A DNA stretch of 64,000 nucleotides, taken from Thiomicrorhabdus sp. (lineage in GTDB: Bacteria; Pseudomonadota; Gammaproteobacteria; Thiomicrospirales; Thiomicrospiraceae). The notes under the pieces are model-generated. The model saw only the letters and a list, made by a program, of their open reading frames with translations. It was not told the DNA's origin and made no database searches. Within the stretch, counting starts at the first letter, position 1. Each line of letters opens with the position of its first letter. This document shows, in pieces, positions 1-64,000 of this stretch. Position numbers and translations under genes: made by a program. Location of the stretch: positions 213,949-277,948 of the forward strand of contig NZ_OY782567.1 of the NCBI RefSeq assembly GCF_963677875.1. Reading direction: 5' to 3'.

Positions 1-255
1 ATTTTGCAGTTCTTTTTTTGCTTGGTTGTGTGCGCTGTAGATTCGTACGCTATAACCGAGCTGATTTGCCTTTTGCAGGATGCCTCTGCTCATGATTTCC
101 CAGAAAGGTATGCGGATGTCGGAAACCAGATAGGCAATGGTTTTTCTCTCGTCGGGAATCTTTTCAGGGGGCGGCGAGGCTTTGGCGACGAGACCCGCCC
201 AGCCGGATTGGGGCAGAGTGGCCAATAATAATAGAACGCAGAAGGTGTTTTTCAT
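1..255 (-). CDS. Periplasmic substrate-binding protein, TorT-like (partial, 5' part only)
   Basis: The reverse strand has an ATG at 255 and an open frame that runs off the left edge of the window, so only about 85 N-terminal residues are visible. The protein begins with a short signal peptide (MKNTFCVLLLLATLPQSGWA). A segment containing IAYLVSDIRIPFWEIMSRGI follows, which resembles the first strand and helix of periplasmic sugar-binding / TorT-type type-I binding proteins. Such proteins sit in the periplasm and either feed an ABC importer or present a ligand to a sensor kinase. The partner gene would lie outside the window, so the ligand cannot be judged. Confidence 0.6.
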   Translation of the reverse strand, partial: MKNTFCVLLLLATLPQSGWAGLVAKASPPPEKIPDERKTIAYLVSDIRIPFWEIMSRGILQKANQLGYSVRIYSAHNQAKKELQN

Positions 256-771
256 GCCGAGGTACCAGTTTCCTTTGTGTAACAGTAACGGCTTATCTGG
301 GAAAACTTTATAGAGGTAATGGAGCTTTATTTGCTAAATACCGGAGAAAGGCAACATGAGTTTTCCAGGAGGTGCTTCCGTGTGATGCACGCAGATCTGC
401 TTAAGCTTCCATGGCAAGACGACTGGATAGAGTAGATTTTCTTATGGCGGCCATCGCTTGTTTGGGATTTGCGTGCAAAAAATGGCGAAATTGGAATTGG
501 TTGACAGGCTGAAAAAGGGCGTCGGATGTCAATACCATCCGACAACAAGAGGAGGGAACAGAAAAAATTGACAAGATAAATCAACTTATCAAGCGTTGTT
601 TTCTGACTTTCATTATGCATTCGAATGGTGCTTGGATAGATGATTTGGGTCAATTTGCAGTGCTTCTACGCAAAATAGAGCAATTGTGTGCATGCAGTGT
701 TAAATATCGGGCCTGACCATGAAGTGTGCTATATTAGATTTCACTAATAGTGTTTATTGGGGGGAATAAAT
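256..771. other. Gene-poor intergenic stretch
   Basis: About 500 bases between the divergent binding-protein gene and the small gene at 772. One reverse-strand frame of about 100 codons (327-653) has no recognisable protein character or ribosome site. I see no terminator or RNA gene. It presumably carries the two divergent promoters. Confidence 0.4.
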
Positions 772-1059
772 ATGTTTGATCCCATCGTTGAGTTGTCGGA
801 TTCGAGTTTTATCCTTTTGGCTTTGGGGGAAGGAGCAAAACCGACATTTAAGGCGGTCCACAGTGACCGAGCATTTTTATCGGCTTTAGGGGATGAAATG
901 ATCTATCCTGAAAAGTCGCAGTTTGTTCGTTTTCAAGTTATCCCGGCCAAGGATATTTTTTCACTGAATTATCCGGGAACGCATTTTGATCATGTTCTCG
1001 AAGCGATCGTTAAAAATCTCATGCTTGGACAGCATGTGGAAGAGGTGGTCAGACTTTAG
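772..1059 (+). CDS. Hypothetical protein, 95 aa
   Basis: A small acidic soluble protein beginning MFDPIVELSD. A strong purine-rich ribosome site (GGGGGGAA) lies just before the ATG at 772, so this start is preferred over an in-frame GTG 15 bases upstream. There is no signal peptide or membrane segment, and I do not recognise the family. The stop at 1059 nearly abuts the stop of the convergent membrane gene at 1049, overlapping it by about 10 bases, which leaves no room for an intervening terminator. It stands alone in its direction. Confidence 0.55.
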   Translation: MFDPIVELSDSSFILLALGEGAKPTFKAVHSDRAFLSALGDEMIYPEKSQFVRFQVIPAKDIFSLNYPGTHFDHVLEAIVKNLMLGQHVEEVVRL

Positions 1060-1300
1060 GTCCGATACCGAACATGCGTGCGAGGAATCTGAAAAAGACA
1101 AATATCGCAACCGCCATCCAGAGGTAGACAAACCATTTAAGTGCTTCGTAGAGCGATCTGAAATTATCCGCCTGTGAGGACAATCCTTCGACTGTCAGCA
1201 TGCCGTTTTCGGCTGTCGATAATGCCTGCAGGGCAACGATCAGAAAAATCGCGCCGAGCAGTGCGCCGCCAAACCAGGTTATTTTGCTCCAGATATCCAT
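1049..1300 (-). CDS. Small two-helix membrane protein, 83 aa
   Basis: Begins MDIWSKITWFGGALLGAIFL. There are two hydrophobic segments, roughly residues 9-25 and 56-75, with a short polar loop between them, so it is probably an inner-membrane protein with both ends on the same side. The ATG at 1300 follows a purine stretch (AAAGGCAG). A longer reading to 1393 would add a non-membrane extension that overlaps the LapG-like gene and is less likely. It lies 89 bases downstream of that gene on the same strand and is probably co-transcribed. In Pseudomonas the position after lapG is held by lapD; this protein is far too small to be LapD. The family is not recognised. Confidence 0.55.
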   Translation of the reverse strand: MDIWSKITWFGGALLGAIFLIVALQALSTAENGMLTVEGLSSQADNFRSLYEALKWFVYLWMAVAIFVFFRFLARMFGIGPKV

Positions 1301-1389
1301 TTGTTCTGCCTTTCTCAAAGTTTGCTCAGGTGTGTAGTCTATCGACAGCCGGGCTGGAAATAAAGCCCTATTGCCCGGTATCCTGTGCC

Positions 1390-2130
1390 TCAAAACAGTC
1401 CGAAGAATCCGGAGTCTTTGGATTCTTCTTTTTCTTCATTCAGCAGAGTGTAAATGCCAGGGCGTTCGAGGTAGAGTTTCCAGCGCTGTATTGTTTTGGC
1501 GTCAAAGTTTTTGCCCGAGGTATTTTTCTGACCATTGACCAGATAGCCGTTGGTTTCGTTAAATTTATAAATCACCATCAGATCCGTGCGTTTCTTCAAG
1601 GGAAACGCAACTTTGATTTCATTGTCCAGTACCAGTGGAGAACCGCCGTTTTCAGGTGTGTACAGCAAGACCATATGCGGTTCCATGCTTGGAAGCTTGC
1701 GGACATACGCCAGGTTCAGAGAACGGACCGGAATGTTCAGATTCCGTAAGGCGGTGTATTTGGCAATCGAGTAATCTTCGCAATCTCCGGCGTCTTTCGC
1801 GAGAAATTCAAAAGGCGTTGCCCAGTAATCTTCTTTTCGCCAGAGAGCGAAATCCGAACTGTAGGGCACTTCGTTAAATTCCCGGTTGACGAAAATGACT
1901 TTCTCACCTTCTGATAATTTTGCTGCACGTTGTATGACGTTATTCCAGGTTTGCAGGCGTTTGGGGGCGAAATAGCCATAGGTTTTTTCCGAGTCACGGA
2001 TAACCTCGTCGGAAATCAGATTGGGTTTGCGTTCTTCACGATAAGATGAACAGCTGGAGAGAATTTGTGAACCGAGCAGAATCATGGTAAGAGCGCCGAA
2101 AAAACTACGGTTTTTTTTGAGCTGAAGCAT
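1390..2130 (-). CDS. LapG-like transglutaminase-fold cysteine protease, predicted lipoprotein
   Basis: 246 aa, bacterial transglutaminase-like cysteine proteinase family (the LapG group). The putative triad is visible as Cys117 in GDCEDY, His152 in PHMVLL and Asp169 in VLDN. The acidic residues flanking the cysteine match the calcium site known in LapG. Family role: a periplasmic protease that clips a giant surface adhesin when c-di-GMP is low, releasing the cell from a surface. The N-terminus has a lipobox (LSSC, Cys27), so this member is probably membrane-anchored, whereas classical LapG is soluble in the periplasm. Neither a LapD receptor nor a LapA-type adhesin is seen nearby. A diguanylate cyclase and a PilZ/GT2 pair elsewhere in the window fit a c-di-GMP network. 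Confidence 0.8.
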   Translation of the reverse strand: MLQLKKNRSFFGALTMILLGSQILSSCSSYREERKPNLISDEVIRDSEKTYGYFAPKRLQTWNNVIQRAAKLSEGEKVIFVNREFNEVPYSSDFALWRKEDYWATPFEFLAKDAGDCEDYSIAKYTALRNLNIPVRSLNLAYVRKLPSMEPHMVLLYTPENGGSPLVLDNEIKVAFPLKKRTDLMVIYKFNETNGYLVNGQKNTSGKNFDAKTIQRWKLYLERPGIYTLLNEEKEESKDSGFFGLF

Positions 2131-2286
2131 AGGTGTTATCGGGTCTCCGGAAATACGAGCAGGCAGTTGTAATTAGCCTATACTTTACCGCAAATCGTTT
2201 TGTCACGGAAAAGAAACCTTCGACATAAAGTGGTGAGGGCAGATCGGCTGGCGAATACAGAGGTGGGATTCATCCGGCCGGAAATG

Positions 2287-3267
2287 TCAGGTCAACTGTC
2301 TGGATGCGAAATGCGCGGCTCCCAGAAGCGGGGCTTCCGGATCGTCGACGATGCGCACCGGAATCTGTTCAATCGCGTGTTTCATTCGTCCTTTGTCCAG
2401 GAAGCCTTGCATGAATGACCCGCTTTCCAGAGCGGGTCGAATTTTAGGTGCAATGCCACCCGCGATATAGATGCCGCCGAGCGGCAGGGTTTTCAGGGCA
2501 AGGTTTCCTGCTTCCGCACCGTAGATTCGGCAGAAGAGTTGCATGGCTTGCTGACACAAGGAATCCTGTTGTTTTAGCGCAGCCTGACTGATGATCGCAT
2601 TGCGGTCGCCCTGTTGCATCAAGGCTTCGAGTGCGGGGGAGGCGGTAGCGAAATCAATGCTCTTCAGGAAATCGTAGAGGTTGCCGAACCCGTCGCCGGA
2701 GAGAATGCGTTCCATGCTGACATGACCGTTGAAACGGTTTCTTAAAAACGTCAGTAACTGGTCTTCGAGTTGGTTTTGCGGAGCAAATTCGCAGTGTCCG
2801 CCTTCTGTGGGCATGGCATGATGTTCGCGACCGTCAAAAAAGAGAATGGCTTCGCCAAGTCCGGTGCCTGCGGCGATGACGGCAAGATGGCCGGGTTTTT
2901 CCTGCGCCTGTCGGTTGAGTTCGTGGAAGCGATTTAAGCGCAGAATTCCGTAGGCTGCGGCTTCCAGGTCGTTCAGCAGGTGAACCCGAGGAATGCCCAG
3001 CTCTTCAGAAATTTCTGCTGCATCGATGATCCAGGGTAGGTTGGTTGTGATGCAGCGTTGCGATTTGATCGGACCGGCGATCCCGAAGGTGGCGGATTCG
3101 ATCTCTTTGTCGTCTCCAAGGAATTCAATCAATAGATCTTCAAATCGTGTGTGGCGTCCGCTTGGGAAAACCGCCTTGCGAATTTCTTCAAGTTGGGCGC
3201 CGTCGTTGTTATAAAGGGCAAGAACCGTTTTGGTTCCGCCAACGTCACCGGCAAGAATTCGAGCCAT
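2287..3267 (-). CDS. glk: Glucokinase (Glk family)
   Basis: 326 aa cytoplasmic enzyme that phosphorylates glucose with ATP to glucose-6-phosphate. The N-terminal phosphate-binding loop GDVGGTKT (7-14), the FGIAGPI segment and the LLNDLEAAAYG motif with the catalytic aspartate match the bacterial Glk family rather than the ROK kinases. The ATG at 3267 is chosen because GGAG lies a few bases before it; the frame stays open further upstream but only into the neighbouring gene. It lies 43 bases downstream of the phosphorylase-kinase-like gene on the same strand, which points to a two-gene operon in which glucose released or sensed by the first protein could be trapped by the second. Confidence 0.9.
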   Translation of the reverse strand: MARILAGDVGGTKTVLALYNNDGAQLEEIRKAVFPSGRHTRFEDLLIEFLGDDKEIESATFGIAGPIKSQRCITTNLPWIIDAAEISEELGIPRVHLLNDLEAAAYGILRLNRFHELNRQAQEKPGHLAVIAAGTGLGEAILFFDGREHHAMPTEGGHCEFAPQNQLEDQLLTFLRNRFNGHVSMERILSGDGFGNLYDFLKSIDFATASPALEALMQQGDRNAIISQAALKQQDSLCQQAMQLFCRIYGAEAGNLALKTLPLGGIYIAGGIAPKIRPALESGSFMQGFLDKGRMKHAIEQIPVRIVDDPEAPLLGAAHFASRQLT

Positions 3268-3310
3268 AATCATCTCCTTCGGAAAGGGCATCGGAAATCG
3301 GATTGAATGG

Positions 3311-6300
3311 TTAATTTTCTTTATGTAAAAAACAGAAAGCGTCCACGATGGCATTGGCGACTTCATGCGGGGCGGAATAATAAAATTCCTGCCATGCCTG
3401 TTCGCGTTTGCCTTCGTAAGCGATCATTTCATTTCCGGGTCCGGATAACCAGCGTAATCTGACGGCGTGGCCGAGTAGCACATCCAGAAACATTGAATCG
3501 TGGGTGTGCATGTCGGGGTTGGCCTGCATAATCAGGCCAAGCACCATAAGCGCTTCGTAATAGAGGCGACGCACTTCCGGCACCGGTGTTTTATTAAGCA
3601 GATGGTCGACTTTATCCTGGAAGAGTTTTTCGCCACGTGTCATATTGGCGCTAAGAGCGTGATCCAGTCGGCGTTTCGGATTCCATTGGTCGCCGATGAT
3701 CAAACCTGCGGTTTGATTGACAACATCCCAGACACCTTCATAGAACCCATCCGGGTAACGGCCGATACTGCCGTTGATCTTGCGCCATTCGTGCCAGTCT
3801 CCGGCCTGCCCTAGTTCGGGGTTCATGTTCGGTTCGAACTGGGGAAGTTTAAGGTCTTGATCACGGTGATCGAATTTCATCAATTCTTGCTGATACAGCT
3901 CTTCCTGAATGTCGGCGTAATGGACTAAAACATATTCAAGCGCTTGAGAGATTTCGTGCGGAGCCTGATTCATCAGCAGATCTAGCGCATCATCGGCGCT
4001 GCAATGTTCTTGTGCATGACGCACGTGACCGGCGAGAAGCTGTAGCAATTGTCCGGTACGGATTAGCGTCATGTTGTTGAGAAGTTCGGGGCGCGAACGG
4101 ATCATCAAGCCCAGATTCAGTACCAGTTCCTGCGTTAATATTTGCGCTCTCTGGTCATCCGGGTTGAATTCTTTGATGATTCTCAGAATTTCATCCGCAC
4201 CGGCCGGTTGTCTGAATGTCGAATGTTTGCTGTATTGGCGGGAAACACTCAAGGCGATTTTGCGTACTAGAATTTCGGTAACGGCACCTTCAAGGTTGAT
4301 ATCGTGTTTTTCCAGCCAGGCCGCTGCGCGACGCGTAATGTTCCAGTCATTGAATTCTCCCGCACGGAGATACACTTCTTCCATCAGTTTGCGCAGGTTG
4401 CATGGATGGCCGTCCGAATCTTTAAGGCCGGTATCAAATGCTTCGCCATGACGATTGAAGAGAATTTCCAGAAGGGCGAATTGATCCCGCAAACTTGTGA
4501 GGTGAATTAATTGCGCAATCAGTGCTTCGTCGCTCCACTGGCCGCAGGAGACAAGATCCAGTTGAGATTCACTTGTTTCCTCGATCGGATGCAGCACCAG
4601 ACAGGGAGTGCTGTGCATCAGTTGTTCGTTTTTGTTACCGGGCGCCTGTTCAAGGTAATGCAGACTGCGCTTTGCCGAGGTTGGTAAAAAATTTTTCAGC
4701 ATGCCCAGCTTGATGGGGATATCGTCAAACCGGCCGTGGCGGCATTCTTCCATAAACTCCAGAAGGGCGCGGCTGCCGCCTCGACTGAGCATGCCTTGAT
4801 TGACGACCATAACAACGATTGGCCGGCCAGGGAGGTTCCATTGCCGGTAAATATAGCCCATTTCCATCTTCAGACGTTTTACCAGCATCCGGTTGTCCTG
4901 AGTCAGGTAGAAGTCGTGACGGTTCAGGAATTGCGGCTGGAAGAGGTATCGATCGCCTTCATATTCGTAGACGCAAGAAGTGGTCAAGCCTCTCGGATTA
5001 CGGTGCGGGCGGCCGCTTAACTCCAGGCGGTCGCAACGTCCCAGCCATTCGAAGGCATCGGCAAGCGAACTGGCCTGTAGGACATGAATCGGTTTCAGCT
5101 CGTCAAGTGTCTGGGTGACCAGACCGTATTCGTGCAGTTTGTCGCGTACCTGATCGTCTTCTGCAATCAGGGAAAATTGAATCTGTCTACCTAGATTCCT
5201 ACCGATGCAGCTATGACGTCCGAGCGGATCGATATCCTCGACATCCAACAGACCGTCTTGGATCAATGCGCCCAGCGTGTACAGGCTTTGCGCCCAGACA
5301 AGCGGGATGTTTTCGTTGGGTTCGCGTATTTGCGAGCCGGGTTGCTCCCGTTCGGCCTCGATTTTGTCCAAGGGGACATAATAGAGTTCCGGAAGTAGTT
5401 TTTGGCCGTTTTGTTCCACCAGCAGGTTTTCGAGTTTATTGCGATATTCTGCGGCGGCTTCCTGCTGATCGGTAAAGAGATAGTGCAAGAGTAAATAGGT
5501 GAAAAACAGCGGCCATTCGCATTCGATATGCTCGAATTGTTTCATTTCTTCCGGTTCGTAGTGCAATCGGTTGTGGTCTTCGTTGGCCGCCTGATGTCCA
5601 TCTCGCAAGAAGCGTTTGCAGCCATAACGTCCGGATAGTTTGCCGATCACTTCGTCGAGGGTCTGTTCGACCAGGTCGGAATTCTCGACGGCAAAAGCCG
5701 GAAAGCCGACGACGCTGAGAGTCGCTGCATCAACTTCCTTGGAGAGTGATTCGGAAGGCAAGGCGGCTTCCAAAGTAATGCGTGCGCGCGCAATTTCATC
5801 CGGGATGACATGAATGACGCTGCTTTCCCCACCTTCAGAACCGAAGCAATTAAAACCATCCATTGCTTCCAGAGCCGCTTTGGCCATACCGACAGAGCTA
5901 CTGTTGACTTCTGCAATTCCGTGGTTGATCTTGTTGCCTCTTTCCCAGATGCCGTAATCGGGGGTGCGGTAGGCGCGGCCGATGTAGTGGACCAGGTTTT
6001 GGATAAATTGAACCTCGTCCATGGAAAAAACGATTCGTAACCCGGATGCGGTCATTTGCGCCAGCATTAAAAGATATAAACTGGTGGCATCCAGCTGCAG
6101 GTGTCCCCATTCATCATCTCCGACAACCGGGTCGCCGGTTGCTGTAGCGTATTTGGCATGCAAAGCTTCTAACGGGTCTTGAGAGTATTTGAAGGCCTCC
6201 ACTTTATGCGACTGTTTCATCATGGCGGTCAAAAGGCCGCGCATCAGTTTGACAACGCTCTGTTCCAGCAAAACGGCGCGTCCCTGCGTATCATCGACGC

Positions 6301-6499
6301 GGCGATAGGCTAATCCGAGACCCCAGGCGGCAAGAATGCTGTAGACGTTATCTCGAACCCAGGCATCGGTGTAGTCACCGTGGGCGGTAATGGCTGTGCT
6401 GGCGGGGAGCAGGCCGGTAATCGGATTTTGCCGAGCGAGAATGATGTCTGAAACTTGTTGGTAGTAGCGGTCTAATGTTGGCAAAACGTCATTGTTCAT
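3311..6499 (-). CDS. Phosphorylase kinase alpha/beta-like protein with GH15-type domain, 1062 aa
   Basis: A very large cytoplasmic protein with no signal peptide. The N-terminal ~400 residues look like a glycoside hydrolase 15-type (alpha/alpha)6 barrel of the phosphorylase kinase regulatory-subunit kind: DAWVRDNVYS (46-55), DDEWGHLQLDATSLYLL (128-144), WERGNK (185-190), EVNSSSVGMAKAALEA (197-212) and IECEWP (325-330). The C-terminal third also follows the eukaryotic subunit pattern, with RRLDHAL and PEVRRLYYEAL segments. These proteins are often auto-annotated as glucoamylase-like. Whether this one hydrolyses glucan, binds it, or regulates another enzyme cannot be told from sequence. The start at 6499 is preceded by GGAAA. 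It is followed closely by glk. No glycogen phosphorylase gene is in the window. Confidence 0.75.
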   Translation of the reverse strand: MNNDVLPTLDRYYQQVSDIILARQNPITGLLPASTAITAHGDYTDAWVRDNVYSILAAWGLGLAYRRVDDTQGRAVLLEQSVVKLMRGLLTAMMKQSHKVEAFKYSQDPLEALHAKYATATGDPVVGDDEWGHLQLDATSLYLLMLAQMTASGLRIVFSMDEVQFIQNLVHYIGRAYRTPDYGIWERGNKINHGIAEVNSSSVGMAKAALEAMDGFNCFGSEGGESSVIHVIPDEIARARITLEAALPSESLSKEVDAATLSVVGFPAFAVENSDLVEQTLDEVIGKLSGRYGCKRFLRDGHQAANEDHNRLHYEPEEMKQFEHIECEWPLFFTYLLLHYLFTDQQEAAAEYRNKLENLLVEQNGQKLLPELYYVPLDKIEAEREQPGSQIREPNENIPLVWAQSLYTLGALIQDGLLDVEDIDPLGRHSCIGRNLGRQIQFSLIAEDDQVRDKLHEYGLVTQTLDELKPIHVLQASSLADAFEWLGRCDRLELSGRPHRNPRGLTTSCVYEYEGDRYLFQPQFLNRHDFYLTQDNRMLVKRLKMEMGYIYRQWNLPGRPIVVMVVNQGMLSRGGSRALLEFMEECRHGRFDDIPIKLGMLKNFLPTSAKRSLHYLEQAPGNKNEQLMHSTPCLVLHPIEETSESQLDLVSCGQWSDEALIAQLIHLTSLRDQFALLEILFNRHGEAFDTGLKDSDGHPCNLRKLMEEVYLRAGEFNDWNITRRAAAWLEKHDINLEGAVTEILVRKIALSVSRQYSKHSTFRQPAGADEILRIIKEFNPDDQRAQILTQELVLNLGLMIRSRPELLNNMTLIRTGQLLQLLAGHVRHAQEHCSADDALDLLMNQAPHEISQALEYVLVHYADIQEELYQQELMKFDHRDQDLKLPQFEPNMNPELGQAGDWHEWRKINGSIGRYPDGFYEGVWDVVNQTAGLIIGDQWNPKRRLDHALSANMTRGEKLFQDKVDHLLNKTPVPEVRRLYYEALMVLGLIMQANPDMHTHDSMFLDVLLGHAVRLRWLSGPGNEMIAYEGKREQAWQEFYYSAPHEVANAIVDAFCFLHKEN

Positions 6500-7072
6500 A
6501 GTGTTTCCTATCTATCCTGATAGTTTCCGTGTTTAGGGTGGATGTTAGGGAATCTTTAATCTTTTAAGAGGCGTTTTTCGGCAAAGAAATCCAAACGGGA
6601 TTCTGTTTGCGGAGAATGCTGCTTTCAATCGAGTGTTTCGGCGGTACCGTTTATTTTTTATTTACCGAAGCGCTTAAAAAGGGGCTTGGGATTGGGGGCG
6701 TTTGCACGCCGTTCAATCAGTGGTCAGGCCGAACGAGCAGGTTTTCAGATGTAAAGTGGCTCCGGAGAAATCTTGCTTTAATAATAGCAGAGACTCTGGA
6801 ATGGTAAAGGCCAATTTCCTGAGATTTGTAAACGAAAATATCTGAAAGGATTGTTTGAGTCGGCTGGCAAATGACAAAACGGCAACAAAGGTTGCAACAG
6901 CCGTGCAGATAATTTTGAAAAAGGAAAGAATGGATGGGCGGGGATTGTGGGCATTGAGTAGGATGAAATGTAATTTACCCCTGTTAATTATGCAATCAGG
7001 TGATAACGGATGAAACTCGATAAAACGGGGTGAATGGCTGATAAGCCCATGAATACGTTATTGTAGGTATAA
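6500..7072. other. Intergenic stretch without a supported gene
   Basis: About 570 bases between the divergent phosphorylase-kinase-like gene and the tmRNA terminator. A 66-codon forward frame at 6607-6807 has no ribosome site or protein character. A short inverted repeat (CTATCCTGATAG) lies about 10-25 bases before the start of the large gene and could be an operator, but nothing else supports that. Confidence 0.35.
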
Positions 7073-7098
7073 AAAAGCCCGTATGAAACGGGCTTTTT
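7073..7098 (-). terminator. Rho-independent terminator of tmRNA
   Basis: Reading the reverse strand, AAAAAGCCCG / CGGGCTTTTTT form a stem with a 7-base loop and a U-run. It begins a few bases past the CCA end of tmRNA. Confidence 0.85.
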
Positions 7099-7106
7099 GG
7101 GAAAAT

Positions 7107-7461
7107 TGGTGGAGCTGGGGGGAGTCGAACCCCCGTCCGCAAAGCCGCCATCTAAAACTCTACATGCTTATTTGGTCTATTGCTTTAACTTGAGTGCTGC
7201 CCGACCAGCAGGGATCACACTAAGCGAGTTTGTAAAGTTTGATGTCGGCTACCCAAACACGCAGCAGACACGATCCTCTGTAAGTCGATACAGACTAGGG
7301 GCCAGAGGCAACTGGCCTAGCCTGCACTAGCTGGATTAAGCAGCTAGAGCGTAGTTATCGTCGTTTGCAACTATAACAAAATGAACTAAGATTTACGTGC
7401 ATCGTCCAGGCACGACATGCATTTTAAACTTTGAACTCCCCGTCGAAACCAGTACAGCCCC
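7107..7461 (-). ncRNA. ssrA: tmRNA (transfer-messenger RNA)
   Basis: On the reverse strand the RNA starts GGGGCTGTACTGG near 7461 and ends with the T-loop and acceptor arm CAGCTCCACCA at 7107, giving about 355 nt. The first and last segments pair as the tRNA-like acceptor stem. The internal message reads GCA AAC GAC GAT AAC TAC GCT CTA GCT GCT TAA, coding the tag ANDDNYALAA, which is close to the standard proteobacterial tag. It rescues ribosomes stalled on broken mRNA and marks the product for proteolysis, together with SmpB, whose gene is about 1.8 kb away. Confidence 0.97.
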
Positions 7462-7487
7462 AGGTTTGCTCAAGTTTGATTGCTCCG

Positions 7488-7516
7488 CCTCTTGAGGCGA
7501 GCAGCCACGTATTATA
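7488..7516 (-). promoter_or_regulatory. tmRNA promoter -10 and precursor leader hairpin
   Basis: On the reverse strand a perfect -10 (TATAAT, 7511-7516) lies about 50 bases before the mature tmRNA 5' end. The leader between them holds a small hairpin (GCCTC/GAGGC, 7488-7499), consistent with a precursor trimmed by RNase P. A -35 hexamer is not clear. Confidence 0.55.
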
Positions 7517-7706
7517 ACCAAAAAATGAAATTTGAGCTTGGATTTCCTAATGAATAAGGATCCTCGGCCGATTTTTAAAGTTTAAGAGAGGGTTATTTTC
7601 CTGACCGAGTGAACTTTTGGTTGTGAAATCATAAACTGATTGCTATAAAAGTAACTTAGGATTAATCCTTACCGTTAACCTTAAGAAGCAAAATAAGAAG
7701 AGTGTT

Positions 7707-9095
7707 ATGGAGAATTGGACGGGAGGGGAAACTGGTTTGCAGGAACGGGTTTCCAATTTGGTACTGAATTTTATTATCGTATTAAGCGTGCCGCTATTTA
7801 CTCTGTTGGCGTTTTATCACTTCATGCACTCCCAGCTCGGCTTTATGGCGTTTTTCATCGCTGTGGCGGCAGGTTTGGCAGCGGTTTATTTGCAGCTGAG
7901 GAAAGAACAGCCGGTATTTCAGATGGTGCAAATCTCTCTGGGGATTCTGTTTGCAGTTTACTTCGTTACGGTTGCCCAGACCGACATGCATGCCGGTGCG
8001 CTGTATTGGGCGTTTATTCTGCCGTTGATTATTGTCATTCTTACTCCGGTTTTCTGGACACTGGTTTGGTTAGGACTTTTGCTTTTCGGCATTGTAATGC
8101 CATTCATTCTGTCGAGTCTAGGCAGCGGTTCCCGTTTTGATTTTGAAGTGATTGCCTTTTTTGTGATCACCAGTGCCGTTATTGCCTTGCTGACGTATTA
8201 CATCAAAGAATTGTTTATTGAATCGCAGCTTTCTCTGACGCGCAGTAAGCAGGCATTGGAGATGAATAAGCGAATGATCGATCAGAAAATTCCAATCGTC
8301 CGGCTGGATTTCGATTGCAGTATTCAAAAACCGAATCAGGCGTTTTGTGAGTTGACCGGCTTTTCCGAGAAGGAACTGACCGGGAAAAGCTTCACTTTTT
8401 TAAAGCTGGCCGAGTTGGGTGACCTTTCGCAGAATCACGATTTTATACTCGATTTGTGCGACGGAAATTGGCATGGTGAACTTTACGGTCATAAGAAAAA
8501 CGGGCAGGAGTATTGGATTAAGGCAAGTTTGAAAGAGTCATTCGATGCCCAGTTCAAAAAAGACGGCATGTTGATGCTGTGTGAAGATGTCACCGATCAT
8601 CAATTGCTTGAACGTCAGGCGAATTATGATCAGCTTACCGGCGTTTATAATCGTCGCATGTTTGATGAATTGACCCGGCGGGCGATTCTGGATTTTCAGC
8701 GCTATCGTGAGCCGATCTGCCTCTTGATTACCGATATTGATCACTTCAAACGGGTGAATGATGAGTTCGGACACCACTTTGGCGATGAAATCCTAAAAGG
8801 AATGGCCAGTGTTCTGTCAACCAATTTGCGTAAAACGGATACGGTTGCGCGCTGGGGTGGTGAAGAATTTGCCGTTCTGCTGCCCAAGGCAGATGTGCAT
8901 CAGGCGCATGAAATTGCCGATAAGTTACGACGAATGATTGAAAAAGAGAAATTTTACGAAGGGTTTCATATTACCGCGAGTTTTGGCGTGACCGAGTTGA
9001 GAATCGATGAAACGGCAGATGACTGGTTCCGCAGAGCGGACAGTGCCTTATACGATGCCAAGGCAAGCGGCCGTAACCGGGTGTGTTTTGCTTAG
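7707..9095 (+). CDS. Membrane diguanylate cyclase with PAS and GGDEF domains
   Basis: 462 aa. Residues about 18-170 hold five or six membrane helices, about 190-300 form a PAS-like sensor domain (ending CEDVTDHQLLERQANYDQLTG), and about 305-460 form a GGDEF domain. The active motif is intact (GGEEF, 384-388). An RxxD product-inhibition site (RKTD, 375-378) lies five residues before it. It should therefore make c-di-GMP from two GTP with feedback inhibition. The signal sensed by the membrane part is unknown. It sits between tmRNA and smpB with its own start (ATG 7707, preceded by AAGAAGAG). A hairpin at 9115-9132 without a T-run follows the gene. Confidence 0.93.
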   Translation: MENWTGGETGLQERVSNLVLNFIIVLSVPLFTLLAFYHFMHSQLGFMAFFIAVAAGLAAVYLQLRKEQPVFQMVQISLGILFAVYFVTVAQTDMHAGALYWAFILPLIIVILTPVFWTLVWLGLLLFGIVMPFILSSLGSGSRFDFEVIAFFVITSAVIALLTYYIKELFIESQLSLTRSKQALEMNKRMIDQKIPIVRLDFDCSIQKPNQAFCELTGFSEKELTGKSFTFLKLAELGDLSQNHDFILDLCDGNWHGELYGHKKNGQEYWIKASLKESFDAQFKKDGMLMLCEDVTDHQLLERQANYDQLTGVYNRRMFDELTRRAILDFQRYREPICLLITDIDHFKRVNDEFGHHFGDEILKGMASVLSTNLRKTDTVARWGGEEFAVLLPKADVHQAHEIADKLRRMIEKEKFYEGFHITASFGVTELRIDETADDWFRRADSALYDAKASGRNRVCFA

Positions 9096-9216
9096 TTACT
9101 TTTAACTTGGTCTTTGTCGGCTTATTGAAGCCGATCAAAATCCGTCTCTCCGGTTTATGATCGGTTGCGGCGCAAGAGGCGATTTCCAGGGTCGGTTTGA
9201 CGATGACGGATTCTGG

Positions 9217-9697
9217 TCAGCGCGCCATTTTCATTACACGCTGTTTTTCGCGATTCCAGTCACGTTCTTTTTCTGTTGCGCGTTTGTCATGCTGTTTTTT
9301 CCCTTTTGCCAGGCCGATGGAGAGCTTTATTTTGCCTTTGGCCCAGTGAAGGTTGAGTGGAATCAAGGTATAGCCTTTCTGGTCAATCATGCCGATCAGG
9401 CGATCGATTTCTCTGCGATGCATTAAAAGTTTACGTAGTCTCAACGGATCTTTTGTTGTATGGCTGGACGCGGAAATGAGTGGCGTGATCAAGGCACCGA
9501 ACAGCCAGGCTTCGTTGTTTTTCAATAGCACATAACTCTCGTTGAGTTGAATTTTTCCCTGACGCAGACTTTTGACTTCCCATCCTTCCAGAGCAAGGCC
9601 GGCTTCATATTCCTGTTCGATAAAGTATTCGAAACGGGCACGTTTGTTGACTGCGATACTGTTCGGGTTGCTGTTTTTTTTTCTGTTTTTTAGCCAT
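9217..9697 (-). pseudogene. smpB: SmpB, tmRNA-binding protein (reading frame broken by one base)
   Basis: SmpB binds the tRNA-like part of tmRNA and delivers it to stalled ribosomes. Start ATG at 9697 reads MAKKQKK. After a run of nine A (coding strand; 9674-9682) the conserved sequence [20 protein letters not shown] continues in the next frame, on through [20 protein letters not shown] and [14 protein letters not shown] to a stop at 9217. Removing one A restores a 159-residue protein of normal length. Because SmpB is highly conserved here and the slip is in a homopolymer, sequencing error is more likely than a dead gene. A real slippery site that lets some full protein be made cannot be excluded. 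It lies 94 bases downstream of the next gene on the same strand. Confidence 0.9.
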
Positions 9698-9791
9698 GCT
9701 TTCTTATTAACTCAGAAATCATCTTTTGGTTGTGGCCGCTTATTATAGCGGTATGCAAGTGCGTCTGTTTTGCTGATTGCGGCCTGAATGG

Positions 9792-10541
9792 TTATTCATC
9801 ACGCAGTTCCCGCTCGATGACACAAAATTCAAGCAGGTTTTCCGGGGCGAAGCGTTTGAGACGATCACTGTCAAAGCGGAACTTGTGAACCTGATTGTTC
9901 GGTGAGGACAATTCGAATTCGAGTGGTTTTCCGGTTTGCAAAGCTTGCTTCAACTGCTTGAAAAAACGGCGACTGTCATCGTCGCTGTTTCTGCTGCTGA
10001 AGGATGGCATATCCTTAAAATAGAATTCGAAATGGAAGCTCATGCCAAGCAGCTCATCTGTATCCGGAACATCGGCTTTGAAGAGCGGGGTTAAATTTCG
10101 GGTCTGGCCGCCGACGGCTACTTCATAGCGTTCTTTATCGCCATTAAGCGAGACGGTTAAATACTGATTATCGTGATAGATGAAGCCGCCTTTGGCGTAC
10201 TTTTTAGAGTGATTGGTCAGGGAACCGTCGGCGTTCAGAAGATTTTTCTTTTGTTCTAGAAACTGGACGCTGAAATTAGTCGAATAGTTAAGGCAGCGGA
10301 AGAAATATGTCTGTTCTTGTGCAAAATTTTTAGGGGCGAAAATCATTTGCGCGCGGCTGACTTTGTCGCTGAAATCATCGGCTTCGTATTCCAGAAGCCA
10401 GGTGTCGACCGGTTTGTCCTGATAAGAGCGCTCGCTCTCGCTGTAATCGGAGGCCCAGGAGAAACCGCTCATGCTCAGGCCAAAGCACAGAGCGAGGGCT
10501 TTTCGGTCAGCGTGGAGGGGTAAGGGGGATTTCGTTCGCAT
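9792..10541 (-). CDS. Hypothetical secreted protein, 249 aa
   Basis: The N-terminus has a positively charged start and a hydrophobic core ending FSWASD, a plausible signal peptide, so the mature protein is probably periplasmic. The rest is mixed alpha/beta with many charged residues and no motif I recognise. ATG 10541 is preceded by GGAGAATCTC, a good ribosome site. It precedes smpB on the same strand and is an insertion into the usual smpB / ratA neighbourhood. Function unknown. Confidence 0.7.
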   Translation of the reverse strand: MRTKSPLPLHADRKALALCFGLSMSGFSWASDYSESERSYQDKPVDTWLLEYEADDFSDKVSRAQMIFAPKNFAQEQTYFFRCLNYSTNFSVQFLEQKKNLLNADGSLTNHSKKYAKGGFIYHDNQYLTVSLNGDKERYEVAVGGQTRNLTPLFKADVPDTDELLGMSFHFEFYFKDMPSFSSRNSDDDSRRFFKQLKQALQTGKPLEFELSSPNNQVHKFRFDSDRLKRFAPENLLEFCVIERELRDE

Positions 10542-10681
10542 GAGATTCTCCGATTCAATAATGAAATGGGGCTTTCATTGTAGCAATATCTCGCGGCATT
10601 TGCCGTGCAATGCTTTTTTCGGCATTTTGATGGGGCGGGTTTCTTCGCTCGGCGGCAATTTCAATTCTGGGTATGTGGCTC

Positions 10682-10690
10682 TGTTATAAT
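10682..10690 (+). promoter_or_regulatory. Extended -10 promoter for ratA-rnfH
   Basis: TGTTATAAT is a perfect -10 with the TGn extension, 75 bases before the ratA start. No convincing -35 hexamer is seen, as is common for extended -10 promoters. Confidence 0.55.
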
Positions 10691-10765
10691 GACCTGCTGT
10701 TTGCTCTCGCATTCGGAGAGTCTTGAATCGCTTTTTAAATACAACTGAAAAGTTAGAAGGTTTCC

Positions 10766-11197
10766 ATGAAAAAAATCGCCCGAACGGCTCTGTTACCTTA
10801 TTCGGCAAGGAAAATGTATGATCTGGTAAACGATGTTGAACGTTATCCGGAGTTTTTACCGTGGTGCGGTGGCGCAAAAGTGTTGTCGGCAAGCGATTAT
10901 GAAATGGAGGCGAGTGTGACCATCGCCAAGGCGGGAATCAAACAGAATTTTCAAACCCGAAATCATCTGACTCCCGGACAGCGTATTGAAATGCAGCTGG
11001 TTGACGGTCCGTTTAAATATTTAAAAGGTGAGTGGGAATTCAAGGTGCTTGATGTGGATGCCTGCAAAATCCAGTTTGAAATCGAGTTTGAAATGAGCAG
11101 TGGTTTGCTGAGTGCGGCAATTGGGCCGATTTTTGAACACATTGCATCGACACTGGTCGATTCGTTTTGCGAAAGGGCAAAGCAGGTGTATGCCTGA
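10766..11197 (+). CDS. ratA: RatA family protein (START/COQ10-like lipid-binding fold)
   Basis: 143 aa, the usual length. The N-terminal ARTALLPYSARKMYDLVNDVERYPEFLPWC is the hallmark of the RatA/YfjG and COQ10 group, and the C-terminal helix carries FEHIASTLVDSFCERA. In E. coli RatA has been reported to block 70S ribosome assembly, while the mitochondrial relative binds ubiquinone; which role applies here cannot be read from sequence. It is followed at once by the rnfH-like gene, the normal partner, and stands divergent from the smpB side. Confidence 0.92.
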   Translation: MKKIARTALLPYSARKMYDLVNDVERYPEFLPWCGGAKVLSASDYEMEASVTIAKAGIKQNFQTRNHLTPGQRIEMQLVDGPFKYLKGEWEFKVLDVDACKIQFEIEFEMSSGLLSAAIGPIFEHIASTLVDSFCERAKQVYA

Positions 11198-11208
11198 CGG
11201 AGGATGAT

Positions 11209-11484
11209 ATGCTGATTGAAATTGCGTATGCGCTTCAGGAAGAACAGTTTCTCTGGGAGCAGGAGGTCGAAGAAGGATGCACTGTTGCGCAAGCTCTGGC
11301 GGATTCGGAATTTAAAAAACGCTTCCCGGAGGCAGACGACGACAAAGTTGGAATTTTCGGTAAGTTGGTGTCAAAAGAAACCCGGCTTCGAGAAGGGGAT
11401 CGGATTGAAATATACCGGCCTTTGAAAGCGGATCCGCGTGATCGTCGGCGCCGAAAAGTCGAAGAAGAGCGTCAAAAGGCTTAA
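11209..11484 (+). CDS. rnfH: RnfH/RatB family ubiquitin-like protein
   Basis: 91 aa beginning MLIEIAYALQEEQFLWEQEV, with the typical RnfH pattern of GIFGKLV, a GDRIEIYRPL segment and a basic tail (DRRRRK). The ATG at 11209 is chosen because GGAGGATGAT precedes it; a longer frame from 11167 overlaps ratA and has no conserved residues. The family has a beta-grasp ubiquitin fold. It is nearly always next to ratA and has an unclear role, and a toxin-antitoxin link has been proposed. It is separated from ratA by 11 bases, so translation is probably coupled. Confidence 0.9.
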   Translation: MLIEIAYALQEEQFLWEQEVEEGCTVAQALADSEFKKRFPEADDDKVGIFGKLVSKETRLREGDRIEIYRPLKADPRDRRRRKVEEERQKA

Positions 11485-11577
11485 AAAGTTTCAGGATGTT
11501 TTAGAGTTGAGTGCCAAGTGCCAACAAGTAAATCGGCGTGTTTGGATCGGGAAGATTAAGAATCAATAAAGCTTGAC

Positions 11578-11991
11578 TTAATTTCCCCAGAAGCCGCGAT
11601 CCTGAATGATCTGTTTTTTGTTGGCGTTGCGTTTCCAGCTTTTTAGCATCTGATCTTCGTCGAACTCCAGATCAAGGTGTTCGCTGATCCCGGCATAAAG
11701 ATCCGATTCTGTGCTGTAGAAAATGTATTCCCAATGGTTGGGCTGAAAAGCATCTTCACCCATTGGTGGGCCGAGAAGCTGACGCACCTGCTGCTTAGTC
11801 AGCCCTTCCTGCAGATATTGCAGGGATTCTGTCGTCATTACATTGCCCTGAGTGATGGGGGGCTTGTAAGGCGAAATCCAAGAGCAGCCAGCGCTGAATA
11901 GTAAAGAACAGATCAAACCGAATGAAGCCAAAGCCTTTGAGGGTGTACGGAATTTTTGATTGAGGTTTAACGGTGAATCGATTCTTTTCAT
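11578..11991 (-). CDS. bamE: Outer membrane assembly lipoprotein BamE
   Basis: 137 aa SmpA/OmlA family lipoprotein. The signal sequence ends in a lipobox (FSAGC), then YKPPITQGNVMT, LQEGLTKQQVRQLLGPP and WEYIFY, the conserved BamE core that binds BamA/BamD and phosphatidylglycerol in the outer-membrane beta-barrel machine. It is transcribed away from fur, the standard arrangement in gammaproteobacteria. The first ~15 residues before the basic/hydrophobic signal are longer than usual, so a start further downstream is possible, but no better ATG exists. Confidence 0.93.
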   Translation of the reverse strand: MKRIDSPLNLNQKFRTPSKALASFGLICSLLFSAGCSWISPYKPPITQGNVMTTESLQYLQEGLTKQQVRQLLGPPMGEDAFQPNHWEYIFYSTESDLYAGISEHLDLEFDEDQMLKSWKRNANKKQIIQDRGFWGN

Positions 11992-12021
11992 TTCGTTTTA
12001 GCTATTGGTGAGTTTTAGGGT

Positions 12022-12027
12022 ATTATA
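12022..12027 (-). promoter_or_regulatory. bamE promoter -10 box
   Basis: A perfect TATAAT on the reverse strand 30 bases before the bamE start. The -35 is weak. It lies in the divergent bamE/fur control region. Confidence 0.45.
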
Positions 12028-12051
12028 CACACTAATTGCGATTACTAAATC

Positions 12052-12080
12052 TTAGAAAGACGATTTATTCTTGTTAGAAT
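12052..12080 (+). promoter_or_regulatory. Probable fur promoter (extended -10)
   Basis: TGTTAGAAT (12072-12080) is an extended -10. TTAGAA 17 bases upstream is a poor -35. The fur ATG follows 70 bases later. I do not see a convincing Fur box. Confidence 0.45.
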
Positions 12081-12150
12081 CGGCTTGGAAAAAGAGAACT
12101 CTACTCGGTGGGTCGCAGGTAATAAGATAGAGGACAATTTTGAGGTAGCT

Positions 12151-12561
12151 ATGAGCGGAGCGGAGCTAAAAAAAGTCGGATTGAAAGTCACTTTGCCAAG
12201 ATTGAAAATTTTGGAAATTTTGGAAGGTGCCGGAGATGACCACCATCTTTCTGCAGAAGATGTATATAAGATTTTATTGGAACAGGGTGAAGAAGTCGGG
12301 CTGGCTACCGTTTACCGAGTGTTGACTCAGTTTGAGCAGGCCGGTATTGTGCGTCGCTTGAACTTTGAGAACAATATTTCCATCTTTGAGTTGGATACTG
12401 GAGATAATCACGATCACATCGTTTGCATCAAGAGCGGTCGGGTGAAGGAGTTTGTCGATCCGGTGATCGAAGAACGAATTCAGCAAATCGCCAAAGAGAA
12501 CGGTTATGAATTGTCCGGACACAGTCTGGTTATCTATGGTGCCTTAACTGAAGAGCGCTGA
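12151..12561 (+). CDS. fur: Ferric uptake regulator Fur
   Basis: 136 aa iron-responsive repressor. The winged-helix domain has GLKVTLPRLKILEIL and EVGLATVYRVLTQFE, followed by the dimer/metal domain with HHLSAEDVY and NHDHIVC. The ATG at 12151 is preceded by GAGGTAGCT. A longer reading from 12085 adds a non-conserved tail and is rejected. The zinc CxxC found in E. coli Fur is here CIKS, so one cysteine is missing; Pseudomonas Fur shows the same loss. A bidirectional terminator follows, shared with recN. Confidence 0.95.
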   Translation: MSGAELKKVGLKVTLPRLKILEILEGAGDDHHLSAEDVYKILLEQGEEVGLATVYRVLTQFEQAGIVRRLNFENNISIFELDTGDNHDHIVCIKSGRVKEFVDPVIEERIQQIAKENGYELSGHSLVIYGALTEER

Positions 12562-12621
12562 GTACGGCGCAGAGCGAGTCTTAAACGGATCGTTCAGTAC
12601 ATTAAATGATTCATAAAATGT

Positions 12622-12657
12622 AAAAACGGCTCGTCGGATTTTTCGGCGGGCCGTTTT
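12622..12657. terminator. Bidirectional terminator between fur and recN
   Basis: AAAACGGC ... GCCGTTTT stem with an inner paired CG-rich part and a T-rich tail on both strands, between two convergent genes. Confidence 0.75.
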
Positions 12658-12668
12658 GCTTTCCGGGC

Positions 12669-14342
12669 TTAGGTTTTTTTAGCCTGAGCGACTTTTAACA
12701 TCTCTTCGGCAAGTGCCAGAGTCTGTTCGGTTATTGCCATGCCGCCGGTCATGCGAGCCAGCTCCTGAACCCTTTGCGGGAGGCTCAACTCCCTGACTTG
12801 AGTAAAGGTTTGGCCGTCACGGTTCTGCTTTTCGATAAACAGATGCTGATCTCCGTGTGCTGCTACCTGAGCCAGGTGGGTGATGGAGAGGATTTGTTTG
12901 TGGTTGTTGCCAAGCGTCTGGAGTTTTTCTCCGACAATCTCGGCAATGCCGCCGCCGATACCGACATCGACTTCATCAAAAATCATCGTGGGCAGTTGGG
13001 TTACCTCCGCAGTCGCGACCTGTATGGCCAGACTGATGCGGGAAAGTTCGCCGCCTGAAGCCACTTTGGCTAAGGGTTGTGGCGGCTGTCCCGGGTTGGC
13101 GCTAACGAAAAATTCGACCTTGTCGATTCCTCTGTTTGACACTTTTTCTGCTTCACTCAGGCGAACTTCAAAGTGGCCGTTCTGCATGCCAAGCTGATGC
13201 ATACCATCCGTAATGGCTTTGGATAGGGCAAGTGCCGCCTTGTGTCTTGTTTGACTGAGCGATTGCGCAGCTTTTAGGAAGTCTTGTTCCGTCTGTTCCG
13301 CTTCTTGTCGCAGTTGGCTCAGATGGTGATCCCCTTGTTCTATCTGTGCCAGATCAGTCGTAATCTGTTGGCGTTTTTCCGGAAGCGCTTCCGGTTCCAA
13401 GTGATATTTTTTAGCCATTGCATACAGCTCGCCAAGTCGGTTTTCGACCTCTTCCAATTGCGCCGGATCGAGTTCGATATTTTCCGAAAAGGAGAGAAGT
13501 TCACCGGCGGCTTCCTGGGCATCAATGAGGGCGCTTTGAACGGGTTGCAGTACGGATTGCAGAGTCGGAGCGAAAGCGATGATCGATTCCAGGCTGTGAA
13601 TGGCCTGGTCGAGCTGGTGAGAAGCGCCGAGATCACCTTCAATCGCTTCATAAGCCTGATGGCATGCCTGTTTAATTTCGTTGGCGTGCGATAGGGATTT
13701 CTGCTGCTCTGAAAGCGTGCGGTATTCATCCGTTTGCGGAGCAAGCTGTTCCATTTCCTGTTGCTGAAAGCTCAACAGTTCCAGGCGTGTTTGCAGTTCT
13801 TGCTGTTTTTGCTGCTCGGTCTGTAACGCTTTCAGGTTGTACTGCCATTGTTTGTAGCAGGTTTGCGTCGCTTCAAGTTGTTTTGGCTGATTGCTGTAAG
13901 CGTCCAGCAGTTCAAGCTGTTTTGCCGTTGAAGTTAAAGATTGGTGTTCATGCTGACCGTGAATGTCGATCAGCATTGGCGACAGGGTTTTTAACTGTGT
14001 CAGCGGCACTGCCACACCGTTGATGTAAGCCTTGGATCGACCTTCCTGATTGACGGTTCTTCTTAGCAGGCAGTGCTGGTCGCTGTCCAGTTCCTGTTCC
14101 AGAAGCCAGTTTTGCACTTCGGTCAGATGGCGGATGTCGAACAGCGCCGTGACATCGGCCCGTTTACAGCCGTGGCGCACAAGGCTGCTGTCAGCTCGGT
14201 CGCCGAGTGCCAGTCCCAGGGCATCGAGCAGAATGGATTTTCCGGCGCCGGTTTCTCCGGTCAGGCTGCTGAAACCTTTAGAAAAAGATAGACGCAGTTG
14301 TTCGATTAAAGCCAAATTTTGAATGGATAATTCGACTAGCAT
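12669..14342 (-). CDS. recN: DNA repair protein RecN
   Basis: 557 aa SMC-like ATPase used in double-strand-break repair. Walker A is GETGAGKS (29-36). The middle is a long glutamine- and leucine-rich coiled coil (about 160-370). The C-terminal ABC signature (ASGGELSRISLAIQ) and Walker B (MIFDEVDVGIGG) are intact. Length is normal. It lies 72 bases downstream of nadK on the same strand; nadK-recN is a frequent pair. I do not see a LexA box directly before it, so SOS control is not shown by the sequence. Confidence 0.95.
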   Translation of the reverse strand: MLVELSIQNLALIEQLRLSFSKGFSSLTGETGAGKSILLDALGLALGDRADSSLVRHGCKRADVTALFDIRHLTEVQNWLLEQELDSDQHCLLRRTVNQEGRSKAYINGVAVPLTQLKTLSPMLIDIHGQHEHQSLTSTAKQLELLDAYSNQPKQLEATQTCYKQWQYNLKALQTEQQKQQELQTRLELLSFQQQEMEQLAPQTDEYRTLSEQQKSLSHANEIKQACHQAYEAIEGDLGASHQLDQAIHSLESIIAFAPTLQSVLQPVQSALIDAQEAAGELLSFSENIELDPAQLEEVENRLGELYAMAKKYHLEPEALPEKRQQITTDLAQIEQGDHHLSQLRQEAEQTEQDFLKAAQSLSQTRHKAALALSKAITDGMHQLGMQNGHFEVRLSEAEKVSNRGIDKVEFFVSANPGQPPQPLAKVASGGELSRISLAIQVATAEVTQLPTMIFDEVDVGIGGGIAEIVGEKLQTLGNNHKQILSITHLAQVAAHGDQHLFIEKQNRDGQTFTQVRELSLPQRVQELARMTGGMAITEQTLALAEEMLKVAQAKKT

Positions 14343-14414
14343 GACACTCTCTTAATGGTTTAATGTCGGTAATTCGACAGACAGGTTATTTCGAAAACCG
14401 TTAGCAGCTGAGAA

Positions 14415-15290
14415 TTAAAATTTTCCACCCCAGCGCAGTTTGGCACGTAACAGTTCAAAGTGATCGTGCCCCTTCGGGTGGATCATTTTAATGAATTTTA
14501 CGTGACGAGTAACGGTTGTGTGATGTGTCGTGTCGATATGATGAGTTCTCTGTCCGTCGCAGATGATATGTGCCGAACCGTTACAGTCTTTATGCGGGCG
14601 AATTTCCACCATGCTGGTGCCGGGAATGACGTAAGGACGGGTACTCATGGTATGCGGGTTAATCGAAACCAGGCTGAGTACATCAAGGCGCGGGTCGAGG
14701 ATCGGTCCACCGGCAGAGAGTGCATAAGCCGTTGAGCCGGTCGGCGTGGCGATGATCATACCGTCGGATCGCTGAGTGTTAAGTAACCGCCCGTCTACCA
14801 GGGTTTCGAATTCGATCATTCGTGGTGATTCGGTTTTATGAATGACGACATCGTTAAATGCCAGTTGGTCAAATTCGATCTGACCGTCTTTCTCGATGGT
14901 GACATGAATCAGATTCCTGTGTTCGCTTTCGTAGATACCATTCATCACTTCATCAACCGTGGTCAGCATCTCTGACGGCGATATGTCGGTCAGAAATCCG
15001 AGGCGGCCTAAGTTAATGCCGAGGATGGGGATTTCTTCGTCGACAATTGAACGGGCGACATCAAGAAAAGTACCATCGCCGCCAACGACAACGGCAATGT
15101 CAATGTGTTCGGCAAGCTGGCCGCGGTCCATGGTCTCAATGCCGTAGCGTTCGCATGGAAAATCCTGACACGAAGCGGAATCCAGCAGCACATATTTGTT
15201 TTTTGCAACCAGATGGCGCACGAGCTTGTCAATGTGTTCCCAGCTTTCGATTCCGTTGTACTTGCCAAAAATTCCGACACGTTTAAACAT
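14415..15290 (-). CDS. nadK: NAD kinase
   Basis: 291 aa enzyme that makes NADP from NAD and ATP. It shows the GGDGT motif (70-74), the LGRLGFLTDI segment, FNDVVIHK and the TPTGSTAYALSAGGPI motif for NAD binding. Length fits the proteobacterial family. It is divergent from hrcA and leads into recN. Confidence 0.95.
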   Translation of the reverse strand: MFKRVGIFGKYNGIESWEHIDKLVRHLVAKNKYVLLDSASCQDFPCERYGIETMDRGQLAEHIDIAVVVGGDGTFLDVARSIVDEEIPILGINLGRLGFLTDISPSEMLTTVDEVMNGIYESEHRNLIHVTIEKDGQIEFDQLAFNDVVIHKTESPRMIEFETLVDGRLLNTQRSDGMIIATPTGSTAYALSAGGPILDPRLDVLSLVSINPHTMSTRPYVIPGTSMVEIRPHKDCNGSAHIICDGQRTHHIDTTHHTTVTRHVKFIKMIHPKGHDHFELLRAKLRWGGKF

Positions 15291-15326
15291 TTTTTCTCTC
15301 CTTGAGCGGGTCTGTACTGAAAAGGC

Positions 15327-15354
15327 TTGAATAAGCGCTCAAGCAAATTATAAT
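15327..15354 (+). promoter_or_regulatory. Sigma-70 promoter of the hrcA operon
   Basis: -35 TTGAAT (15327-15332), 16-base spacer, perfect -10 TATAAT (15349-15354). The CIRCE operator starts at the next base, so bound HrcA would cover the start point. Confidence 0.8.
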
Positions 15355-15381
15355 TTAGCACTCTGGCACTTAGAGTGCTGA
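15355..15381 (+). promoter_or_regulatory. CIRCE operator (HrcA binding site)
   Basis: TTAGCACTC - 9 bases - GAGTGCTGA, one mismatch from the consensus inverted repeat TTAGCACTC-N9-GAGTGCTAA. It lies immediately after the -10 box and about 75 bases before hrcA, giving autoregulation of hrcA and control of the chaperone genes. Confidence 0.95.
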
Positions 15382-15456
15382 TGGGGCGGTTTGCAAGCTC
15401 AGGCCGCCGACTCAGAATTTTCAATCAACTTTGTTGAAGTTAAACGAACGTTTGCC

Positions 15457-16482
15457 ATGTTAAATGACCGTTATCAGCTTTTATTTCGCAACCTCATGGG
15501 ATTATACCTAAATGAAGGTAAGCCGGTAGGTTCAACTGCACTGGCCAGGTTACCGGAAGTCGGTTTAAGCTCGGCTACCGTGCGCAATGTTATGGCGGAT
15601 CTGGAGCAGATGGGATTGATCCGCTCTCCGCACACTTCGGCCGGGCGGGTTCCGACTCAAAAAGGGTATCGTTTTTTTGTCGATTCGATTGCGACCTTCA
15701 AATTGCCGAGCGAAGGGTATGAAGCGTCGGTTCGTTCGGCATTGGAGAATGATCTGAATCAGGACGCGCTGCTACAGAGTGCATCCAGAGTTTTATCCGG
15801 TATGACCGGAATGGCCAGCCTGGTTTTGATGCCGAAAAAAGAGAGTGAAATCCTCAAGTATATCGATTTCGTTCCTTTATCGGAAAGTCGCGTTTTGGTG
15901 TTACTGGTGTTTAACGATCGTGATGCGCAGAACCGTATTGTGGAGCTGGATCGTCCGTTTAAGCCGGAGGAGTTGCTGAAGGTTTCGCGTTTTTTAAATG
16001 AGCATTGCAGCGGTAAGACTCTAGAGCAGGCTCGTGAATTTCTGGTGTCGAGAATGGCACAGATTCGAGAGAGCGCGAATGAACAGATGTTGTCGGTTAT
16101 TTCCGCTACCGACCGGGTGTTGCAGAATCAGTCTCAGCAGACATTACCGTTTCTGGTGACCGGGAAGACCAAGCTGTTGAATTATCAGGAGCTGGCTGAT
16201 TCAGAGAGGCTTAAGGCGCTGTTTCAGGCATTTGATCAGCACAATAATATGTTGAACCTTTTGGACAAAAGTATGCAGGCCAAAGGAGTGCAGGTGTTTA
16301 TCGGCAACGAATGCGGCAGTGATATCTACCGGGATTGCAGTATTATTACCCGTCCCTATGAGATTGATGGCGAAACGCTTGGGGTTCTGGGCGTGGTTGG
16401 CCCATCGAGAATGGATTACCAAAAAGTGGTGCCAAAGGTCGATGTCACGGCGAAAATTTTGGAATCGCTCTTGAAAAAATAG
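15457..16482 (+). CDS. hrcA: Heat-inducible transcription repressor HrcA
   Basis: 341 aa. The N-terminal winged helix has LSSATVRNVMADLEQMGLI and the HTSAGRVPTQKGYRFFVD signature. The C-terminal domain includes an IGNE segment and LGVLGVVGPSRMDY. It represses its own operon through CIRCE, with GroEL helping it fold in other bacteria. The ATG at 15457 starts where homology begins; the frame is open further upstream with only a TTG at 15391, which lies close to the operator and is unlikely. The ribosome site before 15457 is weak, so expression is probably low. Confidence 0.93.
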   Translation: MLNDRYQLLFRNLMGLYLNEGKPVGSTALARLPEVGLSSATVRNVMADLEQMGLIRSPHTSAGRVPTQKGYRFFVDSIATFKLPSEGYEASVRSALENDLNQDALLQSASRVLSGMTGMASLVLMPKKESEILKYIDFVPLSESRVLVLLVFNDRDAQNRIVELDRPFKPEELLKVSRFLNEHCSGKTLEQAREFLVSRMAQIRESANEQMLSVISATDRVLQNQSQQTLPFLVTGKTKLLNYQELADSERLKALFQAFDQHNNMLNLLDKSMQAKGVQVFIGNECGSDIYRDCSIITRPYEIDGETLGVLGVVGPSRMDYQKVVPKVDVTAKILESLLKK

Positions 16483-16496
16483 CGATCATCCCTACA
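16470..16496 (+). promoter_or_regulatory. Possible sigma-32 promoter before grpE
   Basis: CTTGAAA at the end of hrcA, then about 13 bases, then TCCCTACA, which partly matches the sigma-32 -10 (CCCCATNT). This would give a second heat-shock input for grpE-dnaK besides HrcA/CIRCE. Confidence 0.35.
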
Positions 16497-16597
16497 AAAC
16501 ATAGCAAATTTTACATGAGGCTGTCGTGGCGCTTCTTGCCCGAAAAGGTCTCGAAAACAACCAATTTTTAATTGAAAGAAAGATAGGAAGTACGCTT

Positions 16598-17161
16598 GTG
16601 AGTGAGAAGAATTTGTCTGAAGAGCAGATCCCGACGGTCGATTCGGCAGCAGAAGAGGTTCAGGAAGAATCTCTGGAGCAGATGGAAGAGGCGCTGAGTG
16701 ACGATATCAGCGCTTTGTTGGACGAAGCTCGCGAAGAAGCCGCCAAGCATAAAGATATGGTGTTGCGCCTGCAGGCCGATATGGAAAACCTGCGTCGTCG
16801 TACGCGGTTGGATATTGAGAGCGCCCACAAATACGCCTTGGAAAAATTCGTTGATGCACTCTTGCCGGCGATGGATTCGATGGAAATGGGGATTCAGGCG
16901 GCGACTCAGGATGGTGCCACGGTTGAAAGTATTCGTGAAGGTGTAGAGATGACTTTCAAACAGATGCTGGATGTTTTGCAGAATTTCAACGTCGAGCGTA
17001 TTGATCCGAAAGGCGAAAAATTCAACCCGCAGGACCATGAAGCCATGACCATGATCCCGTCTCCGGAGCATGAATCGCAGACGGTTGTGGATGTGATTCA
17101 AAAAGGATACCGCCTCAACGAGCGTTTGGTGCGCCCGGCGCGTGTCATAGTGGCGCAATAA
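16598..17161 (+). CDS. grpE: Nucleotide exchange factor GrpE
   Basis: 187 aa. An acidic N-terminal region is followed by the long helix with VLRLQADMENLRRR and by the beta domain with GEKFNPQDHEAM and YRLNERLVRPARVIV, the GrpE signature. It dimerises and releases ADP from DnaK. Start chosen at GTG 16598, preceded by AGGAAG at good spacing; the alternative GTG at 16526 adds 24 non-conserved residues. No ATG is available. It lies between hrcA and dnaK in the same operon. Confidence 0.94.
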   Translation: MSEKNLSEEQIPTVDSAAEEVQEESLEQMEEALSDDISALLDEAREEAAKHKDMVLRLQADMENLRRRTRLDIESAHKYALEKFVDALLPAMDSMEMGIQAATQDGATVESIREGVEMTFKQMLDVLQNFNVERIDPKGEKFNPQDHEAMTMIPSPEHESQTVVDVIQKGYRLNERLVRPARVIVAQ

Positions 17162-17256
17162 AATGAAAAAAAATTGCGAAAAATTGCGTTGCAGAGCTTG
17201 AAACGGGTAATTCGAACCCTATAAACAGCTCAAGCGAAATGAAATTATTGAATGTC

Positions 17257-17280
17257 GATTTCCGGCTTTGGCCGGAAATC
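17257..17280 (+). other. Perfect 10-bp hairpin in the dnaK leader
   Basis: GATTTCCGGC - TTTG - GCCGGAAATC forms an uninterrupted stem-loop ending 23 bases before the dnaK ATG. It is not followed by a T-run, so it is not an intrinsic terminator. It could be an mRNA processing or stability element that separates dnaK from upstream grpE transcripts, or an RNA thermosensor. Confidence 0.6.
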
Positions 17281-17303
17281 AAACAGTTTTGGAGAAAGAA
17301 CAG

Positions 17304-19220
17304 ATGGCTAAAATCATTGGTATCGATTTAGGAACGACAAACTCTTGTGTTGCCGTAATGGAAGGCAAGGAAGTCAAAGTGATTCCAAACGCGGAAGGTG
17401 CGCGTACAACGCCTTCGATTGTTGCTTATACCGACGACGAAATTCTGGTAGGGGATCCTGCGAAACGTCAGGCGGTTACTAACCCTGAAAACACCCTGTT
17501 TGCGATCAAACGTCTGATCGGTCGTCGTGCTGACGATGCGGTGGTCGCTAAAGACAAAGACATGGTGCCATATGCGATTGTTGCCGCTGATAACGGTGAT
17601 GCATGGGTTCAGGTCAAGGACAAGAAATTGTCGCCTCAGGAAGTGTCTGCACGTACTTTGATTAAAATGAAAAAGACTGCCGAAGACTATCTTGGGCATG
17701 AAGTAACCGAAGCGGTTATTACGGTTCCTGCATATTTCAACGATGCACAGCGTCAAGCAACCAAAGATGCCGGTAAAATTGCCGGTCTGGATGTTAAGCG
17801 TATCATTAACGAACCGACTGCTGCAGCACTTGCTTACGGTATGGATAAGGTCAAGAGTGACAGCAAAATCGCAGTTTATGACTTGGGTGGTGGTACTTTC
17901 GATATTTCGATTATCGAAGTTGCGGATCTGGATGGTGAAAAGCAGATCGAAGTTCTATCGACCAATGGGGATACTTTCCTGGGTGGTGAAGATTTCGATA
18001 ACGTCATCGTTGATTACATCGCAACTGAGTTCAAGAAAGATCAAAACGTTGATCTGAAATTGGACAAGCTGGCATTGCAACGTGTGCGTGAAGCTGCGGA
18101 GAAAGCTAAAATCGAACTTTCTTCCCGTGAGCAGACCGATATCAACCTGCCGTACGTAACGGCGGATGCGACTGGTCCGAAACATTTGAACATGAAAATT
18201 ACCCGCGCTAAATTTGAAGCACTGATCGAAGATTTGGTACAGCGTTCAATCGAACCTTGTCGTACGGCTCTGAAAGATGCAGGTCTGTCGGCTTCTGAAA
18301 TCGACGATGTTATTCTGGTCGGTGGTTCGACTCGTGTGCCGATGGTTCAAGCCAAGGTAAAAGAGTTCTTCGGTAAAGAGCCACGTAAAGACGTCAACCC
18401 GGATGAAGCGGTGGCAATGGGTGCGGCGATCCAGGGTGGGGTTCTGTCCGGTGATGTCAACGATGTTCTTTTGCTGGATGTTACACCTCTTTCCCTTGGT
18501 ATCGAAACCATGGGTGGCGTTATGACTAAGCTGATCGAGAAAAACACCACGATTCCGACTCGCAAGTCGCAAGTGTTCTCGACAGCGGAAGACAATCAGT
18601 CTGCGGTTACCATTCACGTATTGCAAGGTGAGCGTGAAATGGCATCCGGAAACAAATCTCTGGGTCAATTCAACCTGGATGAAATTCCGGCGGCACCGCG
18701 TGGCATGCCTCAGATTGAAGTTACCTTCGATATTGATGCCAACGGTATTTTGAATGTTTCTGCGAAGGACAAAAACACCGGTAAAGAACAGCACATTACA
18801 ATTCAGGCTTCTTCCGGTCTGTCCGAAGACGAGATTGAAGCAATGGTCAAGGATGCCGAAGCGCATGCTGAAGAAGATGCCAAGCTGAAAGAGTTGGTTG
18901 AAGCGCGTAACCAGGCGGATGCTATGGTGCATGCAACCAATAAGATGATCAATGATGCCGGTGATGCGATCAGCGAAGCGGAAAAGGCTCCTGTTGAAGA
19001 AGCGATCAAGGCGGTTGAGGAAGCCATTAAAGGTGACGATAAGGCCAAGATCGACGAATCGGTTCAGAAGTTGATGGAAGTCAGCCAGGGAATTGCTCAG
19101 AAGGCACAGGCACAGCAGCAGGCTGGTGGTGAAGAGACACAGCAGCAAGGTTCTTCAAAAGCCGACGACGATGATATCGTAGATGCGGAGTTTGAAGAGG
19201 TGAATGACGACAAAAAATAA
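17304..19220 (+). CDS. dnaK: Chaperone DnaK (Hsp70)
   Basis: 638 aa. The ATPase domain starts [18 protein letters not shown] and holds [11 protein letters not shown] and [11 protein letters not shown]. The substrate domain has the hydrophobic linker [16 protein letters not shown]. The acidic end [13 protein letters not shown] is typical. It binds exposed hydrophobic peptides in an ATP cycle with DnaJ and GrpE. ATG 17304 follows GGAGAAAG; a longer frame from 17268 lacks conservation. A 142-base gap with a strong hairpin precedes it and a 300-base gap with a hairpin follows. Confidence 0.98.
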
Positions 19221-19369
19221 TTTTGTCTAGCGCTTGGCTTCGGTTTAAGCGGTCAAATTCGGTGTTGGAGAAATGGCCCGCTACTTATTTGTAGCTTCCC
19301 GCTTCCCGTCTGAAATTTGATGTACTTAAGCTGTGCTGCTCACTGACAAAAATGTTGTCATTACATATA

Positions 19370-19425
19370 AGCGCGAAGTAAAGAAAGGTATAAGACTTTT
19401 CCTAGCTTCGTGCTTTTGTGTTTAA
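19370..19425 (+). terminator. Weak intrinsic terminator between dnaK and dnaJ
   Basis: AGCGCGAAG / CTTCGTGCT (one G-U pair) form a 9-bp stem with a shorter AAAG/CTTT pairing inside, followed by TTTTGTGTTT. A smaller hairpin (TGACAA/TTGTCA, 19344-19360) precedes it. Both lie in the 300-base dnaK-dnaJ gap and would lower dnaJ relative to dnaK. No clear promoter for dnaJ is seen in the gap. Confidence 0.5.
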
Positions 19426-19520
19426 ATACCGCCAGTTTTGTATTTAAGGAATTTTCCGAGTTAACAAATAAAAATTGAACGTTTTATTTATTAATTTGGC
19501 GCAAAAACAAGTCTTAGATT

Positions 19521-21517
<1,997 letters not shown>

Positions 21518-21543
21518 TTTCTGAAAAGAATCGTTTTGTATAC

Positions 21544-21577
21544 AAGCCTTCCCGGATTTTGTCCTGGAAGGCTTTTC
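21544..21577 (+). terminator. Terminator after dapB
   Basis: AAGCCTTCC ... GGAAGGCTTTT stem with 12-base loop and short T-run; it ends the hrcA-to-dapB unit. Confidence 0.75.
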
Positions 21578-21671
21578 TGTTTTTATGGCTTTTGGAAGAG
21601 GTTTTGGCTCAAAGCAGCGCCAGGGAGATAGTGAAAATCGGTATTTACAATAAAAAAAAACTATTGTTAGA

Positions 21672-22568
21672 ATGGGGCCGTTTAAAAAATTGAGCTTATC
21701 TGCCGCGCTTATGAGAAGAGTTTTATATAAAAGAGGTGCAAAAGCCCTGTTAATTCTGTCGGCTTTTCTTTTAAGTGCTTGCACGCATCCCGGTACAGTG
21801 AATGATGATTCCGTGGAAACCGAGGTGGTCACTCCGGAGATTCCGCCAGCCAGCCAGCTTTCCGAAAAGAGAGAAACAGGGGGGAGTGAAACGATTTCCC
21901 CGCCGTTGTTAAGTGCAAGCCAAAATGGCGTGTCAACAGGTAAATCGTCCGGTTCTATTCTCTCTGGCGGGCAGCTGATGGACAGTGCGGGATCGGATGT
22001 GACCGTCTTGCAAGGTGTAAATGTGCATGCAGCACATGAAATGCCCCCGGAAAAAGTGCCGGAAAGAATTATTCTTCCCCCTGAATCAGACGCGGGGACG
22101 AGTATTATTCCGCAAACATCGAATTTGGGGGGAAGTCAATCCAAGGTTGTACTGTATTCGCGCTTTATGAAAGAGCGCCTAAGCAATCTGAAATCTTCGC
22201 TGATGAAAATTTACGGAAGCTGGAAGGGGACGCCGTATAAGTGGGGCGGTACTTCCAAAAAGGGCGTGGATTGTTCGGGGTTTGTGCAGGCGACTTACCG
22301 AAGCGCTTTTAAATATAAGCTCCCCAGAACGACGCGAACCCAGATAAAACAAGGGATTTATGTCGAGAGAAAGGATTTGCGAGTCGGGGATGTCCTCTTT
22401 TTTAAAACCGGGCCGAACCTGTTTCACAACGGCATCTATCTCGGGAATAATGAGTTCATGCATGCTTCGACGACTTACGGTGTGAAAATTTCCCGAGTGG
22501 ATTCACGTTACTGGAAAAAACGCTATCTTAAGGCGCGGCGCTTTTTGAACGATTTTGAATCCATGTAG
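21672..22568 (+). CDS. NlpC/P60 family lipoprotein, peptidoglycan endopeptidase
   Basis: 298 aa. A signal sequence ends in a lipobox (LLSAC); a start at ATG 21711 would give a more compact signal, and both are possible. About 130 low-complexity Ser/Pro/Gly-rich residues follow, which would span from the membrane into the periplasm. The C-terminal NlpC/P60 domain has the catalytic Cys in DCSGFVQ and His in HNGIYLG and FMHAST, with the usual WGGTSKKG before the Cys. Such enzymes cut the stem peptide of peptidoglycan. It is transcribed with carAB but separated from them by a structured RNA and a terminator. Confidence 0.88.
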   Translation: MGPFKKLSLSAALMRRVLYKRGAKALLILSAFLLSACTHPGTVNDDSVETEVVTPEIPPASQLSEKRETGGSETISPPLLSASQNGVSTGKSSGSILSGGQLMDSAGSDVTVLQGVNVHAAHEMPPEKVPERIILPPESDAGTSIIPQTSNLGGSQSKVVLYSRFMKERLSNLKSSLMKIYGSWKGTPYKWGGTSKKGVDCSGFVQATYRSAFKYKLPRTTRTQIKQGIYVERKDLRVGDVLFFKTGPNLFHNGIYLGNNEFMHASTTYGVKISRVDSRYWKKRYLKARRFLNDFESM

Positions 22569-22675
22569 AGCGGAGCGGATTGCCAATTCGGCCGGGCGAT
22601 TTCTTAGCGTTGCGATCTCTTATCAATCTCTTGCCAATCGATAGATACTAGCCGAATAAGTCCCCTTTATTTATA

Positions 22676-22777
22676 GACAAAAAATGCCAGATCAAGTACA
22701 ATCCGCGTAATTAATTTTTGTGACTAAAATTAAGCAATTACTGCTTTACGGGGTATAACGCGGAGATGGCATTTGTC
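22676..22777 (+). ncRNA. Structured RNA candidate in the leader of carA
   Basis: Three nested or adjacent stems are visible: outer GAC..ATGCCA (22676-22689) with TGGCAT..GTC (22767-22777); middle TCCGCGT (22702-22708) with ACGCGGA (22758-22764), 7 bp perfect; and an enclosed hairpin TTAATTTT (22711-22718) / AAAATTAA (22726-22733), 8 bp. A strong terminator follows within 15 bases, then carA. It could be a small RNA of about 155 nt or a leader controlling carAB. I cannot match it to a known riboswitch. Confidence 0.45.
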
Positions 22778-22790
22778 ATTTAGCAAAGAA

Positions 22791-22833
22791 AAACGGAGTG
22801 AGTCCCTTTCGGGGGGCTGACTCCGTTTTTTTA
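22791..22833 (+). terminator. Strong intrinsic terminator just before carA
   Basis: AAACGGAGT ... ACTCCGTTT with further paired AGTCCC / GGGGCT above a single G-G mismatch, then seven T. It sits 61 bases before the carA start. Confidence 0.9.
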
Positions 22834-22893
22834 TATAGGCTCTCGGAAAAGTCGGCTTAATTTTACTCTGGGCTCATTTGGATGGACGAATCG

Positions 22894-24027
22894 ATGACAC
22901 AGGCTTTGCTTGCATTAGAAGATGGCACCCTGTTTTGGGGAACTTCACTGGGCGCGGAAGGAGAAACAGTCGGTGAGGTAGTGTTTAACACTGCGTTAAC
23001 CGGTTATCAAGAGATCCTGACCGACCCTTCTTATTTCAAACAGATTGTTACTTTGACTTACCCGCATATCGGGAACGTCGGGGTGAATGCGGAAGATGAA
23101 GAGTCGCCGCGTATTATGGCTCAGGGGTTGATCGTTAAAGATTGTCCTCCGTTGATCAGTAACTTCCGTGCCGAAAAAAGTCTGCCTGAATATCTGCAAG
23201 AACAAAATGTAGTGGCTATTGCCGATATCGATACCCGAAAGTTGACCAGAATTTTGCGTGACAAGGGTGCGCAATCCGGCGTAATTATTGCCGGTGATGC
23301 TATCGATGCTGAAGAAGCGGTGAAAAAAGCGCAGGCTTTCAGCGGTTTGAAAGGGATGGATCTCGCCAAAGAGGTGACGACCGCCGAAGCGTACGAATGG
23401 CGTGAAGGCACCTGGAAACTGGGACAAGGTCATGTCGACAAGTCCTCGGAGCAGGCTTTCCATGTCGTTGCTTATGATTACGGTGTTAAGCGCAATATTC
23501 TGCGTATGCTGGCAGATCGAGGTTGCCGCTTGACGGTGGTTCCGGCAAAAACACCGGCAGAAGAGGTTTTGGCCATGAATCCGGACGGTGTTTTTCTGTC
23601 CAACGGTCCGGGTGATCCTGAGCCGTGTGATTATGCGATTGAAGCCATTCGTGCGGTTTTGGAAACCGAAGTGCCGGTTTTTGGAATCTGTCTGGGGCAT
23701 CAGCTGTTGGCTTTGGCGTCCGGCGCCCAGACCGTCAAAATGAAATTCGGCCATCACGGAGCGAACCATCCGGTTCAGGCGATCGACAGCGGTAAGGTGA
23801 TGATTACTTCGCAGAACCACGGTTTTGCGGTTGACGAAACAACCTTGCCGACCAATCTGCAAGCAACGCATAAATCTTTGTTTGACGGTTCTTTGCAAGG
23901 GATTTCCCGTACTGATAAGCGTGCTTTCAGTTTTCAGGGGCATCCGGAAGCCAGCCCGGGACCGCACGATGTCGCACCCTTGTTTGACCTGTTTATTGAA
24001 AATATGAAAGTCGCCAAAGGCGCATAA
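22894..24027 (+). CDS. carA: Carbamoyl-phosphate synthase small (glutaminase) subunit
   Basis: About 377 aa, releases ammonia from glutamine for CarB in pyrimidine and arginine synthesis. The N-terminal half is the CarA-specific domain ([22 protein letters not shown]). The C-terminal class I glutaminase has the nucleophile Cys in GICLGHQ and the His/Glu pair in [12 protein letters not shown] place the start at ATG 22894 ([12 protein letters not shown]), which aligns with known CarA; ATG 22882 is four codons upstream and equally open. It is followed by carB after 25 bases. Confidence 0.95.
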
Positions 24028-24052
24028 CGATAGTTTAGTAGGAATTAGATAG

Positions 24053-27000
24053 ATGCCAAAGAGAAGTGATATACAGAGTATTATGATTATTGGTGCCGGT
24101 CCTATTATTATCGGACAGGCCTGTGAATTCGATTACTCTGGTGTGCAAGCGTGTAAAGCCCTGAAAGAAGAGGGTTATAGAGTTATTCTGGTTAACTCGA
24201 ACCCGGCAACCATTATGACCGATCCGGAATTGGCGGATGCCACCTATATCGAACCGATCGAGTGGAAAACCGTTGAGAGCATCATCGCGCAGGAACGTCC
24301 GGATGCGATTTTGCCGACAATGGGCGGGCAGACGGCACTGAACTGTGCGCTGGATCTGCACGACAAAGGTGTTCTGGAAAAATATGGTGTGGAATTGATC
24401 GGTGCCAATGCCGATGCAATCGACAAAGCGGAAAACCGCGACCGTTTCCGTCAGGCCATGCAGAAAATCGGCTTGGATATGCCGAAGTCGGCAGTGGCAC
24501 ATAATATGGAAGAAGCTTGGAAAATTCAGGCTGAAGTCGGTTTTCCGACCGTTATTCGTCCGTCTTTTACTCTGGGTGGTTCCGGTGGTGGTATTGCCTA
24601 TAATAAAGATGAATTCGAACAGATCTGTAAATTCGGTCTGGATCTTTCGCCAACCAATGAGTTGTTGATCGAAGAGTCAATCCTGGGTTGGAAAGAGTAT
24701 GAAATGGAAGTGGTTCGTGACCGCAACGATAACGCGATTATCGTCTGTTCGATTGAAAACCTGGATCCGATGGGGGTTCATACCGGTGACTCGATCACTG
24801 TTGCACCTGCCCAGACTCTGACCGATAAAGAATATCAGATCATGCGTAACGCTTCTCTGGCAGTATTGCGTGAAATCGGCGTTGAAACCGGTGGTTCCAA
24901 CGTTCAATTCTCGATCAACCCGGAAACCGGGCGTATGATCATTATCGAAATGAACCCGCGTGTATCACGTTCTTCGGCGTTGGCGTCCAAAGCAACCGGT
25001 TTCCCGATTGCAAAAGTGGCGGCAAAACTGGCGGTCGGTTATACATTGGACGAACTTCAGAACGATATTACCAACGGTGCGACACCGGCTTCTTTCGAAC
25101 CAACCATCGATTATGTCGTGACCAAGATTCCTCGTTTCACTTTCGAGAAATTCCCGCAGGCGCAACAGCGTTTGTCCACGCAGATGAAATCGGTAGGTGA
25201 AGTCATGGCGATGGGCCGTAACTTCCAGGAGTCTTTGCAAAAAGCCTTGCGTGGTTTGGAAACCGATAAGAGCGGATTGGACGAAATCATGCCTTTGGCT
25301 TCGATGGAAGAAAAAGAGATTAAGGATACTTTGCGTCAGGAATTGCGCGATCCGGGCCCTGAACGTCTTTGGTATGTGGCCGATGCGTTCCGCGCAGACT
25401 GGAGTCTGGAAACGGTCTTTGATACCTGTAAAATCGACCCTTGGTTCCTGGCTCAGATTAAAGAGTTGGTTGATATGGAAGACGATATCAAGCAACGCGG
25501 CCTGGTTGCCTTGGATGAAGCCAATCTACGGAATCTAAAACGCAAAGGTTTCTCGGATAACCGTATTGCCAGACTGTTGAATACCGATGCGGCTTTGATT
25601 CGCAAATTCCGCCACACCTTGAATGTCCGCCCGGTCTTCAAGCGTGTCGATACCTGTGCAGCCGAGTTTGAGACTTCGACCGCCTATATGTATTCGACCT
25701 ACGACGAAGAGTGTGAAGCAAATCCGTCGGATCGCGAAAAAATCATGGTGTTGGGCGGTGGTCCAAACCGTATCGGTCAAGGGATCGAGTTCGACTACTG
25801 CTGTGTTCACGCCGCGATGGCGATGCGTGAAGACGGTTACGAAACGATCATGGTCAACTGTAACCCGGAAACGGTTTCTACCGACTACGATACTTCCGAT
25901 CGTCTGTACTTCGAACCGTTGACACTGGAAGATGTGTTGGAAATCGTTGAAGTGGAACAGCCGAAAGGGGTGATTGTTCAATACGGTGGGCAAACTCCGT
26001 TGAAGCTGGCAGAAGATCTGGAAGAAGCGGGTGTACCGATTATCGGAACCTCGCCTGAATCGATCGATCTGGCGGAAGACCGTGAGCGCTTCCAGAAGAT
26101 CCTGAATGATCTTGATCTGTTGCAACCGCCTAACCGCACGGCTTCAAGTGCTGAGGAAGCGGCGACTTTGGCAAACGAAATCGGCTATCCTCTGGTGGTT
26201 CGTCCGTCTTACGTATTGGGCGGACGTGGTATGGAAATCGTCTATACCGAAACCGATCTGATGCGTTATATGAAAGAAGCGGTGAAAGTTTCGAATGATT
26301 CTCCGGTTCTCTTGGATCGCTTCCTGGATGATGCGGTTGAGCTGGATGTTGATGCGGTGTGCGATGGTGAGCAGGTTGTGATCGGCGGCGTTATGGAGCA
26401 TATTGAACAGGCCGGTATTCACTCAGGTGACTCGGCATGTTCTCTGCCTCCGTACAGTATCTCTGATGAAATTCAGGATCGTATTCGCGATCAGGTCGAG
26501 AAAATGGCCAAAGCGTTGGGCGTTGTTGGCTTGATGAATACCCAGTTTGCGGTCAAAGGTGATGATATCTACGTTCTGGAAGTGAATCCGCGTGCATCTC
26601 GTACGGTACCGTTTGTTTCCAAAGCAATCGGTCAGCCGCTGGCGAAAATTGCCGCACGTTGTATGGTCGGCCAGAAACTGGAAGAGCAAGGGTTTACTCA
26701 AGAAGTGAAACCACAGCACTATTCGGTGAAGGAAGCGGTCTTCCCATTCATCAAATTCCTGGGCGTGGATCCGATTCTTGGGCCGGAAATGAAATCGACC
26801 GGTGAAGTCATGGGGCTGGGTGCCAGTTTTGCACAGGCTTATGCTAAAGCACAATTGGCGGCCGGCACTGTCTTGCCACGCTCCGGGACGGCTTTCCTGA
26901 GTGTGCGTAAAGCGGATCGTGAAAGAGTGGTTGACTTGGCGAAACAATTAATTGAAAAAGGCTTCAAAGTCGTTGCGACTCGTGGTACGGCGTCCTCTCT

Positions 27001-27268
27001 GCAGGAAGCTGGTGTCGAATGTGAAGCGGTAAATAAGGTGACGGAAGGGCGTCCGAATATCGTTGATTCGATTGTCAACGAAGAAATCGATCTGATCGTG
27101 AATACTTCCGACGGTTCGGTCAGTATTCAGGATTCTTCGAGCATCCGCCGTGAAGCACTGATGCATAAAACCTGTTATACAACAACGATTGCCGGAGCGT
27201 TTGCGATGGTCGCTGCAATGGATCATTTGGATGATCAGCCAGTGACCCGTCTGCAAAATATCCACTAG
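24053..27268 (+). CDS. carB: Carbamoyl-phosphate synthase large subunit
   Basis: 1071 aa, normal full length. Two homologous ATP-grasp halves are visible, starting [22 protein letters not shown] and [20 protein letters not shown], each with its ATP-binding segment ([11 protein letters not shown] and [11 protein letters not shown]). The C-terminal ~130 residues are the MGS-like allosteric domain with [15 protein letters not shown], expected to bind UMP/ornithine-type effectors. It makes carbamoyl phosphate from bicarbonate, ammonia and 2 ATP. An 11-bp hairpin follows the stop. Confidence 0.97.
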
Positions 27269-27293
27269 ACAACCGGTAAAACAGCCCGAAAAG

Positions 27294-27328
27294 CGCCAAA
27301 GCCGGAAACGGCTTTGGCGTTTGTGTTT
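27294..27328 (+). terminator. Hairpin terminator between carB and greA
   Basis: CGCCAAAGCCG - GAAA - CGGCTTTGGCG, a perfect 11-bp stem with a tetraloop, followed by an interrupted T-run (TTTGTGTTT). It probably gives partial readthrough into greA. Confidence 0.7.
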
Positions 27329-27381
27329 ACGGCAAGGTGAAATGAATTGCCGTTGGATCGAAAAAGAGGACCGAGAATAAA

Positions 27382-27858
27382 ATGAATAAACATCCTATGA
27401 CAAAAGAAGGTGCGGATGCACTGCAAAGCGAATTGAACCGCTTGAAGAAAGAAGAACGTCCGCGCATTACCGAAGCGATTGCTGAAGCGCGTGAGCATGG
27501 TGATTTGAAAGAAAATGCCGAATATCATGCCGCTCGCGAACAGCAAGGATTGATTGAAGCGCGTATCAAGCAGATCGAAAGTATTCTGTCGCATGCACAG
27601 GTCATTGACGTGACAAAGCTGAATGCCAACGGAAAAGTGGTTTTCGGAGCGACGGTAACCATTTTAAATATCGATACCGATGAAGAAGTGACCTATAAGA
27701 TTGTCGGTAACGACGAAGCTGATATCAAGCACTTCAAGGTTTCGGTGAATTCACCCATTGCCCGTGCCTTGATCGGTAAGGAAGAAGGCGATGAAATCGT
27801 GGTGGAAGCGCCGAGTGGAAATATCGATTACGAAATTCTTAGTGTGCAATACAAGTAA
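27382..27858 (+). CDS. greA: Transcription elongation factor GreA
   Basis: 158 aa. The N-terminal coiled coil begins [18 protein letters not shown] and carries [20 protein letters not shown] with the acidic tip; the C-terminal FKBP-like part has [16 protein letters not shown]. It enters the RNA polymerase secondary channel and triggers cleavage of backtracked RNA. carB-greA linkage is common. A second family member, GreB, lies at 56664. Confidence 0.96.
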
Positions 27859-28087
27859 TTTAATGCTTTGATTTTCAAGCCGTTTATTTAAATTGTTTGC
27901 ATGACCTCCGAATCTGCACTGGGCTATGAAACGCCTGGGAAGGCCATGGCAAATTTTAATCTTATGATGAATAAAAAATGTTTATAAGCATTTCATTATT
28001 TTCTAAGATGATTCACTTGCAATTTAATTTGAAAAGCGGCAGAATTGACCCGTTTAAGCGACAAACGAAACTTCGGAGTTTATCTAA

Positions 28088-28441
28088 ATGAAACACTTAA
28101 CACTAAAAGCACTGTTTATCTCTGCAGTTGCTGCATTCTCTATGAATGCTCAAGCGGAAGACGTATACGGTCAATGCATCGCCGATGCTGAAAACGTAAT
28201 TGCTACTGCCAAGAAAGAAGGCGGTCCAGCTGCGCGCGCCATCGAGCAAAAAACAACTGTTGAACAATGTATGGCTGAATTGGCTAAGCTTGAAGCGAAA
28301 TACGGTGACAAAACTGTTGCGCTAAATCCTTCATACGTTATGACTCCTGAAGATCGCGCTAAGTGGGCGAAGCTTTTCGACGCGGTTGATGCGAAGAAGT
28401 TCAAAGGTGTTCGTTACAGCATGGCTTCTTACTACCGTTAA
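28088..28441 (+). CDS. Hypothetical secreted protein, 117 aa
   Basis: A clear Sec signal peptide ends at about residue 23 (NAQA / ED). The mature protein of about 94 residues has two cysteines (CIADAE and EQCMAEL) that could form one disulfide, and otherwise mostly lysine/alanine-rich helix. I do not recognise the family. A purine run (CGGAG) lies 15 bases before the ATG. It stands alone, with a 229-base upstream gap and a strong terminator after it, so it is a single-gene unit. Its codon use looks like that of a well expressed gene. Confidence 0.75.
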   Translation: MKHLTLKALFISAVAAFSMNAQAEDVYGQCIADAENVIATAKKEGGPAARAIEQKTTVEQCMAELAKLEAKYGDKTVALNPSYVMTPEDRAKWAKLFDAVDAKKFKGVRYSMASYYR

Positions 28442-28461
28442 TCGTAGTTCGATCTTATGTG

Positions 28462-28493
28462 AAAAAGCCGGTTTTTACCGGCTTTTTGTTTTT
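28462..28493 (+). terminator. Intrinsic terminator after the secreted-protein gene
   Basis: AAAAAGCCGG - TTTTTA - CCGGCTTTTT followed by GTTTTT. Confidence 0.9.
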
Positions 28494-28520
28494 ATGGCTT
28501 AAATTTTAGGGAAGCACTTG

Positions 28521-29327
28521 ATGAGCAATCCGCAAAGCAATCTTTTTTCCACTGTCTATGACTGTTTAATGGAAAGTGATCTGGATCGTAAAATGAAGCG
28601 CCTGAACGGTCTTCTGGAAGGTTGGTCGGAAGATCGCTTTGTAATGACGCCGCTTGAAGAGGTTCATCGAGTTCCTGATCCGGGCCGCCCGCAAAAACCT
28701 CAACTGGTTCCGCCAAAAGAACTTCCGAAGAGAGGCTTGGGTACGCCGGAAGGGCATGCGGCGCTGATGCATTCCATTGCGCATATCGAGTTCAATGCAG
28801 TCAATCTGGCGCTGGATGCGGTGTTTCGCTTTCAAGATATGCCAAAAGCTTACTACCATGATTGGTTGGGAGTGGCTGGAGAAGAGTCGTTCCATTTCCA
28901 GATGATCCGCGAACATCTTTATCATTTAGGGTATGAATACGGAGATTTTACCGCGCATGACGGCCTGTGGATGACGACTTTTGAAACCGATCACGATCCT
29001 TTGGTGCGCATGGCGCTGGTGCCGCGAACACTGGAAGCCAGAGGGTTAGATGTGACGCCTCCGATGATTCAGAAGTTACGGGCGATCGGTGATAAGCGCG
29101 GCGTGGAAATTCTGAAAATTCTTTTACGTGATGAAATCGGTCATGTTGAAGTCGGCACCCGCTGGTTCCGTTATTTATGCGAACAGCGTAATTTAAACCC
29201 GTTCCAAGCGTTTCAGGACATTATTCAGACCTATTTTCACGGTGATTTGCGAGGGCCGTTTAATTACGAGGCGCGCGAACAGGCCGGTTTTTCTCAAGAA
29301 GAGATTGCATGGCTGAAAACTTTGTGA
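28521..29327 (+). CDS. DUF455 family ferritin-like protein
   Basis: 268 aa. The Glu/His pattern expected of a ferritin-like di-metal four-helix bundle is visible: HSIAHIEFNAV, AGEESFHFQMI, and RDEIGHVEVG. This matches the DUF455 family, whose enzymatic role is not established. ATG 28521 follows GGGAAG; a TTG just before it is ignored. Its end overlaps the start of the methyltransferase gene by 19 bases, so the two are translationally coupled and may act in one process. Confidence 0.85.
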   Translation: MSNPQSNLFSTVYDCLMESDLDRKMKRLNGLLEGWSEDRFVMTPLEEVHRVPDPGRPQKPQLVPPKELPKRGLGTPEGHAALMHSIAHIEFNAVNLALDAVFRFQDMPKAYYHDWLGVAGEESFHFQMIREHLYHLGYEYGDFTAHDGLWMTTFETDHDPLVRMALVPRTLEARGLDVTPPMIQKLRAIGDKRGVEILKILLRDEIGHVEVGTRWFRYLCEQRNLNPFQAFQDIIQTYFHGDLRGPFNYEAREQAGFSQEEIAWLKTL

Positions 29328-29983
29328 ATGCATCGACACCTTTGCTGAATGATGAGCAGCGTTTGCGAATTGCTCGCCGGCATGAAGATTCGATTCAGCG
29401 CTATGGTTATAAACCGCAAGCGCTCTACTGGAGCTCCAAGGAGATTCAGGAAATACGTTTTCAAATGCTGTTTGAAGGCATGCCGGAAATTTTACGATTA
29501 GGCGACGAATTCTCTGTACTGGATGTCGGCTGCGGATTCGGTGATTTAAAAGATTATCTCTCTCAGCATGGAGTTTCTGTTGATTACAGCGGTATTGATC
29601 TGGCTCCGGCTATGATTACGGCCGCGCAGCGTTTGCAACCGCAGGGGAAATTTTTTTGCGGTGATCTGTTCGATGCTGACTTTGCAGATGGGCGTTTTGA
29701 TTTTGTGGTTTTGTCCGGTGCTTTGAATGAGGTGGTTGAGTCAGCAACTGACGGTCAAACGGGGGTCTATGCCAAAGCCGTCATTGAAAAAATGTTTGCT
29801 TTAAGCCGTAACGGAGTTGCTTTCAACTTGCTGGACCGTCGTAATCAGTGGGTTGCAGCACGCCCGGATCTACAGAGTTTTTTGCCACAGGAGATAGTCG
29901 AATATTGCCGAAGTTTCTGTTCTCATGTAGAGTGGCGCGATGACTATCTGGATAATGATTTTACCGTTTATCTGTATAAATGA
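29309..29983 (+). CDS. SAM-dependent methyltransferase (class I)
   Basis: 224 aa. The SAM-binding motif I is VLDVGCGFGD and motif II is near YSGIDLAPAMI; motif IV lies near FDFVVLSGALNEV. The N-terminal helix DEQRLRIARRHEDSIQRYGY probably forms the substrate lid. The target is not evident. It overlaps the DUF455 gene and is followed 17 bases later by the ROK kinase, so all three look like one operon. Confidence 0.85.
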   Translation: MAENFVNASTPLLNDEQRLRIARRHEDSIQRYGYKPQALYWSSKEIQEIRFQMLFEGMPEILRLGDEFSVLDVGCGFGDLKDYLSQHGVSVDYSGIDLAPAMITAAQRLQPQGKFFCGDLFDADFADGRFDFVVLSGALNEVVESATDGQTGVYAKAVIEKMFALSRNGVAFNLLDRRNQWVAARPDLQSFLPQEIVEYCRSFCSHVEWRDDYLDNDFTVYLYK

Positions 29984-30000
29984 GCTGTGGTTGAACTGGC

Positions 30001-30915
30001 GTGAATAAAGCAAATGGATTTCATATCGGTATTGATCTGGGGGGAACGAAGATTGAAATTATCGCCCTGAATCAAGAGGGAGCTGCCGTTTATCGAACGC
30101 GGGTTCCGACACCGAAAGGCGATTATCCGGCAACCGTTGCTGCGATTGTGTCTCTGGTTCGCCAATGCGAAGCTGTTTTAAATGCGGGTGGAACCCTTGG
30201 CATCGGTATTCCCGGAGCGGTTTCCCGAAAAACCGGACGCATAAAAAATGCGAATTCAACCTGGCTGATCGGAGAAGATTTGCAGGCCGATCTGGAAAAG
30301 GCTCTCGAACGTCCGGTTGCGTTGGAAAACGATGCGAATTGTCTGGTTCTTTCCGAAGCGGTTGACGGGGCAGCAGCAGGGGTGCGAAGTGTTTTTGGCG
30401 TGATTATCGGTACCGGCTGCGGAGGCGGAATTGTGTTTGACGGACAGATCGTGGGGGGAGTGAATTCAATTGGAGGAGAATGGGGGCATAACCCTTTGCC
30501 CTGGTCCTGTGACGATCGTCAGTTGTCGTGCTACTGCGGTTTAAGTGGCTGTAACGAAACCTTTCTTTCCGGCAGTGGCCTGGAGCGGCATTATCAAGCC
30601 CGAAGTGGGCGTTTCTTGACGGCGATAGAGATTGAAACAGCTGCATCGACGGGTGATGAAACGGCGCAGGGCTTGCTGGACGATTATGTTATCTGGCTGG
30701 CTAAAGGGCTGGCTGCAGTGATTAACGTTGTCGATCCGGATGTGATTGTGTTGGGCGGCGGCATGTCCAATTTTTCCCGCCTGTATACAGACGTTCCCAA
30801 TATCTGGCAGCAGTGGGTATTCAGTGATCAGGTGGATACCCGACTGGTGGCGCCGAAGTTCGGTGATTCCAGTGGTGTCAGGGGCGCGGCCTGGTTAGGT
30901 AAGTCGACACTCTGA
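30001..30915 (+). CDS. ROK family sugar kinase (fructokinase / N-acetylglucosamine kinase-like)
   Basis: 304 aa. The ATP-binding GIDLGGTKIE (10-19), catalytic Asp111 in LENDANC, EWGHNPL (160-166) and the zinc site CYCGLSGCNE (Cys177, 179, 184 with His163) define an active ROK kinase. Closest in pattern to Mak/NagK-type hexose kinases; the exact sugar cannot be fixed. The start is a GTG at 30001 with a poor ribosome site, so expression may rely on coupling to the upstream genes. Together with glk it gives the strain at least two hexose kinases. Confidence 0.88.
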   Translation: MNKANGFHIGIDLGGTKIEIIALNQEGAAVYRTRVPTPKGDYPATVAAIVSLVRQCEAVLNAGGTLGIGIPGAVSRKTGRIKNANSTWLIGEDLQADLEKALERPVALENDANCLVLSEAVDGAAAGVRSVFGVIIGTGCGGGIVFDGQIVGGVNSIGGEWGHNPLPWSCDDRQLSCYCGLSGCNETFLSGSGLERHYQARSGRFLTAIEIETAASTGDETAQGLLDDYVIWLAKGLAAVINVVDPDVIVLGGGMSNFSRLYTDVPNIWQQWVFSDQVDTRLVAPKFGDSSGVRGAAWLGKSTL

Positions 30916-30969
30916 ACGAACAGGTGCTTAAAACAGTCCTGGAATGACCCTTTTAATTAGGAAAAATGC

Positions 30970-31305
30970 ATGAAAATACTTTCTAGTTTGCAAGAACTTG
31001 ACCAAATGAAAATGCAGAGCGAAGCTTTGCTGGTATTGTTTGGTGGCACCGAGTGCAATGTCTGCCACGTCGTCAAACCCAAATTACAAGCGTTGATTGG
31101 TGAACGTTATCCCAAAATGCAGCAGGTTTATATCGATTGTCACCAGACCACGGAAATTTGCGCGCAGAACGGTATTTTTTCTTTGCCGGTGGTTCAGGTC
31201 TTTTTTGGCGGTCAGAAGTTTATTGAAGAGGTTCGCAGTTTCAGTGTGGGTAAGCTGGCGGACGAGATTGCCCGGCCTTATTCGATGATGTTCAACGAAG
31301 TTTAG
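30970..31305 (+). CDS. Thioredoxin-family protein with CNVC active site
   Basis: 111 aa thioredoxin fold without signal peptide, so cytoplasmic. The redox pair is Cys29-Asn-Val-Cys32 in place of CGPC, and the cis-proline is in FSLPVVQVFF. Additional cysteines lie at CHQTTEIC. The unusual CxxC implies a redox potential or partner different from classical thioredoxin. It follows the ROK gene by 54 bases in the same direction. Confidence 0.82.
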   Translation: MKILSSLQELDQMKMQSEALLVLFGGTECNVCHVVKPKLQALIGERYPKMQQVYIDCHQTTEICAQNGIFSLPVVQVFFGGQKFIEEVRSFSVGKLADEIARPYSMMFNEV

Positions 31306-31352
31306 ACATTCCGAAAATAAAACCCGGTTTAGGTCTGGATTCTGGCGGTTGT

Positions 31353-32213
31353 CTAGCGTTTGCCATCGCCTCCGGCTTTGATCAGCACACGATCCAGAAG
31401 ACGAGTCGGTAAGATGCGCTTCAGAACGGCAAAAATTCGCGTTGGCACTGTAACCGGATAACGGATTCTGGCTCGCTGACTTTGCAAAGCGTGTACAACG
31501 GCTGATGTAACCGCTTCTGGTCCAAGGGTAAAAGGCGCACTCGGGCCGACTGTTTCCAAGCGGTTGATCATGGCTTGGTATTGCGCACGATGGTCACTGT
31601 TTTCACGGTTGATCCAGTGTTTGAATTGTGCATATGCATTGCTGCGGAATTGCGAAAGGATCGGTCCCGGTTCGATCAGAACAACTTGAATATTGTCTTT
31701 TTTGACCTCCAGGCGCAGAGTGTCGGCAAAGCCTTCAATTGCAAATTTACTGGCATTGTAGGCGCCACGGTATTGCATGGCGGCAAAGCCGAGAATGGAA
31801 CTGTTGTACAGCACCTTGCCATAACCTTGACTGCGCATGATTGGAATAACGGAATTGGTCAATTCCTGAGTGCCGAAGACATTGGTTTCGAATTGAAAGC
31901 GCATCGCCTCGCGGCTCAAATCCTCTACTGCACCGGGTACGCCGAAAGCGGCGTTATTGAACAATGCATCCAATTTTCCTCCGGTCAGTTGCAGAGTGCG
32001 TTCCAATCCCTGCCGAATCGACTCGCTGTCGCTGATATCCATTTGAACGCAATTTATCCCCTCCCGGCGCAACTGCTCGACATCCTCGGCCTTTCGTGCG
32101 CTAGCAATAACCTGATAACCAAGTTGATGCAGATGCAGGGCGCAGTGACGTCCGATACCGCTGGAACATCCGGTGATCAAAATACTGCTGGGCGGTTTTA
32201 AAGAAGTGTTCAT
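31353..32213 (-). CDS. Short-chain dehydrogenase/reductase (classical SDR)
   Basis: 286 aa. The cofactor motif is TGCSSGIG (14-21), NNAAF (86-90) replaces the common NNAG, and the active site has Ser139, Tyr152 and Lys156 (YNASK). The C-terminal basic tail (KRILPTRLLDRVLIKAGG) resembles the membrane-associated SDRs that act on lipids or retinoid/steroid-like substrates. The substrate is unknown. It is convergent with the thioredoxin-like gene and lies downstream of the second thioredoxin gene on the same strand. Confidence 0.87.
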   Translation of the reverse strand: MNTSLKPPSSILITGCSSGIGRHCALHLHQLGYQVIASARKAEDVEQLRREGINCVQMDISDSESIRQGLERTLQLTGGKLDALFNNAAFGVPGAVEDLSREAMRFQFETNVFGTQELTNSVIPIMRSQGYGKVLYNSSILGFAAMQYRGAYNASKFAIEGFADTLRLEVKKDNIQVVLIEPGPILSQFRSNAYAQFKHWINRENSDHRAQYQAMINRLETVGPSAPFTLGPEAVTSAVVHALQSQRARIRYPVTVPTRIFAVLKRILPTRLLDRVLIKAGGDGKR

Positions 32214-32268
32214 ATGAGGCGAAGCCTTTTAAGCCGGATCAAGAGGTAAAGACGGGGGAGAAAGGGAA

Positions 32269-32293
32269 TGTCGAACGCGGTTTGCGTTCGACA
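32269..32293 (-). terminator. Hairpin after the thioredoxin gene
   Basis: TGTCGAACGC / GCGTTCGACA, a perfect 10-bp stem with a 5-base loop; on the reverse strand a pyrimidine-rich tail (TTCCCTTTCTC) follows. It would reduce transcription into the SDR gene. Confidence 0.55.
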
Positions 32294-32308
32294 AAAAACA
32301 AAAGGAGA

Positions 32309-32683
32309 TTAAGCGTTTTGCTCTGCTTGCGCAGCGGCAATATCTTTATGAACCTGTTCCATATCCAGTTCTTTCAGTTGCTTGATTCCTTCTTCCAAAG
32401 CGCTTCCGGGAATTGCGCCAGGGTTTGAGAAAACCACAATCTTTTCACGCATGAACACCAAAGTCGGGATGGAACGAACCTGAAACATTCCGGCTAATTG
32501 CTGCTCTTCTTCAACGTTGACTTTGCAGAAAGCGATGTCAGAGTGTTTCTCGGAAATTTCTTCGAAAACCGGACCGAACTGTTTGCAAGGTCCGCACCAT
32601 TCAGCCCAGAAGTCAAAAATAACGATGTCGTTGTTGCTGATGGTTTCTTCGAACTGTTCGGTTTTTAGGTCGATAACGGCCAT
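32309..32683 (-). CDS. Thioredoxin-fold protein with C-terminal extension
   Basis: 124 aa. WAEWCGPCK (Cys30, Cys33) is the classical active site and RSIPTLVF holds the cis-proline, so it should be a working cytoplasmic thiol-disulfide reductant. The last ~20 residues (MEQVHKDIAAAQAEQNA) form an extra charged helix not present in E. coli thioredoxin 1. ATG 32683 follows AAAGGAGCC. It has its own terminator and lies between fumC and the SDR gene. Confidence 0.88.
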   Translation of the reverse strand: MAVIDLKTEQFEETISNNDIVIFDFWAEWCGPCKQFGPVFEEISEKHSDIAFCKVNVEEEQQLAGMFQVRSIPTLVFMREKIVVFSNPGAIPGSALEEGIKQLKELDMEQVHKDIAAAQAEQNA

Positions 32684-32768
32684 GATGGCTCCTTTCTGGG
32701 AATAGGTTTTTAAAATGGGAACCGCGTTATTGTAACAACTGCTCCTCGTTGTTGGCGGTTTTATAGCG

Positions 32769-32797
32769 AAAAAGGCATTTCAGGAAAATGCCTTTTT
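32769..32797 (-). terminator. Terminator after fumC
   Basis: AAAAAGGCATTT - CAGGA - AAATGCCTTTTT, a 12-bp stem with U-run on the reverse strand, 35 bases past the fumC stop. Confidence 0.85.
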
Positions 32798-32831
32798 GCC
32801 AGGAGGTAATCCGGTGATTCCCGCCCTTTGT

Positions 32832-34220
32832 TTAGAGTTGCGGGTTGCCGCCTTCCGTCAAGAGTGCCGGATTCAGGTATTGTTTCAAGGTCTCTTCGTC
32901 GAGATCGGTCATCTCCAGAGCAACCTCCAGAACAGGGCGGTTGCTGGCATAGGCTTCCTTGGCAATGGCGGCGCCTTTTTCATAACCGACAACGGTGTTG
33001 AGAGCGGTCACCAGAATCGGGTTGACGTCCAGCGCTTTTTTCAGATTTTCATGGTTGACCGTAAACCCTTTGATGGCCAGATCCGCCAATTGAGTCGAGG
33101 CATTCGCGGCGATTTCCAGGCTTTGCAAAAGATTCAAAGCAATCATTGGCAGCATGACATTCAACTGGAAGTTACCCGCTTGGGCACCGATGGTGATTGC
33201 CGTGTGATTGCCCATGATCTGGGCGGCAACCATGCAGACGGCTTCTGGAATAACCGGGTTGACTTTCCCCGGCATAATTGAGCTGCCTGGCTGCAGAGCG
33301 GGCAGTTGAATTTCTCCCAGACCGGCCAGTGGGCCGGAGTTCATCCAGCGCAGGTCGTTGGCGATTTTCATCAGGCTGGCTGCCGTGACATTCAGCTGAC
33401 CGCTCAATTCCAGGGCCGTGTCCTGTGAACTCAGGCCGACAAACAGGTTAGGCATCGGTTCAAAATGGATGGCGGTAATCGTTGCCAGATTGGCGCAGAC
33501 CAGATGGCTGAATTGCGGATCGGCATTCACGCTGGTGCCGACGGCGGTTCCGCCTTGAGGCAGTTTCTGTATACGTTGCTGGGTTTCTGAAAGACGGGCA
33601 ATATTGTCTTCAATCTGCGTTCTCCAGCCCCCGAGTTCCTGGCTGAGACGAACCGGCATGGCATCCATTAAATGAGTGCGCCCGGTTTTTACCACGTCTT
33701 TGAGTTCTGCTTCGCGTTCTGCCAAGGTTTCACACAGGTGGCGTAAGGCTGGCAGCAGTTTTTCTTCCAGCGCGATGGCGGCCGCAACGTGAATGGCTGT
33801 TGGAATGACGTCATTTGAACTTTGGCTCATATTGATGTCGTCGTTCGGGTGAACTTTTACACCGGTTAAGTGTTCCGCCAAGCTTGAAAGCACTTCGTTG
33901 GCGTTCATGTTGGTACTGGTTCCGGATCCGGTTTGAAAGACATCGATCGGAAACTGGGACGCATAATCGCCGTGGATGACCGCTTTGGCGGCGGTTTGAA
34001 TCGCATCGGCTTTTTCTTCGCTTAGAAGTCCCAGTTCAAGGTTGCTGTCGGAGCAGGCGAATTTGACGTAGCAAAGGGCGTCGATAAAGCTTTTTGGAAG
34101 CGGGGTGCCACTGATCGGAAAGTTGTTGATGGCTCTTTGTGTTTGAGCGCCGTAGAGTGCGTCTGCCGGAACTTCCAGAGTTCCCATGCTGTCGCTGACA
34201 AATCGAGTAGAGTCGGTCAT
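32832..34220 (-). CDS. fumC: Class II fumarate hydratase FumC
   Basis: 462 aa, oxygen-stable homotetramer that interconverts fumarate and malate in the TCA cycle. Signatures: GSGTSTNMNANEV, the TGRTHLMDAMPVRLSQE segment and GSSIMPGKVNPVIPEA with the catalytic serine loop. Length is normal. It is a single-gene unit with its own terminator. Confidence 0.95.
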   Translation of the reverse strand: MTDSTRFVSDSMGTLEVPADALYGAQTQRAINNFPISGTPLPKSFIDALCYVKFACSDSNLELGLLSEEKADAIQTAAKAVIHGDYASQFPIDVFQTGSGTSTNMNANEVLSSLAEHLTGVKVHPNDDINMSQSSNDVIPTAIHVAAAIALEEKLLPALRHLCETLAEREAELKDVVKTGRTHLMDAMPVRLSQELGGWRTQIEDNIARLSETQQRIQKLPQGGTAVGTSVNADPQFSHLVCANLATITAIHFEPMPNLFVGLSSQDTALELSGQLNVTAASLMKIANDLRWMNSGPLAGLGEIQLPALQPGSSIMPGKVNPVIPEAVCMVAAQIMGNHTAITIGAQAGNFQLNVMLPMIALNLLQSLEIAANASTQLADLAIKGFTVNHENLKKALDVNPILVTALNTVVGYEKGAAIAKEAYASNRPVLEVALEMTDLDEETLKQYLNPALLTEGGNPQL

Positions 34221-34785
34221 AAAATGTAATCGATGGTAAGTTAACAGGGGTTGTGAATATAAATCTTTACGGAGATTTAGAGCGAATTAATGGTGTATTC
34301 GTCTATAAATTGGTACTATTCTACGCATGTTTTTTATAAAAGAACAGTGCTTACAGAAGTGGGTTGGAATGACAACTTTTGAAGGACTTTGGCAACAAAT
34401 CGTATCCGGCCTCTTGAGAAAACTGCGTAGGTAATGAATTCTATTCTTTACGGTCATCTAAAAAGTGACATTTTTTTCTAAAGTTTCGCTGAAACTCGGC
34501 GATAAATAATTCCATAGAGGAAAACTTTGAAAATTACGTAATGGATGATTTATTTTTCAATGGGGTTGGTTTTCGGCAAAGGAATATCGGTTTTGGTCAG
34601 TAGGAAGGGCTTACCGGTTTTATTGAAAATAAGCGGTCGGTTACGACTTATTTCTAATTAAAACTTTGCGGGTTTGAAAATAAAATGAGAACGAAAGGGT
34701 AAATGCGAATTTTTTTCGAGTAAAGCAGGTAAGACATTCGAATGCATCTCTGCCCGAGATAATTTTCTTGGTGGGAATAAAAATT
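34221..34785 (+). other. Long intergenic region before the LuxR-type regulator
   Basis: About 560 AT-rich bases between divergent fumC and the regulator gene. It contains a 21-codon frame at 34369 (MTTFEGLWQQIVSGLLRKLRR) and no recognisable RNA gene or terminator. It must hold two promoters; I cannot place them with confidence. Confidence 0.35.
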
Positions 34786-35433
34786 ATGACAGATAAAATT
34801 TCTATTGTATTAGCGGAAGAACAGGCTCTGGTAAGAGCGGGTATTAAGGCGGTTCTGGAAAATGACGAAAATATCGAGATTGTCGGTGAGGCAATCGACG
34901 GGATTGAGTGTCTGGAATTGATTCGGGCTTATAAACCGAAAGTGGTAGTGTTGGATTTAAGTTTGCCGCGATTGACGGGAATCGGCGTGATTTCACATAT
35001 TCATAAACGTTATGCCGATACCAAGGTGTTTGTGTTGTCCGATGCGAGTATGGGCAGCGTTTGGCAGGAAGCGTTTGAGCTGGGTATTAACGGGGCTGCC
35101 ATGAAAAACATCTCCGTAAACGGTTTACTGGCAGCAGTCCATCAGGTAGCAGAGGGTGAGGATTACATCGATCCGGCCGTTCAGGCTATTATTGATTCTG
35201 CCGACCTTGAAAATAAGAAAGTGTTGTCGATTCGTGAGAAACAGGTCGTTAAGCTGGTTGCGGAAGGCTATAAAACCAAGGCGATTGCAGAGCTTCTGGA
35301 AATCAGTGATCGAACCGTTTCCAAGCACCGGGAAAATCTGATGACCAAAATGGGCGCAACGTCGACGGCAGAACTGACCAACTATGCGAACCAGTCCGGT
35401 TTGACCAAAGTTGAGTTAAGCGAAATCGAATAA
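34786..35433 (+). CDS. NarL/FixJ-type response regulator
   Basis: 215 aa. Receiver domain: acidic pair Glu11-Glu12, phospho-acceptor Asp57 in VVLDLSLP, Ser85 in place of the usual Thr, and Lys107. The LuxR-type helix-turn-helix is at about 145-210 (LSIREKQVVKLVAEGYKTKAIAEL and RTVSKHRENLM). ATG 34786 is preferred over GTG 34768. No sensor kinase is near. It stands directly before the Alg44/Alg8-like pair with a terminator between them, so it is a candidate regulator of that pair. Confidence 0.92.
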   Translation: MTDKISIVLAEEQALVRAGIKAVLENDENIEIVGEAIDGIECLELIRAYKPKVVVLDLSLPRLTGIGVISHIHKRYADTKVFVLSDASMGSVWQEAFELGINGAAMKNISVNGLLAAVHQVAEGEDYIDPAVQAIIDSADLENKKVLSIREKQVVKLVAEGYKTKAIAELLEISDRTVSKHRENLMTKMGATSTAELTNYANQSGLTKVELSEIE

Positions 35434-35462
35434 GTTTTTCGAATCAATCTGACGATTGCATG

Positions 35463-35501
35463 AACCGCCCGTGAGCCAAGTGTTCCGGGCGGTTTGTTTT
35501 T
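35463..35501 (+). terminator. Terminator between the regulator and the Alg44-like gene
   Basis: AACCGCCCG ... CGGGCGGTT stem with 14-base loop, then TGTTTTT. It ends 16 bases before the next start, so the exopolysaccharide pair depends on readthrough or on a promoter inside this short region. Confidence 0.8.
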
Positions 35502-35517
35502 ATGGGGAGAGATTATT

Positions 35518-37032
35518 ATGGTTGACACTTTGACGGTGAGCGCTTCCGGGCGTCGTCGGCACCCTCGGGTAAGCATCAAGGGCATTCGCTTGTTTTATTC
35601 CGAGCGGGAGTTTTCCATCAAGAATATCAGTTCCGGCGGGATGGCGTTTTTCAGTTCGGAAGAGCATGTGTTTGATGTTGGTCAGGAGATCGATTTTGAC
35701 CTGAACAGTGAATTGCTGGATGGTTTCTTTTCGAGCATGCCTTTGAAGGCGCGGGTGGTCAATACGGCCGGTGATCTGGTGATGGTTGAGTTTACCGACT
35801 TCAATCCGAATGGTAAAAAGCTTCTTGATCGACTGATTGAGAACTATTTGACCGGAGAGTTGGAAGAAAACCAGAAATTATTGACCTCGGTGATGGGATT
35901 CCGCGATGTCGAATCCGATCAAAAACGTAACCGCCAGAGAAATTACCTGTCCTTTGCCATGTCCTCCCTGATGGTTGTGGTTGCGGTCTATTTGGTGTGG
36001 CACCTGATTTCGGTCATTCGTCCCGATTATTCCATGGTAACAAAAGAGGTGACCGAGCTGCGTTCTCCGGTTGAAGGAAAGGTCAATTTCAGTGATTTGC
36101 AGGAAGGGCAGGCGTTACAGGCCGGTCAGGGAATGTTCCGTTTTCAGAATAAGGAGGTGGAGCGTGATCGACGTGCTTTGATGACGCAGATCCGGGTACT
36201 TGAAACTCAGGTTGATTTGAAAGAAAAGCAGCTGAATGATGCTCAGGCGATTTTAAGCAATCACATCAAAACTCTGAAAACCAACGAAACCAATGCACTG
36301 GCTTATCTGCAATACCTCCGGGATCAGATTAAGAACGCGCGTACAACCTACGAGGCTTACCGCGATTTAAAAGGGGCGACCAGCAAAATAGACTATCTCT
36401 CCAGTGTCAATGACTATCTGGCGCTACAGGTCGAGTATGAGCAGGCAAATAATGTTCTGGCGAACATTCAAAGCGATATCCGCAATGCAAAAAACGGTTT
36501 CTATTCCAAAAACGGAATTTTTGAAGAGTCGTTTGCTTCGCCGAAGAAAATCAAGCGGGAATTAGAGCAAATTGCGGTGACTTTGAATGAGCAGAAGAGC
36601 GCTCTTAAAGACATGGATGAAGCGGTTTATATCAACAGTCTGCATTCCGGTACGCTGGATAAAATTCTGGTTGAGTCCGGCAATGGTGTGACCAACGGGG
36701 AAGTGCTGGCGCTGGTTTCGACTCCGAAAAGTAAAAAGTTCATTGTGTCGGTGATTGACGCTCAGAAAGCGGAGAGAATCAGTGAAGCTTCAAAAGTGAC
36801 GGTGAAGGTAAATCAGAAAGAGATTCCGGCGAAAATCGCCAAATTGAAACATAGTTATAAACAGCTGTTCTTTACCGATCAGGGCGGCATTATTTACGGT
36901 TTGGACAGCCTGCGTACGCCAGGGAAGAGTTTTGTCTTTATCGAAGTGGATGCACAAGCGCTTGCAGAATTTGAAATCGGCACGCCTCTGGAGGTTCGTA
37001 TCGACTCGAGGATTCAGGATTGGTTAATTTAA
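35518..37032 (+). CDS. Alg44-like PilZ / membrane-fusion protein
   Basis: 504 aa. N-terminal PilZ domain with both c-di-GMP contacts: RRRHPR (12-17) and NISSGG (36-41). One membrane helix (about 146-166), then a periplasmic HlyD-like part: a biotinyl/lipoyl-like half (LRSPVEGKVNF), a long coiled coil (about 220-390) and a second barrel-forming half. This is the architecture of Alg44, which activates the alginate polymerase Alg8 when it binds c-di-GMP. ATG 35518 follows GGGGAGAG. Its stop overlaps the Alg8-like start by 13 bases. No other alginate genes are in the window, so the polymer need not be alginate. Confidence 0.88.
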   Translation: MVDTLTVSASGRRRHPRVSIKGIRLFYSEREFSIKNISSGGMAFFSSEEHVFDVGQEIDFDLNSELLDGFFSSMPLKARVVNTAGDLVMVEFTDFNPNGKKLLDRLIENYLTGELEENQKLLTSVMGFRDVESDQKRNRQRNYLSFAMSSLMVVVAVYLVWHLISVIRPDYSMVTKEVTELRSPVEGKVNFSDLQEGQALQAGQGMFRFQNKEVERDRRALMTQIRVLETQVDLKEKQLNDAQAILSNHIKTLKTNETNALAYLQYLRDQIKNARTTYEAYRDLKGATSKIDYLSSVNDYLALQVEYEQANNVLANIQSDIRNAKNGFYSKNGIFEESFASPKKIKRELEQIAVTLNEQKSALKDMDEAVYINSLHSGTLDKILVESGNGVTNGEVLALVSTPKSKKFIVSVIDAQKAERISEASKVTVKVNQKEIPAKIAKLKHSYKQLFFTDQGGIIYGLDSLRTPGKSFVFIEVDAQALAEFEIGTPLEVRIDSRIQDWLI

Positions 37033-38516
37033 CGCATTCGGACAATATCGCCAGCCAGATTTACTATGCGGCTCTGTTGTTCCTGCTGGTCAGTCTGGCG
37101 GTGTATTACATTCCGGGAGACGTCTGGTACAGCGATGCCAGTAACTATTTCTGGCTGATCGGTGTCATAGCGATCTGGCGTTATTCGTGGAAGCTGCTTA
37201 ACTTGGGACGTGCTTTGCTCTACAAGCATACCGTTTACCCGTTTATTAAGTCTCAGGCGCTTAAACATTATCGCGAACCTGAGGTTCTGTATGTGCTGAT
37301 TACCAGCTACCGGATGGAGCCGAAGATGAATTTTCGAGTTTATCAGTCGCTGGTTGAAGAAGCTCAGACGTTGAATTGTCCCGTTCACATCATTGCTTTA
37401 GTGACCGACGAAGCGGATTTGAGAATATTTAATCTGCTGCAATCCAGTACCAAGCATTCCAGTCAGGTTTTTTTCCATAATATTTTTCAGCAGGGCACCG
37501 GCAAGCGCTCGGCGATGTATGACGGCCTGAAGTTTATCAAGGAGCTTGGCCCACCGCCGAAGGCGCCGGTTATCTTTATGGATGGTGACACTATTGTCGG
37601 TAAGGATGCGATTAAAAACGCCTATGCTGTCTTGAATGATGATGCCAGACTCGGCGCCGTGACCACTAATAACCGCGCACTGGTTCAGGATGATCGAAGT
37701 TTTGTGCGCGAATGGTATCGATTGCGGATGATGAATCGGGATATGTATATGAGTTCGCACGCCCTGTCGAGAAAGGTGTTGGTTCTGACGGGGCGCTTCT
37801 CGATGTTCAAGGCGCAGGTGGTGATGTCGAACGAATTCATCCAGAGTATCAATTTCGACATGATCGAGCATTGGCGGCTGCAAAAGGTGCGCATGCTGAC
37901 CGGTGACGATAAAACGACCTGGTTTTATACCTTGAAAGCCGGTTGGGATATGCTCTATTTACCGGATACTTACGTTTATCCGGTGGAGGTTCTGCCGCAA
38001 CGGAGTTTTTTCCTTTCTTCGACTTCTTTGACACAGCGCTGGTCCGGCAATATGTTGCGCAACAATTATCGCGCGCTGAAGCTGGGGTGCAAAAAGTTGA
38101 ATATTTTCCCCTGGTTTGCCGTCCTTGATCAGCGTATTTCGATCTGGACGACGCTGTCAGGACCTTTGTTTGCGACGGCCATCATGGTCTGGCAGAGTGT
38201 GGACTTCTTCTGGGTGTACCTGCTGTGGATCATCGTTTCGCGTTTCTTTCAGGCGATGTTGCTGTTTCTGAGCTGCGGCCAGTTTCATCCGGTACACATT
38301 CTGTTGTTGTTTTATGATCAATTTATGGGCTCGATCGTCAAAAGCTTTAATACCTTCTTTTTGGATCGGCAGCGCTGGGAGCGGCACAATACTGGCCGTA
38401 TCAACGATCAGCAAAAAAATCTCGGTTCCGGCGTCATGTGGATTGCTTCTATGGTGTTTATCTTCGTTGCGATTATTTACGTGATCGTCAACACGCCAAG
38501 TTTGATGTTGTTATGA
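37020..38516 (+). CDS. Alg8-like processive glycosyltransferase (family GT2)
   Basis: 498 aa membrane protein. There are N-terminal helices (about 13-58), a cytoplasmic GT2 domain with MDGDT (187-191), the TGDDKTTW catalytic-base region (294-301) and the processivity motif QRWSG (339-343), then C-terminal helices. This matches Alg8, the mannuronan synthase, and relatives such as cellulose synthase. Translation appears to start at TTG 37020, preceded by AGGATTCAGGA and overlapping the Alg44-like gene; no ATG exists before residue ~99. It would extrude a polysaccharide from a nucleotide sugar under c-di-GMP control. Confidence 0.87.
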   Translation: MVNLTHSDNIASQIYYAALLFLLVSLAVYYIPGDVWYSDASNYFWLIGVIAIWRYSWKLLNLGRALLYKHTVYPFIKSQALKHYREPEVLYVLITSYRMEPKMNFRVYQSLVEEAQTLNCPVHIIALVTDEADLRIFNLLQSSTKHSSQVFFHNIFQQGTGKRSAMYDGLKFIKELGPPPKAPVIFMDGDTIVGKDAIKNAYAVLNDDARLGAVTTNNRALVQDDRSFVREWYRLRMMNRDMYMSSHALSRKVLVLTGRFSMFKAQVVMSNEFIQSINFDMIEHWRLQKVRMLTGDDKTTWFYTLKAGWDMLYLPDTYVYPVEVLPQRSFFLSSTSLTQRWSGNMLRNNYRALKLGCKKLNIFPWFAVLDQRISIWTTLSGPLFATAIMVWQSVDFFWVYLLWIIVSRFFQAMLLFLSCGQFHPVHILLLFYDQFMGSIVKSFNTFFLDRQRWERHNTGRINDQQKNLGSGVMWIASMVFIFVAIIYVIVNTPSLMLL

Positions 38517-38575
38517 CCGGAAAGCGCCTTTAACTGGTTTCTATCGGTGTGATTTTGGCGGACGTAAAATAAAAA

Positions 38576-38597
38576 AGCCTTCAAAAATTTGAAGGCT
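38576..38597 (-). terminator. Convergent terminator, mainly for the DUF5610 gene
   Basis: AGCCTTCAAA / TTTGAAGGCT, 10-bp stem with a 2-base gap; on the reverse strand it is followed by TTTTTATTTT, while the forward tail is poor in T. Confidence 0.75.
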
Positions 38598-38631
38598 CTG
38601 GGTTTAATGTCGGTTATAGCTTGCCAGCGGT

Positions 38632-39258
38632 TTATTCAACGGAAACCGGATCCGATTCTTCCTTACTGCTCATGTGCGCCTCTTTGAACTCATTCAGCAT
38701 GCGTTGTACTTCCTGATAAGTCTGCTCGACGGTATCAGCGATCGATCCCTCATACACATCCAGTTCCCCGAGGAAACCTTTCGCATCTGCAAACCCCTGA
38801 TCGATTCCGCCGCCGATGACTTCGACAAAGCGTTCAATCAAGGCATCGCCTTCAAGTTCGGGGTGGGCGTTCTGGAAAGCGCCCAGAAATGCAGTCGATC
38901 CCTGTACGATGCGGCTGGCGGTGTTTTCCGGACTCCAGTAATCCATTCCGCCTTGCTCTTCAAGACGTTTCTGGTTGATCAGGGGCTCTGCCTGAGAATC
39001 CAGCCCAAGGTCGGCGCTCAGGCGCTCGTTGAGCTTTTCGATTGCGCTTTGATAAGTGATTTTTAATGCGCTCTGCTGCGCGTTTTCGGGATCGGAAAAA
39101 AGATGTTCGACCAGGCTGGCCTGCGTCTGTATTTTGATGTCGTTGACTTCCAGCGAAAATGCCTGATCTGCGCTGTTTTTGTTCACATTCGAAGACGATT
39201 GAGTACCGGTCGATGTTTTGTAGGCTTCTGCATTGCCGACGCTTTTAATATTCTCCAT
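38632..39258 (-). CDS. DUF5610-like protein, 208 aa
   Basis: A soluble acidic protein without signal peptide. The Ser/Asn/Thr-rich N-terminus (about 1-35) looks disordered. The C-terminal part has YWSPENTASRIVQG, FIERFVEVIGGGIDQGF-like and ADAKGFLGELDVYEGSIADTVEQTY segments, as in the DUF5610 family found in marine gammaproteobacteria. Function is unknown. ATG 39258 follows GGAGCCCATC. It converges on the Alg8-like gene but has its own transcription. Confidence 0.7.
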   Translation of the reverse strand: MENIKSVGNAEAYKTSTGTQSSSNVNKNSADQAFSLEVNDIKIQTQASLVEHLFSDPENAQQSALKITYQSAIEKLNERLSADLGLDSQAEPLINQKRLEEQGGMDYWSPENTASRIVQGSTAFLGAFQNAHPELEGDALIERFVEVIGGGIDQGFADAKGFLGELDVYEGSIADTVEQTYQEVQRMLNEFKEAHMSSKEESDPVSVE

Positions 39259-39464
39259 GATGGGCTCCTTACACCTTTCGGTGCGACTTGATTGTTGGTT
39301 TATCCGATGTGTTTATTTATCGGCCGATGGAAGATTTTCTGAAGGGGGTTCTGTTCTTGAAAAGGCGCGGGCGCCTTGCATTGTACGAATGATTTTTGCG
39401 GGCAGAAAAGCTCGAAAAATGCTATGATTCCTTCCTTTGTTTTTGGCTTTAGGGAAGCGATTAA

Positions 39465-40560
39465 ATGGAATTGAATCCGATCTATACACGTATTGACGAT
39501 TATCAGGAAAGAACCGGGGTTCTAAGGGGGTATCTTTGACTTCGATGTGAAGTCGGAGCGTCTGGTAGAAGTCAGCCGAGAGCTGGAAGACCCGAATATC
39601 TGGAATGATCCGGAACGTGCGCAGGCGCTGGGAAAGGAAAAATCCCAGCTGGAAAACATCGTTAACACCATTCATGATCTGGAAGACGGATGCGAATCTT
39701 CCAAAGAGCTGCTGGAAATGGCTGAAATGGAAGGCGATCAGGAGATGGTCGACGAAGTCATTGCCGAATGTGACCGTCTGGGGGAATTGATTGACAAGCT
39801 GGAATTCCAACGCATGTTCAGTGGCGAGCTGGATGCCAATAACTGTTATCTGGAAATTCAGGCCGGTTCCGGCGGAACCGAAGCTCAGGACTGGGCAAAC
39901 ATGTTATTGCGTATGTATCTTCGTTGGGCGGATTCTCACGGATTTAAAGCGGAAATTGTCGAAATTACCGCCGGTGAAGTGGCTGGAATCAAGGGCGCTA
40001 CGGTGCATGTTCAGGGCGATTACGCCTATGGCTGGTTGAGAACCGAAACCGGAGTGCATCGTTTGGTGCGTAAATCGCCGTTTGATTCCGGAAATCGCCG
40101 CCACACTTCTTTTTCATCGGTGTTCATTTCCCCGGAAATCGATGACAGTTTTGAAATTGAGATCAACCCGGCGGATTTGCGAATCGACGTTTACCGTGCG
40201 TCGGGCGCCGGTGGTCAGCATGTTAACCGAACTGAATCGGCGGTGCGGATTACTCACTTGCCGACCAATACGGTGACGCAGTGTCAGAACGGCCGTTCTC
40301 AGCATCAGAACAAGGCCGAAGCGATGAAGCAGCTTAGAGCGAAACTGTACGAGCTGGAAATGCAAACCCGCAATGCCGAGAAGCAGGAGCTGGAAGACTC
40401 CAAGGCGGATATCGGCTGGGGAAGCCAGATTCGTTCTTACGTTCTGGACTCCGGGCGGATTAAAGATTTGCGTACCGGTGTGGAAACCGGTAATACAACC
40501 GCAGTTCTGGACGGTGATTTGGATGCGTTTATCGAAGCGAGCTTGAAAGCGGGTATTTGA
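39465..40560 (+). CDS. prfB: Peptide chain release factor 2, with programmed +1 frameshift
   Basis: 364 aa after joining 39465-39536 with 39538-40560. The first 24 codons ([14 protein letters not shown]...) end at CTT TGA C, preceded by AGGGGG, the classic internal Shine-Dalgarno element. Ribosomes that pause at UGA when RF2 is scarce slip +1 and continue [12 protein letters not shown]. The protein carries the stop-codon-reading SPF motif (KSPFDSG) and the peptidyl-hydrolysis GGQ motif ([18 protein letters not shown]). It terminates translation at UGA and UAA. This break is functional, unlike those in smpB, nadB, amt and the Lon-like gene. It is followed by lysS, as in E. coli. Confidence 0.97.
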
Positions 40561-40659
40561 ATTTTCACGCTAGAGTTTCCGCTTGGGAGCCCTTAAAATA
40601 ATCGGGTTTTAAAATTTATTGCGCCGCTTCTGCGGCGACATTACGAGAGATATTTGAAG

Positions 40660-42171
40660 ATGTCAGACAATCAAGTAGCGGCTGCGGAAGTGGATGAGAA
40701 TAAGATCATTGCCGAGCGCCGTGCCAAATTAGCGGCCTTGCGCGAGCAGGGGCATTCCTATCCGAATCATTTCCGTCGAGAACATGATGCCGCCGATTTG
40801 CAGGCCCAATACGGTGAGATGGAAAAGGATGCTTTGGCGGCAGCGGAACCGGTGCGGGTAAAAGTCGCCGGGCGGATGATGTTGCGTCGCATTATGGGAA
40901 AAGCGAGTTTTGCGACCCTGCAGGATCACTCCGGGCGTATCCAGATTTATGTGACTCGCGACGAGCTGCCGGAAGGATTCTATAACCAGCAGTTCAAAAA
41001 ATGGGATCTGGGTGATATTGTCGGTGCGGAAGGTTATCTGTTCAAAACCAATACCGGTGAGTTGTCGGTTCATGTCGAACAGATTGAGTTGATCACGAAG
41101 TCGATTCGTCCTCTGCCGGATAAATTCCACGGTTTGCAGGATCAGGAAGTACGCTACCGCCAGCGTTATATCGATTTGATCGTGAATCAGGAAAGTCGGG
41201 AAACCTTCATGCTGCGTTCCAGAATTGTCCAGCATGTTCGCGACTTTCTGATTCGCAAAAATTTTATGGAAGTGGAAACTCCGATGATGCATGTCATCCC
41301 GGGAGGCGCTACGGCCAAACCGTTTACCACTCATCATAATGCGCTGGATATGCCGTTGTTCTTGCGTATTGCTCCCGAACTGTATTTGAAGCGTCTGGTT
41401 GTCGGCGGCTTCGAGCGTGTTTTCGAAATTAACCGTTCGTTCCGTAATGAAGGTTTGTCGACGCGCCACAATCCGGAATTCACCATGGTCGAGTTCTATG
41501 CAGCCTATACCGATTACCATCAATTGATGGATTACACGGAAGAGTTGCTGAAAGAACTGGCGGAAATGGCAATCGGATCAACGACCGTTCCTTATCAGGG
41601 CCAAGAGTTTGATTTCGGCAAACCGTTTGCTCGTTTGACGATGAAAGAAGCCATTTTGCAATATAACGCCGATGCGAGCGCCGAGCAGTTGGAAAGCTAC
41701 GAGTCAGCCAAAGCTTTGGCTGAATCTTTGCATATCAAAGTTGAAGAAGGTTATGGTTTGGGTAAAATTCTGACGGAAATTTTCGAAGAGACTGCGGAAC
41801 ATAAACTGATGGATCCAACGTTTATTACCGAGTATCCTGCTGAAGTTTCCCCGTTAGCGCGCCGTAATGATGAAGATCCGTTCATTACCGACCGTTTCGA
41901 GCTGTTTATCGGCGGTCGTGAATTGGCGAACGGTTTCAACGAGTTGAATGACGCAGAAGATCAGGCGGAGCGCTTCAAAGCACAGGTTGCCGCCAAAGAT
42001 GCCGGTGACGATGAAGCGATGCATTATGATGAAGATTACATCATGGCGTTGGAGCATGGTATGCCGCCAACAGCTGGTGAAGGAATCGGGATCGACCGTC
42101 TGGTCATGTTATTTACCGATTCGGCTTCGATTCGCGATGTTTTGCTGTTCCCGCACATGCGTCAGTCGTAG
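40660..42171 (+). CDS. lysS: Lysyl-tRNA synthetase (class II)
   Basis: 503 aa. An N-terminal OB fold ([23 protein letters not shown]) is followed by the class II core: motif 2 near [22 protein letters not shown] and motif 3 near [13 protein letters not shown]. It charges tRNA-Lys. ATG 40660 (MSDNQ) is preferred over the TTG two codons earlier. It lies 99 bases after prfB; prfB-lysS is a conserved pair. A bidirectional terminator follows. Confidence 0.97.
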
Positions 42172-42222
42172 TCAAATATTGAAACAGTTGCAGGCCTGTT
42201 TGAAACGGGTCTGCCCTGAAAT

Positions 42223-42262
42223 AAAAAAACCGGTTCGACGAATGTCTTGCCGGTTTTTTTAT
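42223..42262. terminator. Bidirectional terminator between lysS and ygfZ
   Basis: AAAAAACCGG - 16 bases - CCGGTTTTTTT, with A-run and T-run on both sides, between convergent genes. Confidence 0.85.
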
Positions 42263-42294
42263 ATTGACTCTATGATTGACCAATCGAAGCTTTT

Positions 42295-43377
42295 TTAATC
42301 CTCGTCGGTGATGGAATAAGGGAGCGGTTCAATTTTCACAATACTGCCGTTTTCGGTTTTGAGGTGTTCGCCCTCGGCTGCTCCCAGAGATTTCAAAGTC
42401 CCGATTGCCAGACAGAGTACGCCGCTGAAAATGTCTGGGCGAGCTTGAATGACATTGAGAGTATGGTTTTTTCCGTTGTTATCCTGCAGTTTCAGCTCGT
42501 CTCCGGCATTCAGTTGCAAATCTTCTTCGATGTGCAGACGCAACATGCGTTTGGTGACTTTGCCACGATAGTGGATGCGGGCGATGATTTCCTGCCCGGG
42601 GAAGCACCCCTTTTTGAAGTTGATGGCATTAAATTTATCCAAATTCAGGAATTGTGCCGTGAACTTGCCGCTGGTGGCGGCGGTGACTTCGGGAATTCCG
42701 GCCGCGATGTTGAGCAAGTTCCAGTCGTAGTTGTTGGTCAGGTCGCAATTGCCGCGTAATCGATTCCAGGCTTCGATTATCTGGGTGGCAGGGCCGAATA
42801 GTTCGTAGCGGTGGTAAGGGCCGGGAACTTTGATGGCGAGGATATCCTGCATGGCTTCGTCGTCGATCATGCCGGCTTCAAATTCGTTTTTCAGCTTTGT
42901 GTTCAGGCGGCGCTGCATGTCCAGATCGCCATACTCTCCGGCAAAACCGATATGAATCAATTGGCCGGAAACGTCTTCCAGGGTCACATCGGAGCGCAGT
43001 ACAAACATGGTCAGGCGTTTTTGGATCGTTTCCTTGAGGGAGTCGTCGAAGCTCAGGTAGAAGGCGCCCTGGTATTGAAAGACCAGAAAATTGACCAAAA
43101 CATTTCCCTGAGGATCGCAATAGGCTGAGAATTGGGCGTTTGTTTCGCTGACGTCTTTCAAGTCGGAAGTCAGCTGTCCCTGTAAAAAGTTAAAGGCGTC
43201 GCTTCCGGAGACTTTGAGTAGCGCCTGATGTGTCAGGCTGGTCATTACCGGTCCGTTTTTGATCAGAAAACGCTCCAGTTCAGCATGTCCGAAAGTGACG
43301 ATTTTGCCGCTGTCGTCGAACTGAACGTTAAGTGACTGTAAAAAGTTTGACCAGGTTGAATCCAAGGTACTTTGCAT
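42295..43377 (-). CDS. ygfZ: YgfZ/GcvT-like folate-binding protein
   Basis: 360 aa. The family motif K-G-C-x-x-G-Q-E is seen as KKGCFPGQEIIAR, and the N-terminal half has LLKVSGSDAFNFLQGQLTSD. YgfZ binds tetrahydrofolate and supports repair or assembly of certain iron-sulfur enzymes such as MiaB. It starts at ATG 43377 and stands alone, convergent with lysS. Confidence 0.9.
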   Translation of the reverse strand: MQSTLDSTWSNFLQSLNVQFDDSGKIVTFGHAELERFLIKNGPVMTSLTHQALLKVSGSDAFNFLQGQLTSDLKDVSETNAQFSAYCDPQGNVLVNFLVFQYQGAFYLSFDDSLKETIQKRLTMFVLRSDVTLEDVSGQLIHIGFAGEYGDLDMQRRLNTKLKNEFEAGMIDDEAMQDILAIKVPGPYHRYELFGPATQIIEAWNRLRGNCDLTNNYDWNLLNIAAGIPEVTAATSGKFTAQFLNLDKFNAINFKKGCFPGQEIIARIHYRGKVTKRMLRLHIEEDLQLNAGDELKLQDNNGKNHTLNVIQARPDIFSGVLCLAIGTLKSLGAAEGEHLKTENGSIVKIEPLPYSITDED

Positions 43378-43596
43378 GACCGTTCCTTTATTTTAGAAGC
43401 CCGTAAAAATCGAGAGACGCTTTTTTATTGGGCGAATGATACCTTAAAGCGTCGGCCGGGTAAAATTTACCCGCGACAAGTCGGGTGCTTGTTTGGATGA
43501 AAGTTTAAGTGTTTTTTCTACTGTTTCGGGATTAAAGCCTGCTGGCGCTCCGCCGTTAAATAGGGATAACAGAACGCGTTTTAAAGGGAGAGAATT

Positions 43597-44109
43597 GTGT
43601 TTCAGCAGGCTTATTTAACCTTCGGGATCGGCGAAGAATTGTATGGCGTTGATATTCTTCAGGTTCAGGAAATTCGCAGTTGGCAGGCGCCGAGCCCGTT
43701 ACCGAATGTTCCGGGCTTTGTCAAAGGCGTCATCGATTTGCGGGGAACGGTGGTGCCGATTATCGATTTGCGCGAACGTTTTGCTTTGTTGCCGAGTTAT
43801 GATTCGACGACCGTGGTGATCGTTGTTCGGGTAGGGGATCAGGCACGGTCGCGGGTCGTCGGTCTGGTGGTTGACAGAGTGTCGGATGTCCATGAATTCT
43901 CGCAAGAATCAGTTCAGCCGCCACCGGATGTCAGTCAGGTTGAGCAACAGTATATTTTGGGGTTGGCCAGCATTCCTGCCGCTGATTCGGAAGGCAAGGC
44001 CTCCGAAACGGAAAAAATGGTGATTCTGCTGCAGCTGGACAAACTGATTACCCAAGGGCTTTTGCAGGACGTTCAGCGAAGTGATGCTTTACCGGGTGAG
44101 GTTTCGTAA
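43597..44109 (+). CDS. cheW: CheW-like coupling protein
   Basis: 170 aa CheW domain: LTFGIGEELYGVDILQVQEIR, PGFVKGVIDLRGTVVPIIDLR and VVGLVVDRVSDVHEFS. It links chemoreceptors to the CheA kinase. Start is GTG 43597 after AAAGGGAGAG. It is a lone gene with no receptor or kinase nearby, so it may serve a chemotaxis or pilus system encoded elsewhere. Confidence 0.92.
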   Translation: MFQQAYLTFGIGEELYGVDILQVQEIRSWQAPSPLPNVPGFVKGVIDLRGTVVPIIDLRERFALLPSYDSTTVVIVVRVGDQARSRVVGLVVDRVSDVHEFSQESVQPPPDVSQVEQQYILGLASIPAADSEGKASETEKMVILLQLDKLITQGLLQDVQRSDALPGEVS

Positions 44110-44217
44110 CGTGGTGTTTTGCGTATGCCTCAGCGTTTTGCGCACACGGAGGCGCTTCAAGGTTTTCGGGGCTTTTGGTCGTTCTTCTTCCATTACGGGG
44201 TTTCATGCCGATGTTTT

Positions 44218-45827
44218 TTAATTCTGTGCTTCGGGGTTAGAATGGTTGGCTTGGCACGTTTTAATTTTTTCGGGTAGTCGAGATTGTAATGCAAGCCTCG
44301 ACTCTCTTTTCTCTTTTTGGGCGCTCTTGACCATCAGTTCGGCAACCAGAGCAAGATTTCGCAACTCCAGCAGATCGCTGGATAGCGTGTGCTGATGATA
44401 GTATTCGTCGATTTCCGCCTGCAGGTTGCGGATTCGCTGGCGAGCGCGCTTCAGGCGTTTGCTGGTGCGTACGATGCCGACATAGTCCCACATCACTCGG
44501 CGTAATTCGTCCCCAGTCGTGGCTGATCAGTATTTTTTCCTTGGCATCGGTTGTACCGCTGCTGTCCCAAGGAGGCGGCGCTTCCGGAGGGCAGGGTTGG
44601 TTTCGGAAGGCTTTTTCTATGCTCAGGTGTGCCATTTTGGCAAAAACCAGACCTTCTGCGAGAGAGTTGCTTGCCAGTCGATTGGCACCATGCAGACCGG
44701 TATAGGCGGTTTCGCCGATGGCATATAAACCTTCCAGTGTGGTGCGGCCTTCCAGATCGGTGATTACGCCTCCGCAAGTGTAGTGGGCAGCCGGAACGAC
44801 CGGAACCTGTTCTCTGGTCATGTCGATGCCGACTTTTAAGCAGCGTTCGTAAATGGTCGGAAAGTGGCTGCGGATGAAGTCGGCGGGTTTATGGGTGATA
44901 TCAAGATAGACGCAGTCAATCCCGTGTTTCTTCATTTCCTGGTCAATTGCACGGGCAACAATATCACGCGGGGCCAGATCGGCCTCTTTTGTCGTAGTGC
45001 TTCATAAATGCCGTTCCATCCGGAAGGCGCAGAATTCCGCCTTCGCCGCGAACCGCTTCGCTGATCAGAAAAGAGCGGTCTTTGGGGTGGAACAGGCAGG
45101 TCGGATGAAACTGGTTGAATTCCATGTTGCCAACGTCGCAACCGGCTCGCCAGGCCATCGCGATTCCATCCCCGGTGGAGGTGTCCGGATTGCTGGTATA
45201 AAGATAGGCTTTGGAAGCACCACCGGTTGCCAGAACGGTGAACTGGGCGCAAATGTCAAATACCTTGCCCGCGCTTTTATCAAGAACGTATGCGCCGATA
45301 CAGCGGTCTCGAGCGCTGTTTAAAATCAGGTCGATGCTGATGTGTTCCGGGAGCAGGCTGATATTGGGGTGATGTTTGACCTTGCTGATCAGGGTGTTGG
45401 CAACCGATTGTCCGGTGTGGTCTGCAGCATGAATCACACGTCGGTGACTGTGTCCACCTTCTTTGGTCAGGTGAAATGGATAGCTGGAATGCTGATCCGG
45501 GTCCAGGCTGAAAGGCACCCCAAGTTCGATCAGCTCTTCAATGGTTTCTCTGGCCTGACCGGCGACAATGGCAACGGCTTTCGGGTCGCATAAACCGGCG
45601 CCGGCGTCCTGAGTGTCTTGGATGTGGGCTTCAATGCTGTCGAAGGGGTCAAGTACGCCGGCGATGCCGCCCTGAGCATAATTGGTGCTGCCTTCGGTCA
45701 GTGCGGCTTTGGCCAGAACGGTGACCCGGTGTTTCTCGGCCAGCTTTAATGCGATGGATAACCCGGCAATGCCGCTGCCGATAACTAAAATGTCGGTGGA
45801 TAGACTGAAGGCGGATGATTCGGCCAC
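44218..45827 (-). pseudogene. nadB: L-aspartate oxidase NadB (frame broken by two single-base insertions)
   Basis: First enzyme of de novo NAD synthesis: FAD-dependent oxidation of aspartate to iminoaspartate. The N-terminal DILVIGSGIAGLSIALKLAE binds FAD; GGHSHRRVIHAADHTG and CGGVITDLEGRTTLEGLYAIGE are typical. The frame shifts once where the coding strand has AGAGGCC (44983-44984; expected ...KRADLAPRDI) and again at GGGG (44511-44514; expected ...[15 protein letters not shown]). Removing one G at each gives about 535 aa, the normal length, so sequencing error is the simplest explanation. Start GTG 45827 follows GAGGGTTCT; the open frame continues upstream to 45947 but without conservation. 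Divergent from rseC. Confidence 0.9.
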
Positions 45828-45938
45828 AGAACCCTCTTTTCCATGTACTGTTATAATGCCATGAATATTAGCATATTCCGTTGATTTCCCGGTCGGTAAA
45901 TCGACTTTAAGCCCTTGGTATGAGTGAAGAGTAGAAGA

Positions 45939-46424
45939 ATGGGACACGAGTTACAGGATCAAACGGCGCATGAATTGTTCGCCAAGGCGCAGGTCATTAA
46001 AGTTGAAGAGGATTCCGTCTGGGTTTTACCGAAGCGGGAGTCAGCCTGCGGGAACTGTACCTCGGGCAGTTGTGGCAGCGGTTCTCTGGCGCAACTGTTT
46101 AATCGACATCAGAGTCGCCCTCTACAGCTGGCGAAAACACTGGATTGTCGGGAAGGAGACTGGGTAAATCTCTCCATTAATCAGTCACGATTGGTCCAAT
46201 ATTCCTTTTTGGCCTATGGTGTACCATTAATTGGACTTTTTAGCTGCGCTCTCCTTGGAAAATGGCTGGCGGGGCACTATGTACAACACACTGGCGGCAT
46301 GATGGATTTAGGGGCCATAGTCGGCGGCTTGGGTGGATTATTTCTCGGTTGGGGGCTAACCCGGCTATGGACGAAACCGGTCAAGCCAAGATTGGTATCT
46401 GTCAGCCGGAATGAAAAAATCTAA
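45939..46424 (+). CDS. rseC: RseC/SoxR-reducing system protein
   Basis: 161 aa. The cysteine motif ACGNCTSGSC (an iron-sulfur or redox site) precedes two membrane helices (about 88-105 and 116-138). RseC is an inner-membrane protein linked to sigma-E signalling and to SoxR reduction. ATG 45939 follows GAAGAGTAGAAGA. It usually ends an rpoE-rseA-rseB-rseC operon; here the first three are absent and rseC is directly followed by the MucD/DegQ gene. Its promoter region overlaps the 5' part of divergent nadB. Confidence 0.85.
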   Translation: MGHELQDQTAHELFAKAQVIKVEEDSVWVLPKRESACGNCTSGSCGSGSLAQLFNRHQSRPLQLAKTLDCREGDWVNLSINQSRLVQYSFLAYGVPLIGLFSCALLGKWLAGHYVQHTGGMMDLGAIVGGLGGLFLGWGLTRLWTKPVKPRLVSVSRNEKI

Positions 46425-46435
46425 AGGAAGTGGGT

Positions 46436-47878
46436 ATGAGTGGAACGAGTATGAAAAAAACATCGCTTTTTTCTGTCTTTTTCTTAGCGGTATGGATTCT
46501 GTTTACACCGTTCGTGGCACAGGCGGCAACAACTAATGCGTTCGGATTGCCGGACTTTACCGAGCTGGTCGAGCAGAATAATAAAGTTGTGGTGAACATC
46601 AGTACCACTAAGAGTGTCAATAGATCGATTCAGCCGCAGTTTCGCGGTATGCCGGAGGAGATGCTGCGCTTCTTCTTCGGCTTGCCGGGCAATCCGCAGT
46701 TTCCTCAAGGTCCGCAAAGTGAAGCACCGAAAGAAGAGATTCATTCTCTTGGTTCCGGTTTTATCATCAGCGAAGACGGTTACATCTTGACCAATAATCA
46801 TGTGATTGACGGAGCTGATGAAGTAATCGTGCGTATGCGTAACCGAAAAGAGTTGAAAGCGACGGTCGTTGGAACCGATCCACGCACTGACGTCGCCTTG
46901 CTGAAAATCGATGCGGATGGATTGCCGTATGCCAAAATTTCCAAAAACAAGTCGTTGAAAGTCGGGCAGTGGGTGCTGGCGATCGGCGAGCCTTTCGGGT
47001 TGGACTATACGGTAACGCACGGTATTGTTTCGGCTTTGGGGCGCTCGCTTCCGGATGATACCTATGTTCCGTTTATTCAAACCGATGTGCCGATCAATCC
47101 GGGGAACTCGGGCGGGCCTCTGTTCAATCTCGATGGAGAGGTGGTTGGAATCAACTCGCAAATTTATTCGAAAAGCGGTGGTTCTATGGGGCTTTCCTTC
47201 TCGATTCCAATTGATATTGCGATGAATGTGGTTGATCAGCTGCGCGAAACCGGTCAGGTCGTGCGCGGTTATCTTGGTGTTCAGGTCCAGGAAGTGACCA
47301 GTGATTTGTCTGAGTCCTTCGGATTGGAAAAACCGATGGGAGCCTTGGTTGGTGAAACCTTCCCTGGAACACCTGCGGCCAAAGCCGGTATTGAGGCCGG
47401 AGATATTATTCTTGAATTTAATGGTCGTGAAATTGCAAAATCCACCGATTTGCCACCGATTGTCGGAGTGACGCCGGTGAATGAAAAGGTTCCGGTGAAG
47501 TTGCTGCGTCAAGGCAAAGTGAAGTGGGTCAAGGTGAAATTGACCTCTTTGGATAAGGCGCAGAATCTTGCTGATAATCGCGACAGTAGCGGTTTCAACA
47601 GCAATCGCCTGGGAGCGAAGGTGGAAAACCTTTCCGATAAGCAGTTGAAAGATATGAAAGTTCCTTTTGGCGTGCTTGTGACGGATGTGGAAGAGGGCCC
47701 GGCGCAGAAAGCAGGACTGAAAGCGGGTGATGTTTTAGTAACCATCGATTTCAAAGCGGTTCGCAGTGTTGATGATCTGGATAAACTACTGAAAAATTTG
47801 CCGTCGAAACGTTCCTTGCCGGTCAGAATACTGCGCAATAACCGCTCGATGTTCTTGCCGCTGATTCTTGAGAAGTAG
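46436..47878 (+). CDS. Periplasmic serine protease, Do/DegQ (MucD) family
   Basis: 480 aa. A signal peptide ends at about residue 30 (VAQA). The trypsin-like domain has His122 (NNHVID), Asp152 (TDVALLK) and Ser225 (GNSGGPLF). Two PDZ domains follow (about 260-350 and 380-470). It degrades or refolds misfolded envelope proteins. ATG 46436 follows AAGGAAGTGGG. The rseC neighbour matches the mucC-mucD arrangement of Pseudomonas, so envelope-stress control is likely. Confidence 0.94.
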   Translation: MSGTSMKKTSLFSVFFLAVWILFTPFVAQAATTNAFGLPDFTELVEQNNKVVVNISTTKSVNRSIQPQFRGMPEEMLRFFFGLPGNPQFPQGPQSEAPKEEIHSLGSGFIISEDGYILTNNHVIDGADEVIVRMRNRKELKATVVGTDPRTDVALLKIDADGLPYAKISKNKSLKVGQWVLAIGEPFGLDYTVTHGIVSALGRSLPDDTYVPFIQTDVPINPGNSGGPLFNLDGEVVGINSQIYSKSGGSMGLSFSIPIDIAMNVVDQLRETGQVVRGYLGVQVQEVTSDLSESFGLEKPMGALVGETFPGTPAAKAGIEAGDIILEFNGREIAKSTDLPPIVGVTPVNEKVPVKLLRQGKVKWVKVKLTSLDKAQNLADNRDSSGFNSNRLGAKVENLSDKQLKDMKVPFGVLVTDVEEGPAQKAGLKAGDVLVTIDFKAVRSVDDLDKLLKNLPSKRSLPVRILRNNRSMFLPLILEK

Positions 47879-48008
47879 CACGGGGATTTAATCGGTTCTT
47901 GGCATGTTAAATTACTTTGATTTAGCGTAAAATAGGCGCAATTTCATTGTAACCAATTCCGGTGTTGGCGCTGTCAGATTGAATTGCGCAGGCCGCGCCG
48001 GAGACTAC

Positions 48009-48032
48009 AAGGGGCATGAGCCCCTTTTTTTA
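48009..48032 (+). terminator. Terminator before lepA
   Basis: AAGGGGC - ATGA - GCCCCTT then TTTTTAT; it ends the rseC-mucD unit. Confidence 0.85.
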
Positions 48033-48105
48033 TAGTGGTTTTGCCCCCGGTGCGTAAAAAACGGGTTTTCCGGGCGCAAAGCCATTAGGAAGGTTTTATT
48101 TTTAA

Positions 48106-49911
48106 ATGTCAGACAACTTGAAACGAATTCGAAATTTTTCAATCATTGCTCATATCGACCACGGTAAATCGACCATTGCCGACCGTTTTATTCAAATTTG
48201 CGGGGGATTGACCGAACGGGAAATGGCGGCTCAGGTTCTGGATTCGATGGATATCGAACGTGAACGGGGCATTACAATCAAAGCGCAAAGCGTTACTTTG
48301 AACTATAAGGCAAACGATGGTGAGACCTATCAGCTGAACTTTATCGATACACCGGGACATGTGGATTTTTCTTATGAAGTCTCGCGTTCATTGGCGGCTT
48401 GTGAGGGTGCGCTTCTGGTTGTCGACGCTTCCCAGGGAGTGGAAGCTCAGACGGTTGCCAACTGCTATACGGCGATTGAGCAGGGACTGGAAGTTCTGGT
48501 AGTCTTGAATAAGATTGATCTGCCTGCCGCTGACCCAGAAAGAGTGATCGAAGAAGTTGAAGAAATTATCGGTGTTGAAGCGGAAAATGCGGTACGGGCC
48601 AGTGCCAAATCCGGTATCGGCATCGAAGAAACGCTGGAAGACATCGTTAATAAAATTCCACCTCCCGAAGGGAATCCAGAAGGGCCTTTGAAGGCCTTGA
48701 TCATCGATTCATGGTTCGATAATTATCTTGGCGTGGTCTCTTTGGTTCGCGTAATCGATGGCCGGATCGGTAAAAAAACCAAAATGAAAGTCATGTCGAC
48801 CAAAGAAGAATATCTGGTTGACGACGTAGGAATTTTTACTCCGAAGCGTACTAGCAAACCCTATCTGGAAGCGGGTGAAGTCGGTTATGTCATTTCCGGC
48901 ATCAAGGACATTGACGGTGCGCCTGTCGGAGATACGCTATGTGATGCTTCGCAGCCGGTAATTGAAGCGCTACCAGGCTTCAAACCAGCCCAGCCAAGAG
49001 TTTTTGCCGGGTTGTTTCCGATCTCTTCCGAAGATTATGAAGATTTACGCGAATCCCTGCGCAAACTGCGTTTGAATGATGCTGCGCTGCATTTTGAGCC
49101 GGAAACCTCGGAAGCGCTCGGTTTCGGCTTCCGTTGTGGTTTTCTCGGCATGTTGCATATGGAGATTATTCAGGAACGCCTGGAGCGCGAGTATAACCTG
49201 GATCTCATCACCACGGCACCGACGGTCGTTTATGAAGTGCTGACCAAATCGGGCGAAACGCTGAGAATAGACAACCCTTCGGAATTGCCGGATCCAAGTA
49301 TCATCGCTGAAATCCGTGAGCCGATTATTCAGGCCAATGTCCTGGTTCCGAACGATTATGTCGGAGCGGTTATGAAACTGTGTATCGAAAAGCGCGGTAT
49401 CCAGAAAGATATGCAGTATTCCGGCGGACAGGTTTCGATCAATTATGAATTGCCTCTGAACGAGGTGGTTCTCGACTTCTTTGATCGGTTGAAATCCTGT
49501 AGCCGCGGTTATGCGTCTATGGATTACGAATTCCGCCGCTTCCAGGCTGATGATCTGGTGCGTATGGACTTTCTGGTAAATGGCGAAAAGGTGGATGCGC
49601 TGGCGGTAATCGTGCATCGGAGTTTTGCCGTGCAGAGAGGGAAAACCATTATCGAGAAACTGCAGAAAGTCATTCCCCGTCAGATGTTCGATGTGGCGAT
49701 TCAGGCGGCGATCGGTGCCAAAGTTATCGGGCGAACCAATGTCAAAGCCTTACGCAAAAATGTGACGGCGAAGTGTTACGGCGGCGACGTTTCGCGTAAG
49801 AAAAAATTATTACAGAAACAGAAAGAAGGTAAAAAACGCATGAAATCAATCGGCAGTGTCGAACTGCCGCAGGAAGCGTTTTTGGCTATCTTGGATACAG
49901 GAGAATCCTGA
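48106..49911 (+). CDS. lepA: Elongation factor 4 (LepA)
   Basis: 601 aa translational GTPase. G1 [10 protein letters not shown]2 RGITIKAQ, G3 DTPGHVDF and G4 NKIDL are intact; the LepA-specific C-terminal domain ([20 protein letters not shown]) is present. It acts on stalled or misassembled ribosomes. It begins the lepA-lepB-rnc-era-recO-pdxJ-acpS cluster and is 2 bases from lepB. Confidence 0.97.
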
Positions 49912-49913
49912 GA

Positions 49914-50684
49914 ATGAGTTTTGAACTGATTTTAGTGATCGTCACTGCGGTGACTGGGGTCATCGCTTATGTTGACCGCATTATTTGGCGCCCTAAACGC
50001 ATGCAGTCGGTCACTCATCGTCAAGAACCGATTATCGTTGAATATTCGCGTTCTCTGTTTCCGGTGTTTCTGGTGGTTTTGATTTTGCGTTCGTTTATTA
50101 TCGAACCTTTTCGTATTCCGTCCGGATCAATGTACCCGACGTTGGAAATCGGTGATTTCATTGCCGTCAATAAATTTGCCTACGGTGTGAAATTGCCGGT
50201 GCTGCAGACCAAAGTCATCGATATCGGCGAACCGGAACGAGGCGATGTCGTGGTTTTCCGCTTTCCTCAGGACCCGGATGTCGACTACATCAAGCGCGTT
50301 ATCGGTCTGCCGGGAGATCGCATCACCTACATCGGCCGTACTCTGTTCATTAACGAACATGCGGTGGAGCTGAAGCCGGTTGGGAAATACCACGGTTACG
50401 CTTCCGGAGCCGTTATGAACGGCGCTTCCGAAGTGGAAGAAACTCTGCCAGGCGGCAAATCGCACCGTATTCTTCTGGATATGGACAAAAGCAGTATCGA
50501 TATGAATACTCTTGTTGTACCGGATGGGCATTATTTCGTGATGGGTGATAATCGAGATCACAGCAACGACAGCCGCTTTTGGGGCTTTGTACCCGAGAAG
50601 AATCTGAAAGGCAAAGCCTTCGGAATCTGGATGAATTGGGATGACGGTCTCCACTGGGATCGAATCGGCAAGGGAATTGAGTAA
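49914..50684 (+). CDS. lepB: Signal peptidase I
   Basis: 256 aa inner-membrane protease that removes Sec signal peptides. Two N-terminal helices, then catalytic Ser72 in PSGSMYPTL and Lys127 in YIKRVIGLPGD, plus box E GDNRDHSNDSRFWG. ATG 49914 follows AGGAGAATCC located in the end of lepA. Its stop codon overlaps the rnc start by one base. Confidence 0.96.
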   Translation: MSFELILVIVTAVTGVIAYVDRIIWRPKRMQSVTHRQEPIIVEYSRSLFPVFLVVLILRSFIIEPFRIPSGSMYPTLEIGDFIAVNKFAYGVKLPVLQTKVIDIGEPERGDVVVFRFPQDPDVDYIKRVIGLPGDRITYIGRTLFINEHAVELKPVGKYHGYASGAVMNGASEVEETLPGGKSHRILLDMDKSSIDMNTLVVPDGHYFVMGDNRDHSNDSRFWGFVPEKNLKGKAFGIWMNWDDGLHWDRIGKGIE

Positions 50685-51400
50685 TGCCGTCCAAAAAACA
50701 GCCTAAAAAGTTGTCGATTGAACGTCTGGCCAAATTGGAGCAACTCTCCAAAGCATTGGGATATCAGTATCAGGATATCGGCTATCTGGAGAGAGCGCTG
50801 ACCCACCGCAGCGTCGGGTCGCAAAACAACGAGCGTCTTGAATTTCTCGGCGACAGTCTGGTGAATTTCATGATTGCCGATGCACTGTTTCATCAGTTTG
50901 CCAAACTCCCGGAAGGGGATATGAGCCGAATTCGGGCGCATCTGGTCAAAGGTGATACGCTGGCGGTTATCGGCAGAGAATATCAGCTCAGTGATTATCT
51001 TGTACTTGGCCCCGGAGAATTGAAAAGCGGCGGTTTCCGTCGCGACTCAATCATTGCCGATGCAGTAGAGGCAATCATTGCTTCGGTCTACGAAGATGGC
51101 GGCCTGGATGAATGCCGTGCTTTGGTCGAGCGTTTTTATACGCAGCGTTTGCAGCAGCTCGATCCGAAGAAGGTTGGGAAAGATCCCAAGACCCGTCTTC
51201 AGGAGTTTTTGCAATCCATTAATGAACCTTTGCCCGAGTACAGTATCATCAGCGTTAATGGTGCGGCTCATGCGCAGGAGTTTACCGTTTCCTGCTATGT
51301 TGCCAAGTTGAACACCAAATTTGAAGCAACTGCTTCGAGTCGTCGGAAAGCGGAACAGAAAGCGGCGGAAACCGCCCTGGAAAATCTGGGCGAATTGTAA
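50684..51400 (+). CDS. rnc: Ribonuclease III
   Basis: 238 aa double-strand-specific RNase used in rRNA processing. The catalytic signature is ERLEFLGDSLV (50-60) and the second acidic cluster is DAVEAIIASVYED; the C-terminal dsRNA-binding domain has KTRLQEFLQS and SRRKAEQKAAETALENL. A basic N-terminal extension of about 10 residues is present. Translationally coupled to lepB (TAATG). Confidence 0.97.
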   Translation: MPSKKQPKKLSIERLAKLEQLSKALGYQYQDIGYLERALTHRSVGSQNNERLEFLGDSLVNFMIADALFHQFAKLPEGDMSRIRAHLVKGDTLAVIGREYQLSDYLVLGPGELKSGGFRRDSIIADAVEAIIASVYEDGGLDECRALVERFYTQRLQQLDPKKVGKDPKTRLQEFLQSINEPLPEYSIISVNGAAHAQEFTVSCYVAKLNTKFEATASSRRKAEQKAAETALENLGEL

Positions 51401-51453
51401 GCCGAAACCCGAAGCAGAGGGAATCGGATTTATTTGACTGAAAAGGATTAAGT

Positions 51454-52416
51454 ATGAATTCAGAGGATTTGAATCTGGATGATATTTTGGCGAAAGGCGC
51501 GCAAGATGCAGACTTCGCCGGTGATTATCAAGCCGGTTTTGCTGCGGTGATCGGTCGTCCGAATGTCGGTAAATCGACTCTGATGAATGAATTGCTCGGT
51601 CAAAAACTGAGCATTACCTCGCATAAGCCGCAGACAACCCGTCACCGGATTCACGGTATTCTGACAACCGATGACTACCAAATTGTCTATGTCGACACAC
51701 CGGGAATGCATCTCGGCGGTAAAAAATCCATTAACGACTACATGAACCGAACGGCGAATAGCGCTTTTACCGATGTCGACGCGATTCTCTTTGTCGTCGA
51801 AGCCGGGCGTTGGACGGACGAAGATCAGGCGGTCGCCCGAAAATTGAAAGGAGCTGATGCTCCGGTCATTCTGGTCGTTAATAAGGTCGATAAATTTGAA
51901 AATAAAGAGGCCTTGCTGCCTTTTATACAGAAAATTTCCGAACAGTTGACCTTTGATGCCCTGATTCCGGTTTCCGCCTATAAGAAAATCGGTCTTCAGG
52001 CGGTTACCGAAGAGATTTTGCAGCGTCTGCCAAAGCGAGCGGCAATTTTCCCGGAAGATTATATCACCGACCGTTCGACTCGATTTCTGGCTGCGGAGAT
52101 TATTCGTGAAAAGCTGATGCGCAACCTTGGCAATGAAGTGCCTTATGGTGTAACGGTCGAGATCGAGCAGTTTAAGTTTGACGAAGAAGAGGGTCGCTGG
52201 CTGGTCAATGGATTGATTCTGGTTGAAAGACCCGGTCAGAAGCAGATCGTTATCGGCAAGAATGGCGAATTGATCAAAAAGATCGGTACTCAGGCGCGTA
52301 AAGATCTGGTGGCACTGTTGGATGCGCGGGTTCATTTAGAGCTTTGGGTCAAGATCAAAGAAAACTGGTCGGATGATGCCCGTGCTTTAGCCAGCCTGGG
52401 CTACGACGACAACTGA
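51454..52416 (+). CDS. era: GTPase Era
   Basis: 320 aa. P-loop GRPNVGKST (34-42), G3 DTPGMH, G4 NKVDK, and the C-terminal KH domain with IVIGKNGELIKKIGTQARKDL, which binds the 3' end of 16S rRNA during 30S maturation. About 25 extra residues precede the GTPase domain compared with E. coli. It follows rnc by 53 bases. Confidence 0.97.
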   Translation: MNSEDLNLDDILAKGAQDADFAGDYQAGFAAVIGRPNVGKSTLMNELLGQKLSITSHKPQTTRHRIHGILTTDDYQIVYVDTPGMHLGGKKSINDYMNRTANSAFTDVDAILFVVEAGRWTDEDQAVARKLKGADAPVILVVNKVDKFENKEALLPFIQKISEQLTFDALIPVSAYKKIGLQAVTEEILQRLPKRAAIFPEDYITDRSTRFLAAEIIREKLMRNLGNEVPYGVTVEIEQFKFDEEEGRWLVNGLILVERPGQKQIVIGKNGELIKKIGTQARKDLVALLDARVHLELWVKIKENWSDDARALASLGYDDN

Positions 52417-52429
52417 GTCTGGAGTCGGC

Positions 52430-53155
52430 ATGCAGATTCAGACGGAAGCGTTTGTCTTGCACAGTCGTCCTTATAAGGAAACCTCGGCGCTGGTCACCTT
52501 TTTCTCTGCAGAACAGGGGAAATTTAATGCGGTGGTTCGTGGTGTGCGTGGCGGGAAGAGCGCTTACCGGAAAAATGCTCTTCTGCAGATGTTTCAACCT
52601 TTGAGGCTTGAATGGAAAACACGGAGCAGTAACCACAGCGATTTGATCAGTCTTCGGCAATTCGAAAGTGCCGGTCGCTCTTATGGATTGAATGGCGAAG
52701 GCAACCTGTGTGGTCTGTATATAAACGAACTGCTTTATCGAAGTCTGTATCCGCATCTGGCCGCAGAAACACTGTTTGCTGCTTATAAACAGACGTTGCA
52801 GGCTTTGCTTCTGGCCGAAGACCGACGTCATCATGGCTGGATACTGCGACGTTTTGAAAGCGCGCTGCTCAGTGAAATGGGGGAAGAACTGGTCTATCTT
52901 GAAGACGCTTCCCATCAGCCGATCATCGGTGATCAGATGTATTACTACCTGCCACAGGTTGGTCCGGTTGCCTCTGATCGGCTTGAACAAACCGGCGGGA
53001 CGGCAATCAGCGGGCATTGCCTGATGGCTCTTGGAGAAGGTCGATATTGCGGTGAATGCCTTCTGCAGTGGCGGGATCTGATGCGGGTTCTGCTTGCGCC
53101 TTATCTGGGCGACAAACCGATTATGGCTCGTCAGCTGTTTCGTCGGCAATCCTGA
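52430..53155 (+). CDS. recO: DNA repair protein RecO
   Basis: 241 aa. The N-terminal OB fold starts [23 protein letters not shown] with the GVRGGKS loop; the C-terminal part is helical with CYS-poor zinc-free region ([20 protein letters not shown]). RecO loads RecA onto SSB-coated DNA with RecR. It lies between era and pdxJ as usual. Confidence 0.93.
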
Positions 53156-53219
53156 AAAACCAATTACGATTTCAATTCCGGCTGAGAGCCGGTCAATCAA
53201 CTCAAATAAAGGAACCTCA

Positions 53220-53966
53220 ATGAACCCGATCTATTTAGGTCTGAATATCGACCATGTTGCTACCTTGAGACAAGCTCGCGGAACGTCTTACCCGGATCCG
53301 ATCAAAGCGGCTTTGGATGCGGAAATGGCCGGTGCCGACAGTATCACACTGCATTTGCGGGAAGATCGTCGCCACATTCAGGATCGGGATGTTGAGCTGA
53401 TTTCGCAGCTGCGTCAGACTAAAGTGAATCTGGAAATGGCGGCGACTGAAGAAATGGTTTCCATTGCGTGCCGTTTGCATCCGGAAGATGTTTGTCTGGT
53501 TCCGGAGAAACGTGAAGAGTTGACAACCGAGGGCGGTTTGGACGTGGCTTCGCAAAAAGCGTGGTTGACAGAAGTGTGTGCCAGACTGGCTCAGGCCGGT
53601 TGCCGGGTTTCTTTGTTCATCGATCCGGAAGAAGCTCAAATTCTTGCTGCCAGGGAAGTCGGCGCGCCGGTGATTGAATTGCATACCGGCACCTATGCCG
53701 AATTAAGCGAATCACAAGCAGTCGAAGCCGAATTGCAGCGTATTCGCCATGCAACGGAATTCGCTGTAGCACAAGGGTTGACGGTTAATGCCGGCCATGG
53801 ATTGCATTATCATAATGTTCAAGCGATTGCCGAGATCAAGGAGATCGAGGAGCTGAATATCGGTCATGCGATTATCGCTCAGGCGGTTTTCAGCGGTCTG
53901 CCGCAGGCAGTGGCCGAAATGAAGCGTTTGATGGTAGAAGCGCGCCGCCAGGCGTATCTGAGTTAA
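53220..53966 (+). CDS. pdxJ: Pyridoxine 5'-phosphate synthase PdxJ
   Basis: 248 aa TIM-barrel enzyme that condenses 1-deoxyxylulose-5-phosphate with 3-amino-2-oxopropyl phosphate to make vitamin B6. [50 protein letters not shown] and [11 protein letters not shown] are signature segments. ATG 53220 follows AAAGGAACC. The acpS start follows its stop codon directly. Confidence 0.97.
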
Positions 53967-54374
53967 ATGATCGTCGGAGTCGGAACCGATATTGTCGATG
54001 TTGAACGCATTGCCGGTGTCTATCGCCGTCAGGGTGAGGCGTTTGCGCAACGTTTGTTAAGCGATCAAGAGTTGATTGAATTTCGGCTGAAAACTCAGAG
54101 CGAACGTTTTCTTGCCAAGCGCTGGGCCTTGAAGGAAGCGGTTTCCAAAGCGCTGGGAACCGGAATCGCTCAAGGGGTCAGTTTTAGAGAGATGCAGATC
54201 GATCATGCGCCGAGCGGCCAGCCGCTCTTAGTTTTGAAAGGGCGCACTCTCGAAGTTGCAGATGCTCTCGGCATTACCCATTGGGCGATCAGCGTCAGTG
54301 ACGAAAAACATCACTGTGTTGCTTTTGCCGTTGCGGAAAACCGATGCTTCAGTACGTCTCGGGAATCGGAATAA
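53967..54374 (+). CDS. acpS: Holo-[acyl-carrier-protein] synthase
   Basis: 135 aa. It transfers the phosphopantetheine arm from CoA to acyl carrier protein. Metal-binding Asp8 in GVGTDIVDVERI and the Glu in RFLAKRWALKEAVSKALGTG are in place. Coupled to pdxJ with no gap (TAA then ATG); the operon probably ends here. Confidence 0.95.
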   Translation: MIVGVGTDIVDVERIAGVYRRQGEAFAQRLLSDQELIEFRLKTQSERFLAKRWALKEAVSKALGTGIAQGVSFREMQIDHAPSGQPLLVLKGRTLEVADALGITHWAISVSDEKHHCVAFAVAENRCFSTSRESE

Positions 54375-54466
54375 GCCTTCTTTTCAAAAGCGAACGCAGA
54401 TGTGCATTTGAAGCGTTAACCATGTTGTAAGCGAAAAAGATCAAAAATACAGGATTTCATTGATTT

Positions 54467-55174
54467 ATGCGTAATACTTCTTTCTGGGTGACATTTGTTG
54501 CTCTGTCTCTTGTCGTTGTCGGCCTGATCATAGATCTGAAATGGCTCTGGTTGGTGGGATTATTTGCTTTGTCCGGTGCGGTGACCAACTGGTTGGCGAT
54601 TCATATGCTGTTTGAAAAGGTGCCGGGCTTGATCGGTTCCGGCGTAATCAGTGCGCGTTTTGAAGAATTTAAAACTGCCATTAAAAATCTGATGATGGAG
54701 CAGTTTTTCAACGAAGAAAACATCGACCGTTTTGTCGCCCAATCAACACATAAACCGTCGTTTAATCTGCAACCGGTTATTGAATCGGTGGACCTTGTCC
54801 CGGCATTTGATCGTCTGAGTCAGGTAATTATGGAATCTTCTTTTGGCAGTGTATTGTCGATGTTTGGCGGTGCGGATGTTTTAAAGCCGTTGAAAGATCC
54901 CTTTATCAGTAATATGCGGGCTTCCTTGATTGAGCTGACCGAAGACGAAAGTTTTCACGAACGCCTGCAGGCTCAAATTGATCGCCCGGACGTGATGGCG
55001 GATATCCGCAAGCAGGTTGAAGAGATTATCGATTCCCGCCTGGGAGAATTGACGCCGCATGCGGTTAAGGTCATGGTGAAGCTGTTGATCGAAGAACATT
55101 TAGGCTGGCTGGTCGTTTGGGGAGCGGTTTTCGGCGCCTTTTTCGGGCTTTTATCGGCATTACTGATCGCATAA
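54467..55174 (+). CDS. DUF445 family membrane protein
   Basis: 235 aa. Two N-terminal hydrophobic segments (about 6-45, including the family-typical GAVTNWLAIHMLFEK), a central soluble helical region with acidic and basic patches, and a C-terminal helix (about 212-234). Function of DUF445 is not known. No clear ribosome site precedes ATG 54467. It is followed 10 bases later by the BASS transporter. Confidence 0.85.
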   Translation: MRNTSFWVTFVALSLVVVGLIIDLKWLWLVGLFALSGAVTNWLAIHMLFEKVPGLIGSGVISARFEEFKTAIKNLMMEQFFNEENIDRFVAQSTHKPSFNLQPVIESVDLVPAFDRLSQVIMESSFGSVLSMFGGADVLKPLKDPFISNMRASLIELTEDESFHERLQAQIDRPDVMADIRKQVEEIIDSRLGELTPHAVKVMVKLLIEEHLGWLVVWGAVFGAFFGLLSALLIA

Positions 55175-55184
55175 CGGAGTTTGT

Positions 55185-56123
55185 ATGGGGGCTCTGGTCG
55201 GATTTCCGCTATGGCTGCTGCTGTCGCTTGGAGCCGCACTGTACTTTCCGGATTCGTTTCGAGAACTGAAATCGTGGATTTTGCCGTTGCTGATGTGGAT
55301 CATGCTGATGATGGGTATGACTTTGCGCTGGCAGGATTTTGTCGCTGTTTGGCAACGCAAAAATCTGGTGCTTTTCGGTGTGGTACTGCAATTTGTTTTT
55401 ATGCCTCTGTTTGCCTGGATGCTGGCGATTTTAGGACAGTTGCCAACCGAATGGCTGATTGGAATGATCCTGGTCGGCGTGACTGCTGGCGGTACCGCTT
55501 CGAATGTAGTGACTTATCTGGCAAAGGGCGATTTGGCATTGTCCGTCAGCATGACGCTGGTTTCTACTCTGGCAGCGACGTTTTTAATGCCGATTTTGAC
55601 GTGGGTTTATCTGCAGGAATCGCTTGAGGTTCCGGTGATTCCGATGCTGCTTACACTGGTTCAATTGATTTTCTTGCCACTGGCGGCAGGGATGTTGCTG
55701 GCGCACTTCTTTCGAAATGCTGTTCAGTATTCGGTCGTTTGGTTACCGCATCTCGCGCAATTTGCCATCGCTTTGATTGTAGGGATTGTGGTTGCCTTGA
55801 ATATGGATCGTTTTTCCGATGTCGGCATGGTTTTGATTATGGCGGTCGTCTTACATAATGCTCTTGGTATGCTTGCTGGTTATCTCGGCGCGCGTTTTAT
55901 GGGATACGGAAGTGTTGCCGCGAGAACGCTCGCGATAGAAGTTGCTATGCAGAACTCTGCCCTGAGTGTGGCTTTGGCAATTAAATACTTTTCGGCTATG
56001 GCGGCCGTGCCGGCAGCTCTGTTTAGTATCTGGCATAATCTGTCCGGTATGCTGTTCGCTGCTTATTGGCGTTTGAGAGATAAGACGGAGCATCTAGAAA
56101 AAACCAAGAGTTGCAAGCGGTGA
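55185..56123 (+). CDS. Bile acid:sodium symporter (BASS) family transporter
   Basis: 312 aa with about nine or ten membrane helices. GVTAGGTASNVVTYLAKGD and LAIEVAMQNSALSVALAIKYF are the two conserved sodium-site/crossing motifs of the family. Many bacterial members move keto acids, pantoate or other organic anions with sodium; the substrate here is not evident. ATG 55185 follows GGAG. Confidence 0.9.
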   Translation: MGALVGFPLWLLLSLGAALYFPDSFRELKSWILPLLMWIMLMMGMTLRWQDFVAVWQRKNLVLFGVVLQFVFMPLFAWMLAILGQLPTEWLIGMILVGVTAGGTASNVVTYLAKGDLALSVSMTLVSTLAATFLMPILTWVYLQESLEVPVIPMLLTLVQLIFLPLAAGMLLAHFFRNAVQYSVVWLPHLAQFAIALIVGIVVALNMDRFSDVGMVLIMAVVLHNALGMLAGYLGARFMGYGSVAARTLAIEVAMQNSALSVALAIKYFSAMAAVPAALFSIWHNLSGMLFAAYWRLRDKTEHLEKTKSCKR

Positions 56124-56234
56124 TTTTGGATAAAAATGGTGTAAACGGCGCCTTTGTGCGGTTGGGATTTTTCAATGTCCGCCGAATCCAGTACACTGAA
56201 AGAATCGGTTCAAGCGATTTTCAAGAGATAAATT

Positions 56235-56651
56235 ATGAGAAAGATAAAGGGCGTTTTGCTATTCGGATTATTCTGTTTAGTCTTTGCCGGCACGGCATCA
56301 GCCGACGAAACAGCAGAAATCCCACCTCAGCAGGTTCTGATTGAAGCGGCTATTCAAAACGATTGGTTCAGTAAACGCTGTCGTGGTGTGAGCATTAATA
56401 AATATTTTAATGAAGTGAATCGTCTGTATATCGAACGCTATGGCATCAGTGCGCATAATTACATTGAACGGTTTCAAGAGCTTGAGTTTGCCGGTTATAA
56501 AGAAACAATCGAGTTAGCAATGCAGCGCCGTTTAATTGAGCTAGGAGGCTGTCAGGCGGCTAAACGGCAGGATTGGGATCGCGCACTTAAAAACACTTAC
56601 AAGGCCGCTCTCAAAAAAGTGGAAACTTCTAACTGGTTTCCTGAGCCTTAG
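56235..56651 (+). CDS. Hypothetical secreted protein, 138 aa
   Basis: A signal peptide ends near residue 23 (TASA / DE). The mature part is helical and charged with two cysteines (KRCRGV, GGCQAAK) that could form a disulfide. Family not recognised. It lies 111 bases after the BASS gene and 12 bases before greB. Confidence 0.7.
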   Translation: MRKIKGVLLFGLFCLVFAGTASADETAEIPPQQVLIEAAIQNDWFSKRCRGVSINKYFNEVNRLYIERYGISAHNYIERFQELEFAGYKETIELAMQRRLIELGGCQAAKRQDWDRALKNTYKAALKKVETSNWFPEP

Positions 56652-56663
56652 AGTCACTGTTAT

Positions 56664-57149
56664 ATGAATGGATTTTCTTCAGCATCGTTTCTGATTACCC
56701 CGGAAGGTCGTCGTTCTTTGGAAAAAGAACTGGATCATTTGTGGCGGGTTGAACGGCGCGAAACGACACAGGCAGTTACCGAAGCCGCGGCACACGGTGA
56801 TCGTTCGGAAAATGCGGAATATAAAGAGGGGAAGCGCAAATTGCGGGAAATCGACCGCCGTTTGCGCTTCCTTCGCAAGCGTCTGGAGCAGGTTAAGGTC
56901 GTTGAGTATTCGCCTCAACAAGAAGGCAAGGTGTTTTTCGGAGCCTGGGTGGAATTGGAAAATGAGGATGGTGAAACCGTTTGTTACCGAATTGTGGGCA
57001 GTGATGAGTTTGATCCGCAGAAAAATTACATCAGTATTAAATCGCCGATGGCAAAAGCGTTGATCGGTAAAGAGGTAGATGACGAAGTGATTGTGCATAC
57101 TCCCACCGGAAAAAAATTCTGGTATCTGAACCGGATTGAATATCGGTAA
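56664..57149 (+). CDS. greB: Transcription elongation factor GreB
   Basis: 161 aa paralogue of GreA. LITPEGRRSLEKELDHLW, the tip region HGDRSENAEYKEGKRKLREIDRRLRFL and the C-terminal SPMAKALIGKEVDDEV identify GreB by its more basic coiled coil. It rescues longer backtracked complexes than GreA. Preceded closely by the secreted-protein gene and followed by a terminator. Confidence 0.93.
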   Translation: MNGFSSASFLITPEGRRSLEKELDHLWRVERRETTQAVTEAAAHGDRSENAEYKEGKRKLREIDRRLRFLRKRLEQVKVVEYSPQQEGKVFFGAWVELENEDGETVCYRIVGSDEFDPQKNYISIKSPMAKALIGKEVDDEVIVHTPTGKKFWYLNRIEYR

Positions 57150-57222
57150 TTGGGATTGCGGTAATCGAGTTTGGTGTTCATCGGATTATTTCGAATCGGT
57201 GAAAACTAAAAAAGTGAAAATA

Positions 57223-57250
57223 AAAAAGCAGGGAAACCCCTGCTTTTTTT
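57223..57250. terminator. Bidirectional terminator after greB
   Basis: AAAAAAGCAGGG / CCCTGCTTTTTTT stem with a short loop and T-run on both strands, between convergent genes. Confidence 0.85.
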
Positions 57251-57278
57251 GTTTTGGACTGGATGTTAGTTTCTGATA

Positions 57279-57665
57279 TTAACGAACTAAACCTTCAACC
57301 CATGATTCCATCAATTCCTGCGCGACCGGATTAGGCGCTTCCATGAAATTGACGACAAAGCGATCACCAAGATCGGTTGCACCAATCGAACGTGGACGAA
57401 CGGCAACCGGAGCGGCGGAAGGAATCTGGAAGCCGAAACAGAATACAATATTCTGAGCATCCTGGATTTCCGGATTAATGTCTCCGTCGATGTTCTGGGT
57501 GTGAGCAAAGTGGTTGAAACGCGCGATCATAACTGCTTTCGGGTGTTCGTTGATCTTTGCTTCCAAAGCATCAAGAATCTCTTCGACATTTTGGCAATCG
57601 GTATCGCTTTTGGCAATGGTTAATGAAAATACCGGGTATTTGTCCTGAAATAGGCTCTTTTCCAT
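57279..57665 (-). CDS. Small conserved protein, DUF6858-like, 128 aa
   Basis: A soluble cytoplasmic protein. MARFNHFAHTQN-like (IARFNHFAHTQ), DAQNIVFCFGFQIP and VRPRSIGATDLGDRFVVNFMEAPN segments recall a small family (DUF6858) seen in sulfur-oxidising bacteria; the assignment is from memory and not certain. Function unknown. ATG 57665 follows GAGAT-rich sequence. It is downstream of the SQR-like gene on the same strand, with a hairpin between. Confidence 0.7.
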   Translation of the reverse strand: MEKSLFQDKYPVFSLTIAKSDTDCQNVEEILDALEAKINEHPKAVMIARFNHFAHTQNIDGDINPEIQDAQNIVFCFGFQIPSAAPVAVRPRSIGATDLGDRFVVNFMEAPNPVAQELMESWVEGLVR

Positions 57666-57741
57666 CTCAAACTCCGTAATTTTTGATGTAGTAATGGTTA
57701 ATAATCCGCAACGGTCGGAAAGATCTTCGTTCCGTTCTGAT

Positions 57742-57764
57742 AGAAGCGCCGTGCGGGCGCTTCT
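57742..57764 (-). other. Hairpin between the SQR-like gene and its downstream neighbour
   Basis: AGAAGCGCC - GTGCG - GGCGCTTCT, a 9-bp stem without a T-run; it may reduce or stabilise readthrough transcripts. Confidence 0.5.
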
Positions 57765-57777
57765 TAGTTATTGATTG

Positions 57778-58902
57778 TTAACGGTATTGACGCAGATACA
57801 GTTTTTCGAAAATGCGTTTGGCAAAGTGGAACAAACGGCAAGGCGGAAGCAGGGTTGCGCCTTTTTCGGTGCGTTTAATAAAAATACCGTGCGTCAAGGT
57901 ATCGACGATACAGATCAGCTCGTGTTTGAATGCAACAAAGTCGTTTCGACCCTGTAGTTCTTTTACAAGGTTTTCGGCTGCCGCGGCGGCTTGCAGGTCA
58001 GCGGCATGCGCCTGTTTTGCCTGCCAGTCAGGCCCAGGGAAGCTGCCTGCGTCACCGGCAACATAGACTTTCTCATACCCTTCGACTTTGGCATATTGAT
58101 CCGCTCGGATCATGCCACCTTCCGATTTCGGCAATTCAGAGTCCGGCAGCCATGCCGGGCCGGTCATGCCTGGCATGAAGAGGATCAGATCTGCTTCGAT
58201 TTCCCCACCTTCTGTTTTGACCTTGTTCGCTTCAAAGCCGACCATTTTGTGACCGACGTGGGTTTCGATGCCTTTTTTATGCATCGATTTCATCAGGTTG
58301 ACGGGCACTTTGGCTCCCAGACGTTTGCCGGGCTCAGGAGCTGGGTTAAAAAAGACCAATTTGAATTTTTCGCGTCGTCCTTGCTTTCTGAGCAGGTTGT
58401 CGATGCCGTACAGGAATTCGAACATGGGACCACCGCGCATGGCAGAAGGTTCTTTTGGATTGCCGCCGAAACCGATGGCAATCGTGCCACTTTGCATTTC
58501 ATTCAGGCGGTCACGAATTTTCTCTGCGGCAGGAATGCCTTCGCAAGGGGTAATGGCGTGTTCGATCCCCGGTAATTTTTTGATGAAGCGTCCGCCGGAT
58601 GCGATGATCAAACCGTCGTTCTGGTATTCGCCCTGATCGGTGACAACGGTTCTGCCGGCGTTAGTCACATTGGTTACTGTGGCTTTAATGTGGGTGACCT
58701 TCTGGCGGCGGAAAAAGTTGGTTAGATTGATTCTCAGGTCGTCGCCCTTGCGCATACCGGACGGAATCCAAATCAAACTGGGTAGATAAATGAACTCGTC
58801 TTTCGGCGAGATAACAGTGATTTCGGCGTCCGGCGCTTGCTTGCGAGCCGTTTTGATTGCAGTCAAGGCGGCAAATCCGCTGCCAAGGATCGTAATGTTC
58901 AT
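57778..58902 (-). CDS. SQR-like FAD-dependent oxidoreductase
   Basis: 374 aa. The N-terminal FAD motif ITILGSGFAALTAI, the ATG-type IIASGGRFIKKLPGIE, and the C-terminal VYVAGDAGSF plus a basic membrane-surface helix (FAKRIFEKLYLRQYR) fit the sulfide:quinone oxidoreductase / flavocytochrome c group. Cys120 (ITPCEG), Cys331 (ELICIV) and Cys355 (PPCRLF) are present. The middle cysteine of classical SQR is not seen (GGNPKEPSAMRGGP in its place), so the electron donor is uncertain. ATG 58902 follows GAGG. Expected to sit on the inner membrane and pass electrons to quinone. Confidence 0.83.
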   Translation of the reverse strand: MNITILGSGFAALTAIKTARKQAPDAEITVISPKDEFIYLPSLIWIPSGMRKGDDLRINLTNFFRRQKVTHIKATVTNVTNAGRTVVTDQGEYQNDGLIIASGGRFIKKLPGIEHAITPCEGIPAAEKIRDRLNEMQSGTIAIGFGGNPKEPSAMRGGPMFEFLYGIDNLLRKQGRREKFKLVFFNPAPEPGKRLGAKVPVNLMKSMHKKGIETHVGHKMVGFEANKVKTEGGEIEADLILFMPGMTGPAWLPDSELPKSEGGMIRADQYAKVEGYEKVYVAGDAGSFPGPDWQAKQAHAADLQAAAAAENLVKELQGRNDFVAFKHELICIVDTLTHGIFIKRTEKGATLLPPCRLFHFAKRIFEKLYLRQYR

Positions 58903-59210
58903 TTTTAACCTCTGGGTGCTATGGTCTTTCAAATTAGACTTTGCCAACAAACTAAAAAAAATTTTATCTAGTATAGATTTTTTTTATCCATGCCAGGTAA
59001 AAATTTATTAATCGATCATAGCAAATTTCTCTTATCCTTTAAGCTGTTTAGGATCAAGATTTGGGCATTAAAAGGAAATTTCCATTCAAGTAAAAACTAA
59101 GATGAATCGGAAAGTTCTTCTAAGGCGAAAAAACGCGTGCAGGCGAGAGGGAGAGCGTTTAGGCGTCCGCTTTTTTGAAACAAGTTTGTACAGGATGCTC
59201 TTATGGATGT

Positions 59211-60131
59211 TCAGTTGTTTTGGCGTCCTTGCAAGCCTCCGCTATGCAACAGAATGATGGTTGAACCTGGCGTGAAACGATCTTGAGCCAGATCGTCAAA
59301 AAATGCCTTGAAGGTTTTTACCGTATACACCGGATCCAGCAGAATGTGGAACTGGTGTTCGAAGTTTTGCATGAAATCTCTTAATTCCTCCGGGAACTTG
59401 CCGTAACCGCCGTAATGATGCGTGGCGTCTAAAGACCAGTCGTTGGTTGCATGAGAAGCAGATGTACTCCAGCTCCGGATCTGTTCGACAAGATAATCGC
59501 TTTGCTTCAGGCTGCTGACGCCGATGAGTTGTCTGTTTTGCCTGCACTGTGTATAGCGGATCAGCCCGGCCAGCGTTGCGCCAGTGCCGACTGCACAATA
59601 TAAATGCGTCCAATCGGGACATTGAGTGTCAATTTGTTCGGCAAGTGTTTTGAGTCCTTTGATTGCAAGATCATTGCTTCCGCCTTCGGGTAGAAAATAG
59701 GCATTGGGGAAGCGATGTCGGTAATGAGATAGGAAGTCGCTTTCATACCGTCGCCGATAGGTTTGTCGGCTTAAAAATTCTAATTGCATGCCGTCGCGCT
59801 GTGCCTGTTTCAGGGTTGGACTCCATCGATCCCGCCGATCGGCAAGTTCGTCTCCGCGAATCAGCCCGAGTGTTTTGATTCCGAATTTTCTGCCGACGGC
59901 AGCTGTAGCGGCGATGTGGTTGGAGTGGGCGCCGCCAAAGGTGATCAGAGGTGTAGCACAGCTTTTGCTCGCTTCAGAGAGGTTGAGTTTGAGCTTATGC
60001 CATTTATTTCCCTGAACCGTCGGATGGTTCAGATCATCGCGTTTTACCAGGACTTTCAAACCTTTTTCATCGAATTGCGCGTAGCTTAACTGGACCATTG
60101 GTGTGGTTTTTTCTGAAAAAAAATGTGCCAT
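59211..60131 (-). CDS. PLP-dependent enzyme, ACC deaminase / D-cysteine desulfhydrase family
   Basis: 306 aa fold-type II PLP enzyme. The PLP lysine is in QGNKWHKLK, with FGGAHSNHIAATAAVGRKFG and GTGATLAGLIRYTQ as phosphate and cofactor segments. Members degrade D-cysteine to pyruvate, sulfide and ammonia, or deaminate ACC; sequence alone does not separate them. A 260-base gap without recognisable genes lies between it and the SQR-like gene. It is divergent from the ammonium transporter gene. Confidence 0.85.
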   Translation of the reverse strand: MAHFFSEKTTPMVQLSYAQFDEKGLKVLVKRDDLNHPTVQGNKWHKLKLNLSEASKSCATPLITFGGAHSNHIAATAAVGRKFGIKTLGLIRGDELADRRDRWSPTLKQAQRDGMQLEFLSRQTYRRRYESDFLSHYRHRFPNAYFLPEGGSNDLAIKGLKTLAEQIDTQCPDWTHLYCAVGTGATLAGLIRYTQCRQNRQLIGVSSLKQSDYLVEQIRSWSTSASHATNDWSLDATHHYGGYGKFPEELRDFMQNFEHQFHILLDPVYTVKTFKAFFDDLAQDRFTPGSTIILLHSGGLQGRQNN

Positions 60132-60386
60132 TTTGCTAGAATTTCTTCTTAAAAATAATTAAAAGTAAAGATCGTTTCACGGATTTTCAGTTATTGCGGC
60201 GTGCGGATCGGCAGGCCGGTTGATTATCGGTGATCTTGAAAGCGAATCTCGTTTAACCTCAACGAAGTGGAACCGGTTGTGATCCGGGTAAAAAACCTGG
60301 ACGGCCGGTTTGGATTGATCGGAATTCACGGAAATGGCCTGCGGGTAAGGATGTGAATAAGAAAATTATAATATGAGAGGAAATCA

Positions 60387-61609
60387 ATGGAACAGCTAAC
60401 CAATAGTTTGGATGTGTTGTTTATCCTGTTGGGGGCGATTTTAGTCCTGTTTATGCATGCCGGATTCGCTTTTCTGGAAGTCGGTACGGTTCAGAATAAA
60501 AATCAGGTAAATGCTCTGGTAAAAATTATGAGTGATCTCGGCGTGTCGACGGTTGCTTATTTTTTCATCGGCTATGGCATCGCTTACGGTGTGTTTCTCG
60601 GCTTCAATGTTGATGGTCAATTGACGCAGGCTATGACTGAAAAGTCCGGTTATGAACTGGTCAAATTTTTCTTTCTGATGACATTTGCCGCGGCGATTCC
60701 GGCGATTGTCTCCGGAGGTATTGCCGAAAGAGCGCGTTTTTATCCCGTTCTGTTATCGACGTTTTTGACGGTTGCGCTGGTGTTATCCGCTGTTTGAAGG
60801 GATCAGTTGGAATGGGAATTTTGGCATTCAGGCGTGGCTGGAGGCGAATTTCGGTGCCGGATTCCATGATTTTGCCGGCTCGGTTGTCGTGCATGCTGTT
60901 GGAGGCTGGATCGCCTTGGCGGCGATCATGGTCATGTGGCGCGCGTAGCAACCGTTATGATGCCAAAGGGAATATTCGTCATGTCTATCCACCGTCAAGT
61001 ATTCCCGTTTCTGGCGCTTGGAGCCTGGATTCTAAGTGTCGGCTGGTTTGGCTTTAACGTGATGTCGGCTGCAAGCTGTCGGCGGGATTCAAGGATTGGT
61101 TGCCATGAATTCACTGATGGCGATGGTTGGCGGAATTCTGGCGGCAACCTTCTTCAGTAACAAAGACCCCGGGTTTGTTCATAACGGGCCTCTGGCGGGA
61201 CTGGTTGCCATCTGTGCCGGTTCGGATGTTGTGAATCCTCTTGGGGCTCTGGTGATTGGTCTGGTAGCTGGTTTGCTCTTTGTCAAAGCTTTCTCCTGGA
61301 CGCAGAAAAACTTAAAAGTCGATGATGTTCTCGGTGTTTGGCCTTTGCACGGTTTGTGCGGTATCTGGGGGGCTTTGGCAGCCGTGTGTTTTCGGTTCAA
61401 CGGCGCTTGGTGGACTGGGTGGCGTGTCGTTTGCATCGCAGGTTGTCGGTACCTTGATCGGCGTCGTGATTGCGTTTGTCGGGGGCTATCTGGTGTATTT
61501 CATTGTGAATCGGATTTCCACTTTGCGTATGGACGATGAGGAACAGTATCAAGGGGCGGATTTGAGCATCCACCGCACGCATGCGAATCCACCCAAGGAC
61601 GAGTTTTAA
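60387..61609 (+). pseudogene. amt: Ammonium transporter Amt (frame broken at five points)
   Basis: A 400-residue membrane channel for ammonium. ATG 60387 follows GAGAGGAAATCA. Reading by conserved segments gives MHAGFAFLEVGTVQNKN, FLMTFAAAIPAIVSGGIAERARF, EGISWNGNFGIQAWL, DFAGSVVVHAVGGWIAL, SVGWFGFNVMS, GIQGLVAMNSLMAMVGG and GVWPLHGLCGIWGALAAG. To join them one base must be removed near each of 60782, 60946, 61006, 61071 and 61386. All five are single-base insertions while the protein sequence stays conserved, which points to sequencing error, not decay. No glnK precedes it. A terminator follows. Confidence 0.88.
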
Positions 61610-61640
61610 AAAGGCTCGGAAAAAACTTGTACTGGAATGG

Positions 61641-61688
61641 GAAACCCGTTCTGGGTCGGAATGAAAACTCCGATTCAGGACGGGTTTT
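61641..61688 (+). terminator. Terminator after amt
   Basis: AAACCCGT ... ACGGGTTT with inner paired CTG/CAG and TCGGA/TCCGA, then six T. Confidence 0.85.
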
Positions 61689-61843
61689 TTGTTATAGTGT
61701 CACCAAAACCGATGTCAATGGTTGTTGGTATTTTCGGCCAACCGAAAACCATAAAAATAATAAAACGGCAGTCTGCCAAGATCGTTCTAACAGCAATCAA
61801 GCCATCCGGCGATCTTTACAAGGTCTATAGAAAACGAGTTCGA

Positions 61844-64000
61844 ATGGAAAAATTATCCGCTTCCCAGTTATACCGCTTAACCGAATTAACATCCGATAGT
61901 CTGCATTTTCGCAGCAGAGCCACGCAGGATCGAGACCAGGATATTCTGGAGTTTATGCAGCATTTTCACCCGCGAGCCTATCAATCGTTGAGTTTCGGAC
62001 TACACTTAAAACGTAATCAAAACCATATTTTTATTATGGGTGAGCCGGGCGTCGGGCGGATCGGTATGACTAAAGCCATGCTGAAACAGGCGGCATTGCA
62101 ACGCAATCTACCGCCGGATGTCGTTCTGGTCTCGGATTTTTCCGAGACTAATAAAACTCAGTATCTGTATTTTGAAGCCGGGCAAGGACATGAGTTCAAG
62201 TTGGCGGTCGAATCTTTTATCACTCAGTTGAAATCTCAACTGCCGATTCTCTTTGATGGCCACGCTTATCAGTTGCGCAGCCAGATGCTGGAAAACGAGT
62301 TGGCGGAAAAACAGCAGTCGATGTTGCAACCGGCGTTCGATCTGGCCGAAGAGCTGAGTATTGAAATCAATCAGAACGATAACGCTTTTGTGTTGAGTGC
62401 GATGATCGAAGATCAGCGTTACCGTCTGGCGGACTTGAAAAACTTTGACGAAAATACGCAAAAATTTTTCATGGAAGCATTCGATCAGGTTGAAGAAGCA
62501 CTTAACAAAGGGTTGAGCCATTTCCCCGTTTTTGCAGCATGAGTTTATGGATGCCGGTAAGAAACTGAATACCGAAGTTGCCAATGAGCATCTCGATCCG
62601 TTGATCAAAACACTGAAAATGGAATTCGGAAAAAGTGCGGAAATTAACCGTTACCTGGACAGCTTACAGGAAAGCGTGGTTGCCAAATTACATCTTTTCT
62701 GGGATCAAAATGCGGATCAGGTGACTTCCAGTCCTCAGGCGACCATGGATGAGCTGCTTTCCGAACAGCAGGGGTTGTCGGTGTTTGAGGTAAATTTGCT
62801 GGTCGATCACCGCGACTTAAAACATGCTCCGTAATCTATGAGCAGAATGCCACCATGCCGAAGCTGTTTGGGTTACGCCATCAACTCGGCCACCGCTCAG
62901 GCGACAGATACTTTGACGCTGGCGATGAATCATCAGGCCGGATTGCTGCAGCAGGCGAATCATGGCTTTTTGATTTTGAATATTCAATCACTGCTTAAAG
63001 ATCCGGAAATCTGGTCGAATCTGAAAGCGGCACTGATGAGTAAAAAGTTGACCTTCGAAGTACCTTCTTCGAGCAGTATCGTGCCTTATCATCTGCCGGA
63101 CTTTCCCTTGAGTGTGACTCTGGTACTGGTCGGGCAGGCGGCGCATTTTTATGCTTTGCAGAAATCGATGCGCAATTCAGCCGACTGTTCAAGGTTCAGG
63201 TTGAATTTGAAGTTGAGTTATCGAGAAACGCCGAACACGAATTGACGCTTGCCAAACAACTGGCGTCCGAAATCGAAGACTGGGATGATCTGCCGGTCAA
63301 GGTATGTGCTTTGAGCGCTTGATTGAATATGCCTCAAGAATGTCGAAGATCAAAATCGTCTGTATACCAACAAAGCGATTTTACGTGACGTGCTTGCCGA
63401 AGCGAACGCTTTTGCACGCGCCGGAGGCAAAGACAGCGTTGATCGCGAAACCATTGAAGCGACTATTGTGCAACGTGACTTCCATACCGGGCTGATGGAA
63501 GAGTACTACCATCGAGCGATTACCGATCAGCAAGTGCTGATTTCGACGGAAGGCTGAGCATGTTGGCATGGTCAATGGCCTGACGGTTTTAAACCGTCGG
63601 GCGGCAGTCTTTCGGCCAGCCGGTGAGAATCACTGCGCCAGTCGTCGGCAGGAGACGAAGGGGTTTTGGATATCGAACGGGAAGTTGATATGGCCGGACC
63701 GATCCATTCAAAAGGAATGCTGATTTTATCAGGGGTACATCCGCGGACGTTATATGAAAAACCGCGCGCTCGGTTTCAGCGGTTCGATTGTGATGGAGCA
63801 GTCGTATAACGGTGTAGAAGGGGATTCGGCGTCCTCTGCCGAGCTGTTGGCACTTTTATCCTCGATTGGACAGTTTGCGATGCGTCAAGACTTGGCAATC
63901 ACCGGATCGATTAACCAGTTCGGTGAACTTCAGCCCATTGGCGGCGTCAATGAAAAAATAGAAGGCTTCTATAAAATTTGCGCTACCGTGGTTTGAGTGG
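61844..64000 (+). pseudogene. Lon-related ATP-dependent protease (many frame breaks; 3' end outside window)
   Basis: The Lon-like family related to E. coli YcbZ. ATG 61844 starts MEKLSASQLYRL. An AAA-type P-loop lies in IMGEPGVGRIG, a long helical region follows, then AAGLLQQANHGFLILN-like (HQAGLLQQANHGFLILNIQ), MVNGLTV, and the Lon protease domain with the catalytic Ser in EGDSASSAEL and Lys in GGVNEKIEGF. Frame changes are needed near 62530, 62830, 62870, 63160, 63305, 63343, 63556 and several times up to 63730, both insertions and deletions. The last bases of the window also look damaged (CRYRGLS expected). Conserved residues persist through all breaks. Confidence 0.85.

Follow-up and report, generated by a model that had tools for sequence, protein, structure and literature searches.

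A bacterial relative of the phosphorylase kinase alpha and beta subunits encoded beside glucokinase: a candidate regulated glucan hydrolase

Introduction

What does a protein built like the regulatory subunits of eukaryotic phosphorylase kinase (PhK) do in a bacterium, where its gene lies directly before one for glucokinase? We examined such a pair in Thiomicrorhabdus sp., within a stretch of 64,000 nucleotides (NZ_OY782567.1, positions 213,949 to 277,948 of the forward strand) that we call the window and whose numbering we use throughout. The homology of the first domain (D1) of PhK alpha and beta to glucoamylase is already known, and was reportedly described by Pallen in 2003, as cited in PMC10978961. 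The physiological significance of the domain requires further investigation, according to the available excerpts of PMC10978961.

Results

Phk is related to PhK alpha and beta from end to end

The gene, here called phk, is an open reading frame of 1,062 codons starting with ATG and is present as a single copy in the 2.58 Mb source genome. Its main features are as follows.

3311..6499, minus strand: phk, PhK alpha/beta-like protein, 1062 aa (Pfam, phmmer against PDB, profile search, Foldseek)
5210..6499, minus strand: D1, GH15/glucoamylase-like, residues 1-430 (Pfam and identity comparisons; the domain limit is our choice)
3317..4012, minus strand: KPBB_C, the PhK C-terminal domain, residues 830-1061 (Pfam)

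A first, sequence-only reading had proposed that Phk matches the PhK regulatory subunits over nearly its full length, including a C-terminal region with the motifs RRLDHAL and PEVRRLYYEAL, rather than in the GH15 part alone. The searches bear this out. Pfam placed Glyco_hydro_15 at residues 9-816 (285 bits, cut-off 22) and KPBB_C (PF19292) at residues 830-1061 (255 bits, E 5.6e-76, cut-off 27); both motifs lie within the KPBB_C match, and the C-terminal part of Phk is therefore PhK-like beyond the GH15 barrel. A phmmer search of PDB returned PHKA (750 bits) and PHKB (559 bits) as its sole distinct sequences at E<=1, and both also matched the last fifth of Phk separately. With a profile of 11 Phk sequences, the scores were 991 bits for PHKA and 824 bits for PHKB, and nothing else in PDB appeared at E<=10.

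The predicted fold agrees. An AlphaFold2 model from a 51-row alignment (mean pLDDT 82.5, pTM 0.77) had PhK chains as its top eight Foldseek matches (TMq 0.67-0.72 over 1074-1106 columns), which amounts to a full-length PhK alpha/beta fold. The rmsd to these eight chains was 13.5-14.5 A; the domain arrangement therefore differs from that of PhK or is poorly placed in the model. Values of pLDDT fell below 50 at residues 35-42, 182-196, 298-307, 322-327, and 623-631, of which the first four stretches are active-site loops. Ranked below the PhK chains were GH15 enzymes, including glucoamylases (PDB 5z3a and 6frv, TMt 0.72 and 0.50 to the predicted model) that share the fold of D1 and align over a D1-sized part only; we take these glucoamylases to lack the D2-D5/KPBB_C body of PhK. 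With a GH15-like D1 and KPBB_C in one chain, Phk is an end-to-end relative of the PhK alpha/beta regulatory subunits. A GH15-only reading is ruled out by the KPBB_C match and the full-length PhK fold, and identity with GH15 trehalase (TreH1, NF041084) was rejected at 21 bits against a cut-off of 820.

Like PHKA (PDB 8jfk, 8z5m), to which it is homologous over nearly the full length, Phk has both catalytic glutamates; its D1 is 61-62% identical to that of human PHKA, and the PHKA stretches ~627-756 and 963-1048 were left unaligned by phmmer. PHKB has the same architecture by sequence and predicted fold, with 47% identity in D1. PHKA works together with a gamma kinase and calmodulin (excerpts of PMC10978961). 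Among bacteria, D1 had a mean identity of 71% to 26 methanotroph homologues and 71% to 10 cyanobacterial homologues; in the comparison with the methanotrophs, four later segments reached 22 to 41%.

The predicted GH15 active site is complete and largely invariant

Three codons of D1 mark the positions that matter most for catalysis by GH15 enzymes.

6371..6373, minus strand: Tyr43, in the GH15 motif DYxxxWxRD; Gln in human PHKA and PHKB (alignments)
5942..5944, minus strand: Glu186, GH15 general acid position (PHKA Glu185) (alignments)
5387..5389, minus strand: Glu371, GH15 general base position (PHKA Glu371; Lys in PHKB) (alignments)

We compared 95 proteins, namely Phk and the products of 94 distinct loci. 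The two catalytic glutamates, whose inspection had been proposed from the sequence, are present and invariant: E186 and E371 correspond in the alignment to PHKA Glu185 and Glu371, which the available text of PMC10978961 names as catalytic. The Tyr and Arg-Asp of the -1 subsite are invariant as well (Y43, R49, D50), as are H40, G41, A46, W47, W131, H133, Q135, W185, R187, K295, R296, D300, H302, Q303, E326, E328, P370, W402, and Q404. Position 299 is variable (R 48, L 45, W 2), and L368, L369, and Y373 have one or two exceptions each.

A profile-profile alignment with 10 GH15 rows (probability 90%, E 1.6e-7) matched Y43, R49-D50, E186, and E371 to the GH15 motifs DYRFCWLRD, GIWE, and LLAE, so D1 shares its catalytic residues with GH15 proteins. 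The comparison set consisted of 11 loci (L139-L149) out of 29 matches, from which L142 was dropped as short; L147 was kept although its longest frame is probably another gene, and it is the only one of the 10 rows without DYxxxWxRD. A PDB search using one GH15 protein gave repeat-protein artefacts only. Tyr43 presumably occupies the position of glucoamylase Tyr48. In fungal glucoamylase, Tyr48 supports the catalytic base and water. Others have mutated this residue, as the PDB title "Glycosidase Y48F" among the Foldseek matches indicates.

Judged from a single alpha and a single beta sequence, the human subunits depart from this pattern. PHKA keeps 115 and PHKB 93 of the 130 comparable D1 positions that are invariant in 51 bacterial proteins. 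In PHKA, a deletion of six residues removes H40 and G41 and Gln replaces Y43, whereas Phk keeps all three; PHKB has Lys for the base Glu371, Gln for Arg49, and Gln for Tyr43. According to excerpts of PMC10978961, neither human PhK nor its alpha-gamma-delta subcomplex acts detectably on maltose, isomaltose, or glycogen. The loop deletion and the Gln for Y43, seen in single alpha and beta sequences, offer a possible reason why PHKA would be inactive despite having both glutamates.

Linkage of phk to glk is characteristic of one clade

Downstream of phk, on the same strand, are the following.

2287..3267, minus strand: glk (glkA type), ATP glucokinase, 326 aa (Pfam, NCBIfam; start read from sequence)
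3274..3279, minus strand: AAGGAG, likely ribosome binding site of glk (read directly)

The listed glk frame (2287-3366) overlaps phk. The likely start is the ATG at 3267-3265, after the Shine-Dalgarno-like AAGGAG, which gives 326 aa and a gap of 43 bases from the phk stop, the same distance as first reported. Glk matched Glucokinase (PF02685) at 337 bits in Pfam, and it is of the type common to methanotroph ATP-glucokinases (Methylotuvimicrobium alcaliphilum, Methylomonas sp. 12). As the sequence-only reading had stated for a kinase domain and glycogen phosphorylase, none of the eight window proteins scanned near phk had a kinase domain or corresponded to calmodulin or glgP; the one glgP match of the source genome is on a different contig. 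A further frame in the window, 30001-30915 (plus strand), encodes a weakly glucokinase-like kinase, perhaps ROK (PF02685 at 21 bits; G000:C6:243982-244551), and many relatives have a similar weak second match.

Of 398 genomes sampled from the phylum, 8 carried PF19292, and of 58 genomes in another sample, 11 encoded a Phk relative; each count includes the source genome. Among 146 cyanobacterial genomes, 33 had PF19292 above the cut-off and 34 at E<=0.001. A scan of a genome collection found at least 532 stretches encoding a Phk relative, 80 of which were kept. We called open reading frames at 97 phk loci; because L038-L040 duplicate L027, L030, and L035, 94 loci are distinct.

Methylococcales-type (43), Thiomicrospiraceae (10), and Milos (1) loci make up a set of 54, in 50 of which phk is linked to glk, as the next gene in 49 and the next but one in L063. 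The exceptions are L048, L065, L080, and L116; in L065, ~0.7 kb of DNA follows phk, and the one strong glucokinase match of the genome lies away from the phk locus. None of the 33 cyanobacterial loci (a few of which, e.g., L081, L098, and L103, end <1 kb after phk) and none of the seven other proteobacterial loci were linked to glk. The expected persistence of the linkage in relatives thus holds within one clade and fails outside it.

In 52 of 53 loci, a set that includes the three duplicates, the gap between the phk stop and the glk start ranged from -17 to +60 bases (median 10; -4 in eight), with glk starts assigned from a motif. Quick, midpoint-rooted trees of phk (51 rows) and glkA (57 glk rows) both separated methanotrophs from Thiomicrospiraceae plus Milos, with support of 99 and 100 for phk and 88 and 83 for glk; given this agreement, the pair was inherited or moved together. 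In 7 of the 10 proteobacterial phk genomes searched, the sole PF02685 match sits at the phk locus by its coordinates, Methylomonas fluvii and Methylotuvimicrobium buryatense being two examples; in Methylobacter tundripaludum, another strong match accompanies the phk-linked one. A phage or plasmid origin of phk was rejected: none of 38 viral candidate stretches encoded a Phk relative, no viral fold resembled Phk at E<=0.001, and a plasmid collection gave two matches, both partial and at ~25% identity.

Glycogen genes accompany phk, and a second glucokinase gene is usually missing

Within 37 genomes of the family, all 11 that carry phk have glgA and glgP, compared to 16 of 26 that do not (one-sided Fisher 0.015, kinship ignored, several phk-negative genomes being incomplete). 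We inspected 16 glycogen operons, namely those of every phk-positive genome (11) and of 5 among the 16 phk-negative ones. The order is glk(B)-glgC-GH57-malQ-glgB-glgA-glgP, glgP being placed by position, and malQ is retained in all 16. In the glk tree, a branch with 99% SH-aLRT sets the operon glucokinase gene, glkB, apart from phk-linked glkA (seven glkB rows, some with long branches). Of the 16 phk-negative, glycogen-positive genomes, 15 have glkB at a distance of 7-10 kb from glgA (the exception, G401, is in 520 contigs), whereas an intact copy is near glgA in 2 of the 11 phk-positive genomes and absent in 9 (Fisher p 1e-4, kinship ignored). G411 has a weak C-terminal glkB piece and G405 has scattered pieces in three frames; the decayed glucokinase pieces of the G405 glycogen locus (L135:14012-14806) are at the position of the operon glk in phk-negative relatives. 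The fewest changes on the tree are four for phk and three for glkB. On a 16-genome tree, three independent pairs on supported branches compare phk with glkB loss, which is not significant; on average, 1.7 go in the same direction, 0 go against, and 1.3 show no difference. Because intact glkB is rare near glgA in phk-positive genomes, phk-glkA appears to have replaced glkB, possibly on more than one occasion.

G405, with 8% contamination, required a closer look. The nuoM gene on its phk contig is 91% identical to that of G415, 88-89% to G406, G412, and G428, and 81% to G430, i.e., closest to G405's own clade, so that we rejected contamination as the source of phk. The glkA of G405 groups with that of G430 in the tree. 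Given that nuoM clusters with its own clade, a joint gain of phk-glkA appears more likely than contamination.

In three of the seven other proteobacterial loci, phk is beside or near glycogen genes (glgB, glgX-like; malQ also in one): it lies within a malQ-glgX-glgB run in L022, read from translations and clustering, and before glgB and a glgX-like gene in L024 and L025. Among the subset of genes scanned, no glycogen neighbour was recognised in L020, L021, L023, and L026. The one cyanobacterial neighbour cluster scanned is an MgtE transporter.

Discussion

A proposed regulated glucan hydrolase and its alternatives

We think there is an even chance that Phk is a regulated intracellular alpha-glucan exo-hydrolase that hands glucose to Glk. 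The basis is the observed homology, the predicted fold, gene order, matching trees, invariant catalytic positions, and the complementary pattern of the second glucokinase; from these we infer hydrolysis, substrate, location, co-transcription, and C-terminal control. The pair would be a co-transcribed two-gene operon of glycogen catabolism. Phk would be a cytoplasmic, alpha-glucan-binding GH15 protein with a whole PhK alpha/beta body, which most likely removes glucose one unit at a time from the non-reducing termini of glycogen or maltodextrins; Glu186 would be the acid and Glu371 the base, and Tyr43 would assist. The co-encoded Glk would convert the released glucose to glucose 6-phosphate, and the body from D2 to KPBB_C probably builds the assembly, governs access to the site, or does both. 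Of the glycogen-to-glucose-6-phosphate control unit suggested at the outset, the association is well supported; control and hydrolysis are putative.

According to the available excerpts of PMC6406325, the ATP-Glk from Methylomonas sp. 12, with a glucose Km of 0.08 mM, is regarded as a scavenger of glucose derived from glycogen. Excerpts of PMC8062543 cite, from earlier work, a glk mutant of M. alcaliphilum with 50 times less glycogen; judging from its relative M. buryatense, the mutated gene is probably phk-linked. The same excerpts ascribe free glucose to MalQ with GlgP and GlgX, and Phk is a further candidate source.

Several observations count against the hydrolase model. Human PhK has no detectable glucan-cleaving activity though both glutamates are present, and the strong conservation of D1 could serve binding alone. 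The lack of glk at all cyanobacterial loci counts against it, as do the four other proteobacterial loci without a recognised glycogen gene beside phk in the subset scanned, and the phk/glkB pattern stems from few events. The presence of malQ in all 16 operons and of glgP in every one of the 11 phk-positive genomes provides an alternative route to free glucose.

The main rival, which we consider possible though less probable, is a non-hydrolytic glucan sensor or scaffold, with D1 as the binding site for glucan ends or glucose and the C-terminal body as the regulator of Glk or glycogen enzymes, in parallel with the regulation of PhK gamma by alpha and beta. The full PhK architecture of Phk, the tight gene coupling of phk to glk, and the lack of glucoamylase activity in human PHKA with both glutamates (excerpts of PMC10978961) are all in its favour. 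However, bacterial D1 retains the Tyr43/HG loop absent from human PHKA and PHKB, which fits retained catalysis; moreover, no partner kinase was among the eight nearby proteins scanned, and recombinant methanotroph Glk works alone in vitro (excerpts of PMC6406325).

Hydrolysis of another alpha-glucoside, such as trehalose, that still feeds Glk is improbable. The sole NCBIfam match of Phk is a weak one to a GH15 trehalase, and glk mutants of one methanotroph have raised trehalose along with less glycogen; however, the match is far under the trehalase cut-off, the excerpts of PMC8062543 that describe these mutants trace trehalose to glycogen, and three of the seven other proteobacterial loci have glycogen-gene neighbours. 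Equally unlikely is that glk is an old neighbour kept by drift or joint transfer with no shared pathway, as the confinement of the linkage to a single clade, with none among the 40 other loci, might suggest, given that the linkage persists at ~50% Phk identity between orders while flanking genes changed, that gaps remain short, and that intact glkB is missing in 9 of 11 phk-glkA genomes.

Implications for PhK and novelty

If the hydrolase reading is right, the bacterial family may be the working, regulated glucan hydrolase that passes its product to a partner Glk, and PhK alpha and beta may be its descendants or sisters, which lost the Tyr43 loop (both) and the base Glu (beta) and came to act purely as sensors for a protein kinase. 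We put this joint reading forward tentatively and would sooner doubt it than rely on it; if true, the phk-glk pair shows the original job of the PhK glucoamylase domain. Because the long PHKA and PHKB branches meet each other in a D1 tree (also quick and midpoint-rooted) with no outgroup, we claim no direction of transfer between bacteria and eukaryotes. A single-chain bacterial homologue with a complete predicted site and a glk partner makes the role of the domain testable by a simple assay.

Among the matches listed from the open-licence literature, none described a bacterial PhK alpha/beta protein or an operon of it with glk, and we came across no assay of a bacterial member. In the available parts of a 2024 review of prokaryotic alpha-glucan enzymes (PMC11046441), "phosphorylase kinase" is absent and GH15 is mentioned for archaea only. 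The excerpts of PMC6406325 and PMC8062543 mention no PhK-like neighbour of glk, glycoside hydrolase, or glucoamylase, and those of PMC8062543 no glucosidase either. The novelty of the protein and its operon is provisional because the literature covered is open-licence, with subscription papers outside it.

Other features of the neighbourhood

A tmRNA gene (ssrA, 7107-7461, minus strand, tag ANDDNYALAA) lies ~0.6 kb upstream of phk, and in G405 a tRNA-Met gene lies ~380 bases upstream (L030:11625-11701). At the remaining nine of the 11 family loci, ARAGORN found no RNA gene within 1 kb of phk, which makes an RNA-gene insertion site there at most a hint. Beyond the tmRNA is a gene for a PAS-GGDEF diguanylate cyclase (7707-9095, plus strand), and downstream of glk is one for a LapG-like C93 cysteine protease (1390-2130, minus strand; 152 bits against the NCBIfam LapG cut-off of 320). 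At L028, L029, and L031, phk is preceded by a gene read by eye as glutamine-synthetase-like (453 aa) and by more genes in the same direction; the upstream context therefore varies within the genus. Outside the window, a nuoM-like gene of the source genome (G000:C6:173735-175247) is in two overlapping frames, and it is in a single frame in the eight relatives searched, so the split is a frameshift or an assembly error.
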